Shown here piece by piece: positions 1-53,036 of a DNA stretch of 53,036 nt. The DNA is taken from positions 1 to 53,036 of the forward strand of contig CACLZW010000009.1 of NCBI GenBank assembly GCA_902611475.1, in the 5' to 3' direction. This DNA comes from an uncultured Alphaproteobacteria bacterium (GTDB lineage Bacteria; Pseudomonadota; Alphaproteobacteria; Rhodobacterales; Rhodobacteraceae). The notes below the pieces were generated by a model that was not told the DNA's origin, ran no database searches, and saw only the letters and a list, made by a program, of their open reading frames with translations. Each line of letters opens with the position of its first letter. Within the stretch, counting starts at the first letter, position 1. Both the position numbers and the translations under genes were made by a program.

Positions 1-672
1 ATGCAAGCCAATCAGGTAGCGTCGGGCCTAGCCTTAACTATTTTTGGTCTGGGAATAGCAGCTTTGATGGGTCACCCATACACTGGTATAAAATCACCAC
101 AAATTTCAACGATTTCAATTCCTATTCTAAGTGAAATTCCGATACTCGGAACAATGTTTTTCCAGCATGATTTGATTGTTTATCTGTCGCTAATCTCTGT
201 GTTAACGATCTGGTATTTTTTAACGCGTATGAGAGCGGGACTTATCCTTAGATCAGTAGGAGAGGATCATGACGTAGCTCATTCATTGGGTTACAGAGTA
301 ATAACTATAAGGTTTTTAGCTATTGTTTTTGGTGGAGCTATGGCTGGAGTAGGGGGAGGCTATTTATCACTTTTTAGAGTTCCTCAATGGACAGAAGGAA
401 TGACAGCCGGAGCAGGATGGATTGCCCTTGCTCTCGTTGTCTTTTCAGGATGGAGACCTTTTAGATTACTTATAGGTGCCTATATTTTTGGTGGTATCAC
501 AATTCTTCAGCTAAACTTGCAAGCAATTGGTGTAAATATAAACATTGCTGTACTATCAATGGCACCATATCTTGCAACGATATTGGCTTTAGTGGTAATA
601 TCAATGAGTCGATTCCGAGGGAACAGGGGAGCTCCCGGATGTCTAGGTAGATCGTTTGTGAAAACAATTTAA
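1..672 (+). CDS. ABC transporter permease, BMP/purine-nucleoside type (3' part, cut by window start)
   Basis: This is an inner-membrane permease of the branched-chain/nucleoside permease superfamily that works with BMP-type binding proteins. The visible 223 residues start in the conserved block MQANQVASGLALTIFGLG, which lies well inside family members of about 300 residues. The methionine at base 1 is therefore probably internal and the true start upstream of the window. Several hydrophobic segments follow, and the end (RGAPGCLGRSFVKTI) is typical of the family. It ends 24 bases before the binding-protein gene, so they form one operon. Purine or nucleoside import is inferred from the catabolic genes downstream. 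Confidence 0.85.
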   Translation: MQANQVASGLALTIFGLGIAALMGHPYTGIKSPQISTISIPILSEIPILGTMFFQHDLIVYLSLISVLTIWYFLTRMRAGLILRSVGEDHDVAHSLGYRVITIRFLAIVFGGAMAGVGGGYLSLFRVPQWTEGMTAGAGWIALALVVFSGWRPFRLLIGAYIFGGITILQLNLQAIGVNINIAVLSMAPYLATILALVVISMSRFRGNRGAPGCLGRSFVKTI

Positions 673-696
673 ATCTAATACAGAAATGGAGATTAA

Positions 697-1779
697 ATGA
701 AAAGAGTTATTAAATTTTTATCGGCCTCTTTAATATTTGCAGTAATGGTTTTGAACGCAAACCTAGCTATTTCAGCAGATTATAAAGTTGGCTTTATATA
801 TATCGGCCCTCCAGGTGATCATGGATGGAACTATCAGCATGACGTAGGAAGAAAAGCTGTTGATGAGGCTTTCGGTGGAAAAGTCGAAACAGTTTTTCAA
901 GAGAATGTTCCAGAGAGTGCTGATGCTGAAAGGGTTATGACCCAAATGGCACTAGCAGGTGCGGACATGATTTTTGCTACTTCATTTGGATACATGGATC
1001 CAGTAATTAACGTTGCAAAGAAATTTCCAAAAGTGAAATTTGAGCACGCTACTGGGTATAAGACAGCAGATAATGTTTCTACATACAGCGCGAGGTTTTA
1101 TGAAGGTAGATCTGTAGTGGGCCATATTGCCGGAAAAATGACTAAATCAAATACAATTGGTTATGTTGCATCATTTCCAATTCCAGAAGTGGTTCGAGGT
1201 ATTAACTCAGCATACTTGGCTGCAAAGAAAGCTAATCCTAATGTTGAATTCAAAGTTATTTGGATTTTTACTTGGTATGATCCAGCTAAAGAAGCCGATG
1301 CTGCCAAAACTTTGATTTCTCAAGGAGCTGATGTGATACTACAGCATGTTGACAGTTCTGCCATAATGACCGTTGCCGAAGAGGCAGGAGTTTATGCTTT
1401 TGGTCAAGCCTCCGATATGAGTGCTTTTGGTCCTAACGCCCACTTGACAGCAATTATCAATGGTTGGGCGCCTTACTATGTGGAAAAGGTAAAACAGGGT
1501 ATGGCTGGCACTTGGAAAGGCGGAGAACAAACTTTTGATGGAATTGGAGCCGGTATGGTTATTATTGGAGACTTAAATGATAAGATTCCTGCGAGTGTCA
1601 AGAAGGAGGCAATGGCAATTAGAGATGGAATTGCTGCTGGAACCCTTCATTCATTCACAGGTCCAATCAATAAGCAAGACGGTTCGCCTTGGCTTAAGGC
1701 TGGTGAGACAGCTGATGTTGGAACACTCCTTGGAATGAATTTCTACGTTGAGGGAATTGAAGGCGATATTCCAAAATAA
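697..1779 (+). CDS. BMP family ABC transporter substrate-binding protein
   Basis: Periplasmic solute-binding protein of the BMP (Med/TmpC-like) family, 360 residues. An N-terminal signal peptide (positively charged start, hydrophobic core about residues 8-24, cleavage near AISA) precedes the domain opening KVGFIYIGPPGDHGWNYQHD, a hallmark of the family. An AAATGGAG ribosome-binding site lies about 6 bases before the ATG. It follows the permease in the same operon and is closed by a strong terminator. BMP proteins near xdh and guanine deaminase genes in alphaproteobacteria are generally taken as purine or nucleoside importers, so guanine, xanthine, urate or a nucleoside is the inferred ligand. 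Confidence 0.9.
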   Translation: MKRVIKFLSASLIFAVMVLNANLAISADYKVGFIYIGPPGDHGWNYQHDVGRKAVDEAFGGKVETVFQENVPESADAERVMTQMALAGADMIFATSFGYMDPVINVAKKFPKVKFEHATGYKTADNVSTYSARFYEGRSVVGHIAGKMTKSNTIGYVASFPIPEVVRGINSAYLAAKKANPNVEFKVIWIFTWYDPAKEADAAKTLISQGADVILQHVDSSAIMTVAEEAGVYAFGQASDMSAFGPNAHLTAIINGWAPYYVEKVKQGMAGTWKGGEQTFDGIGAGMVIIGDLNDKIPASVKKEAMAIRDGIAAGTLHSFTGPINKQDGSPWLKAGETADVGTLLGMNFYVEGIEGDIPK

Positions 1780-1800
1780 TTTAACCTACAGAAAATAAAA

Positions 1801-1826
1801 AAGGCCCTAGAAAGGGCCTTTTTTTT
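1801..1826 (+). terminator. Rho-independent terminator after the BMP binding-protein gene
   Basis: A perfect 8-bp stem (AAGGCCCT / AGGGCCTT) with a 4-base loop is followed by six further T residues and preceded by an A-rich tract. It lies 21 bases after the stop of the binding protein and ends 14 bases before the guanine deaminase start. The ABC operon is probably ended or attenuated here, with some read-through possible. Confidence 0.9.
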
Positions 1827-1840
1827 GGAGACTTATAAAA

Positions 1841-3127
1841 ATGAAAATATTTAAAGGAAGAATTTTTTCGTTTTTGAGGAAACCAGCAGATATTAATGAC
1901 ACTGGTAGCTTCACCTATTTAGAAAAAGGAGGAGTAGCATTTGATGATAAAGGAATTATCATTGAAGTTGACGATTATTACAAACTTAGTAAGAAATACG
2001 AGAATACTGAAACAATAGATTTTGGATCTAAAATAATCTTTCCTGGGTTTATAGATCTACACAATCATTTCCCCCAAACACAGGTAATCGCATCATATGG
2101 AACAAAATTACTTGAATGGCTGAATAAATATACTTTTCCAAATGAAAGCTTATTTGTTGATGATAAGCATTGTGATAGAGAGTCAAAAATATTTTTAGAT
2201 TTATTAAATCATAATGGTATTACAACTTCCGTTTCATTTGGATCAGTGCATCCTAATTCGGTAGAATATCTATTTCAGGAAGCGCTTAGAAGAAACATGT
2301 GTATTATTGCTGGTAACGTATTGATGGATAGGAATGCGCCAGATACAGTTCTAAAGAGAGCAGATAAAAGCTATTTAAGTAGCAAAAAGATAATTGGTAA
2401 GTGGCATAATGTCAGCCGTTGCAAATATGCAATAACACCTAGATTTGCAATAACGTCCACTCCTGAGTTGATGGAAGTTTCTCAAACCTTATGCGCTGAA
2501 AATAAATCGTGTTATGTGCAAACGCATCTATCTGAAAATATAGACGAAATTAAAACAACACTGGAACTATTTCCAGATCAAAAAGATTACCTATCTATTT
2601 ATGACAAATATAAGTTGCTCTCGAACAAAACATTATTAGCTCATTCTATACACTTGGAAATGAACGAGATCGAGAGAATGAAAGAAACCAAGTCCATTGC
2701 TGTCCATTGCCCAACATCAAACCTATTTCTAGGAAGTGGGCTATTTAAATTTAAAGAGTTAGAAGAGAAAGGAGTAAGAACCGCAATAGCAACAGATGTA
2801 GGAGGCGGTACATCCTTCTCAATGTTAAGAACTCTGGACGAAGCGTACAAAATTCAGCAAATGGGAAACTATAGCCTTAATCCCCTAGCTTCATACTTTT
2901 GGTCAACTATGGGTAATGCAGAGTGTCTAGGACTTCAGGATCAAATCGGAACAATCAAGACCGGAAACTATGCTGACTTGATAGTTTTAAATAGTAAAAG
3001 TACTCCTTTAATGAGACATAGAATGGAAAAATGTAAAACGATTGGAGAAGAACTATTCATCCTTCAGACCTTAGGAGATGATCGAGCGATAGACTCGGTA
3101 TTTATTGCCGGTAAAAAAATTAAATAA
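1841..3127 (+). CDS. guaD: guanine deaminase
   Basis: Converts guanine to xanthine and ammonia, feeding purine breakdown. The 428-residue protein is an amidohydrolase-family TIM barrel. The metal site PGFIDLHNHFPQ (His74, His76) has the Phe-Pro-Gln tail typical of guanine deaminases. Later come HLSENIDEI, the AHSIHL block, HCPTSNLFLGSGLF and ATDVGGGTSFS, which supply further metal and substrate residues. A GGAG ribosome-binding site precedes the ATG, directly after the terminator of the BMP operon. Its position between a purine-type importer and the urate pathway supports the call. Confidence 0.93.
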   Translation: MKIFKGRIFSFLRKPADINDTGSFTYLEKGGVAFDDKGIIIEVDDYYKLSKKYENTETIDFGSKIIFPGFIDLHNHFPQTQVIASYGTKLLEWLNKYTFPNESLFVDDKHCDRESKIFLDLLNHNGITTSVSFGSVHPNSVEYLFQEALRRNMCIIAGNVLMDRNAPDTVLKRADKSYLSSKKIIGKWHNVSRCKYAITPRFAITSTPELMEVSQTLCAENKSCYVQTHLSENIDEIKTTLELFPDQKDYLSIYDKYKLLSNKTLLAHSIHLEMNEIERMKETKSIAVHCPTSNLFLGSGLFKFKELEEKGVRTAIATDVGGGTSFSMLRTLDEAYKIQQMGNYSLNPLASYFWSTMGNAECLGLQDQIGTIKTGNYADLIVLNSKSTPLMRHRMEKCKTIGEELFILQTLGDDRAIDSVFIAGKKIK

Positions 3128-3129
3128 CC

Positions 3130-3612
3130 TTACTGCTGATTTTTCAGCCTTATTTCTGCGATTTTGTGTATCTCCTCTATAGCTGTATCAAATTCTGTTT
3201 CAACGGTATTTTGTAGCCTCACCTGAATATTTCTAAATACTTCTTGTTTGTTTAAGCCTGATACAGCGATAATAAAAGGAAATTTGAATTTATTCATGTA
3301 GTCTTTGTTTAACCTGCTCAATAGATTATATTCAGTTCCAGAAAGATTATCTAGACCAGCTCGGGTTTGTTCTTTCTTTGAATGGGCTGTAAGGTTGTTC
3401 TGTTGTCCCTTCTTAATACCTAATTCTGGATGTTCTAAAATTAGGTTCATTTTGGATTGATGATCCATCTTGGTTACGTAATCCTTCATTAAGCTCAGTA
3501 TTTCCAAGGGTGACAACGTATCCAAACGCTGTTGATCATATATTGCAAGAGCTATATGAGGTGAATTTTCATACAAGCTGCCATAATGCCTAATGAATTT
3601 TTCTTGCTCCAA
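3130..3612 (-). CDS. uraD: 2-oxo-4-hydroxy-4-carboxy-5-ureidoimidazoline (OHCU) decarboxylase
   Basis: Last step from urate to S-allantoin: decarboxylates OHCU. The 160-residue helical protein carries the family blocks YGSLYENSPHIA (near residue 10), the HPEL motif with the likely catalytic His61, and the C-terminal GLNKQEVFRNIQVRLQNTVETEF region. It is on the minus strand, convergent with guaD (2-base gap) and divergent from uraH, although its reaction directly follows that of UraH. Its transcription must start in the 77-base gap shared with uraH. Confidence 0.93.
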   Translation of the reverse strand: MEQEKFIRHYGSLYENSPHIALAIYDQQRLDTLSPLEILSLMKDYVTKMDHQSKMNLILEHPELGIKKGQQNNLTAHSKKEQTRAGLDNLSGTEYNLLSRLNKDYMNKFKFPFIIAVSGLNKQEVFRNIQVRLQNTVETEFDTAIEEIHKIAEIRLKNQQ

Positions 3613-3689
3613 AGGTTGCCTTTTCTTTGGTTGTTTTTTGTCTCTTTATAGTTACCATGTAATAACAAAAAAAAAAGAGCTTTTAATAA

Positions 3690-4043
3690 ATGACAGGTCT
3701 TACCACACATGTTTTAGATTTGACGCAAGGGAAACCAGCGGATGCACTTGAAATTAGTTTTTATACTACGCAGTCAGACAGGAAAGAATTGATTGCTCAT
3801 TTTGTAACCAATTCTGATGGAAGATTAAATAAGCCAATATTTGATCAGTCAAATATTCGAGAAGGATGGTATGAAATGGTATTTCATGCTGGAAAATATT
3901 TGGTGGCAAAACATAAAATGAAAGAAACGGATTTATTTTTTGATAATATTTCTATCTGCTTTCAAATTAATGACCTAAAGCAACACTATCACGTCCCTCT
4001 GTTACTATCTAAGTTCGGCTACAGTACCTATCGAGGCAGTTAA
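3690..4043 (+). CDS. uraH: 5-hydroxyisourate hydrolase
   Basis: Hydrolyses 5-hydroxyisourate to OHCU. At 117 residues it is the usual length of this transthyretin-like family. It starts with THVLDLTQGKPA and ends with the diagnostic YSTYRGS tetramer-interface and active-site signature. The stop is 2 bases before puuD, so the urate oxidase and the hydrolase that uses its product are co-transcribed. It heads the plus-strand string uraH-puuD-puuE-alc-allA. Confidence 0.95.
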   Translation: MTGLTTHVLDLTQGKPADALEISFYTTQSDRKELIAHFVTNSDGRLNKPIFDQSNIREGWYEMVFHAGKYLVAKHKMKETDLFFDNISICFQINDLKQHYHVPLLLSKFGYSTYRGS

Positions 4044-4045
4044 GC

Positions 4046-5281
4046 ATGGATTTTGATTATCTTGAGTGGATAGAATTTATGGTTCGATGGTTTCATGTAA
4101 TTGCTGGAATTGCATGGATAGGATCTAGCTTTTATTTTATTGCGCTCGACCTAAGTCTAAGAAAATCATCCTCGTTGCCTAAAGAGGCACACGGAGAGGC
4201 TTGGCAAGTTCATGGAGGTGGTTTTTATAATTTGGTAAAATATCTCGTGGCTCCAAATCATCTACCCGATCACTTAACTTGGTTTAAGTGGGAGGCTTAT
4301 GCTACATGGATTACCGGTGCAGCGCTATTCATACTCGTCTACTATCTTGGTGCTGAACTATATCTAATTGATTATGAAAAAATTGAATTATCCAAAACTG
4401 CTGCTGTTTTGATATCAATAGCCGGTGTTATATTTGGATGGGTGATATACGATCTAATATGCAGGTTACTGGTTGGAAAATCTAATTTAGTATTATCAAT
4501 TGTCCTTCTAATATTTTTTGCATTTTTGTCTTGGGCATCCTATTCAATACTAAGTTCGAGAGGAGCTTTTATGCAGATGGGAGTAACTCTGGGTACGATA
4601 ATGGTAGCAAATGTTCTGATGGTAATTATTCCAGGTCAGAAAAAAGTTGTAGCACAATTAATCGCCAAGAAGACACCGAGCCCTGAATTCGGTATCCGTG
4701 CAAAACAAAGATCTCTTCACAACAACTATTTGACCCTTCCTGTAATCTTTATAATGATCGGCAATCATTATCCTACCGCCTATGCTACCTCCTATTCTTG
4801 GGTAATAATTGTATTGACCATTATTATAGGAGGTCTTGTTAGACATTTTTTTAATGAAAGACACGCTGGTAATAGGACCCCATATTGGGTTGCTGTTCCA
4901 ATTGTAATCCTATCATGGGGTTCTCTAATGTTGTCTGAAGTTGACGAACCCAGCTTGGATCAACTAACGCCAGAAAAGCTAAGCCTAATCGAAGGCTCAT
5001 TTTCAAAAGAATTCAAAGATAACATAATGGAAGTGACGGCTTATAAATGTTCCACTTGCCATATTATGGAGCCATCTTGGGAAGGAATGAAAAAACCTCC
5101 TAAAGGGGTTTATTTGAGCGAATTCAGTCACTTGATTAATAACTATGAAACTATTTATAAGCAGGTTTCAGCGTCAAGGGCGATGCCACCTGGCAATATT
5201 ACTTTTTTAGAAGACGAAGAGCGGTTATTGTACGCAAACCTTTTTCATAAGATCGAGGAAATATTAAGAGAAGAGAAGTGA
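4046..5281 (+). CDS. puuD: urate hydroxylase PuuD, membrane protein with cytochrome c domain
   Basis: Oxidises urate to 5-hydroxyisourate. The 411-residue protein has about eight hydrophobic segments from residue 12 to about 300, with conserved His/Trp-rich loops (FHVIAGIAWIGSSFYF; EAWQVHGGGFYN; PNHLPDHLTWFKWEAY). A C-terminal soluble domain follows with a c-type haem motif, Cys335-Ser-Thr-Cys338-His339, and a likely Met ligand in the ASRAMPPGN block. This architecture is that of PuuD rather than cofactor-free uricase or HpxO. Electrons are inferred to pass to the respiratory chain through the periplasmic haem. It overlaps the puuE start by 4 bases if the GTG start of puuE is used. Confidence 0.93.
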   Translation: MDFDYLEWIEFMVRWFHVIAGIAWIGSSFYFIALDLSLRKSSSLPKEAHGEAWQVHGGGFYNLVKYLVAPNHLPDHLTWFKWEAYATWITGAALFILVYYLGAELYLIDYEKIELSKTAAVLISIAGVIFGWVIYDLICRLLVGKSNLVLSIVLLIFFAFLSWASYSILSSRGAFMQMGVTLGTIMVANVLMVIIPGQKKVVAQLIAKKTPSPEFGIRAKQRSLHNNYLTLPVIFIMIGNHYPTAYATSYSWVIIVLTIIIGGLVRHFFNERHAGNRTPYWVAVPIVILSWGSLMLSEVDEPSLDQLTPEKLSLIEGSFSKEFKDNIMEVTAYKCSTCHIMEPSWEGMKKPPKGVYLSEFSHLINNYETIYKQVSASRAMPPGNITFLEDEERLLYANLFHKIEEILREEK

Positions 5282-6195
5282 GCAGTATGGAAACGAAACT
5301 CAGAGATCTAGAAGGTTACCATGGCGAAATTCCTCACTTTAGCTGGCCAGGGGGTAGAAAGTTGGCGATTCAATTCGTTTTGAACTTAGAAGAAGGTGGT
5401 GAAAATTCAATCATCTATGGAGATAAGCATTCCGAGACTTTTCTTTCAGAGATCATAGGTGCCGAGCCATTTTTTGGTCAACGACATATGTCTATGGAAA
5501 GTTTATATGAATATGGTACTAGAGCCGGTGTTTGGCGAATTTTAAAACTCTTCAGAGAAAGACAAATTCCGATAACAATTTTTGCTGTAGCACAAGCTTT
5601 GGAAGAGAATCCAAGAATTGTAGATCAAATTTTAAAAGATAATCATGAGGTTTGTTCCCATGGACTAAGATGGATAAATTACAAAGATGTGCCCAGAGCC
5701 ACTGAAAAAGAGCATATGCAAAAAGCAATAGAGATTCAAAAAAGAATTTGTGGAGAAAGACCTATGGGTTGGTACACAGGTCGTACCTCAGAGAATACAA
5801 GAGATTTGGTTTGTGAAGAAGGAGGCTTTCTTTATGACTCAGATGACTATAGTGATGACTTACCATTTTGGTCTAAAATGACAAAAAAACCGCACTTAAT
5901 TATACCTTACACTCTTGATACTAATGACATGAGATTTCTAACCCCGCAAGGATTTCATAATGGCGAGCATTTTTTTAATTATCTTAAGGATAGTTTTGAC
6001 TGTCTATACGAAGAAAGGCATGAAGGTTCTAAGATTATGAATATTGGACTTCATTGCCGTATAATTGGAAAACCGGGAAGGTTCCCGGCACTAAAAAAGT
6101 TTGTTGATTACATTCAGTCATTCAGCGATGTCTGGTTTACAACTAGAATAGGAATTGCGAGGCATTGGAGAAAGGTGCTACCACATGAAAAATGA
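5278..6195 (+). CDS. puuE: allantoinase, polysaccharide-deacetylase type
   Basis: Opens the hydantoin ring of allantoin to give allantoate. This is the cofactor-independent PuuE family with the NodB-like fold, 305 residues. Family blocks seen are LVLNLEEGGE-like (QFVLNLEEGGENSIIYGD), the SHGLRWINY block, GWYTGRTSENTR, DSDDYSDDLPFW and GLHCRIIGKPGRFPAL. The longest frame begins with GTG at 5278 in a GTGA overlap with puuD; an ATG three codons later at 5287 is an equally possible start. It belongs to the uraH-puuD-puuE-alc-allA operon. Confidence 0.93.
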   Translation: MSSMETKLRDLEGYHGEIPHFSWPGGRKLAIQFVLNLEEGGENSIIYGDKHSETFLSEIIGAEPFFGQRHMSMESLYEYGTRAGVWRILKLFRERQIPITIFAVAQALEENPRIVDQILKDNHEVCSHGLRWINYKDVPRATEKEHMQKAIEIQKRICGERPMGWYTGRTSENTRDLVCEEGGFLYDSDDYSDDLPFWSKMTKKPHLIIPYTLDTNDMRFLTPQGFHNGEHFFNYLKDSFDCLYEERHEGSKIMNIGLHCRIIGKPGRFPALKKFVDYIQSFSDVWFTTRIGIARHWRKVLPHEK

Positions 6196-7180
6196 AGACA
6201 AATTAATAATGTCAAAAAAGGTTAATTTGGCATCACCGAAAGCAGGGGCAAAAATCATTGATGTGTCTGACGACTTTTTTGCAAAATGTGATCGAATGTT
6301 AAATGACACTGATCCCATTTTCATTGATAATAAATATGATGATCATGGAAAATGGATGGATGGTTGGGAAAGCCGTAGAAAAAGAGTAGACGGAAACGAC
6401 TGGGCTATAATTGGCTTAGGAGGCAGATGTTCTATAGAGGATGTAATAATTGATACTAGACATTTTACTGGGAACTATCCGCCAGCTGCCTCGCTAGATT
6501 TCTCATCTAACCATAGTTATGAAGCAGGATCTTTGGACTGGCACACACTTCTTGAAAAACAGATTTTGAAAGGAGATCACATAAATGAATTTAAGCTCCT
6601 AAAAAATCAAAATGCAACCTATGTAAGATTAAATATTTTCCCAGATGGAGGTGTAGCGCGGCTTAGACTTTTTGGAGATCTTATTCCCTTTTCTCAGGAT
6701 CTATCTAAAGATTTAGAATTATCTGCTCTAAAAAATGGAGGCAAAATCGTTGGGTATAATAACGCACACTATGGCAACGTAAACGCTCTCCTGTCTGAAG
6801 GTAGAGGAACTACAATGGGTGACGGGTGGGAGACTCGGCGTAGGCGTGTCCCTGGAAATGATTTTATAATCATTGAGTTAGGAACACCTGGGCTAATTTC
6901 GAATGTAGAAATAGATACCTGTCACTTCAAGGGTAATTTTCCAGATAGAGCTTCAATTCAAACAATTGATTTAAAAAATGAAAAAGACAAAATAAAAGCA
7001 TTTGAAGCTTCTAGTAACTGGGAATTTTTTTTAGATGAGAAAAAATGCAAACCAGACTTTATTCATAACTTTGGAAAAAATGACTTCTTACACGAAAAAA
7101 CGGTCTCCCACGTGAGATTAAACATCTATCCTGATGGGGGAGTTTCGAGATTTCGAATTTTTGGTCAACCAGTAAGCTAA
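6185..7180 (+). CDS. alc: allantoicase
   Basis: Hydrolyses allantoate to ureidoglycolate and urea. The protein holds two copies of the allantoicase (galactose-binding-like) domain. The repeats are visible as MDGWESRRKRVDGNDWAIIG (about residues 55-75) and GDGWETRRRRVPGNDFIIIE (about 215-235), each followed by ID(T)xHFxGN and by VRLNIxPDGGVxRxRxFG. I chose the ATG at 6185 because an AGAAAGG site lies upstream of it; the frame is open to 6155, and an ATG at 6209 is also possible. The start overlaps the 3' end of puuE by 11 bases, indicating translational coupling. Confidence 0.93.
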   Translation: MKNEDKLIMSKKVNLASPKAGAKIIDVSDDFFAKCDRMLNDTDPIFIDNKYDDHGKWMDGWESRRKRVDGNDWAIIGLGGRCSIEDVIIDTRHFTGNYPPAASLDFSSNHSYEAGSLDWHTLLEKQILKGDHINEFKLLKNQNATYVRLNIFPDGGVARLRLFGDLIPFSQDLSKDLELSALKNGGKIVGYNNAHYGNVNALLSEGRGTTMGDGWETRRRRVPGNDFIIIELGTPGLISNVEIDTCHFKGNFPDRASIQTIDLKNEKDKIKAFEASSNWEFFLDEKKCKPDFIHNFGKNDFLHEKTVSHVRLNIYPDGGVSRFRIFGQPVS

Positions 7181-7181
7181 A

Positions 7182-7697
7182 ATGCATTTAAATTTGGAAA
7201 AGCTGACCGTAAGCCAGAAATTGTTCGAACCTTTTGGTGATGTAATTTCAAAAGGGATGGAAAATAATAAATTTCTGATAAATCAGGGATATTGTGAGAG
7301 GTTTGATGAGGTAGCTACGGTACAAGTGCTGGACAAAAAAGCCAATCCAATCATTTCAATATTTTCTGCTACTCCTAGAAAAAGACCGATAAAAATTGAT
7401 TATCTGGAGATGCATCCTCTGGCATCTCAAGCATTTATGCCAATACAAAAAATAGATTGGCAAGTAGTCGTGGCAAATGATAATGACGGATCCCCAGATC
7501 TTTCTTCAATCAAGTATTTCGAAGTGCCAGGTAATGTAGGTATAAATTACAATCCAAAAGTTTGGCATTTTCCACTTCTCGTTAATACAGCTCAAGATTT
7601 TTTGGTTATCGATAGATCATCAGCATTGGATGCAGGCAAAGAAAATTTGAGAGAGTTTTTTTTTCAAAGCAATGGTAATGAGATTTACATAGAGTGA
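7182..7697 (+). CDS. allA: ureidoglycolate lyase
   Basis: Splits ureidoglycolate into glyoxylate and urea. The 171-residue cupin-like protein shows the family features: FEPFGDVI near the N terminus, a central block with HPLASQAFMPI, and GVGINYNPKVWHFPLL-like sequence (here NVGINYNPKVWHFPLLV). It starts 1 base after the alc stop and is the last gene of the plus-strand purine operon. Its end overlaps the end of the convergent xdhB by 13 bases. It completes guanine to glyoxylate within this window. Confidence 0.92.
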   Translation: MHLNLEKLTVSQKLFEPFGDVISKGMENNKFLINQGYCERFDEVATVQVLDKKANPIISIFSATPRKRPIKIDYLEMHPLASQAFMPIQKIDWQVVVANDNDGSPDLSSIKYFEVPGNVGINYNPKVWHFPLLVNTAQDFLVIDRSSALDAGKENLREFFFQSNGNEIYIE

Positions 7698-10012
7698 TCA
7701 TTATGCACCGCAGCTAAAATTTTTGAAGGTGTTGCGGGAGCATTTAATAAATCTGCATTTGATGTTTCGCTAGCCATTGAGACGGCATTTTTCAAAGCTA
7801 AAAAGTGAGAAATGGATAGTAATAAAGGGGGCTCACCGACAGCTTTAGATCTAAATATTGTCTTCTCTTCATTGGGAGTATTCTCTAATAGCTTAATATT
7901 AAATTCAGGTGGTACATCTCGGCTTCCAGGTATTTTATACGTTGAGGGGCCAAGAGTTAAAAGTTTGCCTTCTGGATTAAAATATAGTTCTTCACACGTT
8001 AGCCATCCTATACCCTGAATGAAACCTCCTTCTATCTGCCCTCTATCAATTAGGGGGTTGAGAGAGCTCCCACAGTCTTGAATGATGTCTGCCCTAAGTA
8101 TTCGACTTTCTCCTGTATCAATATCTATAATTGCTTCCGATACTGCCGCTCCCCATGTGAAATAAAAATAGGGGCTTCCCTTAAATTTTTCCTGATCCCA
8201 TGAGATTTTTGGTGTTTTATAAAAGCCCGTTGATGAAAGAGATATGCGATTTTCCCAGCAGGAAAACGCTAATTCCTTAAAGGTCATGCTTTTATTTCCG
8301 CTTAGTATCAGACCGTTCTTAAATTCAATAGAAGAGGGTGGCTTTTGAAAAACTTTGCTCGCGTGTTTAAGCATTCTCTGTTTAATAACAGTAGCTGCTT
8401 TCCACGCAGCCATACCATTAATATCGGAGCCAGACGATGCAGCTGTAGCTGAGGTGTTTGGGACCTCATCCGTATTTGTTCCAGAAATATGTACATAGTC
8501 GATAGGAATGTTGAAACATTCTGAGACAACCTGAGCCACCTTAATAAATAGGCCTTGTCCCATCTCCGTTCCACCATGATTGAGTCTCACCGAACCATCT
8601 GTGTATACATGGACTAGAGCACCTGCTTGATTTAAGGATACTTTATTAAAAGATATCCCAAACTTGGCAGGCATGAAGGCAATTCCTTTTCTGTAAGGCT
8701 GATTTTTATTAATTTGCGACGTGTTAAATTTTTCTACCAGAAGCTTTCTTTTTTCTAGACCTGCGAAAGTTTCCATCTCATTTATTATTTTTTCAATTTT
8801 AATATTTTTTACTATTTGCCCATAGGGTGTTTTAATTCCATTTTTAGGGGAATAATAATTTTCACGTCTAAGCGCATCTAAATCGATTCCTAGAAATCGA
8901 GAAACTCTTTCAAGAATAGTCTCAATTGCAAGCATTCCTTGAGGGCCACCAAAGCCTCTAAACGCCGTGTTAGAAACGGTGTTTGTTTTACATATATAGC
9001 CTCGTGCTGTAAAATCTTTAAAAGAGTAACAATTATCTAAATGGGTCAATGCCCTCGACATTACAGGAGCTGACAGATCGCAGACATTACCTGCATTGCT
9101 AAGCAATGTTATATCTAATCCCTTAATTTTTCCTCTTTTGTTGAAACCTACGTAGTATTTCACTTCAAAGTCATGACGTTTACCAGATGATGCCATGTCA
9201 TCTTTGCGATTAAGACGAAGCTTAACAGGCTTATCCAAAATGTATGCTCCTAGAGCTGCTATGGCGGCGTATATTGTTGACTGGCTTTCTTTACCTCCAA
9301 AGCCACCGCCAAGTCTCCTGACCTTACTAGAGATCTTGGCCGCTGGAATATTTAAAACGTTGGATACACCATGCTGGACTTCAGTTGGGTGTTGTGTGCT
9401 TGACCAGATTGTGAACTCAGAGTTTTCATGCGGAATGGCAAGCGCAATATGTGTCTCCAAATAAAAGTGATCTTGCCCTCCCATAGAAAATGAACCCTCA
9501 AGTTTATGGGGTGCCTGCCTAATCTGTTCGTTTGCCTTACCCCTCTCAAAGTGAATTGGTTTTAAAAAGAAGTTTTTTTTCTTGAATGCTAAATCCAAGT
9601 CTAATATCGGTATTTTATCTTTTTTATAGACAATCTTCACTTCATTTACTGCTGCCCTTGCTCTCTCCATTGATGAAGCAACAATGAGCCCGATAGGTTG
9701 GCCTACATAAGTCACCTCTTTTTCTGCAAAGATTGGCTCATCTGCAAAAATAGGCGCTATATCATTTCTACCAGGTATGTCTTTTGCTGTAATAACTGTA
9801 ATACTTGGATCAAATTTTTTTGCTTTTTCCGTCTCAATAGAAGTTATCGTACCAGATGGTATTTCTGAGAGGATAAGAGCTCCATGCAAGGTATTTTCTG
9901 ACAATGGAATATCATCTATGTACTCGGCTCTTCCCGTAAGTTGTCTAAAAGACGAGTCTTGGTAGTGCGACTTTCCAACTGAAATATTATTTTTGTTATC
10001 TAACGCCATCAA
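7685..10012 (-). CDS. xdhB: xanthine dehydrogenase, molybdopterin-binding subunit
   Basis: Large catalytic subunit of bacterial xanthine dehydrogenase, oxidising hypoxanthine and xanthine to urate. At 775 residues it has the family's usual length. Visible landmarks are LTGRAEYIDDIP at the N terminus, GGQDHFYLETHIALA, RLGGGFGGKES, TAFRGFGGPQG, TEMGQGLF and, near the C terminus, SKAVGEPPLLLS with the active-site Glu. It overlaps xdhA by 4 bases, so the two are translationally coupled. No xdhC (cofactor-insertion gene) follows; the operon ends against convergent allA. Confidence 0.95.
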   Translation of the reverse strand: MMALDNKNNISVGKSHYQDSSFRQLTGRAEYIDDIPLSENTLHGALILSEIPSGTITSIETEKAKKFDPSITVITAKDIPGRNDIAPIFADEPIFAEKEVTYVGQPIGLIVASSMERARAAVNEVKIVYKKDKIPILDLDLAFKKKNFFLKPIHFERGKANEQIRQAPHKLEGSFSMGGQDHFYLETHIALAIPHENSEFTIWSSTQHPTEVQHGVSNVLNIPAAKISSKVRRLGGGFGGKESQSTIYAAIAALGAYILDKPVKLRLNRKDDMASSGKRHDFEVKYYVGFNKRGKIKGLDITLLSNAGNVCDLSAPVMSRALTHLDNCYSFKDFTARGYICKTNTVSNTAFRGFGGPQGMLAIETILERVSRFLGIDLDALRRENYYSPKNGIKTPYGQIVKNIKIEKIINEMETFAGLEKRKLLVEKFNTSQINKNQPYRKGIAFMPAKFGISFNKVSLNQAGALVHVYTDGSVRLNHGGTEMGQGLFIKVAQVVSECFNIPIDYVHISGTNTDEVPNTSATAASSGSDINGMAAWKAATVIKQRMLKHASKVFQKPPSSIEFKNGLILSGNKSMTFKELAFSCWENRISLSSTGFYKTPKISWDQEKFKGSPYFYFTWGAAVSEAIIDIDTGESRILRADIIQDCGSSLNPLIDRGQIEGGFIQGIGWLTCEELYFNPEGKLLTLGPSTYKIPGSRDVPPEFNIKLLENTPNEEKTIFRSKAVGEPPLLLSISHFLALKNAVSMASETSNADLLNAPATPSKILAAVHNDHSM

Positions 10013-11427
10013 ATACTCATTATCGAATGTTGTTTCTCACCACTTATGGCGGATCTTTGCATTTTTTTTATCAATCCAACCATTGCAGCCGATCGATAAT
10101 TTGCTGTCCCTCTAAGATCACTTATTGGAGAAATATCATGACTTAAAGCAGTTATTAGAGAGTTTTGGTTAAAGCGTAGATTACTATCCTTTAATAATTT
10201 ACTCGTTTTATCTAATAACAAAGGAGTGGGTCCTACGCCCCCTGCAGATAAAATAATATTTTCTATAGTGTGGTTTTTATCCATCTTAAATTTGGCTGCC
10301 AGCGATAAAGTTGATATATCTTGATCATACCTTTTTGATAGCTTCCAAGAAAAAATTGAATCTTCTTTTTTTGTTTTTGGCACCTTAATCTTGTATATAA
10401 GCTCATTGCGCTTTAAAGCGTTTTTTCTATATCCCTTAAAAAAATCTTTAATCGGAATAGTTCTTTCTCCTTTTGGACCGAGTAGAGACAATTCAGCCTC
10501 CAATACGAAAAATAGGGGAGCTAGGTCACCAATAGGGCTCGATGTCCCAAGATTCCCTCCAACTGTTGCGGCTGTTCTAATCTGTGGAGAACCAAACCTA
10601 ATAATTGTATCCAGAAAGGGGGAGAAAAATTCACGGCATAACTCTTCGAATTTAGATAGTGTAACACAAGCTCCTATTTCAAATGATGAGGTCTTGGTCT
10701 TAATTGTAGACATTTCTTTAATATTATTCAGAAATAATATTTTCTGTTCTTTAAAATTGGAGGCTTCCGCTTCAAGGTTCCAGTCTGTACCTCCAGACAA
10801 AAGAGTATAATTTTTTTCTTTTGATATAAATTGAATTAGTTCCTTTTTAGAGTCTGGGTAGATGTAAGTTGTCTTTCCAAAAATTGCGGTCTTTAATTTT
10901 GAGCCTTTACTATTTATGGGCATTGGAAACTTTATTTTTTCTTCGAGAGATTGGATCCCACTCACAATTGGTCTATACCCTGTACAGCGACATAAGTTTC
11001 CGGATATAGAGTCATGGATAACGCTTTCAGAAGGGTTTTTATATTTTTCTTTTAATGCAAGAGCTGCCATTACAAAGCCAGGTGTGCAAAACCCACATTG
11101 CGACGCCGCCTTGGAATTTAGTGCTTCAATTAAAGGTTTGGCAGAGCTTAATTTGCTAGCACCTTCAATTGTTACTATATTCTTATCGAGTATTTGTCCC
11201 ACCTTTAAAATACAAGAGTTTACTGGTGCCAGGGATCCTTTTTCATCAAAAATCAATACAGAGCATGCACCACAGTCTCCCTCTGAGCACCCCTCTTTTG
11301 TCCCAGTAAATTTACAATTATGCCTCAAAAAATTTAGCAAGCTTATGTTGCTGTCGATATTACGTGCGTAAACTTTTTCAAAATTTACATAAAAGCTAGG
11401 CTCTGACTGTTTATTTTGCTTTTCCAT
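10009..11427 (-). CDS. xdhA: xanthine dehydrogenase small subunit (2Fe-2S and FAD domains)
   Basis: Electron-transfer subunit of XdhAB, 472 residues. The first [2Fe-2S] cluster ligands are Cys47, Cys52, Cys55 and Cys72 (EGCSEGDCGACSV region). The second cluster uses Cys111, Cys114, Cys146 and Cys148 (CGFCTPGF; GNLCRCTGYRP). The FAD-binding domain follows, with LLSGGTDWNLEAE and TAATVGGNLGTSSPIGDLAP. It is the first gene of the minus-strand xdhAB operon, divergent from yajQ across a 161-base gap. The products accept electrons from xanthine and pass them to NAD. Confidence 0.95.
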   Translation of the reverse strand: MEKQNKQSEPSFYVNFEKVYARNIDSNISLLNFLRHNCKFTGTKEGCSEGDCGACSVLIFDEKGSLAPVNSCILKVGQILDKNIVTIEGASKLSSAKPLIEALNSKAASQCGFCTPGFVMAALALKEKYKNPSESVIHDSISGNLCRCTGYRPIVSGIQSLEEKIKFPMPINSKGSKLKTAIFGKTTYIYPDSKKELIQFISKEKNYTLLSGGTDWNLEAEASNFKEQKILFLNNIKEMSTIKTKTSSFEIGACVTLSKFEELCREFFSPFLDTIIRFGSPQIRTAATVGGNLGTSSPIGDLAPLFFVLEAELSLLGPKGERTIPIKDFFKGYRKNALKRNELIYKIKVPKTKKEDSIFSWKLSKRYDQDISTLSLAAKFKMDKNHTIENIILSAGGVGPTPLLLDKTSKLLKDSNLRFNQNSLITALSHDISPISDLRGTANYRSAAMVGLIKKMQRSAISGEKQHSIMSI

Positions 11428-11588
11428 TATTATTATCCGGCTCTACTCGAAGTTTTTATCATACATCATTGTGAAACTTAAAAATATTGTAATTTTTTCT
11501 AAATATAAATATGAGTTAAATTTAGGGTTCATTTATTGTAAAATAACAACAAAGCAATTTATTTTATGGTCAAGGGAGTTGAGAGGAA

Positions 11589-12074
11589 ATGCCTAGTTTT
11601 GATATTGTTAGTAAATTGGATATGCAGGAAGTAGAGAATGCGATTTTTAATGCTAGTAAAGAGATCAACCAGCGATATGATTTTAAAGGTTCGAAGACCG
11701 ATATTGAGAGAAATGAGAACTCGTTAACTGTAGAAACAGAAGATGACTTGAAAGCAAAGCAAGTTAATGAACTTTTAATAGGCCATTTTGTTAAAAGAGG
11801 TATAGACCCCAAGGCCCTCAAAGTTAAATCAACGGAAAGCGCTTCAGGTAATCGAGTAAGGCAAAACTATGATTTGCTGGAGGGGATTGAACAAGACACA
11901 TCAAAGAAAATTATTTCTTCTGTCAAGCAGAGTAAGTTAAAAGTGCAGGTAAAAATACAAGGTAATGAGCTAAGGGTTTCAGGGCAAAAGAAAGATAGTC
12001 TTCAGGAAGTTATTTCGTTAGCAAAAAAGCTCGATTTACCTCTTCCTTTACAATTTATAAATTTTAGAGATTAG
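11589..12074 (+). CDS. yajQ: YajQ family nucleotide-binding protein
   Basis: Conserved 161-residue UPF0234/YajQ protein. It opens with MPSFDIVSKLDMQEVENAI and contains NQRYDFKGSKTDIE and the C-terminal VRVSGKKRDDLQ-like block (here LRVSGQKKDSLQEVI). Some family members bind cyclic di-GMP (Xanthomonas XC_3703), others have been linked to nucleic-acid binding; which applies here cannot be told. The start carries an AGGGAG/GAGAGG purine-rich leader. It is a single-gene unit, overlapping the convergent carboxypeptidase by 4 bases. Confidence 0.93.
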   Translation: MPSFDIVSKLDMQEVENAIFNASKEINQRYDFKGSKTDIERNENSLTVETEDDLKAKQVNELLIGHFVKRGIDPKALKVKSTESASGNRVRQNYDLLEGIEQDTSKKIISSVKQSKLKVQVKIQGNELRVSGQKKDSLQEVISLAKKLDLPLPLQFINFRD

Positions 12075-13543
12075 ATCTCGTATATATCAGAAAACTTTTC
12101 ATCTAAATAATTCAAAAAGGGCTCAGGCGTAAAAGCCTTTCCTGTAGCTTTTTTGATCAGGTCAGTAGGTTCGTATAGGCTTCCATGCTGATGTATGTTC
12201 TCTGCTAACCAAGTGGTTGCTAATGACACGTCACCTTTCTCAAATCCGTCTGCAAGACCAGGAATATCTTTTTGCATCTTTTCAAATAAACAACCGGCAT
12301 TTAAGTTACCTAAAGTGTAGGTTGGAAAATATCCAAATGCACCGATTGACCAATGAACGTCCTGGAGAATTCCATCAGAGACTTTTTCAACGTCACGGTC
12401 AAAATATTCCTTGAATCTTGCATTCCAGGCCTCGGGCAAATCCGGAACTTCCAAATTTTTTCCAATTACCTCCACTTCGAGCTCAAAGCGAAGCATAATA
12501 TGTAGATTGTAGTGAACTTCGTCTGCTTCAGTTCTAATAAAACCGGTTTCAACCTTATTAACCAAACGGTAGAATTCTTCCTCATCTCTAACACCAAATT
12601 CTCCAAAATAGCTTTTCATTTTCTTGAACAGCCACCGAGTGAATTGCCTAGATCTTCCTATTTGGTTCTCAAATATTCTAGACTGACTTTCGTGAATGCC
12701 TAAAGATACCCCGGAACCGAGAGGCGAGTGTAAAAAGTCTGAAGACACGTTTTGTTCATAGCAAGCGTGCCCCACTTCGTGAATAGTACTGTATAAACAG
12801 TTAAATGGGTCCTTATTATCGACTCGGGTAGTAATTCGTACATCATCCCCACCACCTGAACAAAAAGGATGCGCTACAGTATCAATCCTTCCTCTATCAA
12901 AGTCATAGAAGAATGTCTTCGCTATTTCATGGGCGAGTTTTAATTGTTTTTCAGTATTGAAGTCACCTTCTAATACGGGTGTGGAAAGTTTTGCTTCACT
13001 TATTCTCTGCCGCAAATCTAAAAGTCTTGGCTTCATTTCTTCAAAAATACTGGAGGTCTCTTTTTTTGTCATTCCAAATTCGTAATCATTTATTAACCCA
13101 TCGTATAAATCTCCAGTAGGAGATAGAAGGGATGCCTCTTCTCTCTTTAAATCAATTACCTTCTTTAAGTGAGGTGAAAACTCAGAAAAATCGTTATTTT
13201 GTCTAGCTTTTTGCCAGGCCATTTGAGCTAAGGATGTGGTTGCAGCCAAATCCGATGCGAGTTTGCTTGGTATAGCTTCTGCTCTGTCAAAGGCTCTCTT
13301 TATTAGTGTATAAGCTCTTTTTTGAAAGGGTGTTTTAGGTTCGGCTTCTTCCAATAACTTTTTAACTATTGGATTTTTCTTTCTATCGTGAATAACTTCT
13401 TCGAGTGCACCCATCTCCATCGCCCGAGAATTGCCACTCTTAGATGGCATCATTGTCTCCTGATCCCAGGCATTTCTACCCGCTACGGATTGAAGCAAAC
13501 CGGTCGTTTTATTGTAATTGATCAGCTGATTTATAGCGTTCAT
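12071..13543 (-). CDS. carboxypeptidase M32 (carboxypeptidase Taq family)
   Basis: Zinc metallocarboxypeptidase of family M32, cytosolic, 490 residues, the normal length. The metal motif His255-Glu-Val-Gly-His259 sits in STIHEVGHACYEQN, followed by the family signature GIHESQSRIFENQIG and further on DVHWSIGAFGYFPTYTLGN. It releases C-terminal residues from peptides and probably serves in peptide recycling. It is convergent with yajQ (4-base overlap) and 42 bases downstream of the MAPEG gene on the same strand. Confidence 0.95.
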   Translation of the reverse strand: MNAINQLINYNKTTGLLQSVAGRNAWDQETMMPSKSGNSRAMEMGALEEVIHDRKKNPIVKKLLEEAEPKTPFQKRAYTLIKRAFDRAEAIPSKLASDLAATTSLAQMAWQKARQNNDFSEFSPHLKKVIDLKREEASLLSPTGDLYDGLINDYEFGMTKKETSSIFEEMKPRLLDLRQRISEAKLSTPVLEGDFNTEKQLKLAHEIAKTFFYDFDRGRIDTVAHPFCSGGGDDVRITTRVDNKDPFNCLYSTIHEVGHACYEQNVSSDFLHSPLGSGVSLGIHESQSRIFENQIGRSRQFTRWLFKKMKSYFGEFGVRDEEEFYRLVNKVETGFIRTEADEVHYNLHIMLRFELEVEVIGKNLEVPDLPEAWNARFKEYFDRDVEKVSDGILQDVHWSIGAFGYFPTYTLGNLNAGCLFEKMQKDIPGLADGFEKGDVSLATTWLAENIHQHGSLYEPTDLIKKATGKAFTPEPFLNYLDEKFSDIYEI

Positions 13544-13585
13544 AAAGCTCTCTATTTTCTGATGAGATGGTTATTTTTTAAAAAG

Positions 13586-13978
13586 CTAGCTGATCGACAT
13601 TGCTGACCAATATAAATAGAGGATGCTTAATAAACTTGTAACCCAACCTGCAGATCTTAAGCCAATAATATTCAAACCATATGCAATAACATAAACGAGA
13701 CGAGCCCAAAAGAAAACTTGAATGGCTAACATAGTATTTGCACTACTTGTTTCGGTCATTGTAAGTGCTAGGATTGCTGGACCTATCATCGCGAGTGCTA
13801 TCACACAATTTAGAATAGCGCGCTCTAGTCGTCCGGTCATACCTGAAAAATTCACGCCCTCTCGACTACTAAACACGGGCATAATTCCAACGTTTGCCAA
13901 GCTGGTAAGCTGTTGGACAAGGGTAGTTGCTATGATTAGAAGTCCATATAGACAGATATAGTACAGTTCGACGCTCAT
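13586..13978 (-). CDS. MAPEG family membrane protein
   Basis: A 130-residue integral membrane protein with four predicted helices (about residues 5-25, 58-75, 80-100 and 105-125). The motif GRLERAILNCVIALAMIGPA matches the conserved helix-2 region of bacterial MAPEG proteins, a family of glutathione-dependent membrane enzymes. The substrate is unknown. It is divergent from the FMN-binding protein at 14058, and a strong dyad lies in the shared gap. Confidence 0.85.
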   Translation of the reverse strand: MSVELYYICLYGLLIIATTLVQQLTSLANVGIMPVFSSREGVNFSGMTGRLERAILNCVIALAMIGPAILALTMTETSSANTMLAIQVFFWARLVYVIAYGLNIIGLRSAGWVTSLLSILYLYWSAMSIS

Positions 13979-14008
13979 TTTTCATACCTCTTGCTTTTTG
14001 TGTTGCTT

Positions 14009-14043
14009 AGTTGAAAATAGTTTATTATGAAACTGTTTCAACT
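14009..14043. promoter_or_regulatory. Nested inverted repeat, candidate operator between divergent genes
   Basis: Outer arms AGTTGAAA (14009-14016) and TTTCAACT (14036-14043) are perfect 8-base complements. Inside them AGTTT (14019-14023) and AAACT (14030-14034) form a second 5-bp stem. An independent perfect palindrome TGAAAC-T-GTTTCA (14028-14040) overlaps the right half. It sits in the 79-base gap between the divergent MAPEG and FMN-binding genes, where a TetR-type repressor would control both. Binding is inferred; the symmetry is directly visible. Confidence 0.5.
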
Positions 14044-14057
14044 ACAAAAAATGCACG

Positions 14058-14663
14058 ATGGATGAAATTCAATTAAGAAATCTTTATGGTCCTGCTACTG
14101 AGAAAGCATCTGCGAAGATAATGAAGAGGTTGGATCCACATAGTGTCAGTTTCATAAATGCATCAAATTTTTTGGTCATGGGGACTTTTGACGGTGTCGA
14201 TATTGATCTCTCACCCAAGGGTGATCCTAAAGGTTTTGTTAAAGTTATATCTGATGATCGCATCGAAATAGCTGACAGACCTGGAAATAATAGGATTGAC
14301 GGGCTTCTAAATATTTCTAAAAACGCAACTGTATCCCTTATATTTTTCATTCCAAAGGTGACAGAAACACTTAGAGTTCAAGGGAAAGCCACGATATCAA
14401 ACGATCCAAAAGTTCTCGAAAAACATAAATTAAAATCCAATTTGCCAAAGACAGTTACAGTTATTAAACCGACAAAAGTATTTCTGCATTGTGGCAAAGC
14501 GCTACTTCGATCAAGTCTATGGAAGCCTGAAAGCTGGCCTGATACAAGACCCATACCCACGCTTTATGAAATGATTGAAGATCAGACAGGATTAAATTGT
14601 GAAATAAAAAAAGAAACTGACATTATAGAAATGTACGAACGTGAACTTTACGAAAATAAATAA
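14058..14663 (+). CDS. pyridoxamine 5'-phosphate oxidase-like FMN-binding protein
   Basis: A 201-residue split-barrel flavoprotein of the PPOX superfamily, close to the MSMEG_1061-type group. Seen are MGTFDGVDIDLSPKGDPKGFVKV (substrate/flavin-binding strand pair), DRPGNNRIDGLLNISKN, LIFFIPKVTETLRVQGKA and the C-terminal HCGKALLRSSLWKPESWP, all typical. The reaction is not known. The start lacks a clear ribosome-binding site and lies 14 bases beyond the dyad at 14009-14043. Its stop codon overlaps the start of a 52-residue ORF. Confidence 0.85.
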   Translation: MDEIQLRNLYGPATEKASAKIMKRLDPHSVSFINASNFLVMGTFDGVDIDLSPKGDPKGFVKVISDDRIEIADRPGNNRIDGLLNISKNATVSLIFFIPKVTETLRVQGKATISNDPKVLEKHKLKSNLPKTVTVIKPTKVFLHCGKALLRSSLWKPESWPDTRPIPTLYEMIEDQTGLNCEIKKETDIIEMYERELYENK

Positions 14664-14821
14664 TGAATGCAACTTTTATGAATTATTTTATAAAAACAAA
14701 ATGTGGATTGGAAAAGTACGATTTGCTCAAATCACGAAAAGGCGTCTACGCAAAAATTAGATTTTATTGGTTCGTCCTCTTCGCATCAATAAGAGACTTA
14801 GGCCATAAAAAAAGGATTTAA
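14663..14821 (+). CDS. possible small basic protein, 52 residues
   Basis: An ATG at 14663 overlaps the stop of the FMN-binding gene (TAATG). It opens a 52-codon frame that ends seven bases before the stop of the convergent DsbA-like gene. The product is basic, with a mildly hydrophobic aromatic stretch (IRFYWFVLFASIRDL) near the C terminus and a KKRI tail. I recognise no family. The one-base stop/start overlap suggests coupled translation, but a chance ORF cannot be excluded. Confidence 0.35.
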   Translation: MNATFMNYFIKTKCGLEKYDLLKSRKGVYAKIRFYWFVLFASIRDLGHKKRI

Positions 14822-14828
14822 AAAAAAC

Positions 14829-15467
14829 TTAATTTAAAGCTGAGTAATCTCCCGTAACCTTTGCACTAATAAGAGCTAATTTTTCACTTCCCCAAAATAT
14901 TTCTTCTTCAAAGACAAAGGTTGGCACCCCAAATATTCCCATAGATAGTGCGGTATCCATTAAAGAGGTCACACAGTTTTGATTGTTGCTCTTCCAAGAT
15001 ATGAAATCAGTGCTATCAAGTTGAAATTTGTCGATTAAAGTTAAAAGCACCTTTTCATTTTCTATGTCTAGCTCTCTCTTCCAAAACAATTGAAAAGACT
15101 CGCGCAAAAAAGGCAACAAAGTTTTTTCCGATTTTTCTTTGACCCATAAATGAGCCATAGAAAATAATGAGCTATCCCAAATTTTTTGAGTACCTAAAAT
15201 TGTTTTCCCTTGTAGATTAGCCATCCTTCTGCAATCCATGTAGGAATATTTAACTCTGCGCCACTGATGTGCTGTTCTATTTGAAGAGATTATCGTCCCT
15301 TCGTTATTGACCGTCGCACTTCCTAAATAGTCAGCAATATCCAGAGTGTATGGCAATAGATTCCACTGTAATCCCAGTTGATCAAACACTTTAATTGCAG
15401 GATCTAAAGCCAAGTAGGCGTAGGGACTTTTTATGTCAATGTAAAAGTCAATTGAATTATCAGACAT
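14829..15467 (-). CDS. DsbA-family / 2-hydroxychromene-2-carboxylate isomerase-like protein
   Basis: A 212-residue thioredoxin-fold protein. The start DFYIDIKSPYAYLALDPA matches the HCCA isomerase subgroup, which is kappa-GST related, has Ser-Pro in place of CxxC and uses glutathione. The C-terminal GIFGVPTFVFEEEIFWGSEKL holds the cis-proline loop (GVPT) and the typical end. It may isomerise an aromatic-degradation intermediate or act as a general glutathione-dependent enzyme; no aromatic pathway genes are near. No disulphide-active CxxC is present. Confidence 0.85.
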   Translation of the reverse strand: MSDNSIDFYIDIKSPYAYLALDPAIKVFDQLGLQWNLLPYTLDIADYLGSATVNNEGTIISSNRTAHQWRRVKYSYMDCRRMANLQGKTILGTQKIWDSSLFSMAHLWVKEKSEKTLLPFLRESFQLFWKRELDIENEKVLLTLIDKFQLDSTDFISWKSNNQNCVTSLMDTALSMGIFGVPTFVFEEEIFWGSEKLALISAKVTGDYSALN

Positions 15468-15531
15468 AAGTAACTCAACCTAAATGACTTTTTGGCGACA
15501 CCATTTAGATTTATTAAAAGCTATAAACCGC

Positions 15532-15897
15532 TTAATCGGTCTTAGCGTATGTTTGTGCTGCGGTTGAGTTAAATTCGAACGCTACTACTTCTTCGTCACC
15601 GACTACCCAACCATTATGACCGGGTTCAATAACATAAACGTCACCAGGCCCAAAAACCTTTTCTGTGCCGTCGTTATGCTTGGCAGCCATTTGACCAGAA
15701 ATCACTGTTCCAACGTGTTTTGCTTGACAGCTTTCTCCTCCAACCATTGGTTTGACACATGTTTCCCAACTCCAGCCTGGCTGAAGAACGAGCTTTGCAG
15801 CTGCTATTCCCCCAAGGTCACAGACAGATACCTTTGCCTTGTCAGGTGCTCTCACTTCATCTGGATTATCAAATGATTTTTTCATTACTGTACTCAT
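15532..15897 (-). CDS. small cupin-domain protein
   Basis: A single cupin of 121 residues. The cupin 1 segment carries PGWSWETCVKPMVGGESCQAKHVGTVISG; His is retained at AKHVG while other metal positions differ. Cupin 2 is GPGDVYVIEPGHNGWVVGDEEVVAFEF, with His in PGHNGW. Such proteins often bind a metal and a small ligand; no specific role can be given. It is divergent from the AlkB-like gene. Its leader is almost the same as that of the gene at 29355, so the two may be co-regulated. Confidence 0.85.
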   Translation of the reverse strand: MSTVMKKSFDNPDEVRAPDKAKVSVCDLGGIAAAKLVLQPGWSWETCVKPMVGGESCQAKHVGTVISGQMAAKHNDGTEKVFGPGDVYVIEPGHNGWVVGDEEVVAFEFNSTAAQTYAKTD

Positions 15898-15902
15898 CTT
15901 TG

Positions 15903-15919
15903 CTCCTTTTTTAGTTCAA
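15903..15919 (-). repeat. shared leader, copy 1 (upstream of cupin gene)
   Basis: Read on the minus strand this is TTGAAC-T-A6-GGAG, containing the ribosome-binding site of the cupin gene. The same string with one more A occurs before the gene at 29355 (29982-29999). Upstream, TATTAG here lies at nearly the same distance as TATAAT in the other copy. Confidence 0.6.
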
Positions 15920-16012
15920 TTGTAAAACTAATAGAAATTATTCTTAAATTGAAGTATAACTATTATCCTTGAAATTAACCAAATACTTTTTATCTCTAAA
16001 GGGGAGAGATGG

Positions 16013-17119
16013 ATGAATAATACTGTCACGGAAAACTTCTCAAGCGAAATAACGCCGGCTTTTCAGTTCGGTCTCCCCTATATTTTTGCACCGTTAATGG
16101 TAATCTCGTGGATATTCGGGGGGTGGACAATACTCCTTGTGCCTATATTTGGGTACGTTGTGATTACATTTTTTGATGCTTTAATAGGAAAGAAGCTAAT
16201 TAAGCCCACCGAGAGTAGTGGTGGATCGGAGGACCGTTATAAATATGTTCTTTATGGTTGGGTTCCCGTACAGTTCTTTTTGATCTTCGGCAGTTTATTT
16301 ACAATATTTATGTTTGACCATCTCAGCGGTACGGAAGCATTTTTTCTTATGATAGTTCAAGGCATAATATCAGGAGCAGTTGGGATTGTATTTGCACATG
16401 AGCTTATGCATCAAAAAACAAGGATTGAGAGATTTTTATCAGACCTTTTAATGGGGATGTCGTTGTATGGTCATTTTAGAACAGAACATGTTCTTGTCCA
16501 TCACCGGCACGTTGGAACGCGCAAAGACGCGGTCACTGCAAGATATGGGGAAAACTTTTATAAATTTTTTATCCGTGTTATTCCCGAATGTTTTTTGTCT
16601 TCTTGGAACACAGAAAAAGAGCTATTGCAGAAGAAAAACTTGCCTTTCTGGGATTTTCAAAATCCTTTTTTTATTTATTTCGGGCTCATGCTTTTCTTTC
16701 TATTATTAGCTAGCTTAATCGGTGGAATACTCGGCGCTGTTTGTTTTTTTATACAAGCTTTAGTTGCCGTACTACATTTGGAGGTCGTAAATTACATCGA
16801 GCATTACGGTCTTGTTAGACAGAAGTTAGACAATGGAAAGTTTGAACCTACTCGCCCGCATCATAGCTGGAATGCTAACGACCACGCGAGTAATCTTTTG
16901 CTAATTAATCTTCAAAAGCACTCTGATCACCACGCGAGACCAAACAAGAAATATCAACACCTCCAATCATATGGTGCAGGCGACGCTCCTCAGTTACCTT
17001 TTGGCTATCCTTTGATGGTGCTTATGAGTTTAATCCCACAATTTTGGATGAAAGTTATGAATCCAAAAGTCTTGGAGTGGAGAAAACGGTTTTATCCAGA
17101 AATACAGGAATGGTCATAG
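16013..17119 (+). CDS. AlkB-type alkane 1-monooxygenase-like membrane diiron hydroxylase
   Basis: Integral-membrane non-haem diiron hydroxylase related to AlkB and XylM, 368 residues with about six hydrophobic segments. The histidine boxes are His129-ELM-His133, Glu158-His159...His163-His164-Arg-His166, Asn260-Tyr-Ile-Glu-His264-Tyr-Gly and His303-Ser-Asp-His306-His307. The PHHSWN block (283-287) is also conserved. Box 2 reads EHVLVHHRHV, whereas alkane hydroxylases have EHNxGHH, so the substrate may differ from n-alkanes. No rubredoxin gene is near. A strong GGGGAGAG site precedes the ATG. Confidence 0.88.
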   Translation: MNNTVTENFSSEITPAFQFGLPYIFAPLMVISWIFGGWTILLVPIFGYVVITFFDALIGKKLIKPTESSGGSEDRYKYVLYGWVPVQFFLIFGSLFTIFMFDHLSGTEAFFLMIVQGIISGAVGIVFAHELMHQKTRIERFLSDLLMGMSLYGHFRTEHVLVHHRHVGTRKDAVTARYGENFYKFFIRVIPECFLSSWNTEKELLQKKNLPFWDFQNPFFIYFGLMLFFLLLASLIGGILGAVCFFIQALVAVLHLEVVNYIEHYGLVRQKLDNGKFEPTRPHHSWNANDHASNLLLINLQKHSDHHARPNKKYQHLQSYGAGDAPQLPFGYPLMVLMSLIPQFWMKVMNPKVLEWRKRFYPEIQEWS

Positions 17120-17128
17120 AGCCTGTAA

Positions 17129-17452
17129 TCAGGTTCCTGGAGGAGAGTAGGCACTAGCAACACTCTTCGCTGTCTTGAGAGCGCTATCTATATCAATCTC
17201 GCTGAGCGTTACGAGATCTTTGATTGCACCGCTAGCATTAACGGCAATGGCTGCGCCTAAAGCAACATCTTCAGATGGAACTTCAAAGGTGACTACGATA
17301 TCGTATTGACCACGAGTGAACATCATATCTGTAAGTGTTGCGCCTGCGCTAGTAACAACAGCTTCCATTACTTTTCTTCTTTCAGCATAACTGCTTCCAA
17401 TCATACCCTTCCATGCTGACTCATTATATTTTGCTAAGGCTATCACTTTCAT
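17129..17452 (-). CDS. GYD-domain protein
   Basis: A 107-residue protein of the GYD family, named for the Gly-Tyr-Asp motif; here GQYDIVVTFEVPSED, with Gln in between. The ferredoxin-like fold and the opening MKVIALAKYNESAWKGM are typical. Family function is unknown, although members cluster with stress and cofactor genes. It is convergent with the AlkB-like gene (9-base gap), with an AT-rich upstream region and GGAG leader. Confidence 0.85.
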   Translation of the reverse strand: MKVIALAKYNESAWKGMIGSSYAERRKVMEAVVTSAGATLTDMMFTRGQYDIVVTFEVPSEDVALGAAIAVNASGAIKDLVTLSEIDIDSALKTAKSVASAYSPPGT

Positions 17453-17517
17453 TTTTATCTCCTATATTATTTTTCAGTTTTAATATACCACCTATAGATT
17501 GATATATTAATACTTAT

Positions 17518-18192
17518 TCACAGTTCCCAATTAATACAGGAAAGACCATTGCCATCTAAATATTCGTTTGTTTTTGAAAATGGTTTTGAATCAAAAAATC
17601 CATTTGCAGCTGAATAAGGAGAAGGGTGAGCACTTTTTATAATTAGATTTGCATCCCCGTTTAAAAAGGTTCCTTTTTCCTGGGCTTTTTTTCCCCATAA
17701 AATATAAACCAAATTTGTTTTTTCTTCATTTAATAAAGAAAGTACTTTGTCAGTAAAGATTTCCCAGCCCTTACTCTGATGGGATGCTGGTTTACTCTTT
17801 TCAACGGTCAATACAGTATTTAACAGCAAAACACCTTCTTTCGCCCACTTTTCAAGGCTTCCTGACTTAGGTCGGGCTAAGCCAATATCTGATTTTAACT
17901 CTTTAAAGATATTCTCTAGAGATGGGGGCGGTTGAACACCATCTTTTACAGAGAAACTTAGACCATGTGCTTGTCCCCTCCCATGGTAGGGGTCTTGCCC
18001 CAAAATTACGACCTTTACCTTTTCAAATGGAGTAAAGTTAAACGCTGAAAAGATTTCTGATCCTATTGGAAAAATTTCCTTTCCCACCTTTTTTTCCGTC
18101 TTCAAGAAATCACTTAACCGTCGCATGTAAGGTTTTTTGAACTCATCAATCAGCCGCTTTCTCCAGCTTTCTTCAATATTGATAGTAGACAA
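17518..18192 (-). CDS. ung: uracil-DNA glycosylase
   Basis: Removes uracil from DNA in base-excision repair. This is a family 1 UDG of 224 residues. The water-activating motif Gly65-Gln-Asp67-Pro-Tyr-His70 and the leucine/serine loop His189-Pro-Ser-Pro-Tyr-Ser are intact. PPPSLENIFKEL and LLLNTVLTVE are also canonical. It is a single gene with no obvious SOS box in front. Confidence 0.96.
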   Translation of the reverse strand: MSTINIEESWRKRLIDEFKKPYMRRLSDFLKTEKKVGKEIFPIGSEIFSAFNFTPFEKVKVVILGQDPYHGRGQAHGLSFSVKDGVQPPPSLENIFKELKSDIGLARPKSGSLEKWAKEGVLLLNTVLTVEKSKPASHQSKGWEIFTDKVLSLLNEEKTNLVYILWGKKAQEKGTFLNGDANLIIKSAHPSPYSAANGFFDSKPFSKTNEYLDGNGLSCINWEL

Positions 18193-18274
18193 TTTATGTT
18201 CCTTGCTAAACTGAGATGCAATTACTAATGTAATAGTTTAGTATAAAAAAAGGTCACAGGGATACCTTATTTTA

Positions 18275-19555
18275 ATGATTGAAAAAGAGATTTCCGAAAG
18301 AATAAACATTGAAGTTGATAAACTTTTTGATGATCAAATAAGGTTCACTCAAAAGTTAACTAGATTTCCTTCTTTACGTGGCCAAGAGCATACAGCTCAA
18401 GATTTTCTCTTTGATGAATTGTCAAAGCGGAATTATGCACTTGATAGGTGGACGGTGAATGTGGAAGACATTAAAGATCACCCAGGATTTTCACCAGTAA
18501 AGGTAGATTATTCAAATGCAATAAATATAGTTGCTACCCATAGACCGAAAAAAGAGATGGGCAGATCTCTTATACTTAATGGCCATATCGATGTGGTTCC
18601 AGAGGGACCTTATGAAATGTGGTCACGCAACCCCTTTGACCCAGCAATTGAGGGCGATTGGATGTATGGTAGGGGAGGGGCAGACATGAAAGCGGGTATT
18701 GTTGCAAACATATTTGCTATGGATGCCATAAGTAACTTAGGTTACCAACCGGCTGCACGTGTTCATATTCAGTCAGTGGTAGAGGAAGAGTGCACAGGAA
18801 ATGGTGCACTAGCATGTTTGGTTAGAGGATATAATGCCGAAGCTGCAATTATTCCAGAACCGGTAGATGATAAATTGGTTAGAGGAAATGTTGGTGTCCT
18901 GTGGTTTAAGGTAGGTGTAAAAGGTTTGCCTGTGCATGTAAGAGAAGCGGGTTCTGGTCAAAATGCAATTGAAGCATGCTTTCCCATAATAAAAGCACTA
19001 AGAAAACTTGAGGAGGCGTGGAATGCAGAAAAATCAAATTTTAAATATTATAAAGATACCGAACACCCCATAAATTTTAATGTCGGTAAAATTAAGGGAG
19101 GTGACTGGGCTTCCTCTGTCCCATCTTGGTGTGAGTTTGACTGTCGTATCGCAATTTTTCCTGATTGGGACCCAAAAGAGAAATCATTAGAAATAGAAAA
19201 ATGCATTAGAGAAGCTTCACTGAATGATGCTTTTCTCTCAAATAATCCTCCTCAAATTGAGTGGAATGGATTTTTTGCAAAAGGATATGTTTTAGAAGAG
19301 GGTACGGACGCTGAGAAAGTATTAGGTGAGGCACATTTTCTTGCTTACGAAGGAGATATGAAGAGCTTTATTAGTCCCGCATACTTGGATGCTAGGGTGT
19401 TTATGGTATATGGGGATTGCCCCTGTCTAGTATATGGGCCATATTCAGAAAACATTCATGGTTTCGATGAAAGAGTAAGCTTGAGTTCTGTTAGGAAAAT
19501 TACAAAGACAATAGCTTTATTCATAGCCGAATGGTGTAAACTGGAAAAGATTTAG
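18275..19555 (+). CDS. ArgE/DapE-family M20 deacylase
   Basis: Dinuclear-zinc amidohydrolase of peptidase family M20, 426 residues. Metal and catalytic residues are visible in NGHIDVVPEGP (His, catalytic Asp), GRGGADMKAG (bridging Asp), SVVEEECTGNG (Glu-Glu) and SENIHGFDERV (final His). The dimerisation domain lies between about 210 and 330. The long N terminus and the SPVKVDYSNAINIVATH block match a subgroup of uncharacterised ArgE/DapE-like enzymes rather than true ArgE or DapE, so the acyl substrate is unknown. Confidence 0.88.
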   Translation: MIEKEISERINIEVDKLFDDQIRFTQKLTRFPSLRGQEHTAQDFLFDELSKRNYALDRWTVNVEDIKDHPGFSPVKVDYSNAINIVATHRPKKEMGRSLILNGHIDVVPEGPYEMWSRNPFDPAIEGDWMYGRGGADMKAGIVANIFAMDAISNLGYQPAARVHIQSVVEEECTGNGALACLVRGYNAEAAIIPEPVDDKLVRGNVGVLWFKVGVKGLPVHVREAGSGQNAIEACFPIIKALRKLEEAWNAEKSNFKYYKDTEHPINFNVGKIKGGDWASSVPSWCEFDCRIAIFPDWDPKEKSLEIEKCIREASLNDAFLSNNPPQIEWNGFFAKGYVLEEGTDAEKVLGEAHFLAYEGDMKSFISPAYLDARVFMVYGDCPCLVYGPYSENIHGFDERVSLSSVRKITKTIALFIAEWCKLEKI

Positions 19556-19583
19556 TTTTAAAAATTCTTTAAACTCCAAACTA

Positions 19584-20282
19584 CTAATCTGGCATTATCC
19601 CCGTCGGCACAGCTGTACCTTTAATAATGAGCTTTGGCTCTTCTTTAATTCCAACTAGTTCGGGCCGGCTATTTAGATATTCGGATACGTTACTCAAATT
19701 TTCTATTGCATTAAAAAAGCTCACTATATTGGGCCAATCATCAAAAATAGTGGGCTCAAGAACTCGAATCATTGATAATTGATGGTATACCCCGAAATCA
19801 CAGTATGAAGGCTTCTCTCCTAGAAAAAATGGGCCTCTTTTGTCGCTTTCTAAATATTTATTGAAATAAAATATCTTTGGCTCAAAACTGGATAAAATTG
19901 TTTTCTTGAGAGCGTCATATTCCTCTCCTGTCTTAAAGTTTATTGTCGCGTTGAGGGGTTGGAATAGCTCTTGGCTTGACTCAAATATAGCGTCAGCTAT
20001 TGCTCGGTCTTCCTCACTTGCAGGAAGGGTATTCGCTAATTTAGCTGTATATCGCATTATTGAGCCACTTTGCCAAATTATGGTTTGGTTATCTACAACA
20101 AGAACAGGTAGCTGACCAAACCCAATTTCTTTTTTCATTTCCGGCCAAGATTTCTCAAAATATTCCCACGCCATATGATAGGTATAGGGAACGTTGCCAT
20201 AGCATAATTGCATTTGTATAGATTCTGTAAACGCGCGCATTTTAAAATACACAAGATCCAGTTTCGGGAAAGATTTCTCCAT
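19584..20282 (-). CDS. glutathione S-transferase, sigma-like
   Basis: A 232-residue GST. The N-terminal thioredoxin-like domain has the likely catalytic Tyr (LVYFKMRAFTESI), the cis-Pro region GFGQLPVLVVDN and the glutathione-binding WQSGSIMRY. The helical C-terminal domain includes FLGEKPSYCDFGVYHQL with the N-capping Asp. Its substrate is not evident. The gene stands alone, convergent with the M20 deacylase. Confidence 0.88.
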   Translation of the reverse strand: MEKSFPKLDLVYFKMRAFTESIQMQLCYGNVPYTYHMAWEYFEKSWPEMKKEIGFGQLPVLVVDNQTIIWQSGSIMRYTAKLANTLPASEEDRAIADAIFESSQELFQPLNATINFKTGEEYDALKKTILSSFEPKIFYFNKYLESDKRGPFFLGEKPSYCDFGVYHQLSMIRVLEPTIFDDWPNIVSFFNAIENLSNVSEYLNSRPELVGIKEEPKLIIKGTAVPTGIMPD

Positions 20283-20397
20283 GGGGTGTTTCCTAATTTT
20301 AAGTTCAGCCTAAACAACGAACGAAGCTGTTGCGTTGCTAATAAAGTTAATTTATTCATTAAGACTATATCATAAATTATTTAAGGGTTAGCCCTAT

Positions 20398-20811
20398 TTG
20401 TTACTAACAATTATCCTTTCAGCCGTTGAGGCTACTCTTCTTTTTCTTGGAATATTTTCTCCTTTTGCAAGGATACAAGAATTCTGGATTTTTAAGGAGG
20501 AGTTTTCAATTTTTAACTTAATAATTGCTCTATTTGACCAACAAAATTTTCTGCTTGGTGGAACGATTTTAGCGTTTGGTATTTTGATCCCTTTTATGAG
20601 GCTATGTACGAATTTCTTACCAATTACTAGACTGAAAAATTTAAATTTACATAAATTGGCCATGGTTGACATATTCCTAGTAAGCTTTCTTCTCTTTTCT
20701 TCTCAATCGTCCTATTTCTTTGAGGTCAGTCTAATGAAGGGGTTTTATTTTTTGTTTGCAGCACTGGTTGTAAGTTATGTAAATCACTGGACTATGAAGA
20801 GTATGAAATAA
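20398..20811 (+). CDS. PqiA-like (paraquat-inducible protein A) membrane protein, single domain
   Basis: A 137-residue membrane protein with about four helices resembling one PqiA half: LFLGIFSPFARI, IFNLIIALFDQQNFLLGGTILAFGILIPFMRL, then LHKLAMVDIFLVSFLL, which corresponds to the conserved WSMLDVF region. Classical PqiA has two such halves and works with PqiB/C in envelope lipid transport, but no MCE gene is present here. The most upstream start is TTG at 20398. The AGGG ribosome-binding site lies in a small AGGG/CCCT hairpin. It overlaps the next gene by one base. Confidence 0.7.
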   Translation: MLLTIILSAVEATLLFLGIFSPFARIQEFWIFKEEFSIFNLIIALFDQQNFLLGGTILAFGILIPFMRLCTNFLPITRLKNLNLHKLAMVDIFLVSFLLFSSQSSYFFEVSLMKGFYFLFAALVVSYVNHWTMKSMK

Positions 20812-21212
20812 TGTCAGAAAATGAATTACTTATTGAAAGAGAAAAATTACTTGGTCGATTGGTAGAAATAAACTGGTATTTTATGGCAAAAAAATATTTA
20901 ACAACCATTGCCAAAAGAAAACAATTTTTAATGATTTTGGAAAAACAAATTACCCAAGAAACAAATGCTTCAAATGTCATTTTTGTAGAAGAGGATGGAG
21001 ATGTGTATATTTGCATGATATTCAGGGCTAAAAGTATAGTAAAAAAAGTGGTAATCGATGTCTTGGATGAAAACCGAAAACCCATTCAGCCAAATTTGCA
21101 AGCAAGAAATGTCTACATTTATGGAGCTTCTGGAACTATCTTTCAACCAAATGTCAAAAATGGTCATCCAGATATTATTGATAGTGAAAAATATGGTGAT
21201 TTTGATTCTTAG
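20811..21212 (+). CDS. hypothetical protein coupled to the PqiA-like gene
   Basis: A 133-residue protein that I do not recognise. Its N-terminal third is Lys-rich and helical (REKLLGRLVEINWYFMAKKYL). The rest alternates as short beta strands (NVIFVEEDGDVYICMIFRA; KKVVIDVLDENRKPI; ARNVYIYGASGTIF) and may form a small beta domain. There is no signal peptide or membrane segment. Its ATG overlaps the stop of the PqiA-like gene (TAATG), so the two are almost certainly made together. A hairpin follows at 21216-21243. Confidence 0.7.
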   Translation: MSENELLIEREKLLGRLVEINWYFMAKKYLTTIAKRKQFLMILEKQITQETNASNVIFVEEDGDVYICMIFRAKSIVKKVVIDVLDENRKPIQPNLQARNVYIYGASGTIFQPNVKNGHPDIIDSEKYGDFDS

Positions 21213-21215
21213 TAT

Positions 21216-21243
21216 AATATCAATACTATCTTATTGAGATATT
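21216..21243. terminator. possible bidirectional terminator hairpin
   Basis: AATAT-CAATA pairs with TATTG-ATATT across a 6-base loop, with a 2-base AG bulge. It lies in the 35-base gap between the convergent genes ending at 21212 and 21248. The stem is AT-rich and has no clean T-tract, so termination strength is doubtful. Confidence 0.35.
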
Positions 21244-21247
21244 CACA

Positions 21248-22132
21248 TTAACAGGCTATTTTTAGTGCCTTTTTGCCTAATTGAATTGTTACAGGTAATG
21301 CCCCTAAGTATTCTCCATCTCCAGAGACAATCGAGCTCCACTTATCAGACGTGAGACTTTCTATTTTAACGCTTCGAACGTGAGTATTTGTCACTGCATG
21401 ATGGAATATATGCCTTCCAGAGAAGACCATAATTAATAATTTTACGGCCTGAAGTCGACTAAGTTTCTTTGCAAACAATAAGTTTAATTTGTCTCGGAAC
21501 TTTTTTGCATCGGGAGCAATATACATTCCACCGCCGGTATATTCTGAAGCAGCCCCTGCTAATATAAGGTTGTTCATGTCCGTTTTTTGGGACTCAGTGG
21601 TAACAACATATTTGTGTGATTTTAAGTTAATGAAGCTTACTAATGCAGCGGATGCATATAATAGTGGCCCTTTAAGCACTGGAATCCTTGAGGCACGAAA
21701 TGAAGCCTCACTTAATAATCCAACCCCAGCATTCGTAAGCGAGATCCGGTTATTATCCGAGAATACAACGTTTAAATATCTAACTGACTTAAAGTTGCGA
21801 CCCCTTATCGCATCAATAGCCTTTTCCAGTGTGTCGATATCCAGAGATCTAGCAAAGTCATTGCCTCTTCCAAACGGAAGAAGGGCCATATTACACGAGT
21901 AATCTATTGCTTTTTGGGCAATTGTATTAATAAAGCCATCACCTCCACAGGCCACGACTAAATATTTCTTCAACATAAACTCCTGAGCCTTTTTACCAGC
22001 ATCTTCTAAGGACTGTGAAAAAATTATTTTTGGTTGGGTGCTGGGATCTATATTTTCAATTACGCGGATTTTTTTTGTCTTAGATAGCTTTCCTGATATT
22101 GGATTCACTATGTAAACAATATTTTTTTTCAT
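21248..22132 (-). CDS. diacylglycerol/lipid kinase family protein (YegS-like)
   Basis: A 294-residue member of the DAGK catalytic family. The nucleotide-binding motifs are present: NPISGK near the N terminus, Gly63-Gly-Asp-Gly66 in ACGGDGFINTIAQ, and PFGRGNDFAR (86-95). The C-terminal beta domain has VSGDGEYLGALPVTIQLGKK-type sequence. It phosphorylates a lipid such as diacylglycerol, but the bacterial paralogues vary in substrate. It is monocistronic and divergent from the EamA transporter. Confidence 0.9.
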   Translation of the reverse strand: MKKNIVYIVNPISGKLSKTKKIRVIENIDPSTQPKIIFSQSLEDAGKKAQEFMLKKYLVVACGGDGFINTIAQKAIDYSCNMALLPFGRGNDFARSLDIDTLEKAIDAIRGRNFKSVRYLNVVFSDNNRISLTNAGVGLLSEASFRASRIPVLKGPLLYASAALVSFINLKSHKYVVTTESQKTDMNNLILAGAASEYTGGGMYIAPDAKKFRDKLNLLFAKKLSRLQAVKLLIMVFSGRHIFHHAVTNTHVRSVKIESLTSDKWSSIVSGDGEYLGALPVTIQLGKKALKIAC

Positions 22133-22259
22133 GGGTTCTCAGAAGTATAGCTTTAACTGGTACAGTGTAGAGTTTAAACAGAGCGGTCGTAAACAACAAA
22201 CTATTATACAAAACGCCATTCTTACTTTACTAGTAGTTAAACTAACCACCAAAATTATA

Positions 22260-23147
22260 ATGATTAACTTACAGAATCAGCGATGGAATGGAATAGCAAT
22301 TGTATTATTGTCGTCATTCTTCTTTGCCTTCGTTCCGACGTCTGCAAAAATTGCTTTGGATAGTGGTGTATCTCTAATGGTTTTGCTAATGTCCAGATGT
22401 CTTATAGGTTTGATAATTCTAGCTCCTTTGACTTACGGTCTGCGGGAACCCATTTTTGTAGATAGAGGCAATATCCCTACCTTGATATTTGTCAGTATCA
22501 TTTCAGTTTGCTTAATCGCATCGACCTACCACGCTATCGAGTACATTAGTATCGCTCTTGTTTTAATGATCATTTATCTGTTTCCTATCGGGGTAGCCCT
22601 TATTACAACTTTTAAAGGAGAGGAACATTTATCACGAACTCAATGGTTTAGTATCATAGGTGTTCTATTGGGTCTTGGCATCCTAATTTTAGATGAATCA
22701 TCAGAGTCGAGTCTCTACGGTATATTTATCAGTGTTATAGGCCTTTTATTATTTATCGCATTTATATACTTCACGGGGAAGTTAGTGGATGAGATAGGCT
22801 CTGTTACGATAAACTTACAGTTGAGTCTTTTCAGTGTGATTGCGTTAATAATATATATCTTATTTGTACCTGTGGACCTTTCGCTGCCTACCAACAAGTA
22901 TGGTTGGCTAGGTATTTTAGGTAATGGCATATTTTATGTTTTAAGTTACGTTCTCTTTTTTATTGGCTCGAAAGCTATCGGTATCACAACCGCCTCCGTT
23001 TTAGCTTTAACAGAACCTCTTTTTGCAACGATCATAGCACTTTTAATTCTTAGCCAATATTTGTCGTTACAGGAATTCTCTGGTTTTATTGTAACACTAT
23101 GTTTTCTATCTTTATTCTTGATATTTGCACACAAAGAAGATGGATAA
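22260..23147 (+). CDS. DMT-superfamily (EamA) transporter
   Basis: A ten-helix drug/metabolite transporter with two EamA repeats; the first begins WNGIAIVLLSSFFFAFVPTSAKIALDSG. The frame is open from 22131, but residues encoded there are polar and not EamA-like, so I take the ATG at 22260, giving 295 residues, the normal length. No strong ribosome-binding site is visible. Substrate unknown; many relatives export amino acids or metabolites. Confidence 0.85.
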   Translation: MINLQNQRWNGIAIVLLSSFFFAFVPTSAKIALDSGVSLMVLLMSRCLIGLIILAPLTYGLREPIFVDRGNIPTLIFVSIISVCLIASTYHAIEYISIALVLMIIYLFPIGVALITTFKGEEHLSRTQWFSIIGVLLGLGILILDESSESSLYGIFISVIGLLLFIAFIYFTGKLVDEIGSVTINLQLSLFSVIALIIYILFVPVDLSLPTNKYGWLGILGNGIFYVLSYVLFFIGSKAIGITTASVLALTEPLFATIIALLILSQYLSLQEFSGFIVTLCFLSLFLIFAHKEDG

Positions 23148-23225
23148 AAATTATTTTTAATTTAGCCAGAGAGAATTAAGTTATATTGTAATCAACCACT
23201 AGAAATCCTAATTTACGCACACATT

Positions 23226-23864
23226 ATGGAAAATAGTCTTAAAAAAAATTTAATGATGAAAATGCTCGACCAAGTTCCAAACCTCGGGTGGACATGGAAT
23301 GCTTTACATGAAGGCGCAAAAACTGCCAAAAAAGCAAAAAACTCCGACAAAAAAGAATTACAGGATCTTTTTGACAATAAAATTTCAAATATCATCAGTA
23401 CGTTCAATGATAAATTAGATGAGGATATGTATGTAATATTTAATGCCGAAAACAATAAAGATCTGGGAACCACTGATACCGTGAAGACGCTTATTTTATC
23501 AAGGTTAAAAGCATCTGAAAATTACAAGAGTATCATCAAAACGTCTTTGTTTTTTATGGCGCAGCCAAGAAATGCCTATGATGCATTTACCCAAGTAATG
23601 AAAACATCTAATAAAATTTGGGAAATAGCAGGCGACACATCAAGCGGAGGAACATTTTACTCAAAAAGACTTATTTTGTCAGGAGTATATTCTTCCACTT
23701 TAGCGCACTGGCTTGCAAAGGAGACCCGAACTATTGGACAGTCGGCGTATTTTTTGGACCGAAGGCTCGATGACGTAAAAAATATTGGGAAAATTTCCAA
23801 ACAGTCGGTTGAGGTATTTGAGAAAACTAAACGTGAGCTAGGATCAATTCTTACAAAAAAGTAG
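23226..23864 (+). CDS. COQ9 family protein
   Basis: A 212-residue helical protein with the COQ9 C-terminal signature: EIAGDTSSGGTFYSKRLILSG followed by VYSSTLAHWLAKE and YFLDRRLDDVKNIGK. COQ9 binds lipids and supports ubiquinone ring hydroxylation in mitochondria; homologues are largely confined to alphaproteobacteria among bacteria. The N-terminal TetR-like fold is recognisable from length and helicity only. No other ubiquinone genes are near. It is useful evidence for alphaproteobacterial origin. Confidence 0.85.
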   Translation: MENSLKKNLMMKMLDQVPNLGWTWNALHEGAKTAKKAKNSDKKELQDLFDNKISNIISTFNDKLDEDMYVIFNAENNKDLGTTDTVKTLILSRLKASENYKSIIKTSLFFMAQPRNAYDAFTQVMKTSNKIWEIAGDTSSGGTFYSKRLILSGVYSSTLAHWLAKETRTIGQSAYFLDRRLDDVKNIGKISKQSVEVFEKTKRELGSILTKK

Positions 23865-23913
23865 AGATGAGACCTAGTTCTCAACCTAAAAATTATAGTC
23901 GTGTAGAAAATAA

Positions 23914-24696
23914 ATGAGCGAAAAAATCAGAATATTCTCTTACCTACCAAATCCAAGGGTATGGAAGTCTCTAATCACGGGTAGACTTGGTGGTGTAAAG
24001 GTGATGATCTTAGGAGATAAACCAAAAAATTTAGTTAACTGGTTATGGGACTTTGACGCGGAGAAGTTAAGTAATTTAAAACTTGATGACATAAAGCACT
24101 TTGAAAGACAGGGGAAAAGGGGCTTTAAGGGTAGTCTCTACAAAACGGATAGCTTTCTTGAGAAGCATCCATTTGGCACGGTCCCTGCTGGGTTCAATAA
24201 CGATGGATCAATAGGTATCTTTGAATCAAATAGTATAATGCGTGCAGTGGCTCGTAGTTCAAATATTACATCACTTTATGGAGATAATGATCCGTATTTA
24301 CAATCCCGAATAGACAGTTTTCTCGATGCTAATCTTGTTTTTTCAAGAGAATTTCAGGTATATGTTTTAGAATTAAAGTCATTAAATGATCAGTTCTATA
24401 ACAGAATGAAAGCAGCCTATTCATTCTATATGGGTGGTATAGAAAATGCTCTTTCAACGGGAAAGTTCATATCTGGATCCTATTTGACGATAGCTGATAT
24501 ATCTTTTGTCTGTGACGTGGCACAATTTTTGAGAGAACGAGATCGCCGGACCATTATTAATGAACAGGGATATGAGCTTATATCAAAAAATTTTGAGGAA
24601 GATTTTCCAAAGTCGCGTAAACACTTAATGAATTTATATAATAAAGATGATTTTCAAAAATTCATGAAAGGCTATCTCGATGGGATCTTGACTTGA
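23914..24696 (+). CDS. glutathione S-transferase-like protein (eEF1B-gamma-like)
   Basis: A 260-residue protein with a GST layout. The N-terminal thioredoxin-like part (IRIFSYLPNPRVWKSLITGRLGGVKV) leads to KHPFGTVPAGFNNDGSIGIFESNSIMRAVAR, containing the Pro-Ala and ESNSI positions of the glutathione site. The helical C-terminal domain contains SGSYLTIADISFVCDVAQF. The KHPFGTVPA and ESNSIMRAVAR blocks resemble eukaryotic elongation-factor-1-gamma GST domains. It follows coq9 by 49 bases and may be co-transcribed. Substrate unknown. Confidence 0.8.
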   Translation: MSEKIRIFSYLPNPRVWKSLITGRLGGVKVMILGDKPKNLVNWLWDFDAEKLSNLKLDDIKHFERQGKRGFKGSLYKTDSFLEKHPFGTVPAGFNNDGSIGIFESNSIMRAVARSSNITSLYGDNDPYLQSRIDSFLDANLVFSREFQVYVLELKSLNDQFYNRMKAAYSFYMGGIENALSTGKFISGSYLTIADISFVCDVAQFLRERDRRTIINEQGYELISKNFEEDFPKSRKHLMNLYNKDDFQKFMKGYLDGILT

Positions 24697-24711
24697 CTAT
24701 TTATATTAAGA

Positions 24712-25938
24712 TTAAGTTACTTCTGAATAGACCAGTTTTTCTTTTATAGGCAGGTGAATAAGAGCGGCAAATACTGCAAGAGCTGCATCAAGAAGCCAAA
24801 CAGTAGTATAATCTCCCGTAACACTGAAAAAGTATCCTCCAAGATATGCCCCAAGAAAGCCACCAATCTGATGCGAAAAGAGAGCAAAGCCAAAAAGTGT
24901 TGCCATGAATTGCGGACCAAACATTTTTCCCACTAACCCAGCAGTTGCCGGAATAACAGAAAAATAGGTTAGCCCTAAGGCGGCAGAAAACAAAATAACG
25001 GATATTAGGTCTTTAGGTGATGCAAGAAATAAAAGCACAATTATGCATCGAGCAAAATACGTATAAGCAAGAAAAATTCGCATGCTCCTTTTTGATATAT
25101 ACCAACCAGCAAATATACTTCCTACAATATTGAATAGACCAATAAGGCCTAACGACCAGCCAGAGACTGTTGGTGGTAACCCACAAACCTGAATGACACC
25201 TGGCATATGGGTAGCTATAAAGGCAACATGAAATCCACACACAAAGAAACCTACAACCAAATAAATATAGCTTGGAGTATTAAAGGCAATTCTTAGTGTC
25301 TCTGACAAGCTTTTTGTTTGAACACCACTAAGCTGTTTCGTATTTGTCCTCGATCTAAGAGTAAAAGAAAAAGGTAATACCAATAATAAAACTGTGCATA
25401 AAAATAAAATACACAAAATCCAACCAAAATTTACAATTATGAATCCCGCGAGTGGAGCTAAAATTAGTTGCCCCAACGATTGACCAGCGTTTACCAAACC
25501 AAATGCCATTCCAACTTTATTTTGGGGAATAAGTCTATTTACTGCGGCAAGTACTACAGGAAGTCCAGCAACACCTAATCCAATAGAAGAAATAACACCT
25601 AGTGAAATCGATAAAGTAAATGCTGTAGTGGAATAAGGAATTAATATAATACCTAAAAGACCCAGTAAAATACCAACAGTTAAAGTCTTACCAGACCCAT
25701 ATTTGTCCGCTATCATTCCAGCAAACGGCGATATAGCGCCTACCACTAGCTGGCCAAGCGCAAATGCGAAACTGATTTGTAGATAATTTAGCGTTTGAGA
25801 TTGATCAATACCCTCAATTGTAAGTGAAAGTGAGTTTCGGCTCCCGAACATTGCTGCAACTAGACATGATGCTGCCAAAACGATTACTAAAAATTTTTTA
25901 TCTTTTTTTTGCTCTTTCGAGACAGCGGGTGATGACAT
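24712..25938 (-). CDS. MFS transporter
   Basis: A 408-residue major-facilitator protein with about 12 hydrophobic segments. The loop 2-3 signature is visible in GMIADKYGSGKTLTVG, and GLPVVLAAVNRLIPQNKVGMAFGLVNAGQSLGQ covers helices 4-5. It resembles the oxalate/formate-antiporter-like or NarK/monocarboxylate-type branch often labelled MFS only. Substrate unknown. It is convergent with the GST-like gene and divergent from purF. Confidence 0.88.
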   Translation of the reverse strand: MSSPAVSKEQKKDKKFLVIVLAASCLVAAMFGSRNSLSLTIEGIDQSQTLNYLQISFAFALGQLVVGAISPFAGMIADKYGSGKTLTVGILLGLLGIILIPYSTTAFTLSISLGVISSIGLGVAGLPVVLAAVNRLIPQNKVGMAFGLVNAGQSLGQLILAPLAGFIIVNFGWILCILFLCTVLLLVLPFSFTLRSRTNTKQLSGVQTKSLSETLRIAFNTPSYIYLVVGFFVCGFHVAFIATHMPGVIQVCGLPPTVSGWSLGLIGLFNIVGSIFAGWYISKRSMRIFLAYTYFARCIIVLLFLASPKDLISVILFSAALGLTYFSVIPATAGLVGKMFGPQFMATLFGFALFSHQIGGFLGAYLGGYFFSVTGDYTTVWLLDAALAVFAALIHLPIKEKLVYSEVT

Positions 25939-26045
25939 TATAAATTCCTTCTTAAGTTCTCGATTAGAACTAAAAAAACGCGTTGTAAAGGAAAATTAAT
26001 AATACCTCTAATTTAAGTGATTTTTCTTTAGCCTCATTGTGTTAA

Positions 26046-26060
26046 AGTAACAAGGTTACT
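26046..26060 (+). promoter_or_regulatory. inverted repeat in the purF leader
   Basis: AGTAAC-AAG-GTTACT, two perfect 6-base arms with a 3-base spacer, lies 15 bases before the purF start, just ahead of its GGAGGA site. It could be an operator or a small leader hairpin. No functional evidence exists beyond symmetry and position. Confidence 0.35.
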
Positions 26061-26075
26061 AAAAATGGAGGATAT

Positions 26076-27533
26076 GTGTACCATAAGTTTGACGATGATC
26101 GGCCAAAAGACGAATGTGGTGTCTTTGGGATATATGGGCACGATGATGCAGCTGCAATAACCACGCTTGGATTACACGCCCTCCAACACAGAGGACAGGA
26201 GTCTGCGGGAATTGTTACGTTCGATAAAAACCATTTCCATGCAGAAAGAAGAATAGGCTTAGTAAGCGAACATTTTACGAAGCAAAGTGTTATAGATAGG
26301 CTTTCTGGAAATACAGCGATTGGCCATGTTCGGTATTCAACTACTGGGGGTACAGTTCTTAGAAATGTGCAACCGCTATTTGCTGATCTTACCGTTGGAG
26401 GTTTCGCAATAGCTCATAATGGAAACCTTACAAATGGCCTCACGTTACGACATGAGTTGAAAAAAGAAGGTGCCATTTTCCAATCGACATCGGATACAGA
26501 AACTATCCTTCAACTCGTAGCCCGATCAAAAAAAGGCAATACAATTTCAAGATTTATCGATGCACTTTCTCAGATCGAAGGTGCCTACGCTTTAGTTGCA
26601 TTAACAAACAAAAAATTAATCGGAGTGAGAGATCCGTTGGGGATTAGGCCGCTGGTGCTTGGTCAATTAGACGGAAACTACATACTGACTTCAGAAACCT
26701 GCGCTTTAGACATTATTGGCGCAAAGTTTATTAGAGAAGTGGAAAATGGCGAGATTGTGGTAATAACTGATAATACTATTGAGAGTATTAAACCCTTTCC
26801 ACAAGTCAAACCAAGGCCATGCATTTTCGAGTATATTTATTTCTCAAGACCTGACAGTATCGTAGGAGGATTAAGTGTATACCAATGTCGGAAAGCCTTT
26901 GGTAAAGAACTGGCCAAGGAGTCTTTTGTACAGGCTGACATGGTTATTCCTGTTCCAGACAGTGGGGTGCCGGCTGCAATAGGCTATGCAGAACAGTCCG
27001 AGATTCCTTTTGAAACCGGTATTATTAGAAACCACTATGTTGGCCGAACATTCATCGAGCCCCAGCAGTCTATAAGAGCATTCTCGGTCAAGCTAAAGCA
27101 TAACGCTAATAAGATTTTAGTTGATGGGAAAAAGGTAATTTTAGTTGATGACTCACTGGTTAGAGGTACTACATCTATAAAAATTGTAAGAATGATGCGG
27201 GATGCAGGAGCTCACGAGGTGCACATGCGCATAGCTGCACCGCCTATAAAGTATCCAGATTATTACGGGATTGACACGCCTATAAAAGAAAATTTACTAG
27301 CGGCAAATAACGAGCTTAATGAAATAAGGGATATGTTGGACGTTGATAGTATTGCCTACTTATCGATTGATGGCCTATACCGTGCAATGGGCCATAAAGA
27401 TGGAAGAGATCCCAAAAACCCGAGTTATACGGATCACTGTTTTACGGGGGATTATCCAACTACCCTAATGGATCAAAGTGGAGAAGAAAATATCAGACAA
27501 CTATCACTACTTTTTGAAACTGAAAAAGAATAA
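26076..27533 (+). CDS. purF: amidophosphoribosyltransferase
   Basis: First committed step of de novo purine synthesis: makes 5-phosphoribosylamine from PRPP and glutamine. The 485-residue protein has the N-terminal nucleophile Cys14 after a short propeptide (KDECGVFGIYG), the glutaminase block LHALQHRGQESAG, and the PRPP-binding motif VILVDDSLVRGTTS near residue 355. The start is GTG at 26076, with GGAGGA only 3 bases upstream; ATGs at 26065 and 26074 are out of frame. The TAA is 8 bases from the end of a convergent methyltransferase gene. Confidence 0.95.
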   Translation: MYHKFDDDRPKDECGVFGIYGHDDAAAITTLGLHALQHRGQESAGIVTFDKNHFHAERRIGLVSEHFTKQSVIDRLSGNTAIGHVRYSTTGGTVLRNVQPLFADLTVGGFAIAHNGNLTNGLTLRHELKKEGAIFQSTSDTETILQLVARSKKGNTISRFIDALSQIEGAYALVALTNKKLIGVRDPLGIRPLVLGQLDGNYILTSETCALDIIGAKFIREVENGEIVVITDNTIESIKPFPQVKPRPCIFEYIYFSRPDSIVGGLSVYQCRKAFGKELAKESFVQADMVIPVPDSGVPAAIGYAEQSEIPFETGIIRNHYVGRTFIEPQQSIRAFSVKLKHNANKILVDGKKVILVDDSLVRGTTSIKIVRMMRDAGAHEVHMRIAAPPIKYPDYYGIDTPIKENLLAANNELNEIRDMLDVDSIAYLSIDGLYRAMGHKDGRDPKNPSYTDHCFTGDYPTTLMDQSGEENIRQLSLLFETEKE

Positions 27534-27541
27534 GTAAGTTT

Positions 27542-28180
27542 TTATCTTACGACTGTAAAGGTTGCATCATTTTTTAGACTATTATCTCTCACAATTCGAG
27601 TTGGACCTAACTTTGATACACAAAAATCGATGACTTTTGACGCATTTGCGTAGTAAATATTTTGTGACGAAATTTTACTTTTTGTTGATGTTTGTAAGTT
27701 AAAAATCATAGCAGTTTTTGTGTAAGACCAGCATTCAGATAGGCAACTAAATAGATACTGTTCCCATAATGAAACGTTTGTTGTTGTAGCTAGGTTATAA
27801 GTACCAGACATAGTAACAAAGTCCTTTTTTGATGATGGTTTGCTATCGATTATGAAACTAAGATTCGCCTCCGAAAACTTACTACGACAATGTTTTATAA
27901 ACTTTGGATTAATATCAAAGCCCTCATACTTAAACTTACTTTTATTATGGTTCCTATTTAGATAATCAGCGAAGGAACCGTATCCACAACCAATATCAGC
28001 AATTTCCAAGATAATATGGTTTCTTGAAATTTTCTGAATTTCCTTGAGGATTAGATCAAATCGTTTTTCTTGACGCGCTGTTGAAGCCCAAAAAACTCCT
28101 TTAGCTGTAGGCCCAAACTTTTCAAACCTTTTTGAGTATTGAGAATTAATTTCAGTTTCTAATAATGCCCTGTTTTTCAT
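27542..28180 (-). CDS. class I SAM-dependent methyltransferase
   Basis: A 212-residue Rossmann methyltransferase. Motif I is EIADIGCGYGSFADYLN (about residues 60-76), followed by the acidic residue in YEGFDINPKFIKHC. The N-terminal block SQYSKRFEKFGPTAKGVFW resembles small-molecule methyltransferases of unknown substrate. Residues after motif I keep the family order, but specificity cannot be read. It is convergent with purF. Confidence 0.85.
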   Translation of the reverse strand: MKNRALLETEINSQYSKRFEKFGPTAKGVFWASTARQEKRFDLILKEIQKISRNHIILEIADIGCGYGSFADYLNRNHNKSKFKYEGFDINPKFIKHCRSKFSEANLSFIIDSKPSSKKDFVTMSGTYNLATTTNVSLWEQYLFSCLSECWSYTKTAMIFNLQTSTKSKISSQNIYYANASKVIDFCVSKLGPTRIVRDNSLKNDATFTVVR

Positions 28181-28292
28181 TTTTTAAAACAATCAAATTA
28201 CAATTCACTTAATCATGTAGTATATTCAAATCGCCTGAGGAAAACCCTCTGCTACTAATTTAAACATAAAGAGAAGAATAGGAATATTAAAG

Positions 28293-29294
28293 ATGGGCAC
28301 GAGCATGATGAAAGCAATAACCTATAGTGAATTCGGTATATCTACTGATGTTTTAAAATTAAAAGAATTACCGATTCCAAAACCAGGCAAAGGTGAGGTA
28401 CAAGTTTCCCTCCAATTCTCTGGTTCCAACCCATCAGATGCAAAGTCAAGAGCAGGAAATCGGCCTGGAGTTACTAAACCACAGTTTGAACAGATCGTTC
28501 CAAACTCCGACGGCTCTGGGGTTATCAGTGCTGTTGGAGAGGGCGTTCAGGAAAGTCGAATTGGACAAAGAGTGTGGATTTGGAACGGTCAATGGCAACG
28601 ACCAAACGGAACTGCAGCAGAGTATATTACGGTTCCAAGTACTCAAGCTGTCGAAATGCCAGGTGATATGTCTTATGAAACGGGTGCTTGTTTGGGAATT
28701 CCTGGATTAACTGCTTCTTATTGCACATTGGGAGATGGACCAGTTAAAGGGAAAACAGTGTTTGTATCTGGAGGAGCGGGGGCAGTAGGACATACGTGCA
28801 TACAATTGGCCAAGTGGTCTGGTGCAAATGTAATCGCCTCTGGATCTGAAAACGGGTTCGAACACATTAGAGATGCAGGTGCAGACCATGTATTTGATTA
28901 TAGAGATCCCAATTTATCTAAAAAGATTTTAGACATATGTCCTGCAGGAGTTGACCGAGCTATAGAAGTGGAATTTGGGGAGAATGTAAATCTCTTGCAC
29001 AAGATTGTCAGACAAAATGGAGAGATTTCTCTGTATGGGGCTGCAAAAAATATGAACCCTACATTTCCTTTTGGACCCTACCTTTTCAAGGCTTTAAAGA
29101 TTAATATTGCACTGATTTATATTTTGCCTAAGCAAGACAGAGATATTGCTATACAAGCGTTACATGATGCTCATTCAGACGGTGCTCTTAAGATGGCGGT
29201 TGGTGGTGTTTTTAACCTTGAGGAATGTGCATTATCTCATGATGCCACATTAACTCCTGGTAGAAAGGGTAGTGTTCTTATAAAATTAAAATAA
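28293..29294 (+). CDS. NADPH:quinone reductase-like, zinc-independent MDR protein
   Basis: A 333-residue medium-chain dehydrogenase/reductase of the quinone-oxidoreductase (zeta-crystallin) group. No structural-zinc cysteine set is seen. NADPH binding is marked by VFVSGGAGAVGHTCIQLAKW and the following VIASGSENGFEHIRDAGADHVFDYRD. The N-terminal catalytic domain has FSGSNPSDAKSRAGNRPG. Starts at 28293, 28305 and 28308 are all in frame; the last two (MMKAITY) look closest to relatives. Carbonyl or quinone reduction is inferred. Confidence 0.87.
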   Translation: MGTSMMKAITYSEFGISTDVLKLKELPIPKPGKGEVQVSLQFSGSNPSDAKSRAGNRPGVTKPQFEQIVPNSDGSGVISAVGEGVQESRIGQRVWIWNGQWQRPNGTAAEYITVPSTQAVEMPGDMSYETGACLGIPGLTASYCTLGDGPVKGKTVFVSGGAGAVGHTCIQLAKWSGANVIASGSENGFEHIRDAGADHVFDYRDPNLSKKILDICPAGVDRAIEVEFGENVNLLHKIVRQNGEISLYGAAKNMNPTFPFGPYLFKALKINIALIYILPKQDRDIAIQALHDAHSDGALKMAVGGVFNLEECALSHDATLTPGRKGSVLIKLK

Positions 29295-29311
29295 TTTATT
29301 TAGTTTTAAAG

Positions 29312-29344
29312 GCAGACGGATAGACTTAAAGTCCACCCGTCTGC
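29312..29344. terminator. intergenic hairpin between convergent genes
   Basis: GCAGACGG (29312-29319) pairs perfectly with CCGTCTGC (29337-29344). An inner GACT/AGTC stem with a TAA loop extends it across two A-C mismatches. It sits between the convergent genes ending at 29294 and 29355. There is no long T-tract on either side, so it may protect or end both mRNAs rather than act as a classic terminator. Confidence 0.5.
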
Positions 29345-29354
29345 GAAATCGCTT

Positions 29355-29975
29355 TTAAATATGCATCAACATTCGTGAAGATTTAAGCGCTCCTAAATCG
29401 TTAGCTTTTTCAACTAGAGCAGCAAAATCTGGGTTTTGTGACATTGCGTCTACTGATGTCCCCCAATGTTCTAGCGAGTTAAATCGATAAACCACGCCCA
29501 TCATCTCATGGTCTGAGGCCAACATAGGCACACCAACTCCCATTGAAACATCAAGACTTTTCGTAAGCGCATCCATTTCAGGTGCAAGTTCAAGAGCCTT
29601 AGAAAGATTTTTTCGAGGCATGTGATACATGCGTTGAACAAGGATTGGTCTCGGAGGATTGGTAGGAGCTCCATAAGCCATCCTAAAAAGGTTCGGACCT
29701 CTTAGTTCTCCTGCGGGGCTCGCTGAGCGTTCATCCATGAGTGCAGCCATGTCAGAGTCTCCAGAAAAACTTTGGAAAGCTGTCGCGCCCTTTGAAAATG
29801 ACTCATACATACTCATAAGGACTAAATCACCAACACCCTGCCCAACAATCACTTTCCACAAGCGAGTTGTTGCTCCATGCTTGGCAAGTATTTCGCTTCC
29901 TCTCTTAAATCTGAGCTCAGCTAATTTTTCTTTACCTACGTCAGGTGTTACTTCTCTAATAGATACTACGTTCAT
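29355..29975 (-). CDS. duplicated ferredoxin-like (dimeric alpha/beta barrel) protein of unknown function
   Basis: A 206-residue cytosolic protein. Two similar halves can be seen: residues 1-100 (VVSIREVTPDVGKEKLAEL...MSMYESFSKGATAF) and 110-206 (ILVQRMYHMPRKNLSKAL...VVYRFNSLEHWGTSV). Each has the strand-helix-strand pattern of NIPSNAP/ABM-like domains, which often bind haem or small hydrophobic ligands. I do not recognise a named family with confidence. It has a strong extended -10 promoter and a leader shared with the cupin gene at 15532. Confidence 0.65.
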   Translation of the reverse strand: MNVVSIREVTPDVGKEKLAELRFKRGSEILAKHGATTRLWKVIVGQGVGDLVLMSMYESFSKGATAFQSFSGDSDMAALMDERSASPAGELRGPNLFRMAYGAPTNPPRPILVQRMYHMPRKNLSKALELAPEMDALTKSLDVSMGVGVPMLASDHEMMGVVYRFNSLEHWGTSVDAMSQNPDFAALVEKANDLGALKSSRMLMHI

Positions 29976-29981
29976 TGGTCC

Positions 29982-29999
29982 CTCCTTTTTTTAGTTCAA
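29982..29999 (-). repeat. shared leader, copy 2 (upstream of 29355 gene)
   Basis: On the minus strand: TTGAACT followed by seven A and GGAG. It matches the leader of the cupin gene at 15903-15919 except for one extra A. It contains the ribosome-binding site, so part of the identity may reflect selection for translation, but the TTGAACT part does not need that explanation. Confidence 0.6.
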
Positions 30000-30009
30000 A
30001 TATTGTACT

Positions 30010-30018
30010 ATTATAGCA
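30010..30018 (-). promoter_or_regulatory. extended -10 promoter of the 29355 gene
   Basis: On the minus strand the sequence is TGCTATAAT, a consensus extended -10 element. The predicted start of transcription is about 7 bases downstream, giving a leader of roughly 28 bases that includes the shared element at 29982-29999. No good -35 was seen at 17 bases, as is usual for extended -10 promoters. Confidence 0.5.
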
Positions 30019-30106
30019 ATTATCTTTTAAAAAAATATGACAAAAACTTCTTATAAAAAAAAAAAATGATAAAATATTCTCGAACATGTTAGAAAATTTG
30101 TCATAA

Positions 30107-30625
30107 ATGAAAAAAACCCTCATTATATATTCCACTACAGATGGGCAAACAAAAAGGATTTGTGACCGAATAATCGATTTCTCAAAGAGAAAATCGGAAA
30201 TAACTCTATGTGGAATAGAGAACGCTCCCGAGATTGATTTGGCTCAATACTCAAAAATAGTGATTGGAGCCAGCATTAGATATGGAAAACATAATCCTCT
30301 AGTATATGAGTTTGTTAAAGTAAACAGAGATGAGCTACAAAAAAAATCCACTGCGTTTTTCACAGTAAATGTTGTTGCTAGGAAAAAGGAAAAAAACCAA
30401 CCAAATACTAATCCCTATATGAAAAAATTCTTAGAATTATCGGGGTGGCAACCGGATAAATTAGCAGTTTTTGCGGGAAGGATTGACTATCCTAGATACA
30501 GGTTTTTAGATCGCCTAATTATTCGATTTATTATGCTTATAACAAAAGGTCCAACAGATACAAGCCAGACATATGAGTTTACTGATTGGAACAAAGTTGC
30601 AAATTTTGCGAAGGAAGTTTTATAA
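30107..30625 (+). CDS. hemG: menaquinone-dependent protoporphyrinogen IX dehydrogenase
   Basis: Oxidises protoporphyrinogen IX to protoporphyrin IX in haem synthesis. The 172-residue flavodoxin-like protein binds FMN through IIYSTTDGQTKRICD (residues 6-20) and has the KIVIGASIRYGKHNPLVYEF block characteristic of HemG, plus the long insertion with NPYMKKFL and FAGRIDYPRYRFLDRLIIRFIM. HemG is mainly gammaproteobacterial; in alphaproteobacteria HemJ is the usual form. The gene stands alone, followed by a strong hairpin. Confidence 0.9.
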   Translation: MKKTLIIYSTTDGQTKRICDRIIDFSKRKSEITLCGIENAPEIDLAQYSKIVIGASIRYGKHNPLVYEFVKVNRDELQKKSTAFFTVNVVARKKEKNQPNTNPYMKKFLELSGWQPDKLAVFAGRIDYPRYRFLDRLIIRFIMLITKGPTDTSQTYEFTDWNKVANFAKEVL

Positions 30626-30634
30626 CTTTAAAAG

Positions 30635-30660
30635 TGGGAGAGGGCTGTTACCCCCTCCCA
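30635..30660. terminator. bidirectional terminator between hemG and hsp20
   Basis: TGGGAG-A-GGG pairs with CCC-C-CTCCCA across a CTGTTA loop, with one A-C mismatch. T-rich sequence follows on both sides (TTAATTTTATTTAATTTTT on the plus strand), so it can end both the hemG and the convergent hsp20 transcripts. Confidence 0.8.
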
Positions 30661-30667
30661 GTTAATT

Positions 30668-31117
30668 TTATTTAATTTTTATAAGACGTGGCTTCTTTTC
30701 TTCTGGAACTACTCTCTCTAATTCTATTGAGAGCATTCCGTCTTTTAAAGCTCCGTCTTTAACGATTATGTCGTCGGCTAAAGTGAATTTACGAGTAAAA
30801 TTTCTGGAAGCAATACCTCGGTAAACTTTATTATCGCTTTCTTCAATCGTTTTGATTGATTTGATTGTCAAAACGCCATCTGCTACTTCTACGTCTATAT
30901 CAGATTTATTGTAGCCGGCTAACGCCATTTCTATTGTGTATTTATAATCGTCGTGCTGTACGATGTTATAATGGGGAAACCCCACATTAGTATCACTTTG
31001 ATGTGCTGCATAGTCCCAAAGGCGATCAAACGTCTTATCAAAACCAACAGCAAAAGGTGAAAAAGTATTTGTATCAAATGCCTGTAAGGCACTCCGTAGT
31101 GTGCTTAAACTATTCAT
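30668..31117 (-). CDS. small heat-shock protein, Hsp20/IbpA type
   Basis: ATP-independent holdase chaperone, 149 residues, the length of IbpA-like proteins. The N terminus (LSTLRSALQAFDTNTFSPFAVGFDKTFDRLWDY) matches proteobacterial IbpA. The alpha-crystallin domain runs from about residue 50 (NIVQHDDYKYTIEMALAGYNKSDIDVEV) to 135, with the C-terminal I-x-I motif as LIKIK. Regulation is readable: an RpoH-type promoter at 31179-31207 and a ROSE-like thermometer covering the ribosome-binding site. It is a single-gene transcript ended at 30635-30660. Confidence 0.93.
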   Translation of the reverse strand: MNSLSTLRSALQAFDTNTFSPFAVGFDKTFDRLWDYAAHQSDTNVGFPHYNIVQHDDYKYTIEMALAGYNKSDIDVEVADGVLTIKSIKTIEESDNKVYRGIASRNFTRKFTLADDIIVKDGALKDGMLSIELERVVPEEKKPRLIKIK

Positions 31118-31172
31118 GGTTATCTCCTTTATTAAGCAAGATTTATGTTAGTAGACCCTATTAGGCGTCTAC
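31118..31172 (-). promoter_or_regulatory. ROSE-like RNA thermometer in the hsp20 5' leader
   Basis: On the minus strand the leader ends AUCUUGCUU-AAUA-AAGGAGAU before ACC-AUG. The UUGCU motif faces the AAGGAG ribosome-binding site. Pairing gives A-U, U-A, C-G, U-A, U-G, G-G, a bulged C, U-A and U-A around an AAUA loop, which is the weak G-G/bulged-C geometry known from ROSE elements. A second stem upstream (GTAGAC-CCT / AGG-C-GTCTAC, 31151-31172) completes a two-hairpin leader. ROSE function is inferred from this match; melting was not tested. Confidence 0.7.
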
Positions 31173-31178
31173 ATTACA

Positions 31179-31207
31179 TAGATGGGTACTAGAAAACAAA
31201 TTACAAG
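31179..31207 (-). promoter_or_regulatory. RpoH (sigma-32) type promoter of hsp20
   Basis: On the minus strand CTTGTAA (-35) is followed after 14 bases by CCCATCTA (-10), a close match to the heat-shock consensus CTTGAAA-N13-17-CCCATNT. The expected transcription start is near 31172, which places the 5' end of the mRNA at the base of the first leader hairpin, giving a leader of about 55 bases. Confidence 0.75.
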
Positions 31208-31232
31208 AGGTCTGCTTGTAAATAGTGTATTT

Positions 31233-33098
31233 TTATTTTTCCGTTAGCCCATAAGGTTTGAGGGCAGATATTAACTCGTTAAGATATGTTTTATCACGCG
31301 CAGTGATATATTCTTTATGAATAATTTCACCTGTTTTACCCTTTCCGTCGATAGCTTTATGTAGCTCGAACATTTTTTTTGCTTTCTTCTTATTTCCCCT
31401 CAACTCATACAGATAAGCAAGCTGCAAATATAATGTTTGGTCAACCCCACTCCAATTATGCTTTTCATTTAATTTCGTAAGAGTGAAGCTCTCAGATTTC
31501 TCATATTGTTTATTTTCAATTAAAGCGTGATTGTACATATAAAATATCCACGCCGCATGGTGGGGATTTGACAACATTATTTTTTCATAGTTTTCTATTG
31601 CTTCTCCTAACATGCCACAAGAGTGAATAACTAGATTTGCCATACCTAAATCTGAATGATCTTTTGAAGCTTGTAATAGAGTAGGTATCCTTCCACAGGC
31701 TTCATCATACTTTTTTAAAAATAATTCAATTAAGCCTGCTAGAGCTTTAGGTGTTGTCCATTCGGGAAACTCATCAATAGCATTCAATGCAATGGTATAG
31801 GCTTTCTCCATATCCTTTTTTGGGTTGTCAGAGGTCCTCATTGTAACCTTTCTCCAATTAACCCAAGCCATCATAAAATTTAATCGCCGGTTGCCGGGAT
31901 CTAACTCAATAGCTTTTCTCCAAAGCTTTTCAGCTTTTTTACTTCCCTCCACAGTTTTGAGGCCAAAAGCAGACCAAGCGTTTAGATAATTTCTATACGC
32001 CTCTGGGTTAGTAAAATAGTTTACATCGGATAGCTGTGATCCCCGTGTTTTAACACTAAGCTGTTCCAGAATTGCTAAACTTATCTTTTCTTGAACAGGA
32101 AAAAGTTCCTTTAACTCCTTAAAGTCAAAAAGTTTTGACCATACAACCTCACTCTTTTTGAGATCAGTCATTTGTAAGGAAACGCGATAGGCTCCTTCAG
32201 CACCCTGAACATCTCCTCTTAAAAGATATTGAACGCCATAGTTTTCTTTTATCTCGCTATCAGAGTAATTTTTCTCTTGAATATATCTACCAGTGCTAGA
32301 GGAAGATACCAATATTGAGTCATTAATTGATAAGGTCGAGATAATATTACTTGTTATTCCAAATCCTATGAAGTCATTATCAGATTTCCCAGTTTGATTT
32401 TCAAAAGGTATTACCAAAATTGAGGGCTTATCAATTGGCATTATTTGGGTTTTGCTTACTGGTTTTGTATCTGATTGGAAATAAAAAATAATTCCAATAA
32501 TTACAACTGCGAATACGGAGGCTACAATCCCTAAATTGCGTAGTATCGGCTTTGAAGATGTTCTTAGTGTTCGCTTTTGCGATTTACTCAAAAGAATATC
32601 ATAGGCATGAAATTCGTTTTCTTTAACTTTTTGTAAACCAAGATCATTGAAGGATAAATCTACTTTACCTTTAACCAAGTCAAATATTGACTTGGAAATT
32701 GTTACTCCTGAGGGTTGAGCCAAGGCCTCTAGTCTCGCTGCAATATTTACACCGTCTCCCAGAAGATTTCGCTTCTCTTTTATTACGTCACCCATATGTA
32801 TTCCGATACGAAATTGCAGCTTAATTGGGAAATCATTCTGAGAGTAAAATTTATTAAGTCGTTCTTGGAATTCAGATGCGCATTCAACAGCTGATACGGC
32901 ACTAGGGAATTCGGCAAAGAAAGAGTCGCCACCAGAATTAAAGAGACGCCCTTCATATTTTTTGAACAGATCTTTAAGAATATTTTCGCACGCTCGAAGA
33001 GTTTTTACCGACTCATCCTCATTTTTCTCCATATGCTTGCTATAACCAACGACGTCAGTGGCAAAAATAACTGCTATTTTTCTATTTATGGTGTTAAT
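31233..33098 (-). CDS. class III adenylate/guanylate cyclase with membrane segment, TolB-like region and TPR repeats
   Basis: The N-terminal cyclase domain continues upstream of the first ATG (33032). In the same frame NRKIAVIFATDVVGYSKH precedes it, carrying the first metal-binding Asp. The second metal Asp is in NSGGDSFFAEF, and GDGVNIAARLEALA is also present. A membrane helix (LGIVASVFAVVIIGIIFYF) follows the cyclase, then a TolB/CadC-like domain (LVIPFENQTGKSDNDFIGFG) and several TPR-like repeats. No ATG, GTG or TTG lies between the in-frame TGA upstream and 33032. An ATT codon at 33098 with a GAGAG site before it is my proposed start. Nucleotide specificity is not determined. Confidence 0.82.
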   Translation of the reverse strand: MNTINRKIAVIFATDVVGYSKHMEKNEDESVKTLRACENILKDLFKKYEGRLFNSGGDSFFAEFPSAVSAVECASEFQERLNKFYSQNDFPIKLQFRIGIHMGDVIKEKRNLLGDGVNIAARLEALAQPSGVTISKSIFDLVKGKVDLSFNDLGLQKVKENEFHAYDILLSKSQKRTLRTSSKPILRNLGIVASVFAVVIIGIIFYFQSDTKPVSKTQIMPIDKPSILVIPFENQTGKSDNDFIGFGITSNIISTLSINDSILVSSSSTGRYIQEKNYSDSEIKENYGVQYLLRGDVQGAEGAYRVSLQMTDLKKSEVVWSKLFDFKELKELFPVQEKISLAILEQLSVKTRGSQLSDVNYFTNPEAYRNYLNAWSAFGLKTVEGSKKAEKLWRKAIELDPGNRRLNFMMAWVNWRKVTMRTSDNPKKDMEKAYTIALNAIDEFPEWTTPKALAGLIELFLKKYDEACGRIPTLLQASKDHSDLGMANLVIHSCGMLGEAIENYEKIMLSNPHHAAWIFYMYNHALIENKQYEKSESFTLTKLNEKHNWSGVDQTLYLQLAYLYELRGNKKKAKKMFELHKAIDGKGKTGEIIHKEYITARDKTYLNELISALKPYGLTEK

Positions 33099-33233
33099 GG
33101 TTTCGCTCTCATAGAAGTTTATATAAAGAACTATTAATCAAATATATCGCAAATGGCTAATTTGTGTATAGTAAAATTTGTCCGGTAAGCAGTTCTAAGT
33201 AGCAAAATTATTAACAAAAATGGAGTAGGCGCA

Positions 33234-35315
33234 TTGATTGCTGTAATAAGCTATTTTGATAGTAATCCTGAGCCTTTAAATTGTGAGAGCGTTGTAGCAG
33301 AAAACACTGCAACCTCTCGTGATGGTTTTTATTTTGTGCCTTTGAATAAAGATGACGTACCCTTGGGAACTCAAATAATTTTAAAAGAAGAACCAATAGA
33401 GGGGCTGAAGAAATATTTGTCGAATAAAAACTTTCAGGGTATTGGACCAAAGAATGCTGATACCATAGCGCAGAATATTGGGATGACAGTTATCAAGTAT
33501 TTACATGAGCGCAATGTAAACATACTTGAAGAAAAAACGTCAAAGAAACTTTCCGAAGCTTTATTAGGAGGATGGGATCTAGATTATGAAAACTCAGGGT
33601 TTGAAATATTATTTTCACAAATTGGCTTTTCATATACACAAAAGAAATTTGTTAAAGAAGAGTTTGGGAATAAGTTTTTTGCTGAAATACATAAAGATCC
33701 ATATATGTTGCTTCAAAGAATTCCTAGACTCAGCTTTGATAAGATAGAGAGTATTATTTCCATTTTTGGAATTGAAGTTTCTTTAGATCAAAAAATAGTT
33801 GCCGCTACGAGACATGCACTGATGCAAAGTGAAGCCGAACGTGGCAATACCTGTGGGCCTTTAGAGAGGGTTTTACTGAGAACTCAAGAAATAACAAAAA
33901 ATGACTTTGATACAATCCAAGCAGCTATTAGCAGCCATGAGCATTTATTTAATAAATTTCAAGTTCAGGATAAAGAATTTTTGGAAACCGCTGAGGCATG
34001 TCAACGAGATAATGATATTGCTCAACAAATATGTTTGATAAAAGATAATTTCAAACCAATAAAGGGTAAGAAGTTTTCGGCTAACAAAAATGCCACTAAT
34101 CCTTTGTCAGAAGAACAAGTGCAAGCAATCCAAAATTCATTAGAAGCAGGAGTTTCGATTATTACTGGTGGCCCAGGAACAGGTAAAACAAGAATTATAG
34201 AAGGCCTCGCTCAAGTTTTAGTCAACGGCTTTAGAAAGACAATTCGTATCTGTGCTCCCACGGGACGAGCGGCAAAACGAATAGCAGAAAATCAAGCATT
34301 AAAAAAATTTCAACCTTCGACAATTCACATGCTAAAAGCGATGATAGATTCATCAGCTAAAGATATTGAGTTTGATACTTTGATTGTGGATGAATCCTCC
34401 ATGATCGATATAAATTTATTCAATGATTTGGTTAAAATGCTACCTTTAGGGTCACAACTTATTTTAATTGGAGACGTTGACCAACTACCTCCTGTCGGCG
34501 CAGGGCAACCATTTTTAGATTTAATAAGATCAAAGAAAATTGTTGTTAGCAGATTATCAAAGCAATTTCGACAAGGCAGTGATAGCGTGATCCCAAAAGT
34601 AGCTAGAGCAATAAATAAAGGCGAGTTAATAGAATTCTCTTCAGATTTTTCTAGCTCAGGCTTTTCATTTGTAGAAGTTGACAAGGGTCAAGTTGTCGAA
34701 AAAATTATTGAAGTAGTTGATTTTTTTACCGGGAATAAAAACGGCAATATAGATTTTGACAAAACACAAATTCTTTCCCCAATGCGCCGTTATTCAAGTG
34801 GTCTTATAAATTTAAATTCAATTATGCAAAAAAAATATAACCCCAATGGCGAAAAGGTTTTTTCAAAAATGGAGGGTGAAAAAGAAATAAAATTTTGCGC
34901 AGGTGATAAGGTGATATGTACACAAAATGATTATGATATTGATGTTAGAAATGGCGATATTGGTTACGTCGTAAATAAAGTTGGAAAAAATATTAGAGTG
35001 GAGTTTGATGGAGAAATGAAACTCTTTCATAACAATAAAATAGATTATTTAGATTTAGCGTATGCTATAACGGTTCATAAGAGTCAAGGTTCTGAATATC
35101 CAAACGTCGTGATGCCAATAGTGGATGATCATCGCATAATGCTTACGAGAAAATTGATATATACGGCAATCACAAGAGGGAAGCAGAATGTCTGCTTAAT
35201 TGGGAGCAAAAGAGTATTACGAGAAGCACTTAAAAAGGTGTTTCTGAATTTACGGTATTCTAATCTCAATCAAAAAATTGAAAACGCTAACATAAATTTA
35301 TTTCACCAAAACTAG
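33234..35315 (+). CDS. RecD2-like DNA helicase (AAA family, superfamily 1)
   Basis: A 693-residue SF1B helicase of the RecD/RecD2 type. It has an N-terminal helix-hairpin-helix region (NFQGIGPKNADTIAQNIGM and later repeats), then Walker A Gly312-Gly-Pro-Gly-Thr-Gly-Lys-Thr319, motif II LIVDESSMID, motif III LILIGDVDQLPPVGAG, and C-terminal ITVHKSQGSEYPNVVMPI and YTAITRGKQNV. There is no adjacent RecB or RecC, which fits the stand-alone RecD2 form. The start appears to be TTG at 33234 with GGAG about 8 bases upstream; no in-frame ATG is close. It is divergent from the cyclase gene. Confidence 0.9.
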   Translation: MIAVISYFDSNPEPLNCESVVAENTATSRDGFYFVPLNKDDVPLGTQIILKEEPIEGLKKYLSNKNFQGIGPKNADTIAQNIGMTVIKYLHERNVNILEEKTSKKLSEALLGGWDLDYENSGFEILFSQIGFSYTQKKFVKEEFGNKFFAEIHKDPYMLLQRIPRLSFDKIESIISIFGIEVSLDQKIVAATRHALMQSEAERGNTCGPLERVLLRTQEITKNDFDTIQAAISSHEHLFNKFQVQDKEFLETAEACQRDNDIAQQICLIKDNFKPIKGKKFSANKNATNPLSEEQVQAIQNSLEAGVSIITGGPGTGKTRIIEGLAQVLVNGFRKTIRICAPTGRAAKRIAENQALKKFQPSTIHMLKAMIDSSAKDIEFDTLIVDESSMIDINLFNDLVKMLPLGSQLILIGDVDQLPPVGAGQPFLDLIRSKKIVVSRLSKQFRQGSDSVIPKVARAINKGELIEFSSDFSSSGFSFVEVDKGQVVEKIIEVVDFFTGNKNGNIDFDKTQILSPMRRYSSGLINLNSIMQKKYNPNGEKVFSKMEGEKEIKFCAGDKVICTQNDYDIDVRNGDIGYVVNKVGKNIRVEFDGEMKLFHNNKIDYLDLAYAITVHKSQGSEYPNVVMPIVDDHRIMLTRKLIYTAITRGKQNVCLIGSKRVLREALKKVFLNLRYSNLNQKIENANINLFHQN

Positions 35316-35353
35316 GTTAGCAAGATGCTTATTTTACAAAAAGGAAAAATTTG

Positions 35354-36391
35354 ATGATCATCAAAGCACCCATAAAATTAATTGGTAACAACGGATCACC
35401 CTACACACGAAAGATGGTCGCCTTATTAAGGTATAAGCATATCCCGTATAAAATTATCTGGGGAGAGCCAGACGAATATTTAGACCGGAACAATATCGAA
35501 AAACCTAAACCAGTTTTACACCCAACCTTCTTATTCAAAAATTCTGAAAAGAAAATTACTGCGGTTACTGACTCAACCCCTATCATTAGAAAGCTAGAGA
35601 GCAAATTCACAAGCCGCAGCACTATTCCCTCAAACCCAGTTTTGAGATTTTTAAACTATTTGCTTGAAGATTATGGTGATGAGTGGGGAACGAAATTTAT
35701 GTTTCATTACAGATGGTATGATGACAAGGACATTGACAATGCAGGGACGTTGTTACCCCTTTATGCAAACTCCACTCTTACAAACGAGGAACTTAGTTAT
35801 AAAAAAGAAAAAATAGCACAACGCCAACTTGGAAGGGTTTGGGTTGTAGGATCGAACAAAAAAACAGCGCCTCTTATAGACCAATGTTTCAAAAAAATTA
35901 TAAGCATTTTAGAGGATCATTTCATTAACTTCCCCTTTTTGCTTGGATCCCGTCCATCTTCTGCAGATTTTGCTTTCTTTGGACAATTAAGCCAATTGGT
36001 AGGATTTGATCCTACACCTCGTTCTATAATAGAGAAAAACTCAATGCGCACTATGGCTTGGGTAGGAAAAACAGAAGACCTGTCTGGATTAGAACCCGAT
36101 AGCGAAGATTGGATCAGTGACTCAAAGCTTCCCGAAACCGTTAAAAGAATTTTTTATGAAGTTGGAAAGACATATGTCCCGACTATGCTAAAGAACGAAG
36201 AAGCTTTTAATAGTGGTGAAGAAAAATGGAGTACAGAAATTTTAGGTTGTGAGTGGGAACAAAGAACATTTCCCTATCAAGTAAAGTGTTTAAAATGGGT
36301 TCGTGAAGAGTTCAGAAGTCTTGGTGACAAAGATCAACGAAAAGTACTTAACTTACTCAAAGATACAGACTGTGAAAGGATCTTGAATTAA
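35354..36391 (+). CDS. glutathione S-transferase N-terminal-domain protein, large
   Basis: A roughly 345-residue protein with an N-terminal thioredoxin-like GST domain (IKLIGNNGSPYTRKMVALLRYKHIPYKII; SPYTRK occupies the catalytic loop). A helical C-terminal domain includes FLLGSRPSSADFAFFGQLSQL with the conserved N-capping Ser-x-x-Asp. About 100 extra residues beyond normal GSTs form an additional C-terminal region. I prefer ATG 35354, 8 bases after AAGGA, over TTG 35351. Function unknown; it may be co-transcribed with the helicase (35-base gap). Confidence 0.8.
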   Translation: MIIKAPIKLIGNNGSPYTRKMVALLRYKHIPYKIIWGEPDEYLDRNNIEKPKPVLHPTFLFKNSEKKITAVTDSTPIIRKLESKFTSRSTIPSNPVLRFLNYLLEDYGDEWGTKFMFHYRWYDDKDIDNAGTLLPLYANSTLTNEELSYKKEKIAQRQLGRVWVVGSNKKTAPLIDQCFKKIISILEDHFINFPFLLGSRPSSADFAFFGQLSQLVGFDPTPRSIIEKNSMRTMAWVGKTEDLSGLEPDSEDWISDSKLPETVKRIFYEVGKTYVPTMLKNEEAFNSGEEKWSTEILGCEWEQRTFPYQVKCLKWVREEFRSLGDKDQRKVLNLLKDTDCERILN

Positions 36392-36414
36392 ATAAATGCC
36401 CTGATTTTGTAAAG

Positions 36415-37248
36415 TCATTTATCTGGCCTTAGATTCAAGATTATTTTCTTTGTGGCAGGTATTATCTTCTCATATACGTGAGAAAGAATTTCAATCCTAT
36501 CAAAAATAGTTGGGTTATTTAATAAGTATTCCCTCAGATTTTCTCCAAAAACCTGTCTTAATTGTGTTCCTATATTAACTTTGCAAATGGCAGTATTTTT
36601 TGCTAACCAATGAAGTTGAGTGGTCTTTATACCGGACCCGCCATGAATAACAAGTGGGCACTCTACAAATTTTTCAATTTGAGAGAGTAATTTGGTATCG
36701 ACTTCTGTTGCCTTCTCCTGTTCGAGATGAGTGTTTCCAACAGAAATTGCTAAAGCATCTACCTGCGTAGCTTCATAAAATTTTTGTGCAAGTTTGGGCT
36801 CAGTAAACTTAGATTTTATCCCTTGATCGTAACCAACAACTCCTAGCTCTGCCTCTACAGATGCTCCATAATTTTTTGCAAGCTCCACAGCTTTGCATGT
36901 CATATCAATGTTTTCGTTAAGTTCCATGTTTGACCCATCAAACATAATTGATGAAAAGCCATTATCTAGAGCTCTTTCGCACTCTTTTAAATTAGTAGAG
37001 TGGTCCAATAGAGTTACGATATTAATTGATGCATCCTCTGCAAGTTTTTTTAACATCGGCCCCATTATTTCTATAGGAGTGTTTTCGCGGCAATTTGGTC
37101 CAACTTGCAAGATAATTGGGCAGCAAATTTCTTCTGCTGCCTTTACATAATATTTTGCATCTTCCCATCCCAGTATAACTAAACCTGCAAGTGCATACCT
37201 CTTGCTTCTAGCAATATGAAGCTCTTGGCTGAGTGTAGATAAGGTCAT
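36415..37248 (-). CDS. class II fructose-bisphosphate-type aldolase
   Basis: A 277-residue zinc-dependent aldolase of the FbaA/GatY/IolJ group. Metal ligands and the catalytic Asp are visible in VTLLDHSTNL (Asp-His), SVEAELGVVG (Glu), SVGNTHLE (His; family SxGxxHG varied) and PLVIHGGSGI (His), with GTQLRQVF binding phosphate. The family includes IolJ, which splits the phosphorylated product of inositol breakdown. It overlaps the upstream IolB-like gene by 4 bases (ATGA) and is the last gene of the long minus-strand operon. Exact substrate is open because the IolC fusion already carries a DUF2090 aldolase domain. Confidence 0.85.
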   Translation of the reverse strand: MTLSTLSQELHIARSKRYALAGLVILGWEDAKYYVKAAEEICCPIILQVGPNCRENTPIEIMGPMLKKLAEDASINIVTLLDHSTNLKECERALDNGFSSIMFDGSNMELNENIDMTCKAVELAKNYGASVEAELGVVGYDQGIKSKFTEPKLAQKFYEATQVDALAISVGNTHLEQEKATEVDTKLLSQIEKFVECPLVIHGGSGIKTTQLHWLAKNTAICKVNIGTQLRQVFGENLREYLLNNPTIFDRIEILSHVYEKIIPATKKIILNLRPDK

Positions 37249-38084
37249 TTAAATTTGGCTATCATATCTTTAATGCCAGGTATAGTTTCGACTTGCCAGC
37301 TATATTCAGGTTGAAAAAATTGAACTAAAGATCTCTGAGATTTACCGGCTAAAATTGTGAAATAATACATCTTATAACCTGGAGCAACCACACAAGGATG
37401 ATACCCCTTATCAATTACAAAAGTTGATCCATCCACTATATGATGCGCATCTCCAACTTTTTTATTTTCTCCTTGCAATAATTGAAGAGCAAATCCTTCC
37501 TTAGGATCGAATCTAAAGTTGTAGACTTCATCATGGTGTGTTTCACCATCTCTATCAGTATCGTGCTTGTGGGGTGGAAACCCTGACCATCCACCTTTAC
37601 CGACAGTAAAAAGCTCAGAAACTAATAGGCGACCAACTTTTCCATTTTGTTTTTGTCCTAAGATATGTTTAATTTTTCTATGAGTTTTGGTGTCGTCAGA
37701 CCCATATTGAACTACATCCACGTCTTCTCCCATAATATAGAATGGCTGTAATTGCTCTGAATACTTGGCTCCCGCAATAAAAATTTCGGCGTGGTCACAG
37801 GCACATTTTATTTTTGCGGTTGAACCCGTTGGCACATAAACCCCCTCGGGCTCTCCGTCCCAAACGTTATTAATCCGATTACCTATCAAACGTTCGTCCA
37901 AAGAATAGACATTCACAATAATACTCCCTGTCGCAGGAACAATACAGCTCTCATACTCTTTTAATTCGTATACAAATTCTTCATCTCCATTTAAAGTAAT
38001 CCTATTGAAAAAAGCGTATGGTACTTTTGCATCGTTTATATCAATTATGGGTCTATTATCATTGTCATGGGGCGGTATGTGCAA
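37245..38084 (-). CDS. second IolB-like 5-deoxy-glucuronate isomerase homologue
   Basis: A 279-residue double-cupin of the IolB/KduI family, clearly diverged from the IolB at 39997. The metal region GFPPHKHDTDR, the DEVYNFRF strand and KGYHPCVVAPGYKMYYFTILAG keep the His/Glu ligands. It starts with TTG at 38084 behind a strong AGGAG (6-base spacing), and lies 9 bases after the kinase gene and overlaps the aldolase. It likely isomerises an aldehyde-type deoxy-uronate or related compound for the paired kinase. Substrate unknown. Confidence 0.8.
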   Translation of the reverse strand: MHIPPHDNDNRPIIDINDAKVPYAFFNRITLNGDEEFVYELKEYESCIVPATGSIIVNVYSLDERLIGNRINNVWDGEPEGVYVPTGSTAKIKCACDHAEIFIAGAKYSEQLQPFYIMGEDVDVVQYGSDDTKTHRKIKHILGQKQNGKVGRLLVSELFTVGKGGWSGFPPHKHDTDRDGETHHDEVYNFRFDPKEGFALQLLQGENKKVGDAHHIVDGSTFVIDKGYHPCVVAPGYKMYYFTILAGKSQRSLVQFFQPEYSWQVETIPGIKDMIAKFK

Positions 38085-38093
38085 TTTATACTC

Positions 38094-39065
38094 CTAATGT
38101 GTCTCGATAAATTCAATTAGCTGGTTAAGATTGGGCATTGCCGATGAGCATCCTTCTTTCGAAACGACAATAGCTGCAGACGCGTTACCTCTTTTTATAG
38201 CTGATTCTAAACTTAATCCATTTGAGAGTGAGTGAAGAATTGTACCTAAGAATGCATCACCAGCTCCGTATGGTTTCTTTGCTTTCACTTTAAACACGGT
38301 ATATGACTCCGTTTCACCATCTAAAATAATGTCACAACCATCAGCTCCTTTTTTAAATAATACTAGTTGGTTTGAATTAAAATTAGCACTGACCTTTCGT
38401 AAATCCGTTTGTTCAAACATTATTTCAAACTCTTCTCTATTGCCAACACACATATCAGCTATTTTTGCAACTCCTCGAAGTTCAGCGGATGCCAATGATA
38501 TTGAAGTCCAGGCATTTGCTCTGTAATCAACGTCGAATATAACTGGGCATTTTGCATTTTTTGATTTTTCGATAAGTAGGTTTATTGTTGATCTTGATGG
38601 TTCATCCGAAAGCGCAGTTCCAGTGATCACAATACCGGCATAATTCTCTAGATTTAAGCTATCAATATTTTGTTTATCTATCAAAAGATCAGCGGCATTA
38701 TTACGATAGATAACGACCTTTGGCTCTTCTCTTATCTCTGCTATTGCAAGTGATGTACGAGCATTATTATTTTGAGACTTGGTTACTAATGAAGTATCTA
38801 TTTTATGCTCTTCTAATTTTTTCCAAACAAAATCACCAATTTCATCATCTGAGACCACAGTTATAATTTGAGAACGACCTCCGAGTTTGGAAATAGAAAC
38901 AGCAATGTTTGCAGCAGATCCCCCCAAATCGGAGATAAATGTACCGGCTTCACTTGTTTGTTTATTGGCTGGTTTAGGGTAAAGGTCCATTCCAGCTCTT
39001 CCTACAATTACAAATTTACCCTTTGCCATTCGTTGTTTTAATTTTATGGGTAATTCGATGGTCAT
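38094..39065 (-). CDS. PfkB family carbohydrate kinase, second IolC-like
   Basis: A 323-residue ribokinase-family sugar kinase. It opens with FVIVGRAGMDLYP, has LGGSAANIAVSISKLGG and VIYRNNAADLL in the sugar-binding region, and KPYGAGDAFLGTIL with the catalytic Asp of the GAGD motif. It is IolC-like but differs from the IolC domain at 42647, so it is a divergent paralogue. An internal ATG at 39029 (MAKGKF) is an alternative start. It lies 5 bases after iolE and 9 bases before the second IolB-like gene. Confidence 0.85.
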   Translation of the reverse strand: MTIELPIKLKQRMAKGKFVIVGRAGMDLYPKPANKQTSEAGTFISDLGGSAANIAVSISKLGGRSQIITVVSDDEIGDFVWKKLEEHKIDTSLVTKSQNNNARTSLAIAEIREEPKVVIYRNNAADLLIDKQNIDSLNLENYAGIVITGTALSDEPSRSTINLLIEKSKNAKCPVIFDVDYRANAWTSISLASAELRGVAKIADMCVGNREEFEIMFEQTDLRKVSANFNSNQLVLFKKGADGCDIILDGETESYTVFKVKAKKPYGAGDAFLGTILHSLSNGLSLESAIKRGNASAAIVVSKEGCSSAMPNLNQLIEFIETH

Positions 39066-39070
39066 TAAAC

Positions 39071-39970
39071 TTAGGCGATTATCTTAAAATCATATTCTTC
39101 TAAGCAGGAAACTAAGGTATTGAAACCCTTTTTTGCGTACTCAAATGGATTGGCTTTCAGAGGATCTTGCTCTGCTTCAATCACTATCCAACCTTTGTAT
39201 CTAATGTCTTTAAGCCGTTTGATAAACTTTCGATAATCAATGCAACCATCTCCTGGCACTGTAAACACGCCATCCAATACACAGTCTAAAAAGCTATCTT
39301 TACTTTTATCCACATTCTTGAAAACGTCCTTTCTAATATCTTTTGTATGAATATGATTTATTCTATCCCCATAATTAGAAATAATTTTATCATAATCACC
39401 GTCGGCAAATAGAAGATGTCCTGTGTCTAGAAGAAGACCAACTGAGTCTCTAGTGCTATTCATTAATTGCTCGATCTCATTTTGTGTCTCTACGGCTGTA
39501 CCCATATGGTGATGAAAGGTCAATGGTACGCCTTTGTCTAAGCAATAATCGGCTAGATCACCTAAATCTTGGCCGTATTGCTTAATATCAAATTCGGATA
39601 ATCTCGGCCTCGAATTCAAGGGTTTATTCTTTTTGTTTTGAACTGTATTGAACGTTTCACCATAAACTAAAACGCTCGCACCAACTTCGGCAAATAAATT
39701 TAAAGTTCTATCTAGTTTAATTTTTTCTTCTTTTAGACTGTTATTTAGCATTGTGCCAGAATACCAACCGGAAATAAGCTTTAATTCATGCTCTTCTAAA
39801 ACTTCTTTAAGGCTAGAAGGGTTCTTTGGAAATTTTCCACCTAACTCAGTACCTGAAAATCCAGCCAATCGTGTTTCTTTTAAGCATGTTTCTAAGCTCG
39901 TATCACCTCCAAGTTCAGGTAAATCATCATTAGTCCATGAAATTGGCGACATACCAAGCTTTACCTCCAT
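39071..39970 (-). CDS. iolE: myo-inosose-2 dehydratase
   Basis: Dehydrates scyllo-inosose (2-keto-myo-inositol) to 3D-3,5/4-trihydroxycyclohexane-1,2-dione. This TIM-barrel protein of about 299 residues is recognised by GMSPISWTNDDLPELGGDTS, TELGGKFP and LTFHHHMGTAVETQNEIE, with further metal residues in LLLDTGHLLFADGD, INHIHTKDIR and IVIEAEQDP. I prefer ATG at 39970; a TTG two codons earlier (39976) is possible. It follows iolB on the same strand and precedes the second kinase. Confidence 0.93.
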   Translation of the reverse strand: MEVKLGMSPISWTNDDLPELGGDTSLETCLKETRLAGFSGTELGGKFPKNPSSLKEVLEEHELKLISGWYSGTMLNNSLKEEKIKLDRTLNLFAEVGASVLVYGETFNTVQNKKNKPLNSRPRLSEFDIKQYGQDLGDLADYCLDKGVPLTFHHHMGTAVETQNEIEQLMNSTRDSVGLLLDTGHLLFADGDYDKIISNYGDRINHIHTKDIRKDVFKNVDKSKDSFLDCVLDGVFTVPGDGCIDYRKFIKRLKDIRYKGWIVIEAEQDPLKANPFEYAKKGFNTLVSCLEEYDFKIIA

Positions 39971-39996
39971 ATACAACTCACTTTCTTTAAAACAAT

Positions 39997-40797
39997 CTAT
40001 TTATTCACTATCCAATCATGATTTGGATCATTTTTAAACTTCCAAACTCTCTTGGGACCTGCCATTACATTTAAATAATAACTTTTATACCCATGTGGGA
40101 CACCAACTGGATGATAGCCAGAAGGAACTAGTACGACACTTTTATCAGAGGGCGACATGGATTCATTAATACTCAAATCGTCCGTGTATACGCGTTGGGT
40201 TACGTATCCTTGCGAAGGGTCTATTCTATGATAGTACGTTTCTTCAAGATAGGACTCTGTTGGTAAATTGTCCTGATCATGTTTGTGAGGCGGATAGGAG
40301 GACCAGTTTCCTGATGGAGTAATAACCTCAACTACTAATAAGCTATCAGCTGGCTCAGTTTCTGGAAGTATGTTGCAAACATATCTAGTGTTGGAACCTT
40401 CCCCCCTTTTTTCTTTTTTCATTTTCTCTGGTATAATTACGCGAAATTCCTGATCCTGAGTTAAGCCGGGTGCGGTGCAATATGCAAACTCACAATCTGT
40501 AAGTGTATTTATTTCAAAGCTATGATTGGCTGGACAGTAAAACGCATAAGGTGCCTCGTTATCAAAAACTGAACTTCTGCCTTTAAAGTTCCCAACTTCT
40601 TTTCCATTTAAAAAAAAGTTTATTTCTCCAGTTAATAACACGACGCAGACCTCTCGTGAGTCACCATTTCTAGAGAACTTATTTCCTTTAAAAGCTTTAT
40701 AAACCTCTAATCCAACATATTTCCAGCCAGCACTAGAAGGAGTGATGTTATGTAATCTCATAGATTTCAAATCTGGATTAATTAGGAGCTTGCTCAC
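39997..40797 (-). CDS. iolB: 5-deoxy-glucuronate isomerase
   Basis: Converts 5-deoxy-D-glucuronate to 5-keto-2-deoxygluconate (DKG). The 266-residue double-cupin protein has the classic block WSSYPPHKHD, LEETYYHRIDPSQGY, SGYHPVGVPHGYKSYYLNVMAGP with the metal ligands, and ends HDWIVNK. It abuts iolD (1-base overlap) and is followed by iolE. This copy is closer to the canonical IolB than the copy at 37245. Confidence 0.94.
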   Translation of the reverse strand: MSKLLINPDLKSMRLHNITPSSAGWKYVGLEVYKAFKGNKFSRNGDSREVCVVLLTGEINFFLNGKEVGNFKGRSSVFDNEAPYAFYCPANHSFEINTLTDCEFAYCTAPGLTQDQEFRVIIPEKMKKEKRGEGSNTRYVCNILPETEPADSLLVVEVITPSGNWSSYPPHKHDQDNLPTESYLEETYYHRIDPSQGYVTQRVYTDDLSINESMSPSDKSVVLVPSGYHPVGVPHGYKSYYLNVMAGPKRVWKFKNDPNHDWIVNK

Positions 40798-42644
40798 TAT
40801 TTAGATCCTTTGTCTTGTATTGCTCTAGCCACTAAATACTTCTTTGAAAGATCTGACTTGCTATTATCGATGAAGGTTTCTGGAATGGCCACATCCCACC
40901 AAGCACCTCCTTCCTCAGTACTTATATTTGGATCTGTATCTATCACTATAACATTAACGCCCTTTTTTGAAATTGCGCTTTTAACCTCTCTCTCCAATTG
41001 AGTTATGTCGGAAACATGCGTGGCTTCTGCTCCCATAGATTTTGCATGAGAAACGTAATCAATTTCTATCTGATTCTCGAATTTAGAGTCTGAAAACAGA
41101 TTGTTAAACTCGGTCCCCCCAGAAGCTTTTTGTAAGCGATTAATACAACCATAGCCTCTATTATTTGTAAGGATGAGAGTCATTGAAACGCCCATCATTG
41201 CGGCGGTAGCGAGTTCCGAATTCATCATTAGGTAAGAGCCATCGCCAGCAAAAATTACATTTGGTCTATTAGGTGCAGCGAGATTTACTCCAATACCAGC
41301 TGAAACCTCATATCCCATACAAGAATACCCATATTCCATATGATACGTATCTTGATCTAAAACTCTCCAGAGTTTATGTAGTTCTCCTGGCATTGACCCT
41401 GCCGCGCCTATTACGATTGTGTTTTCTGGCACACTTCGGTTTACTGCTCCGATTACTTGACTGTCGGCAGGTAGACTATTCATTAAACTAGTAGAAGTTA
41501 CTTTGTCTACGTCTTTTGTCCAATTTGACTTTGCTCGGGAATAATGCGTGATATAGTCTGCACTAACCTTATAATTTATGCTTAGCGCTCTCAGCAATTG
41601 GAGTGTCTCCTTAGCATCCCCCAGAATAGGTATGGACTTGTGTTTAGTTAGATCATGTGCCTGAACATTTATGGAATATACCGGAGCCTTTATTAGTCCG
41701 TTGGAGCCTGTAGTAAAATCTTGCAACCGACTTCCTACAGAAATAACGAGATCTGCACCTGATATAATTGCATTGCCTGAACTAGAACCTGTCACTCCGA
41801 TAGATCCAAGGTTCTGCTCATCTTTTTCTACTAAGACTGATTTTCCAGCTTGTGTTGCCACTAGTGGTATTTTAGTTTGATCTAAAAATTTCTTTAGTTC
41901 GTTTTGCGCATCGCTATATTTTACTCCTCCACCAGCGATTACTACAGGTTTTTTTGACTTTTTTAGTGAGTTAGCCAACCTCTCTATCTCTCTTCGGTCT
42001 GGTTGAATTCTTCTGACATTCCAGTGAACAATTTCAAAAAAAGATTCTGGATAATTATAGGCTTCGGCTTGTACATCTTGACAAAACGCAAGAGTAACAG
42101 GGCCAGCCATAGCTGGGTCAGTAAGAATAGACATGGCTTTTGGTAATGCATTGAGTAATTGTTCAGGCCTAGTTATTCGATCAAAATATCTGCTGACCGG
42201 TCTGAAGCAATCATTAGCAGATACAGTTCCGTCTTCAAAATCTTCAACCTGTTGAAGTACTGGGTCAGGGCGTCTGTCAGCAAAGATATCACCTGGTAGT
42301 AAAAGAATTGGTAGCCTATTAACGTGAGCTAATGCCGCTGCTGTTACTAGGTTGGTTGCTCCAGGACCAATAGATGATGTGACGGCCATAAACCTTCTCC
42401 TTCGCATCTCTTTTGTATATGCTAATGCCGCATGGGCCATGCCTTGCTCGTTATGCCCTCTATAAGTCGGAAGTTCGGATTTATGCTTTTCTAAAGCCTC
42501 ACCTATGCCAGCAACGTTACCGTGACCAAATATTCCCCACACACCTTTGAAAGCCATTTCAAACGATCCATTAAATTGTTCAATCTTCTGGGCAATCATC
42601 CACTTTACCAGAGCCTGCGCTGCAGTTAATTTAACTGTTTTCAT
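40797..42644 (-). CDS. iolD: 3D-(3,5/4)-trihydroxycyclohexane-1,2-dione hydrolase
   Basis: ThDP-dependent ring-opening hydrolase giving 5-deoxy-glucuronate. About 615 residues with three ThDP-enzyme domains. The N-terminal PYR domain has the catalytic Glu in HNEQGMAHAALAYT; the central domain is Rossmann-like; the C-terminal PP domain binds Mg-ThDP through GDGSYLMMNSELATAAMMG to NNRGYG. The frame opens at 42665, but relatives begin at MKTVKLTAAQALV (ATG 42644), just clear of the iolC stop; that start also has GAGG upstream. Confidence 0.94.
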   Translation of the reverse strand: MKTVKLTAAQALVKWMIAQKIEQFNGSFEMAFKGVWGIFGHGNVAGIGEALEKHKSELPTYRGHNEQGMAHAALAYTKEMRRRRFMAVTSSIGPGATNLVTAAALAHVNRLPILLLPGDIFADRRPDPVLQQVEDFEDGTVSANDCFRPVSRYFDRITRPEQLLNALPKAMSILTDPAMAGPVTLAFCQDVQAEAYNYPESFFEIVHWNVRRIQPDRREIERLANSLKKSKKPVVIAGGGVKYSDAQNELKKFLDQTKIPLVATQAGKSVLVEKDEQNLGSIGVTGSSSGNAIISGADLVISVGSRLQDFTTGSNGLIKAPVYSINVQAHDLTKHKSIPILGDAKETLQLLRALSINYKVSADYITHYSRAKSNWTKDVDKVTSTSLMNSLPADSQVIGAVNRSVPENTIVIGAAGSMPGELHKLWRVLDQDTYHMEYGYSCMGYEVSAGIGVNLAAPNRPNVIFAGDGSYLMMNSELATAAMMGVSMTLILTNNRGYGCINRLQKASGGTEFNNLFSDSKFENQIEIDYVSHAKSMGAEATHVSDITQLEREVKSAISKKGVNVIVIDTDPNISTEEGGAWWDVAIPETFIDNSKSDLSKKYLVARAIQDKGSK

Positions 42645-42646
42645 TT

Positions 42647-44557
42647 TTAATTTTTCCTCTTCCATAACTTTATAAGCGTAGTAAATTTATTAAACATCTC
42701 ATCCTTTGCTTGTTGATTAGTTATTTTATTTCCAAACCACTTTCTGGCTGTTTCAAAAAATATCGATCGTCCTACTGCAAACCCCTTTACGTGTTTATAA
42801 TTTTTACATAGATCAAAAACTGAAGCCAACTTATCTGAAGGCGCATCCATGCCCAAAACGATTATTCCTTGGGCATAGGGATCAAACTGCTGTACGATAT
42901 CATTGGCTTTCGACCAAAACTTGACATTTTCAATAGGCTCTAGTTTCCACCAATCGGGATAAATATTCTCTTCATACAACTTCTGCATAAGAGATAGGAT
43001 CTGCTCAGGAGAGCTAGCTTTGTCATTTCTTTTTGTAATAATCTCCAATAATAGTTCATGGTTAGTAAGCCTACACGCTTGCGCTAATTGACTTAAAAGT
43101 TTTACTTGATGTTCATAGATGTCTTTTGGATCATCATTTCTTAAGGGTGCCAAGACTTTCACACAATGATTAACTGGCCAGTTTGCCAGTCGTGATCCTA
43201 TATCAGGCTCCTCAGTTAATTCTAAAGGAAATACACCTGCCTTTTCAATTGGTCTACCAATCCATATGTCATGATCAGACGCGGCATGCAAAGAGCTTTC
43301 TGCATATTCTTCATCTAAAAGGATACCTACATTTTCTTGCTCAGTTTTTTGCGCCTCCAAACATGCCTCTAATGCCATTGATTTGAAAACAGCGATATCC
43401 TCTTTTTCTTTTTTTTCATTTTCCTCTGCTAGCTTTTTAAATTGCACTCTGTGATCTATTGCCAAAGTAAAAAGGTTATCAAAACTTTTTCTTCGATTTG
43501 TACTCCAATGCAGTTGTTCAAGAAATGTATCTTGTCTTAAAGAAAAGTGCTGGCTTCCATTTTTAAGGTAGTGTTCTAACTCTATTTTAGATGGATAAGC
43601 TGGTGCACATCCATGTCGAGAGACTGCTAAAGCACCACATGCATTGGCATACTTCGCGCATAATTCCAACGACTGGTCATTTAACCAACCATATAAAAAA
43701 CCTGCCATAAAGCCATCACCAGCACCCAGGACATTAAATATCTCAATTTTATTAACTGTTACAGAAATACCTGAATCCCAGTTAATTATAGCATCGGGGA
43801 AAACGGTGCACCCCATGGCGCCCCTTTTACAGACAATTATAGCTTGTGTTAGTTCACGACAGACTCGAAGCGCTTTTAATGTGTCTTTAGTTCCTCCTGC
43901 TATATGCCATTCTTCTTCCGTTCCCACAATAAGATCACAGTGGCTTATGATTTTTTGAACATCACTTGTTACGACCTTACTTTCTTCGAACCTGCTCTCA
44001 CCATCACCGTGACCGCCTAGGGACCAGAGGTTCGGACGATAATCAATATCAAACCCGACAAGCACATTATTATTTTTTGCATAGTTAATTGCTTGGAACG
44101 AAGCTTCTGATACTTGCCTCGAGCTAAAGTGGGTACCGGTTACAACAACACATTTTGAGCGTTTAATAAAATCTGGATCAATTTCATTCTTTGTGAGGCC
44201 CATATCAGCACAATTCTCACGGTAAAATAGTAGAGGGAATTGTTCCTTATCGCGAATTCCTAAAATAGCGAGAGCGGACAAACGTTCCTTATCAATAATA
44301 ATTCCCTCTGTGTTTACACCCTCTCTAGTTAATTGCTCAGTAATAAATCGCCCGAAATGCTCATCACCTACTCTTGTAATGACTGCAGATTTCAAGCCTA
44401 ATCTTGATGCTCCGATGCTAATGTTAGTAGGACTACCCCCAATGTATTTTTGGAACGACGTCATGTCTTCCAGTCGTCCTCCAACTTGCCCTCCATATAA
44501 ATCTACTGAAGATCGTCCAATTGTTATTACATCAAGATCATTTTTTTGATTAACCAT
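42647..44557 (-). CDS. iolC: IolC-DUF2090 fusion: 5-dehydro-2-deoxygluconokinase with aldolase-like domain
   Basis: A 636-residue two-domain protein. Residues 1 to about 330 are a PfkB kinase (DVITIGRSSVDLYGGQVGGR, GGSPTNISIGASRLG, FYRENCADMGL, NVLGAGDGFMAGFLYG) that phosphorylates DKG at C6. Residues from about 350 to the end are the DUF2090 domain, a TIM-barrel aldolase-like module (LFTLAIDHRVQFKKLAEE; ILLDEEYAESSLHAA; GIIVLGMDAPSDKL; AVGRSIFF). In fused forms it is generally predicted to split DKG-phosphate into DHAP and malonate semialdehyde. It starts 51 bases after the ABC ATPase gene. Confidence 0.92.
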   Translation of the reverse strand: MVNQKNDLDVITIGRSSVDLYGGQVGGRLEDMTSFQKYIGGSPTNISIGASRLGLKSAVITRVGDEHFGRFITEQLTREGVNTEGIIIDKERLSALAILGIRDKEQFPLLFYRENCADMGLTKNEIDPDFIKRSKCVVVTGTHFSSRQVSEASFQAINYAKNNNVLVGFDIDYRPNLWSLGGHGDGESRFEESKVVTSDVQKIISHCDLIVGTEEEWHIAGGTKDTLKALRVCRELTQAIIVCKRGAMGCTVFPDAIINWDSGISVTVNKIEIFNVLGAGDGFMAGFLYGWLNDQSLELCAKYANACGALAVSRHGCAPAYPSKIELEHYLKNGSQHFSLRQDTFLEQLHWSTNRRKSFDNLFTLAIDHRVQFKKLAEENEKKEKEDIAVFKSMALEACLEAQKTEQENVGILLDEEYAESSLHAASDHDIWIGRPIEKAGVFPLELTEEPDIGSRLANWPVNHCVKVLAPLRNDDPKDIYEHQVKLLSQLAQACRLTNHELLLEIITKRNDKASSPEQILSLMQKLYEENIYPDWWKLEPIENVKFWSKANDIVQQFDPYAQGIIVLGMDAPSDKLASVFDLCKNYKHVKGFAVGRSIFFETARKWFGNKITNQQAKDEMFNKFTTLIKLWKRKN

Positions 44558-44608
44558 TTTACTTTTAAGCCTTTCAAAAAGCTGATGTTTTCCCCTTTTA
44601 AATCACTG

Positions 44609-45373
44609 CTATCTTCTAGAGAATTCTGTTTCAAGTTTCTCTAACTCTGCACCACCTGCCATCAAGGGTCTAAGGTTATTCATATCAATTTCGTCTCTTG
44701 ATCCCTCGGCCAAGACTTTTCCTCTGTTCAGAAAAGCAAAACGATCTCCCAAAAGCTTAGCGTGCATATCATTATGAGTTATGAATATTATGGCTATGTC
44801 ACCTAACTCTTTTACTTTTTTTATAGTTCTTAAAACTTCTAACTGCTGTTTTTGTCCGAGGGCCGAGGTTGGTTCATCCAGAATAAGAACATTGGCTCCA
44901 AAATAAATAGCTCTAGCGATCGCTAATGTCTGTCTTTGACCACCTGACATAGTTCCTATCGGTTGTGTTGGGTCCGCTACATCAATACCCAGTTTCGCCA
45001 TTTCCTTTTTTGTGATTGTATTCATCAGAGGCATATTTAAAAATAAGCCTTTGGTAATCTCTCTACCTAGAAAAAAATTTCTAGTCACACTCATCAAAGG
45101 TTGTAACGCCAAGTCCTGATACACTGTACCGATACCAGCAGACACAGCTTGTCTTGGTGACTTAAAATTCACTGGCTCACCGCTCAGCAGTATTTCGCCT
45201 TTACTAGGCATGTGGACCCCAGATAATAGTTTTATTAGTGTTGATTTACCTGCACCATTATCACCTAATAAAGCCGTTATCTCACCCTTAAAAACCTTAA
45301 ATGATATATCCTTCAGCGCTATTATGTTACCAAAAAACTTTGATACACCCCTAAATTCAATTGATGGGATCAT
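44609..45373 (-). CDS. sugar ABC transporter ATP-binding protein, single domain (FrcA-like)
   Basis: A 254-residue ABC ATPase with one nucleotide-binding domain. Walker A is GDNGAGKSTL, the Q-loop is TVYQDLALQP, the signature is TMSGGQRQTLAIARAI and Walker B is VLILDEPTSALG. This compact form accompanies FrcBCA-type carbohydrate importers. It follows the permease by 7 bases. Placed at the head of the iol genes, it most likely powers import of inositol or a related polyol. Confidence 0.92.
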   Translation of the reverse strand: MIPSIEFRGVSKFFGNIIALKDISFKVFKGEITALLGDNGAGKSTLIKLLSGVHMPSKGEILLSGEPVNFKSPRQAVSAGIGTVYQDLALQPLMSVTRNFFLGREITKGLFLNMPLMNTITKKEMAKLGIDVADPTQPIGTMSGGQRQTLAIARAIYFGANVLILDEPTSALGQKQQLEVLRTIKKVKELGDIAIIFITHNDMHAKLLGDRFAFLNRGKVLAEGSRDEIDMNNLRPLMAGGAELEKLETEFSRR

Positions 45374-45380
45374 AGTCTCT

Positions 45381-46439
45381 TTAGCCTTTCACTATCCTGT
45401 CTCTCAAAAATTGGTTTAAAAGAGCAGATCCTAAAATTAGCATTCCTAGCATTACCCTAAAAAGGTTATTGTCGATAAAAGGTACAAAGTTTATTCCTCG
45501 GCTTGCGATTGCAAAAATTAATGCCCCAAGAACTGCTCCAACGACGGAGCCGTAACCGCCGGTTAATGCACAACCGCCGATAACCGCCGCTGCAATTGCA
45601 TGTAGTTCGCGAAAATCTCCTGCTTTGGGATCTGATGCACCAGATGTCATTACGGTTAAAATACCTAAGAGACAGGCAAGAGAGGTCGAGATCATAAATA
45701 AGCTAATTTTCACCCTTGCTACTGGAACACCAACAGCTCTTGCAGCCACCGGGTCACCTCCAGACGCATATATCCAATTTCCATATGGTGTTCGATTGGT
45801 AATGAAAGCAACTATGAATACAAGAATGATAAAGTAATAAACTTCGGCATCGAAGGGAACCCCAAAAGCCTTATCGAATGCGAAAATGTTATCAATAAGT
45901 GTAGGATCCTCTCCACCTCCCGGGGGTGGTTTTAGATTTGCCTTCACAGATAATCTAGATTGATTGAAAAACGTTTGGCTAAGAAATACTGCAAAACCTC
46001 TACTAGCAAACCAAAATGCCAGAGTTACAATAAAGCTGGGAAGTCCCGTTCTGACAACAATTACTCCAATGACAAATCCTAAAAAAGCTAGCTCTATAAA
46101 GGTTAAAATAATCGCCAACTCAATGGGCACTCCAAATAAAAGAAAAATGGCAAAGCTATGTCCGGCTAAAGCAATATTTGCTCCCATGCTGAGATCAAAC
46201 TCTCCTGCTATCATTAAAAGAGAGGCACCGATAGCTAAGATGCCCACAAACGCTGCAAGCTCAACCCATGCCTGGATTCCAATTGGATTTAGCCACATTG
46301 CTCCAAAGGTGCCACTGATTGAGGTAAGCGTCATAAAAGTAATGACAATTATTATTAAACCAAAAACAGACCCTAACTCTGGTCTAGATATAGATCTTCT
46401 GATTAATCCGATATCTCGTATGCGTTCATCAGATGCCAT
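45381..46439 (-). CDS. sugar ABC transporter permease
   Basis: A 352-residue membrane protein of the RbsC/FrcC-type permease family with about nine hydrophobic segments. The conserved EFDLSMGANIALAGHSFAIF and GDPVAARAVGVPVARVKISLFMISTSLACLLGI blocks mark the family, as does AIAAAVIGGCALTGGYGSVVGAVLGAL. It starts 74 bases after the binding-protein gene behind a G-rich site; a perfect hairpin separates the two. Same operon as the ATPase that follows. Confidence 0.93.
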   Translation of the reverse strand: MASDERIRDIGLIRRSISRPELGSVFGLIIIVITFMTLTSISGTFGAMWLNPIGIQAWVELAAFVGILAIGASLLMIAGEFDLSMGANIALAGHSFAIFLLFGVPIELAIILTFIELAFLGFVIGVIVVRTGLPSFIVTLAFWFASRGFAVFLSQTFFNQSRLSVKANLKPPPGGGEDPTLIDNIFAFDKAFGVPFDAEVYYFIILVFIVAFITNRTPYGNWIYASGGDPVAARAVGVPVARVKISLFMISTSLACLLGILTVMTSGASDPKAGDFRELHAIAAAVIGGCALTGGYGSVVGAVLGALIFAIASRGINFVPFIDNNLFRVMLGMLILGSALLNQFLRDRIVKG

Positions 46440-46457
46440 TTGCCCCCCTAAAATAAA

Positions 46458-46484
46458 TCTGGCAAATCGCTATGATTTGCCAGA
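46458..46484 (-). terminator. intercistronic hairpin between binding-protein and permease genes
   Basis: A perfect 11-bp stem, TCTGGCAAATC / GATTTGCCAGA, with a 5-base loop, lies in the 74-base gap. On the minus strand it is followed by TTTATTTTAG. It probably acts as an attenuator or a 3' end protector that leaves more mRNA for the binding protein than for the permease, as in many importer operons. Confidence 0.65.
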
Positions 46485-46513
46485 CCGTTATAAATAAGAA
46501 AGAGGTATACTTC

Positions 46514-47440
46514 TTATCTTTCTTTTCCTGCTAGTTTCTTCACTAATTCAACATTTCCCTTTGTCACAAAACCTGGACCTGAGTTAATTGAATTACCTGG
46601 AAGAGTACCATTTCTATGATTTAGATGTAGTACTACCACTGGTACATAGCCTTGCAAAAATTGCTGCTGGTCAATGGCGTAGTTAACTGTACCGTCAATT
46701 ATTCCATCAACAATTGCTGGTCCGAGGTCAAAACAACCTAAAACTACTTTCCCAGCTTTACCCATTTCCTTAAGAGCAGCTATAGTTGGATCACAACCAG
46801 TAGGACCAACGGCCATTATAGCTCCTGTATCTGGATTGGAAGACATATGTGCGATGACGGTGTTTTTGATATCATCGAAATCTGATGAAACCTCAACCAT
46901 ATTAAGCTTCTCACCCATACCGTCAGCAAAACCTTGGCATCTATCTTTAAGAGCTGTATTCATTGGCTCGTGGTTAAAGCAAACTGAGTTCTTTCCACCC
47001 AACCCTTTGCTTTTTTCGCCGCCACCTAGACCAGCTTCATATTCAGGTTGTCCAACGTGCATTACAGCACCTAAGCTTTTTGAAACGCCGGCTCCAGAAT
47101 TCATTGATATAACTGGAATTCCTGCTGCAACAGCTGCCTTAATTGGTCCTCCTAAAATATCTGGCGCGGGTATTGACACGACAATACCATCTGGCTTCTG
47201 AGCAATAGCAGCTTCAATCAAAGATGCCATTTCGTTTAAGTCTCCAGTTGGTGGGTTTCTGTATTGAACATCTGCACCGGTGTCTGCCTTTGCAGCCTCA
47301 ACTCCATTTCTTACAACTCCCCAAAAGGCGTCTGTATCAGATCCGTGAGTTACCACGATTATGTTTGCCTTATGATCTGCACCAAAAGAAACACCAGTAG
47401 ATAGAACTAGGGCTATCAATGTAACTAATATTTTTTTCAT
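46514..47440 (-). CDS. sugar ABC transporter periplasmic substrate-binding protein
   Basis: A 308-residue periplasmic-binding protein of the ribose/galactose (type I) fold. A signal peptide (MKKILVTLIALVLSTGVSFGADH) leads into ANIIVVTHGSDTDAFWGVVRNGVEAAK, then PDGIVVSIPAPDILGGPIKAAVAAGIPVISMNSG. The cluster suggests an inositol or polyol ligand, but that is inference. GGAGG precedes the ATG. It is the first gene of the operon and has its own promoter at 47511-47539. It ends 30 bases upstream of the hairpin at 46458-46484. Confidence 0.93.
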   Translation of the reverse strand: MKKILVTLIALVLSTGVSFGADHKANIIVVTHGSDTDAFWGVVRNGVEAAKADTGADVQYRNPPTGDLNEMASLIEAAIAQKPDGIVVSIPAPDILGGPIKAAVAAGIPVISMNSGAGVSKSLGAVMHVGQPEYEAGLGGGEKSKGLGGKNSVCFNHEPMNTALKDRCQGFADGMGEKLNMVEVSSDFDDIKNTVIAHMSSNPDTGAIMAVGPTGCDPTIAALKEMGKAGKVVLGCFDLGPAIVDGIIDGTVNYAIDQQQFLQGYVPVVVLHLNHRNGTLPGNSINSGPGFVTKGNVELVKKLAGKER

Positions 47441-47505
47441 GAAAAATTTTCCTCCATTTAATATTTAAAAAGACAAGAATCTCGGAGAATCCAGTCCCTT
47501 CAACA

Positions 47506-47523
47506 GTTAAATATTAAATTAAC
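47506..47523. promoter_or_regulatory. imperfect palindrome over the -10 of the transporter/iol operon
   Basis: GTTAA (47506-47510) and TTAAC (47519-47523) flank an AT centre that contains the -10 box of the minus-strand promoter. A repressor bound here would block RNA polymerase. The repeat is short and AT-rich, so chance is possible. No regulator gene (RpiR, LacI or DeoR type) is present in the window. Confidence 0.3.
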
Positions 47524-47539
47524 GCAAAATCAATATCAA
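47511..47539 (-). promoter_or_regulatory. sigma-70-like promoter of the ABC/iol operon
   Basis: On the minus strand TTGATA (47539-47534) and TAATAT (47516-47511) are separated by exactly 17 bases. The expected transcript starts near 47504 and has a leader of about 64 bases before the binding-protein ATG. Downstream genes to 36415 have gaps of at most about 75 bases and no second clear promoter, which suggests a polycistronic unit of about 11 kb. Confidence 0.55.
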
Positions 47540-47647
47540 AAGTGGTGCTTGTAAAAGAAATGTAATAAAATTTTGACACAAGATTGGAAACAAATTTTTT
47601 TGGAGCGCATTAAAAATAATAATAAATCAATTGCTTAGGAGAGTCAT

Positions 47648-48772
47648 ATGAAAGGTATTGGGGTAGGAGTTATCGGTACGGGGTTTATGGGGAAAGCCCA
47701 TTCAGTTGCCTACAGTGGATCTGCTTCAGTTTTTGGAACAGGGTTGAGGCCAAGACTAGAGATAGTTTGTGATTTAAGCCCCAAGAGAGCCAGCCAAAGA
47801 GCAACAGACCTTGGCTTCTCACGGTATACAAGTAGCTGGCAAGACGTCGTCAACGATCCAGAAGTAAAACTAGTTTCTGTTTGCACACCGAACGACACGC
47901 ATGCGGAAATTGCAATTGCAGCTTTAAAGTTGGGAAAAAGTGTTTGGTGTGAAAAACCTATGTCTAGTAATCTCCCCGATAGCAAGAAAATGCTTGCAGC
48001 ATCTAAGAAAAGCAAAGGCAAAACAATTATTGGTTACAACTATACAAAAAATCCAGCAGTATTACATGCACGAGAGTTAATAGAAACTGGTGTCATCGGC
48101 GACGTTGCTGGCTTTTTCTGTCGTTATGATGTTGATAATGAGGCCGATAAAAAAAGACCATGGTCTTGGCGTATGTCGAGAAAAGCGTCTGGTACTGGTG
48201 CAAATGGAGATATATTGAGTCACGTTATAAGCGTGGCGCACTTTTTAGTTGGATCGACAATATCTAAAGTAGTAGGGGATATAAATATTGTACACCCAAA
48301 AAGAAAGGATCCAACTAATAGAAAACAAACTAAGACCGTTGATAATGATGACATGATCTCTGCTCTTATTCATTTCCAAAATGGGGTACATGGGCATATT
48401 GGTGCCAGTCGCGTTACTTGGGGTAAAAAATGTGGACTTACATGGGAGTTACATGGAACCGAGGGCACCATAATATTTGATCAGGAAAGACTAAACGAGA
48501 TCAAACTATTTACACGACAAAAAAAGAAAAGCACCGATGGCTTTAGGACAATTTTAACGGGTCCTGATCATCCTTTTTATAAATCCTTTCTGCCTAATGG
48601 AGGTCACAGTTTAGGATTTATGGATGTCAAGATGTGTGAATTACAGATGCTCCTGTTCGCAATAGAGCATGATACTGAGACTTGGCCCAATTTTGAATCA
48701 GGATATGAAATAGAAAAAGTAATGGACGCTGTAGATAGATCAGCACTTAGTGGAAAGTGGATTAAGATTTAG
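47648..48772 (+). CDS. Gfo/Idh/MocA family oxidoreductase (inositol- or sugar-type dehydrogenase)
   Basis: A 374-residue NAD(P)-dependent dehydrogenase. The Rossmann fold is marked by VGVIGTGFMGKAHSVAY, the nicotinamide side by VCTPNDTHAEIAIAAL, and the catalytic Lys by CEKPMSSNLP (Lys103). The C-terminal alpha/beta domain includes WSWRMSRKASGTGANGDILSHVISVAHFL. It resembles the longer dehydrogenases of inositol clusters (scyllo-inositol or keto-inositol acting), but the substrate cannot be read. It is divergent from the ABC operon and its end overlaps the convergent iolG by 4 bases. An AGGAGA site precedes the ATG. Confidence 0.85.
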   Translation: MKGIGVGVIGTGFMGKAHSVAYSGSASVFGTGLRPRLEIVCDLSPKRASQRATDLGFSRYTSSWQDVVNDPEVKLVSVCTPNDTHAEIAIAALKLGKSVWCEKPMSSNLPDSKKMLAASKKSKGKTIIGYNYTKNPAVLHARELIETGVIGDVAGFFCRYDVDNEADKKRPWSWRMSRKASGTGANGDILSHVISVAHFLVGSTISKVVGDINIVHPKRKDPTNRKQTKTVDNDDMISALIHFQNGVHGHIGASRVTWGKKCGLTWELHGTEGTIIFDQERLNEIKLFTRQKKKSTDGFRTILTGPDHPFYKSFLPNGGHSLGFMDVKMCELQMLLFAIEHDTETWPNFESGYEIEKVMDAVDRSALSGKWIKI

Positions 48773-49773
48773 TTAACATAGCTCAGATAAACTGTTCTAC
48801 CTGTTTTAGCAGATTTAAGAGCATTTTCGGCTAAGTACAGTGCGTAATAACCGTCAGAGCCATCAGGTTTAGGCATTGACCGTTTTTTTATACAGTCAAC
48901 AAAGTAGTCGATTTGATTTTTGTAAGCGTCTATGTACCTTGTCATAAAAAAGTGGTGCAACCTATCTTTAGTTGTTCCAGCGTCCTTTGCTAGTTCTATC
49001 TCCGAGAGAGTGGGATTGTTAACTTTTAAACTTCCTTTAGACCCATGAACCTCGACTCTTTGATCATAACCATATGTCGCCCTTCGTGAGTTAATTATTG
49101 AAATCTGCTTTCCAGAAATGGTTCTCATTAAAATAGTGGCAGTATCGTAATCACCGGCTTGCTCAATTTTTTTACTTACAAAATTGGATCCTAAAGCGGT
49201 GATAGAATGTATTTTCTCATCTGCTAAGAAGACAGCCATGTCGAGATCATGGATAGCCATATCTTTAAATATACCGCCAGATTGTTTAATATATTCAATT
49301 GTTGGCGGATTTGGGTCTCTTGATGTTATGGTGATTTGCTCAATAACCCCAATCTCTTTTTTGGTTAAATGTGCTTTCAATTTTGCGAAATGAGGGTCAA
49401 ATCTTCTATTAAACCCGAGCATTACTTGAGATTTGGATTCGCTAACTAGTTGAACGAGTTTCTTAACTTTTCTTAAATTTAGATCAAGAGGTTTTTCGCA
49501 GAACACCGCTTTTTTAGTATAAAGAAATCTTTTTATAAGATCGACATGTGTATCAGTGGGAGTGCAGATAAGAATACCCTTAATTTGATCATTATTAGTA
49601 ATGTCATCAAGTGACATTTGTTGACACGAATACCTTTTTTGAAGTCTATTAATTTCATTATTTATTGGATCGTGGATAGCAGCAAGCTCAGCGTTGGAGT
49701 TTGCTTGAATTGTATCAGCGTGAACTTTACCAATTCTGCCCATTCCTAAAATTGCAAATTTTATTCGCTTCAT
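48769..49773 (-). CDS. iolG: myo-inositol 2-dehydrogenase
   Basis: Oxidises myo-inositol to scyllo-inosose, the entry step to the pathway. The 334-residue Gfo/Idh/MocA protein has the Rossmann motif AILGMGRIGKVHAD, Lys94 in CEKPLDLNL, and Asp171-Met-Ala-Ile-His175-Asp in DMAIHDLDMAVFL, the catalytic set of inositol dehydrogenases. The block TSRDPNPPTIEYIKQSGGIF is diagnostic of IolG. It lies 15 bases after the PhyH gene on the same strand. Confidence 0.93.
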   Translation of the reverse strand: MKRIKFAILGMGRIGKVHADTIQANSNAELAAIHDPINNEINRLQKRYSCQQMSLDDITNNDQIKGILICTPTDTHVDLIKRFLYTKKAVFCEKPLDLNLRKVKKLVQLVSESKSQVMLGFNRRFDPHFAKLKAHLTKKEIGVIEQITITSRDPNPPTIEYIKQSGGIFKDMAIHDLDMAVFLADEKIHSITALGSNFVSKKIEQAGDYDTATILMRTISGKQISIINSRRATYGYDQRVEVHGSKGSLKVNNPTLSEIELAKDAGTTKDRLHHFFMTRYIDAYKNQIDYFVDCIKKRSMPKPDGSDGYYALYLAENALKSAKTGRTVYLSYVN

Positions 49774-49788
49774 ATTATCAAAATTTCT

Positions 49789-50994
49789 TTACGAAGATTG
49801 TCGAATATCAAGTAAATTCAATTCTTCAAAGACAAAAGCTGGTTCTTTCTCAGCTTTTAATGACTCAATGATAATCATAGCTTGGGTTTTTGGCGCCATT
49901 CCGTCTATGGGAGGATCCAGATCTAAATTCGTTGGAAATGAATAGCCCTCCGAACTTGCCCCCACAACATTTTCGATTAGCCTGAAAGGCATCTTTTTTT
50001 TTATAACTAATTCTAATAACTGAGGGTATAGTGTCTTAGCCATAATTTTCCTATCAATGGTTTCCATTGCTCTTCCAAATGCTGATGATATTTGGAGTAG
50101 ATTGGCCATTCTTTTTACTGATTTAGTTTTATTATTTCCTGCTCCATGCATAACAGCAGGATTAAAGAAAACAGCATCTCCCTTTGTCATTTCAATCTGA
50201 ACAGAATTTTTATCGAAGAATTTTTGATATTTCTCTTTAGAAAAGTCAATATAGCCCCTTTTATATAATTGGGAGTACGGTAGTAAGAGCGTCGGCCCAC
50301 TTTCAATACTCATGTCGCAGTGCGCAATTGCGCCTTGAAGGGTAAGGTAAGGTGACATTGCATGTACATGTAGAGGCCAACTGGCAGATTGTTCACCTGA
50401 CATAAATCCTAAGTGATAGTCTCTATGAGCTTTTTGAGCTTCTCCACCAGGATTCACTCTATTGACTTGTGCCGTTACTTGGTAATTGGGGCCAAGCCAA
50501 GCTTCTGAAGCTAACGCGATGGCTTCTGAGCAATAGTAATCTATAAAGTTTTGTGGGTCCTTCATACAGTGCTTTTGGAGTGAATTCCATATTCTATCGT
50601 TCGCTCCTGGTTTGGCAAAGTGATCGCCTATATTCCCATTTAATTTTTCAGAGTTTATTATTTCTTCAAAATTAGTCGTTGCTATGTCGATCACAGAAGT
50701 ATTTTCGATAGCATTTGAAATCGCAATTATTCCTGCACCGCTTTCTAATACGCTAGACCACTCAGTTAGTAATTCCTGTTTTCTCTCAAATAAATTTGCG
50801 CAGTCTCTAACTAACTGCCCAGAATAAATTGGAATATTATTTTTAATTTCTATAGCATGCGGTGCATCAGCTTTTATTGTTTCTCTGCTAACAAGTTTTT
50901 CAAAAGTTTGAAAATTTTCATGTTCCAAATTGGAAGGAATTTTTTTTTCTAAATCAGTAACTCCATCTTTCATGTCTAAATCTCCAGGTGCCAA
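49789..50994 (-). CDS. phytanoyl-CoA dioxygenase (PhyH) family protein
   Basis: A 401-residue Fe(II)/2-oxoglutarate-dependent oxygenase. The facial triad is visible as His190-Arg-Asp192 and His283 (PAVMHGAGNN), with a likely 2-oxoglutarate-binding Arg near 295. The 180-residue N-terminal extension is longer than in small PhyH enzymes. Its place directly before iolG suggests a role in preparing a sugar or cyclitol derivative, such as oxidative O-demethylation or hydroxylation, but this is speculation. A second ATG (M8) is possible. Confidence 0.85.
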   Translation of the reverse strand: MAPGDLDMKDGVTDLEKKIPSNLEHENFQTFEKLVSRETIKADAPHAIEIKNNIPIYSGQLVRDCANLFERKQELLTEWSSVLESGAGIIAISNAIENTSVIDIATTNFEEIINSEKLNGNIGDHFAKPGANDRIWNSLQKHCMKDPQNFIDYYCSEAIALASEAWLGPNYQVTAQVNRVNPGGEAQKAHRDYHLGFMSGEQSASWPLHVHAMSPYLTLQGAIAHCDMSIESGPTLLLPYSQLYKRGYIDFSKEKYQKFFDKNSVQIEMTKGDAVFFNPAVMHGAGNNKTKSVKRMANLLQISSAFGRAMETIDRKIMAKTLYPQLLELVIKKKMPFRLIENVVGASSEGYSFPTNLDLDPPIDGMAPKTQAMIIIESLKAEKEPAFVFEELNLLDIRQSS

Positions 50995-51092
50995 CGTATC
51001 TAATATTACTCTGTTTTTTGAGAACGAAAACTAAATTTTTAATCAGATAGGAAGATTTATAATTCTAAAAACATTTAACAGTGAAGCCGTTT

Positions 51093-52322
51093 TCAAATCG
51101 CTCCGGATTCCCTAAGTACCTCTATTTGTTCATTATTCAATCCAAGCATTTCTTTTAAAATAGCTATATTATCTTCTCCAAGCTTTGGTGCTCTTCTAAT
51201 TTCGGTTTCGGCCATATTCGAAAGCTTTATTGGATTGCCAAAGACTTTAACAACCTCGTTTAGTACAGGCATATCAAGAATCATTTTGCGGTCTATTAAT
51301 TGAGGATCAGAAACAACTTCACCAATTCCCTTGATTGGGCTTAACGGAACTTTATCGGAGAGCATAATTTCGAGCTCGGCCTTTGTATATCTAGAAAACC
51401 ATCCATTAATAAGAGGCTTTATGCGTCTGTCATACACTTCCTTATTGAAACGCTTGTGCATTGTATCAATTTCAGGATCTGACGCCAAATCATCACAATT
51501 AAAAACTTTGAGCGTTTCTCGCCACTGTTTATCATTATAGCCCCCAAAAAATACGAACCCATCCTTACAGGAAAATTGTTCATATGGTCGGACAAAAGCG
51601 TGATCATTTCCTGTAGGGGTGGCCTCTACACCATCGACAGAATAACGAAGAAGCGCGCTTTCGGTTAAGCATAGAGTGGAGTCAACCTGAGCTACATCAA
51701 CTAATTGCCCTATTCCTGTTTTTTCTGCCTCTCTAAGCGCCACAACTGTCCCTATTGTACCGAAAAAACAGGCTGCCAAATCTCCAATGATAGTGCCCAC
51801 CCTTACCGGCGGCCTGTCAGGATAACCATTCATAGACCAAAGACCACTTTCAGCCTGTCCAGTATTATCAAAACTTGGTCTTGACGACTTTGGTCCCGTC
51901 TGACCAAAACCACTTATTGAAGTGTATACCAGTGCGGGGTTTTCTTTTTTAAGATCTTCATACCCCAACCCTAGACCATTCATTGCTCCGGGTCGAAAAT
52001 TCTCAATCAAAATATCTGCTTTTTTCACCAATTGCTTTAAAGTTTTTTTACCTTCTGCATTTTTTAGATTGAGGGTCATACCTAACTTGTTCCTATTATA
52101 CTGTGCAAAGAAGGCACTTTCCTTATCCGTTTTTGTAAAGGGAGGAAAGTTTCTTGTGTAATCAGGGTCTCCGGGATTCTCAATTTTTATAACTGTAGCT
52201 CCCAAATCTGCAAGAATCATGGCGCTGTAGGGGCCTGCGACTACTCGGGTTATATCGAGTACGACCACACCCTCTAGAGGTAGATTATTATTTTCAGACT
52301 TTTTGTTTTTGGTTGAAGTCAT
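51093..52322 (-). CDS. CaiB/BaiF family CoA-transferase
   Basis: A class III CoA-transferase, 409 residues, interlocked-dimer family. It begins with LPLEGVVVLDITRVVAGPYSAMILADLGATVIKIENP and has LIENFRPGAMNGLGLGYEDLK. The catalytic Asp is Asp152 in SRPSFDNTGQAESG. It moves CoA between carboxylic acids. It lies 29 bases after the sugar ABC ATPase and 98 bases before the PhyH gene on the same strand. The acid substrate is unknown; its link to inositol use is unclear. Confidence 0.92.
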   Translation of the reverse strand: MTSTKNKKSENNNLPLEGVVVLDITRVVAGPYSAMILADLGATVIKIENPGDPDYTRNFPPFTKTDKESAFFAQYNRNKLGMTLNLKNAEGKKTLKQLVKKADILIENFRPGAMNGLGLGYEDLKKENPALVYTSISGFGQTGPKSSRPSFDNTGQAESGLWSMNGYPDRPPVRVGTIIGDLAACFFGTIGTVVALREAEKTGIGQLVDVAQVDSTLCLTESALLRYSVDGVEATPTGNDHAFVRPYEQFSCKDGFVFFGGYNDKQWRETLKVFNCDDLASDPEIDTMHKRFNKEVYDRRIKPLINGWFSRYTKAELEIMLSDKVPLSPIKGIGEVVSDPQLIDRKMILDMPVLNEVVKVFGNPIKLSNMAETEIRRAPKLGEDNIAILKEMLGLNNEQIEVLRESGAI

Positions 52323-52351
52323 ATAAAAAAACCCAAAGGTATATCAAAATT

Positions 52352-53036
52352 TTAATGTACCGCCGCGTAAATAATTTTCTCTTCAGATGCATCTTCTATT
52401 TCAAACTCCTCAACAATTTGGCCAAGTCTGGCAACTAAAATTCTATCTGAAATCGACATAACCTCAGGCAAATAAGATGAAACGACTATAACAGTAATAC
52501 CTTCATCAGCTAAAGACTTTATAAAGTCATGTATCTCCTTGATGGCCCCTACATCAACGCCACGGGTAGGCTCATCAAAAATTACAACCTTAGGTTTTTG
52601 AACTAATCCTTTTGCAATCACTACTTTTTGTTGGTTGCCCCCTGACAATTCAACCACAGGTGAATTAATATCTTTTGTTTTAATGTTTAGTCGCTCTATC
52701 CAGTGGTCTGCCAGACTCTTTGCTTCAGACAAGCTTACAGTATTCCAAAGCTTATCTTCCGCTACCATTTTGCCTAATTGTATATTCTGACTGATACCAA
52801 AGTTTTCAAAAAAACCTTCACTTTTTCTATCTTCAGTTACATATATGATACCATCATTAACTGCTGTTCTGGGAACAAGATATCTAACATACTTACCATC
52901 TAGAAGTATATTTCCTCCATGAAAGATGTTTCGCTTGTATACTCCAGATACTACCTTCATCATTTCGGTTCGTCCTGAACCAACCAAACCAAAGACACCA
53001 GTAATTTGACCTGAGTAGGCTGAAAAAGTGGAGTTT
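52352..53036 (-). CDS. sugar ABC transporter ATPase, RbsA-type, C-terminal half (cut by window end)
   Basis: The frame is open to the end of the window, so this is the C-terminal part of a two-domain sugar ABC ATPase. The second domain begins AYSGQITGVFGLVGSGRTEMM (degenerate Walker A, GLVGSGRT). It continues with YVTEDRKSEGFFENFGISQNI, the signature VELSGGNQQKVVIAKGL and Walker B VVIFDEPTRGVDVG. RbsA-type proteins serve pentose/hexose/polyol importers. The N-terminal domain and partner subunits are outside the window. It is transcribed toward the CaiB gene. Confidence 0.9.
   Translation of the reverse strand, partial: NSTFSAYSGQITGVFGLVGSGRTEMMKVVSGVYKRNIFHGGNILLDGKYVRYLVPRTAVNDGIIYVTEDRKSEGFFENFGISQNIQLGKMVAEDKLWNTVSLSEAKSLADHWIERLNIKTKDINSPVVELSGGNQQKVVIAKGLVQKPKVVIFDEPTRGVDVGAIKEIHDFIKSLADEGITVIVVSSYLPEVMSISDRILVARLGQIVEEFEIEDASEEKIIYAAVH

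Follow-up and report, generated by a model that had tools for sequence, protein, structure and literature searches.

Why would an operon that already encodes the isomerase, kinase and aldolase of inositol catabolism end in a second gene for each? The question is raised by a locus in the window, by which we mean the whole 53,036-nucleotide stretch of DNA analysed here, from an uncultured alphaproteobacterium. A sequence-only reading had described adjacent genes for a PfkB kinase, an IolB-like isomerase and a class II aldolase (the triad), spaced at 5, 9 and −4 bases from IolE onward and preceded by iolB and an IolC-DUF2090 fusion that encode the earlier set. These points hold: open reading frames and matches to PF00294, PF04962 and PF01116 identify the three genes, the same spacings come out of the gene coordinates, and both upstream genes exceed their family cut-offs. 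The genes concerned are as follows.

36415–37248, minus strand: class II (zinc) aldolase, triad type; 277 aa; PF01116, 226.7 bits; no NCBIfam equivalog above cut-off
37245–38084, minus strand: IolB2, divergent IolB-family isomerase; 279 aa; PF04962, 242.9 bits; TIGR04378, 166.5 bits (cut-off 205)
38094–39065, minus strand: PfkB-family triad kinase, stand-alone IolC-like; 323 aa; PF00294, 171.2 bits; TIGR04382, 288.9 bits (cut-off 300)
39071–39976, minus strand: IolE, inosose dehydratase; TIGR04379, 396.7 bits (cut-off 290)
39997–40797, minus strand: canonical IolB (IolB1); TIGR04378, 324.5 bits (cut-off 205)
40797–42665, minus strand: IolD, ring-opening hydrolase; TIGR04377, 833.8 bits (cut-off 715)
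42647–44557, minus strand: IolC-DUF2090 fusion, kinase and aldolase of the canonical branch; NF047869, 662.2 bits (cut-off 600)
44609–45373, minus strand: sugar ABC transporter ATPase; PF00005, 118.5 bits
45381–46439, minus strand: sugar ABC transporter permease; PF02653, 140.7 bits
46514–47440, minus strand: periplasmic binding protein, nearest the rhizopine type; NF052284, 296.9 bits (cut-off 420)
47648–48772, plus strand: Gfo/Idh/MocA dehydrogenase, LgdA type (GfoC5); nearest solved chain 5YA8, 325.6 bits
48769–49773, minus strand: IolG, inositol 2-dehydrogenase; TIGR04380, 383.3 bits (cut-off 355)

Conservation of the locus

At its 3′ end, a canonical iol operon with genes for an ABC transporter, IolC-DUF2090, IolD, IolB and IolE runs on into the triad. 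Because the order IolC-DUF2090, IolD, IolB1, IolE, kinase, IolB2, aldolase is kept in all 11 stretches fetched from other genomes of the genus, the arrangement is not a matter of chance. Median dN/dS between these relatives and the window is 0.17–0.22 for the three triad genes, and both IolB copies of the operon are under purifying selection by the same measure. Scans for promoters (27 matches, against 33.3 in shuffled sequence) and terminators (7 against 8.4) did not exceed the shuffles and are hence uninformative on the operon. In the window's own genome (62% complete) the operon copy is the single IolD above cut-off, and a search with an IolE2 protein returned the operon's IolE as its sole match; IolE and IolD are probably common to both branches.

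The isomerase

Phylogeny and alignment show IolB2 as, at the level of sequence, an isomerase lineage of its own, apart from canonical IolB. It has the KduI/IolB fold, and both the window protein and that of Ruegeria TM1040 (154.2 bits) miss the TIGR04378 equivalog cut-off. In a quick tree that contains long branches, the canonical IolB clade excludes IolB2 together with two Rhizobium-like rows (support 96). Across an alignment of 34 IolB2 and 23 IolB1 rows, which left out two IolB-like rows of a third type (L139_9932 and L176_1019), the residues H172, H174, E186 and H229 are identical, and by comparison with KduI and cupins we take these to be the metal ligands (HxH, E, H). At 16 positions the two groups differ while each is at least 90% uniform within itself. 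One site reads YYHR in 22 of the 23 canonical rows and YxFR in every IolB2 row (YNFR in 21, YQFR in 12, YYFR in one).

The two isomerases of the window share 32% identity over residues 44–266, and this, together with the trees, leads us to reject recent tandem duplication as the origin of the second IolB or IolC. Marivivens sp. JLT3646 likewise carries both isomerases. IolB-like relatives at 41–46% identity occur in Rhizobium and Phyllobacterium, where their genes adjoin those for a glycosyl hydrolase and oligopeptide-type ABC components, or for mannonate dehydratase. The iol set of Thermus has branches too long for placement in the trees.

The kinase and the aldolase

Triad kinases straddle the TIGR04382 cut-off, with the window protein below it, that of TM1040 at 310.5 bits and 12 others at 291–337 bits. 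A second, more careful tree, which omitted long-branch kinase rows and others, splits the IolC-DUF2090 kinases from the triad kinase with 100/100 support. A first, quick kinase tree groups the IolC of Ligilactobacillus with the triad kinases, and the careful one puts it outside them (support 43/17). As judged from these trees, the triad kinase is separate from IolC-DUF2090, and its separation from ordinary stand-alone IolC has too little support to count.

In the aldolase, the segments LLDHS, VEAELG, GNTH and VIHGGSG, presumably its zinc and catalytic motifs, align with solved aldolases. Triad aldolases form a clade with support of 99, apart from five references (Bacillus subtilis IolJ not among them). 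Annotated plasmid records call the triad proteins 5-deoxy-glucuronate isomerase and fructose-bisphosphate aldolase.

Distribution and association with IolD

At least 582 stretches in one genome collection encode relatives; a scan of viral_contigs returned no relative. The isomerase ranges over marine Alpha- and Gammaproteobacteria, with a few assemblies of Bacteroidota, Spirochaetota and Thermodesulfobacteriota. Within the window's family a triad ortholog is present in 74 of 198 genomes, the orthologs being 58–66% identical, as against 25–33% for the remaining matches listed. The kinase and aldolase lie no more than two genes from IolB2 in 69 of 80 loci; the 11 without both neighbours include short contigs, and mechanical ORF calling lets overlapping ORFs hide genes in GC-rich loci.

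It had been supposed that the three genes might travel without iolD and iolE, and the opposite was found: IolD is above cut-off in 70 of the 74 triad genomes of the family and in 31 of the 124 without the triad. Two of the four exceptions have partial IolD matches (G118, G139) and two are assemblies 71% and 73% complete (G166 and G147, respectively). So the triad would act after an IolD-type ring opening.

The genomic setting of the triad varies. In roseobacters it lies in a second LacI regulon with its own IolE-like protein, IolD, LacI and ABC transporter. A smaller unit, a minimal module in which an LgdA-like inositol dehydrogenase accompanies the triad, has been added in the genus of the window, in 'Ca. 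Thioglobus' and in some Oceanospirillaceae. All four minimal-module genomes tested (G000, G232, G233, G234) have one IolD above cut-off, both IolBs and DUF2090, with IolD probably common to the minimal module and the canonical set.

An accompanying LgdA-type dehydrogenase

We count the dehydrogenase at 47648–48772 with the triad because other lineages (L138, L139, L141, L143–L145, L147, L155 and L167) have a relative of it immediately upstream of the triad. It is identical to 5YA8, the scyllo-inositol dehydrogenase LgdA, at 164 of 369 aligned positions. LgdA residues K106, Y135, Y163, R178, D191, H195 and H318 are all retained in it, and K103, D188, H192, R175 and H320 (window numbering) are present in all 71 aligned dehydrogenases, a set that includes 4 of the 11 genus loci and leaves out L045. 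The sections of PMC5969746 consulted give Lys106, Asp191 and His195, with Arg178 and His318, as features of the LgdA subfamily, and describe E165 as hydrogen-bonding the inositols. At the E165 position the window protein has V162; Glu is found in 57 of the 71 sequences, and the 14 with Val comprise the window protein, 4 from genus loci and 9 from minimal-module loci. The same sections report that LgdA reduces L-epi-2-inosose and propose that it oxidises myo-inositol to that product, scyllo-inositol being the preferred substrate (PMC5969746). The inosose derived from scyllo-inositol is the canonical intermediate, which counts against a second substrate.

Exchange of parts between the two sets

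Gene content was examined for IolE and DUF2090 in all 20 IolB2-only genomes of the family, 34 of 54 two-set genomes and 15 of 33 IolB1-only genomes; IolC-like kinases were compared in 14 genomes, and further gene-content searches covered 24 and 18. Four genomes combine IolB2 and DUF2090 without IolB1 (G120, G220, G222, G227), and four combine IolB1 and canonical IolE without DUF2090 (G043, G053, G082, G190). The triad type is the sole IolC-like kinase above 132 bits in three of the latter, and G053 adds a partial one of 196 bits. Such exchanges suggest the same ketose in both branches. The weight of this argument is limited because one genome (G051) has IolD, IolE and IolB1 and no IolC above 129 bits. 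Among the 20 IolB2-only genomes, IolE is above cut-off in one and DUF2090 in one, and all 20 have an IolE-like match of 162–185 bits; the second set by itself therefore resembles a complete pathway, and the existence of these genomes suggests that IolB2 can serve as sole isomerase. The window and 24 of the 34 two-set genomes examined keep a second kinase and aldolase alongside IolC-DUF2090.

What the triad may do

What is observed is a conserved gene set that co-occurs with IolD, has an isomerase lineage of its own and is found with an LgdA-type dehydrogenase. To this we add an interpretation that we hold to be nearly evenly poised: the triad may make up the lower steps of another widespread inositol-catabolic set and, placed behind the last canonical iol gene, act on a different inositol-derived intermediate. 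The dehydrogenase would yield an inosose unlike scyllo-inosose in stereochemistry or substitution; the common IolE and IolD would dehydrate it and open its ring to a 5-deoxyhexuronate other than 5-deoxy-D-glucuronate; IolB2 would convert this to a ketose, whose free CH2OH the PfkB kinase would phosphorylate; and the zinc aldolase would cleave the product to DHAP and malonate semialdehyde, like the canonical branch. The operon would then encode a single upper path that forks into two lower branches. A more specific version, which we regard with some reserve, is a parallel pathway of different regiochemistry, in which oxidation of myo-inositol or of some other cyclitol by the LgdA-type enzyme takes place away from C2, the common IolE and IolD pass the isomer on, and IolB2, kinase and zinc aldolase handle a stereoisomeric 5-deoxyhexuronate. 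The part exchanges and the IolB2-only genomes count against a second lower branch. The earlier preference for a second substrate over redundancy survives in part: it is favoured by the conserved second set, the separate branches of IolB2 and the aldolase, purifying selection on both IolBs and the distinct dehydrogenase that travels along, but the part swaps fit isofunctional enzymes equally well.

It is a real, if somewhat doubtful, possibility that the triad simply repeats the canonical steps by which 5-deoxyglucuronate yields DHAP and malonate semialdehyde, the block having been acquired and kept for reasons of dosage, regulation or cofactor needs. The mixed sets of both kinds, the resemblance of the second set alone to a whole pathway in the IolB2-only genomes and the TM1040 kinase above the IolC cut-off would all be expected of isofunctional enzymes; the persistence of both isomerases side by side under selection in all 11 fetched genus stretches, their group-specific differences and the altered substrate-contact residue of the accompanying dehydrogenase would not. 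Since C2-epimeric aldoses yield one ketose, a special form of the second-substrate reading has IolB2 using the aldose epimeric to 5-deoxyglucuronate at C2. That aldose would arise from an inosose whose hydroxyl next to the ketone is inverted, such as a chiro-type inositol would give, and the product would be ordinary DKG; kinase and aldolase would then be interchangeable with IolC-DUF2090. This would account for a clear divergence at the IolB step next to a kinase and an aldolase that look exchangeable, but it leaves the second kinase and aldolase beside IolC-DUF2090 unexplained, and we consider it unlikely. Very improbable, in our view, is a non-inositol sugar acid (of hexuronate, 4-deoxyuronate or sulfosugar type) entering at the isomerase independently of IolE and IolD. 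The neighbours of the Rhizobium and Phyllobacterium relatives would suit such a route, as would the resemblance of the triad's logic to what is described of sulfo-EMP2, but the co-occurrence with IolD argues against an entry point that bypasses it, and the described sulfo-EMP2 relies on SqvD and a PF00365 kinase.

Comparison with known systems

The triad seems to belong to a widespread parallel inositol pathway, apparently an undescribed one: literature searches, mostly of titles and abstract openings, turned up no description of a second inositol set, and the sections of PMC9430895 and PMC2597717 consulted make no statement on a second IolB. As described there, the survey of inositol clusters in PMC9430895 represents each genome assembly by a single cluster, so a second set would have been easy to overlook there. 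If the triad is devoted to another cyclitol, current readings of what marine bacteria can do with inositols are in error, and a gene marker would be available, made up of two features of IolB2, VQYGSDDTKTHRKIKH and the YxFR site, and of Val at the LgdA E165 position.

In the parts of PMC9594981 consulted, sulfo-EMP2 (SqvD-SqiK-SqiA) runs through an isomerase, a kinase and a class II PF01116 aldolase to DHAP; the metal site of SqvD was modelled after FucI, and the kinase belongs to PF00365. Its logic and its aldolase family are like those of the triad, but as far as that account goes its isomerase and kinase families differ and IolD has no role, and we reject sulfoglycolysis on the difference in families. 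The LgdA of Paracoccus laeviglucosivorans resembles the window dehydrogenase in overall identity and in the seven retained residues named above, but has E165 where the window and minimal-module proteins have Val; the window gene is also linked to a triad-bearing iol operon. The Salmonella IolB-like protein STM4420 (2QJV) stands at 26% identity. The canonical iol pathway (IolG-IolE-IolD-IolB-IolC-aldolase), with DHAP and malonate semialdehyde as its expected products, is matched by the triad set in enzyme families, in the apparent order of chemistry by gene content and in the association with IolD. The triad set differs in an isomerase on a separate branch with its own characteristic residues and, whereas the canonical set of this operon has the IolC-DUF2090 fusion, in a separate kinase and class II aldolase and an extra LgdA-type dehydrogenase.

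The second set in the window and in its genus

On the minus strand of the window, ORFs and family profile searches give the order binding protein, permease, ATPase, IolC-DUF2090 (a kinase-aldolase fusion), IolD, IolB (IolB1), IolE, PfkB kinase, IolB-like isomerase (IolB2) and class II aldolase, and the three coupled genes that the sequence-only reading had pointed out are there, with spacings of 5, 9 and -4 bases from the ORF coordinates. IolC-DUF2090, IolD, IolB1 and IolE exceed their NCBIfam cut-offs; the triad kinase (288.9 bits against 300) and IolB2 (166.5 against 205) lie below theirs, and the triad aldolase matches no NCBIfam aldolase equivalog over cut-off. The contig, C9, is from an assembly of 1.59 Mb that is 62% complete. 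Upstream of the operon and towards the window edge lie:

47648-48772, + strand: divergent Gfo/Idh/MocA dehydrogenase, upstream of the operon
48769-49773: IolG, upstream of the operon
49789-50994: PhyH-type dioxygenase, adjoining IolG
51093-52322: class III CoA-transferase, near the window edge
52352-52987: sugar ABC ATPase, partial, at the window edge

The last two genes are kept next to iol genes in the genus, the ATPase having 500 aa in loci L073, L076, L077 and L078. A 13-pair hairpin with a T-rich tail (46456-46486; the scan overall was at chance level) separates the binding-protein and permease genes and could possibly set their expression ratio.

IolB2 matches occur in 13 of 22 genus genomes, this one included (12 full-length, one partial), and the 12 proteins other than the window's are 91-97% identical. 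The order from IolC-DUF2090 to the aldolase is the same in all 11 fetched genus stretches, nine of which also show the dehydrogenase and IolG; the other two stop short of both genes. Measured against the window, median dN/dS values from 11 genomes each are 0.17 (kinase), 0.18 (IolB2) and 0.22 (aldolase and IolB1); the dehydrogenase, compared in nine genomes, has 0.04. Given this conservation and these low values, neither set looks decayed.

Co-occurrence with IolD

Within the family, some match is present in 107 of 198 genomes; in 74, the window's included, it is an ortholog, 58-66% identical to that of the window, and the non-orthologs among the matches listed lie at 25-33%. The sequence-only reading had proposed a check for triads without iolD; the outcome contradicts it, since IolD exceeds its cut-off in 70 of the 74 triad genomes, against 31 of the 124 without a triad. 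Two of the four exceptions (G118, G139) have partial IolD matches of 584-589 bits, and the others (G166, G147) are assemblies 71% and 73% complete. This association is the strongest functional evidence and places the triad in an inositol-type route with ring opening.

Relatives named from plasmid records include Ruegeria TM1040, Marivivens, Paracoccus fistulariae and Rhizobium WL3; they suggest the Rhodobacterales as the order to which the window belongs. The triad of Ruegeria, Rhizobium and P. fistulariae belongs to a complete second regulon, which also has an ABC transporter, LacI, two Gfo dehydrogenases, a TIM-barrel protein and IolD, and in two of the three IolG. Marivivens lacks the second IolD; beside a canonical iol set it carries the triad together with LacI, the TIM-barrel gene and two Gfo genes.

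Scanning named genomes yielded at least 582 stretches encoding relatives. Among the best 80 of these, kinase and aldolase lie on the same strand within two genes of IolB2 in 69, and two main architectures are seen. One is the LacI regulon, which many Alphaproteobacteria have. The other, a minimal module, joins an LgdA-like dehydrogenase to the triad; it occurs in assemblies from Oceanospirillaceae and other Gammaproteobacteria (L138, L141, L143, L144, L147; in L145 the kinase was not seen), in Desulfofustis (L139) and in 'Ca. Thioglobus' (L155, with L167). L155 shares much of the window's gene content: IolB1, IolC-DUF2090, IolD, PhyH, IolE, dehydrogenase, kinase, IolB2 and aldolase. Also among these 80, several Vibrio and Photobacterium loci combine IolE, IolD and Gfo with the triad, and Flavivirga and one Spirochaetes assembly have looser arrangements. 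L155 and L167 carry a PhyH homolog between IolD and IolE, and PhyH occurs in nine of the 80 loci in all; the dioxygenase is perhaps an O-demethylase for methyl-inositols.

Protein lineages

In a quick IolB tree of 63 rows, which contains long branches, IolB2 and two Rhizobium-like rows together separate from canonical IolB with support 96, and IolB2 alone has 82. In the kinase tree, the triad kinases separate from IolC-DUF2090 (100/100) but show no clear separation from stand-alone IolC (43/17). Thirty of 31 triad-labelled aldolases form one clade (99) apart from five references other than IolJ, and that of Flavivirga falls elsewhere. The second-regulon IolE-like proteins form a single group (91); the TM1040 TIM-barrel protein scores 174 bits against the IolE model (cut-off 290). 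The IolE-like TIM-barrel protein IolE2 (L055 6845-7738 and relatives) is the best IolE-model match in 19 of 20 genomes with IolB2 only and is probably a second dehydratase family.

Two other IolB-like proteins (L058 11929-12762, L061 4492-5325) have 41-46% identity to IolB2; the Rhizobium gene adjoins oligopeptide-type ABC, glycosyl hydrolase and mandelate racemase genes and the Phyllobacterium gene ABC and mannonate dehydratase genes, and they may perhaps be uronate isomerases. In the IolB tree, a third, very distant IolB-like type (L139 9932, L176 1019) falls outside both IolB1 and IolB2.

A proposed second lower branch and its alternatives

The recurring theme is a dehydrogenase of probably different specificity, IolE and IolD that are either shared or present twice, and a distinct isomerase, kinase and aldolase. 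We take the triad to be a second lower branch, in which an intermediate other than 5-deoxy-D-glucuronate would enter through isomerase, kinase and aldolase.

Several genomes mix parts of the two sets, which counts against strict two-substrate separation. We examined for IolE and DUF2090 all 20 family genomes with IolB2 only, 15 of 33 with IolB1 only and 34 of 54 with both. In the first group each exceeds its cut-off in one genome, and IolE-like matches of 162-185 bits occur in all 20; canonical IolE and DUF2090 are found in 15 and 14 of the second group and in 27 and 24 of the third, with DUF2090 counted there over its cut-off. DUF2090 is missing from G043, G053, G082 and G190, although IolB1 and canonical IolE are present; the triad kinase is the sole IolC-like kinase above 132 bits in all but G053, which has an additional partial one (196 bits). 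Absence of a kinase is weak evidence, as G051, which has IolD, IolE and IolB1, lacks DUF2090 as well as any IolC over 129 bits. When the window is added to 17 outside genomes, a single IolD over cut-off occurs in 16 of the 18 (G218 has three, G221 two) and both IolBs occur in 14; G219, G220, G222 and G227 have IolB2 without IolB1, the last three with DUF2090. This mixing keeps alive two other readings of the same gene content: IolB2 may act on a C2-epimeric aldose, giving the same ketose as the canonical branch, or the triad enzymes may be plainly isofunctional with the canonical ones.

The literature searched, largely without subscription papers, contained no prior description of the second set.
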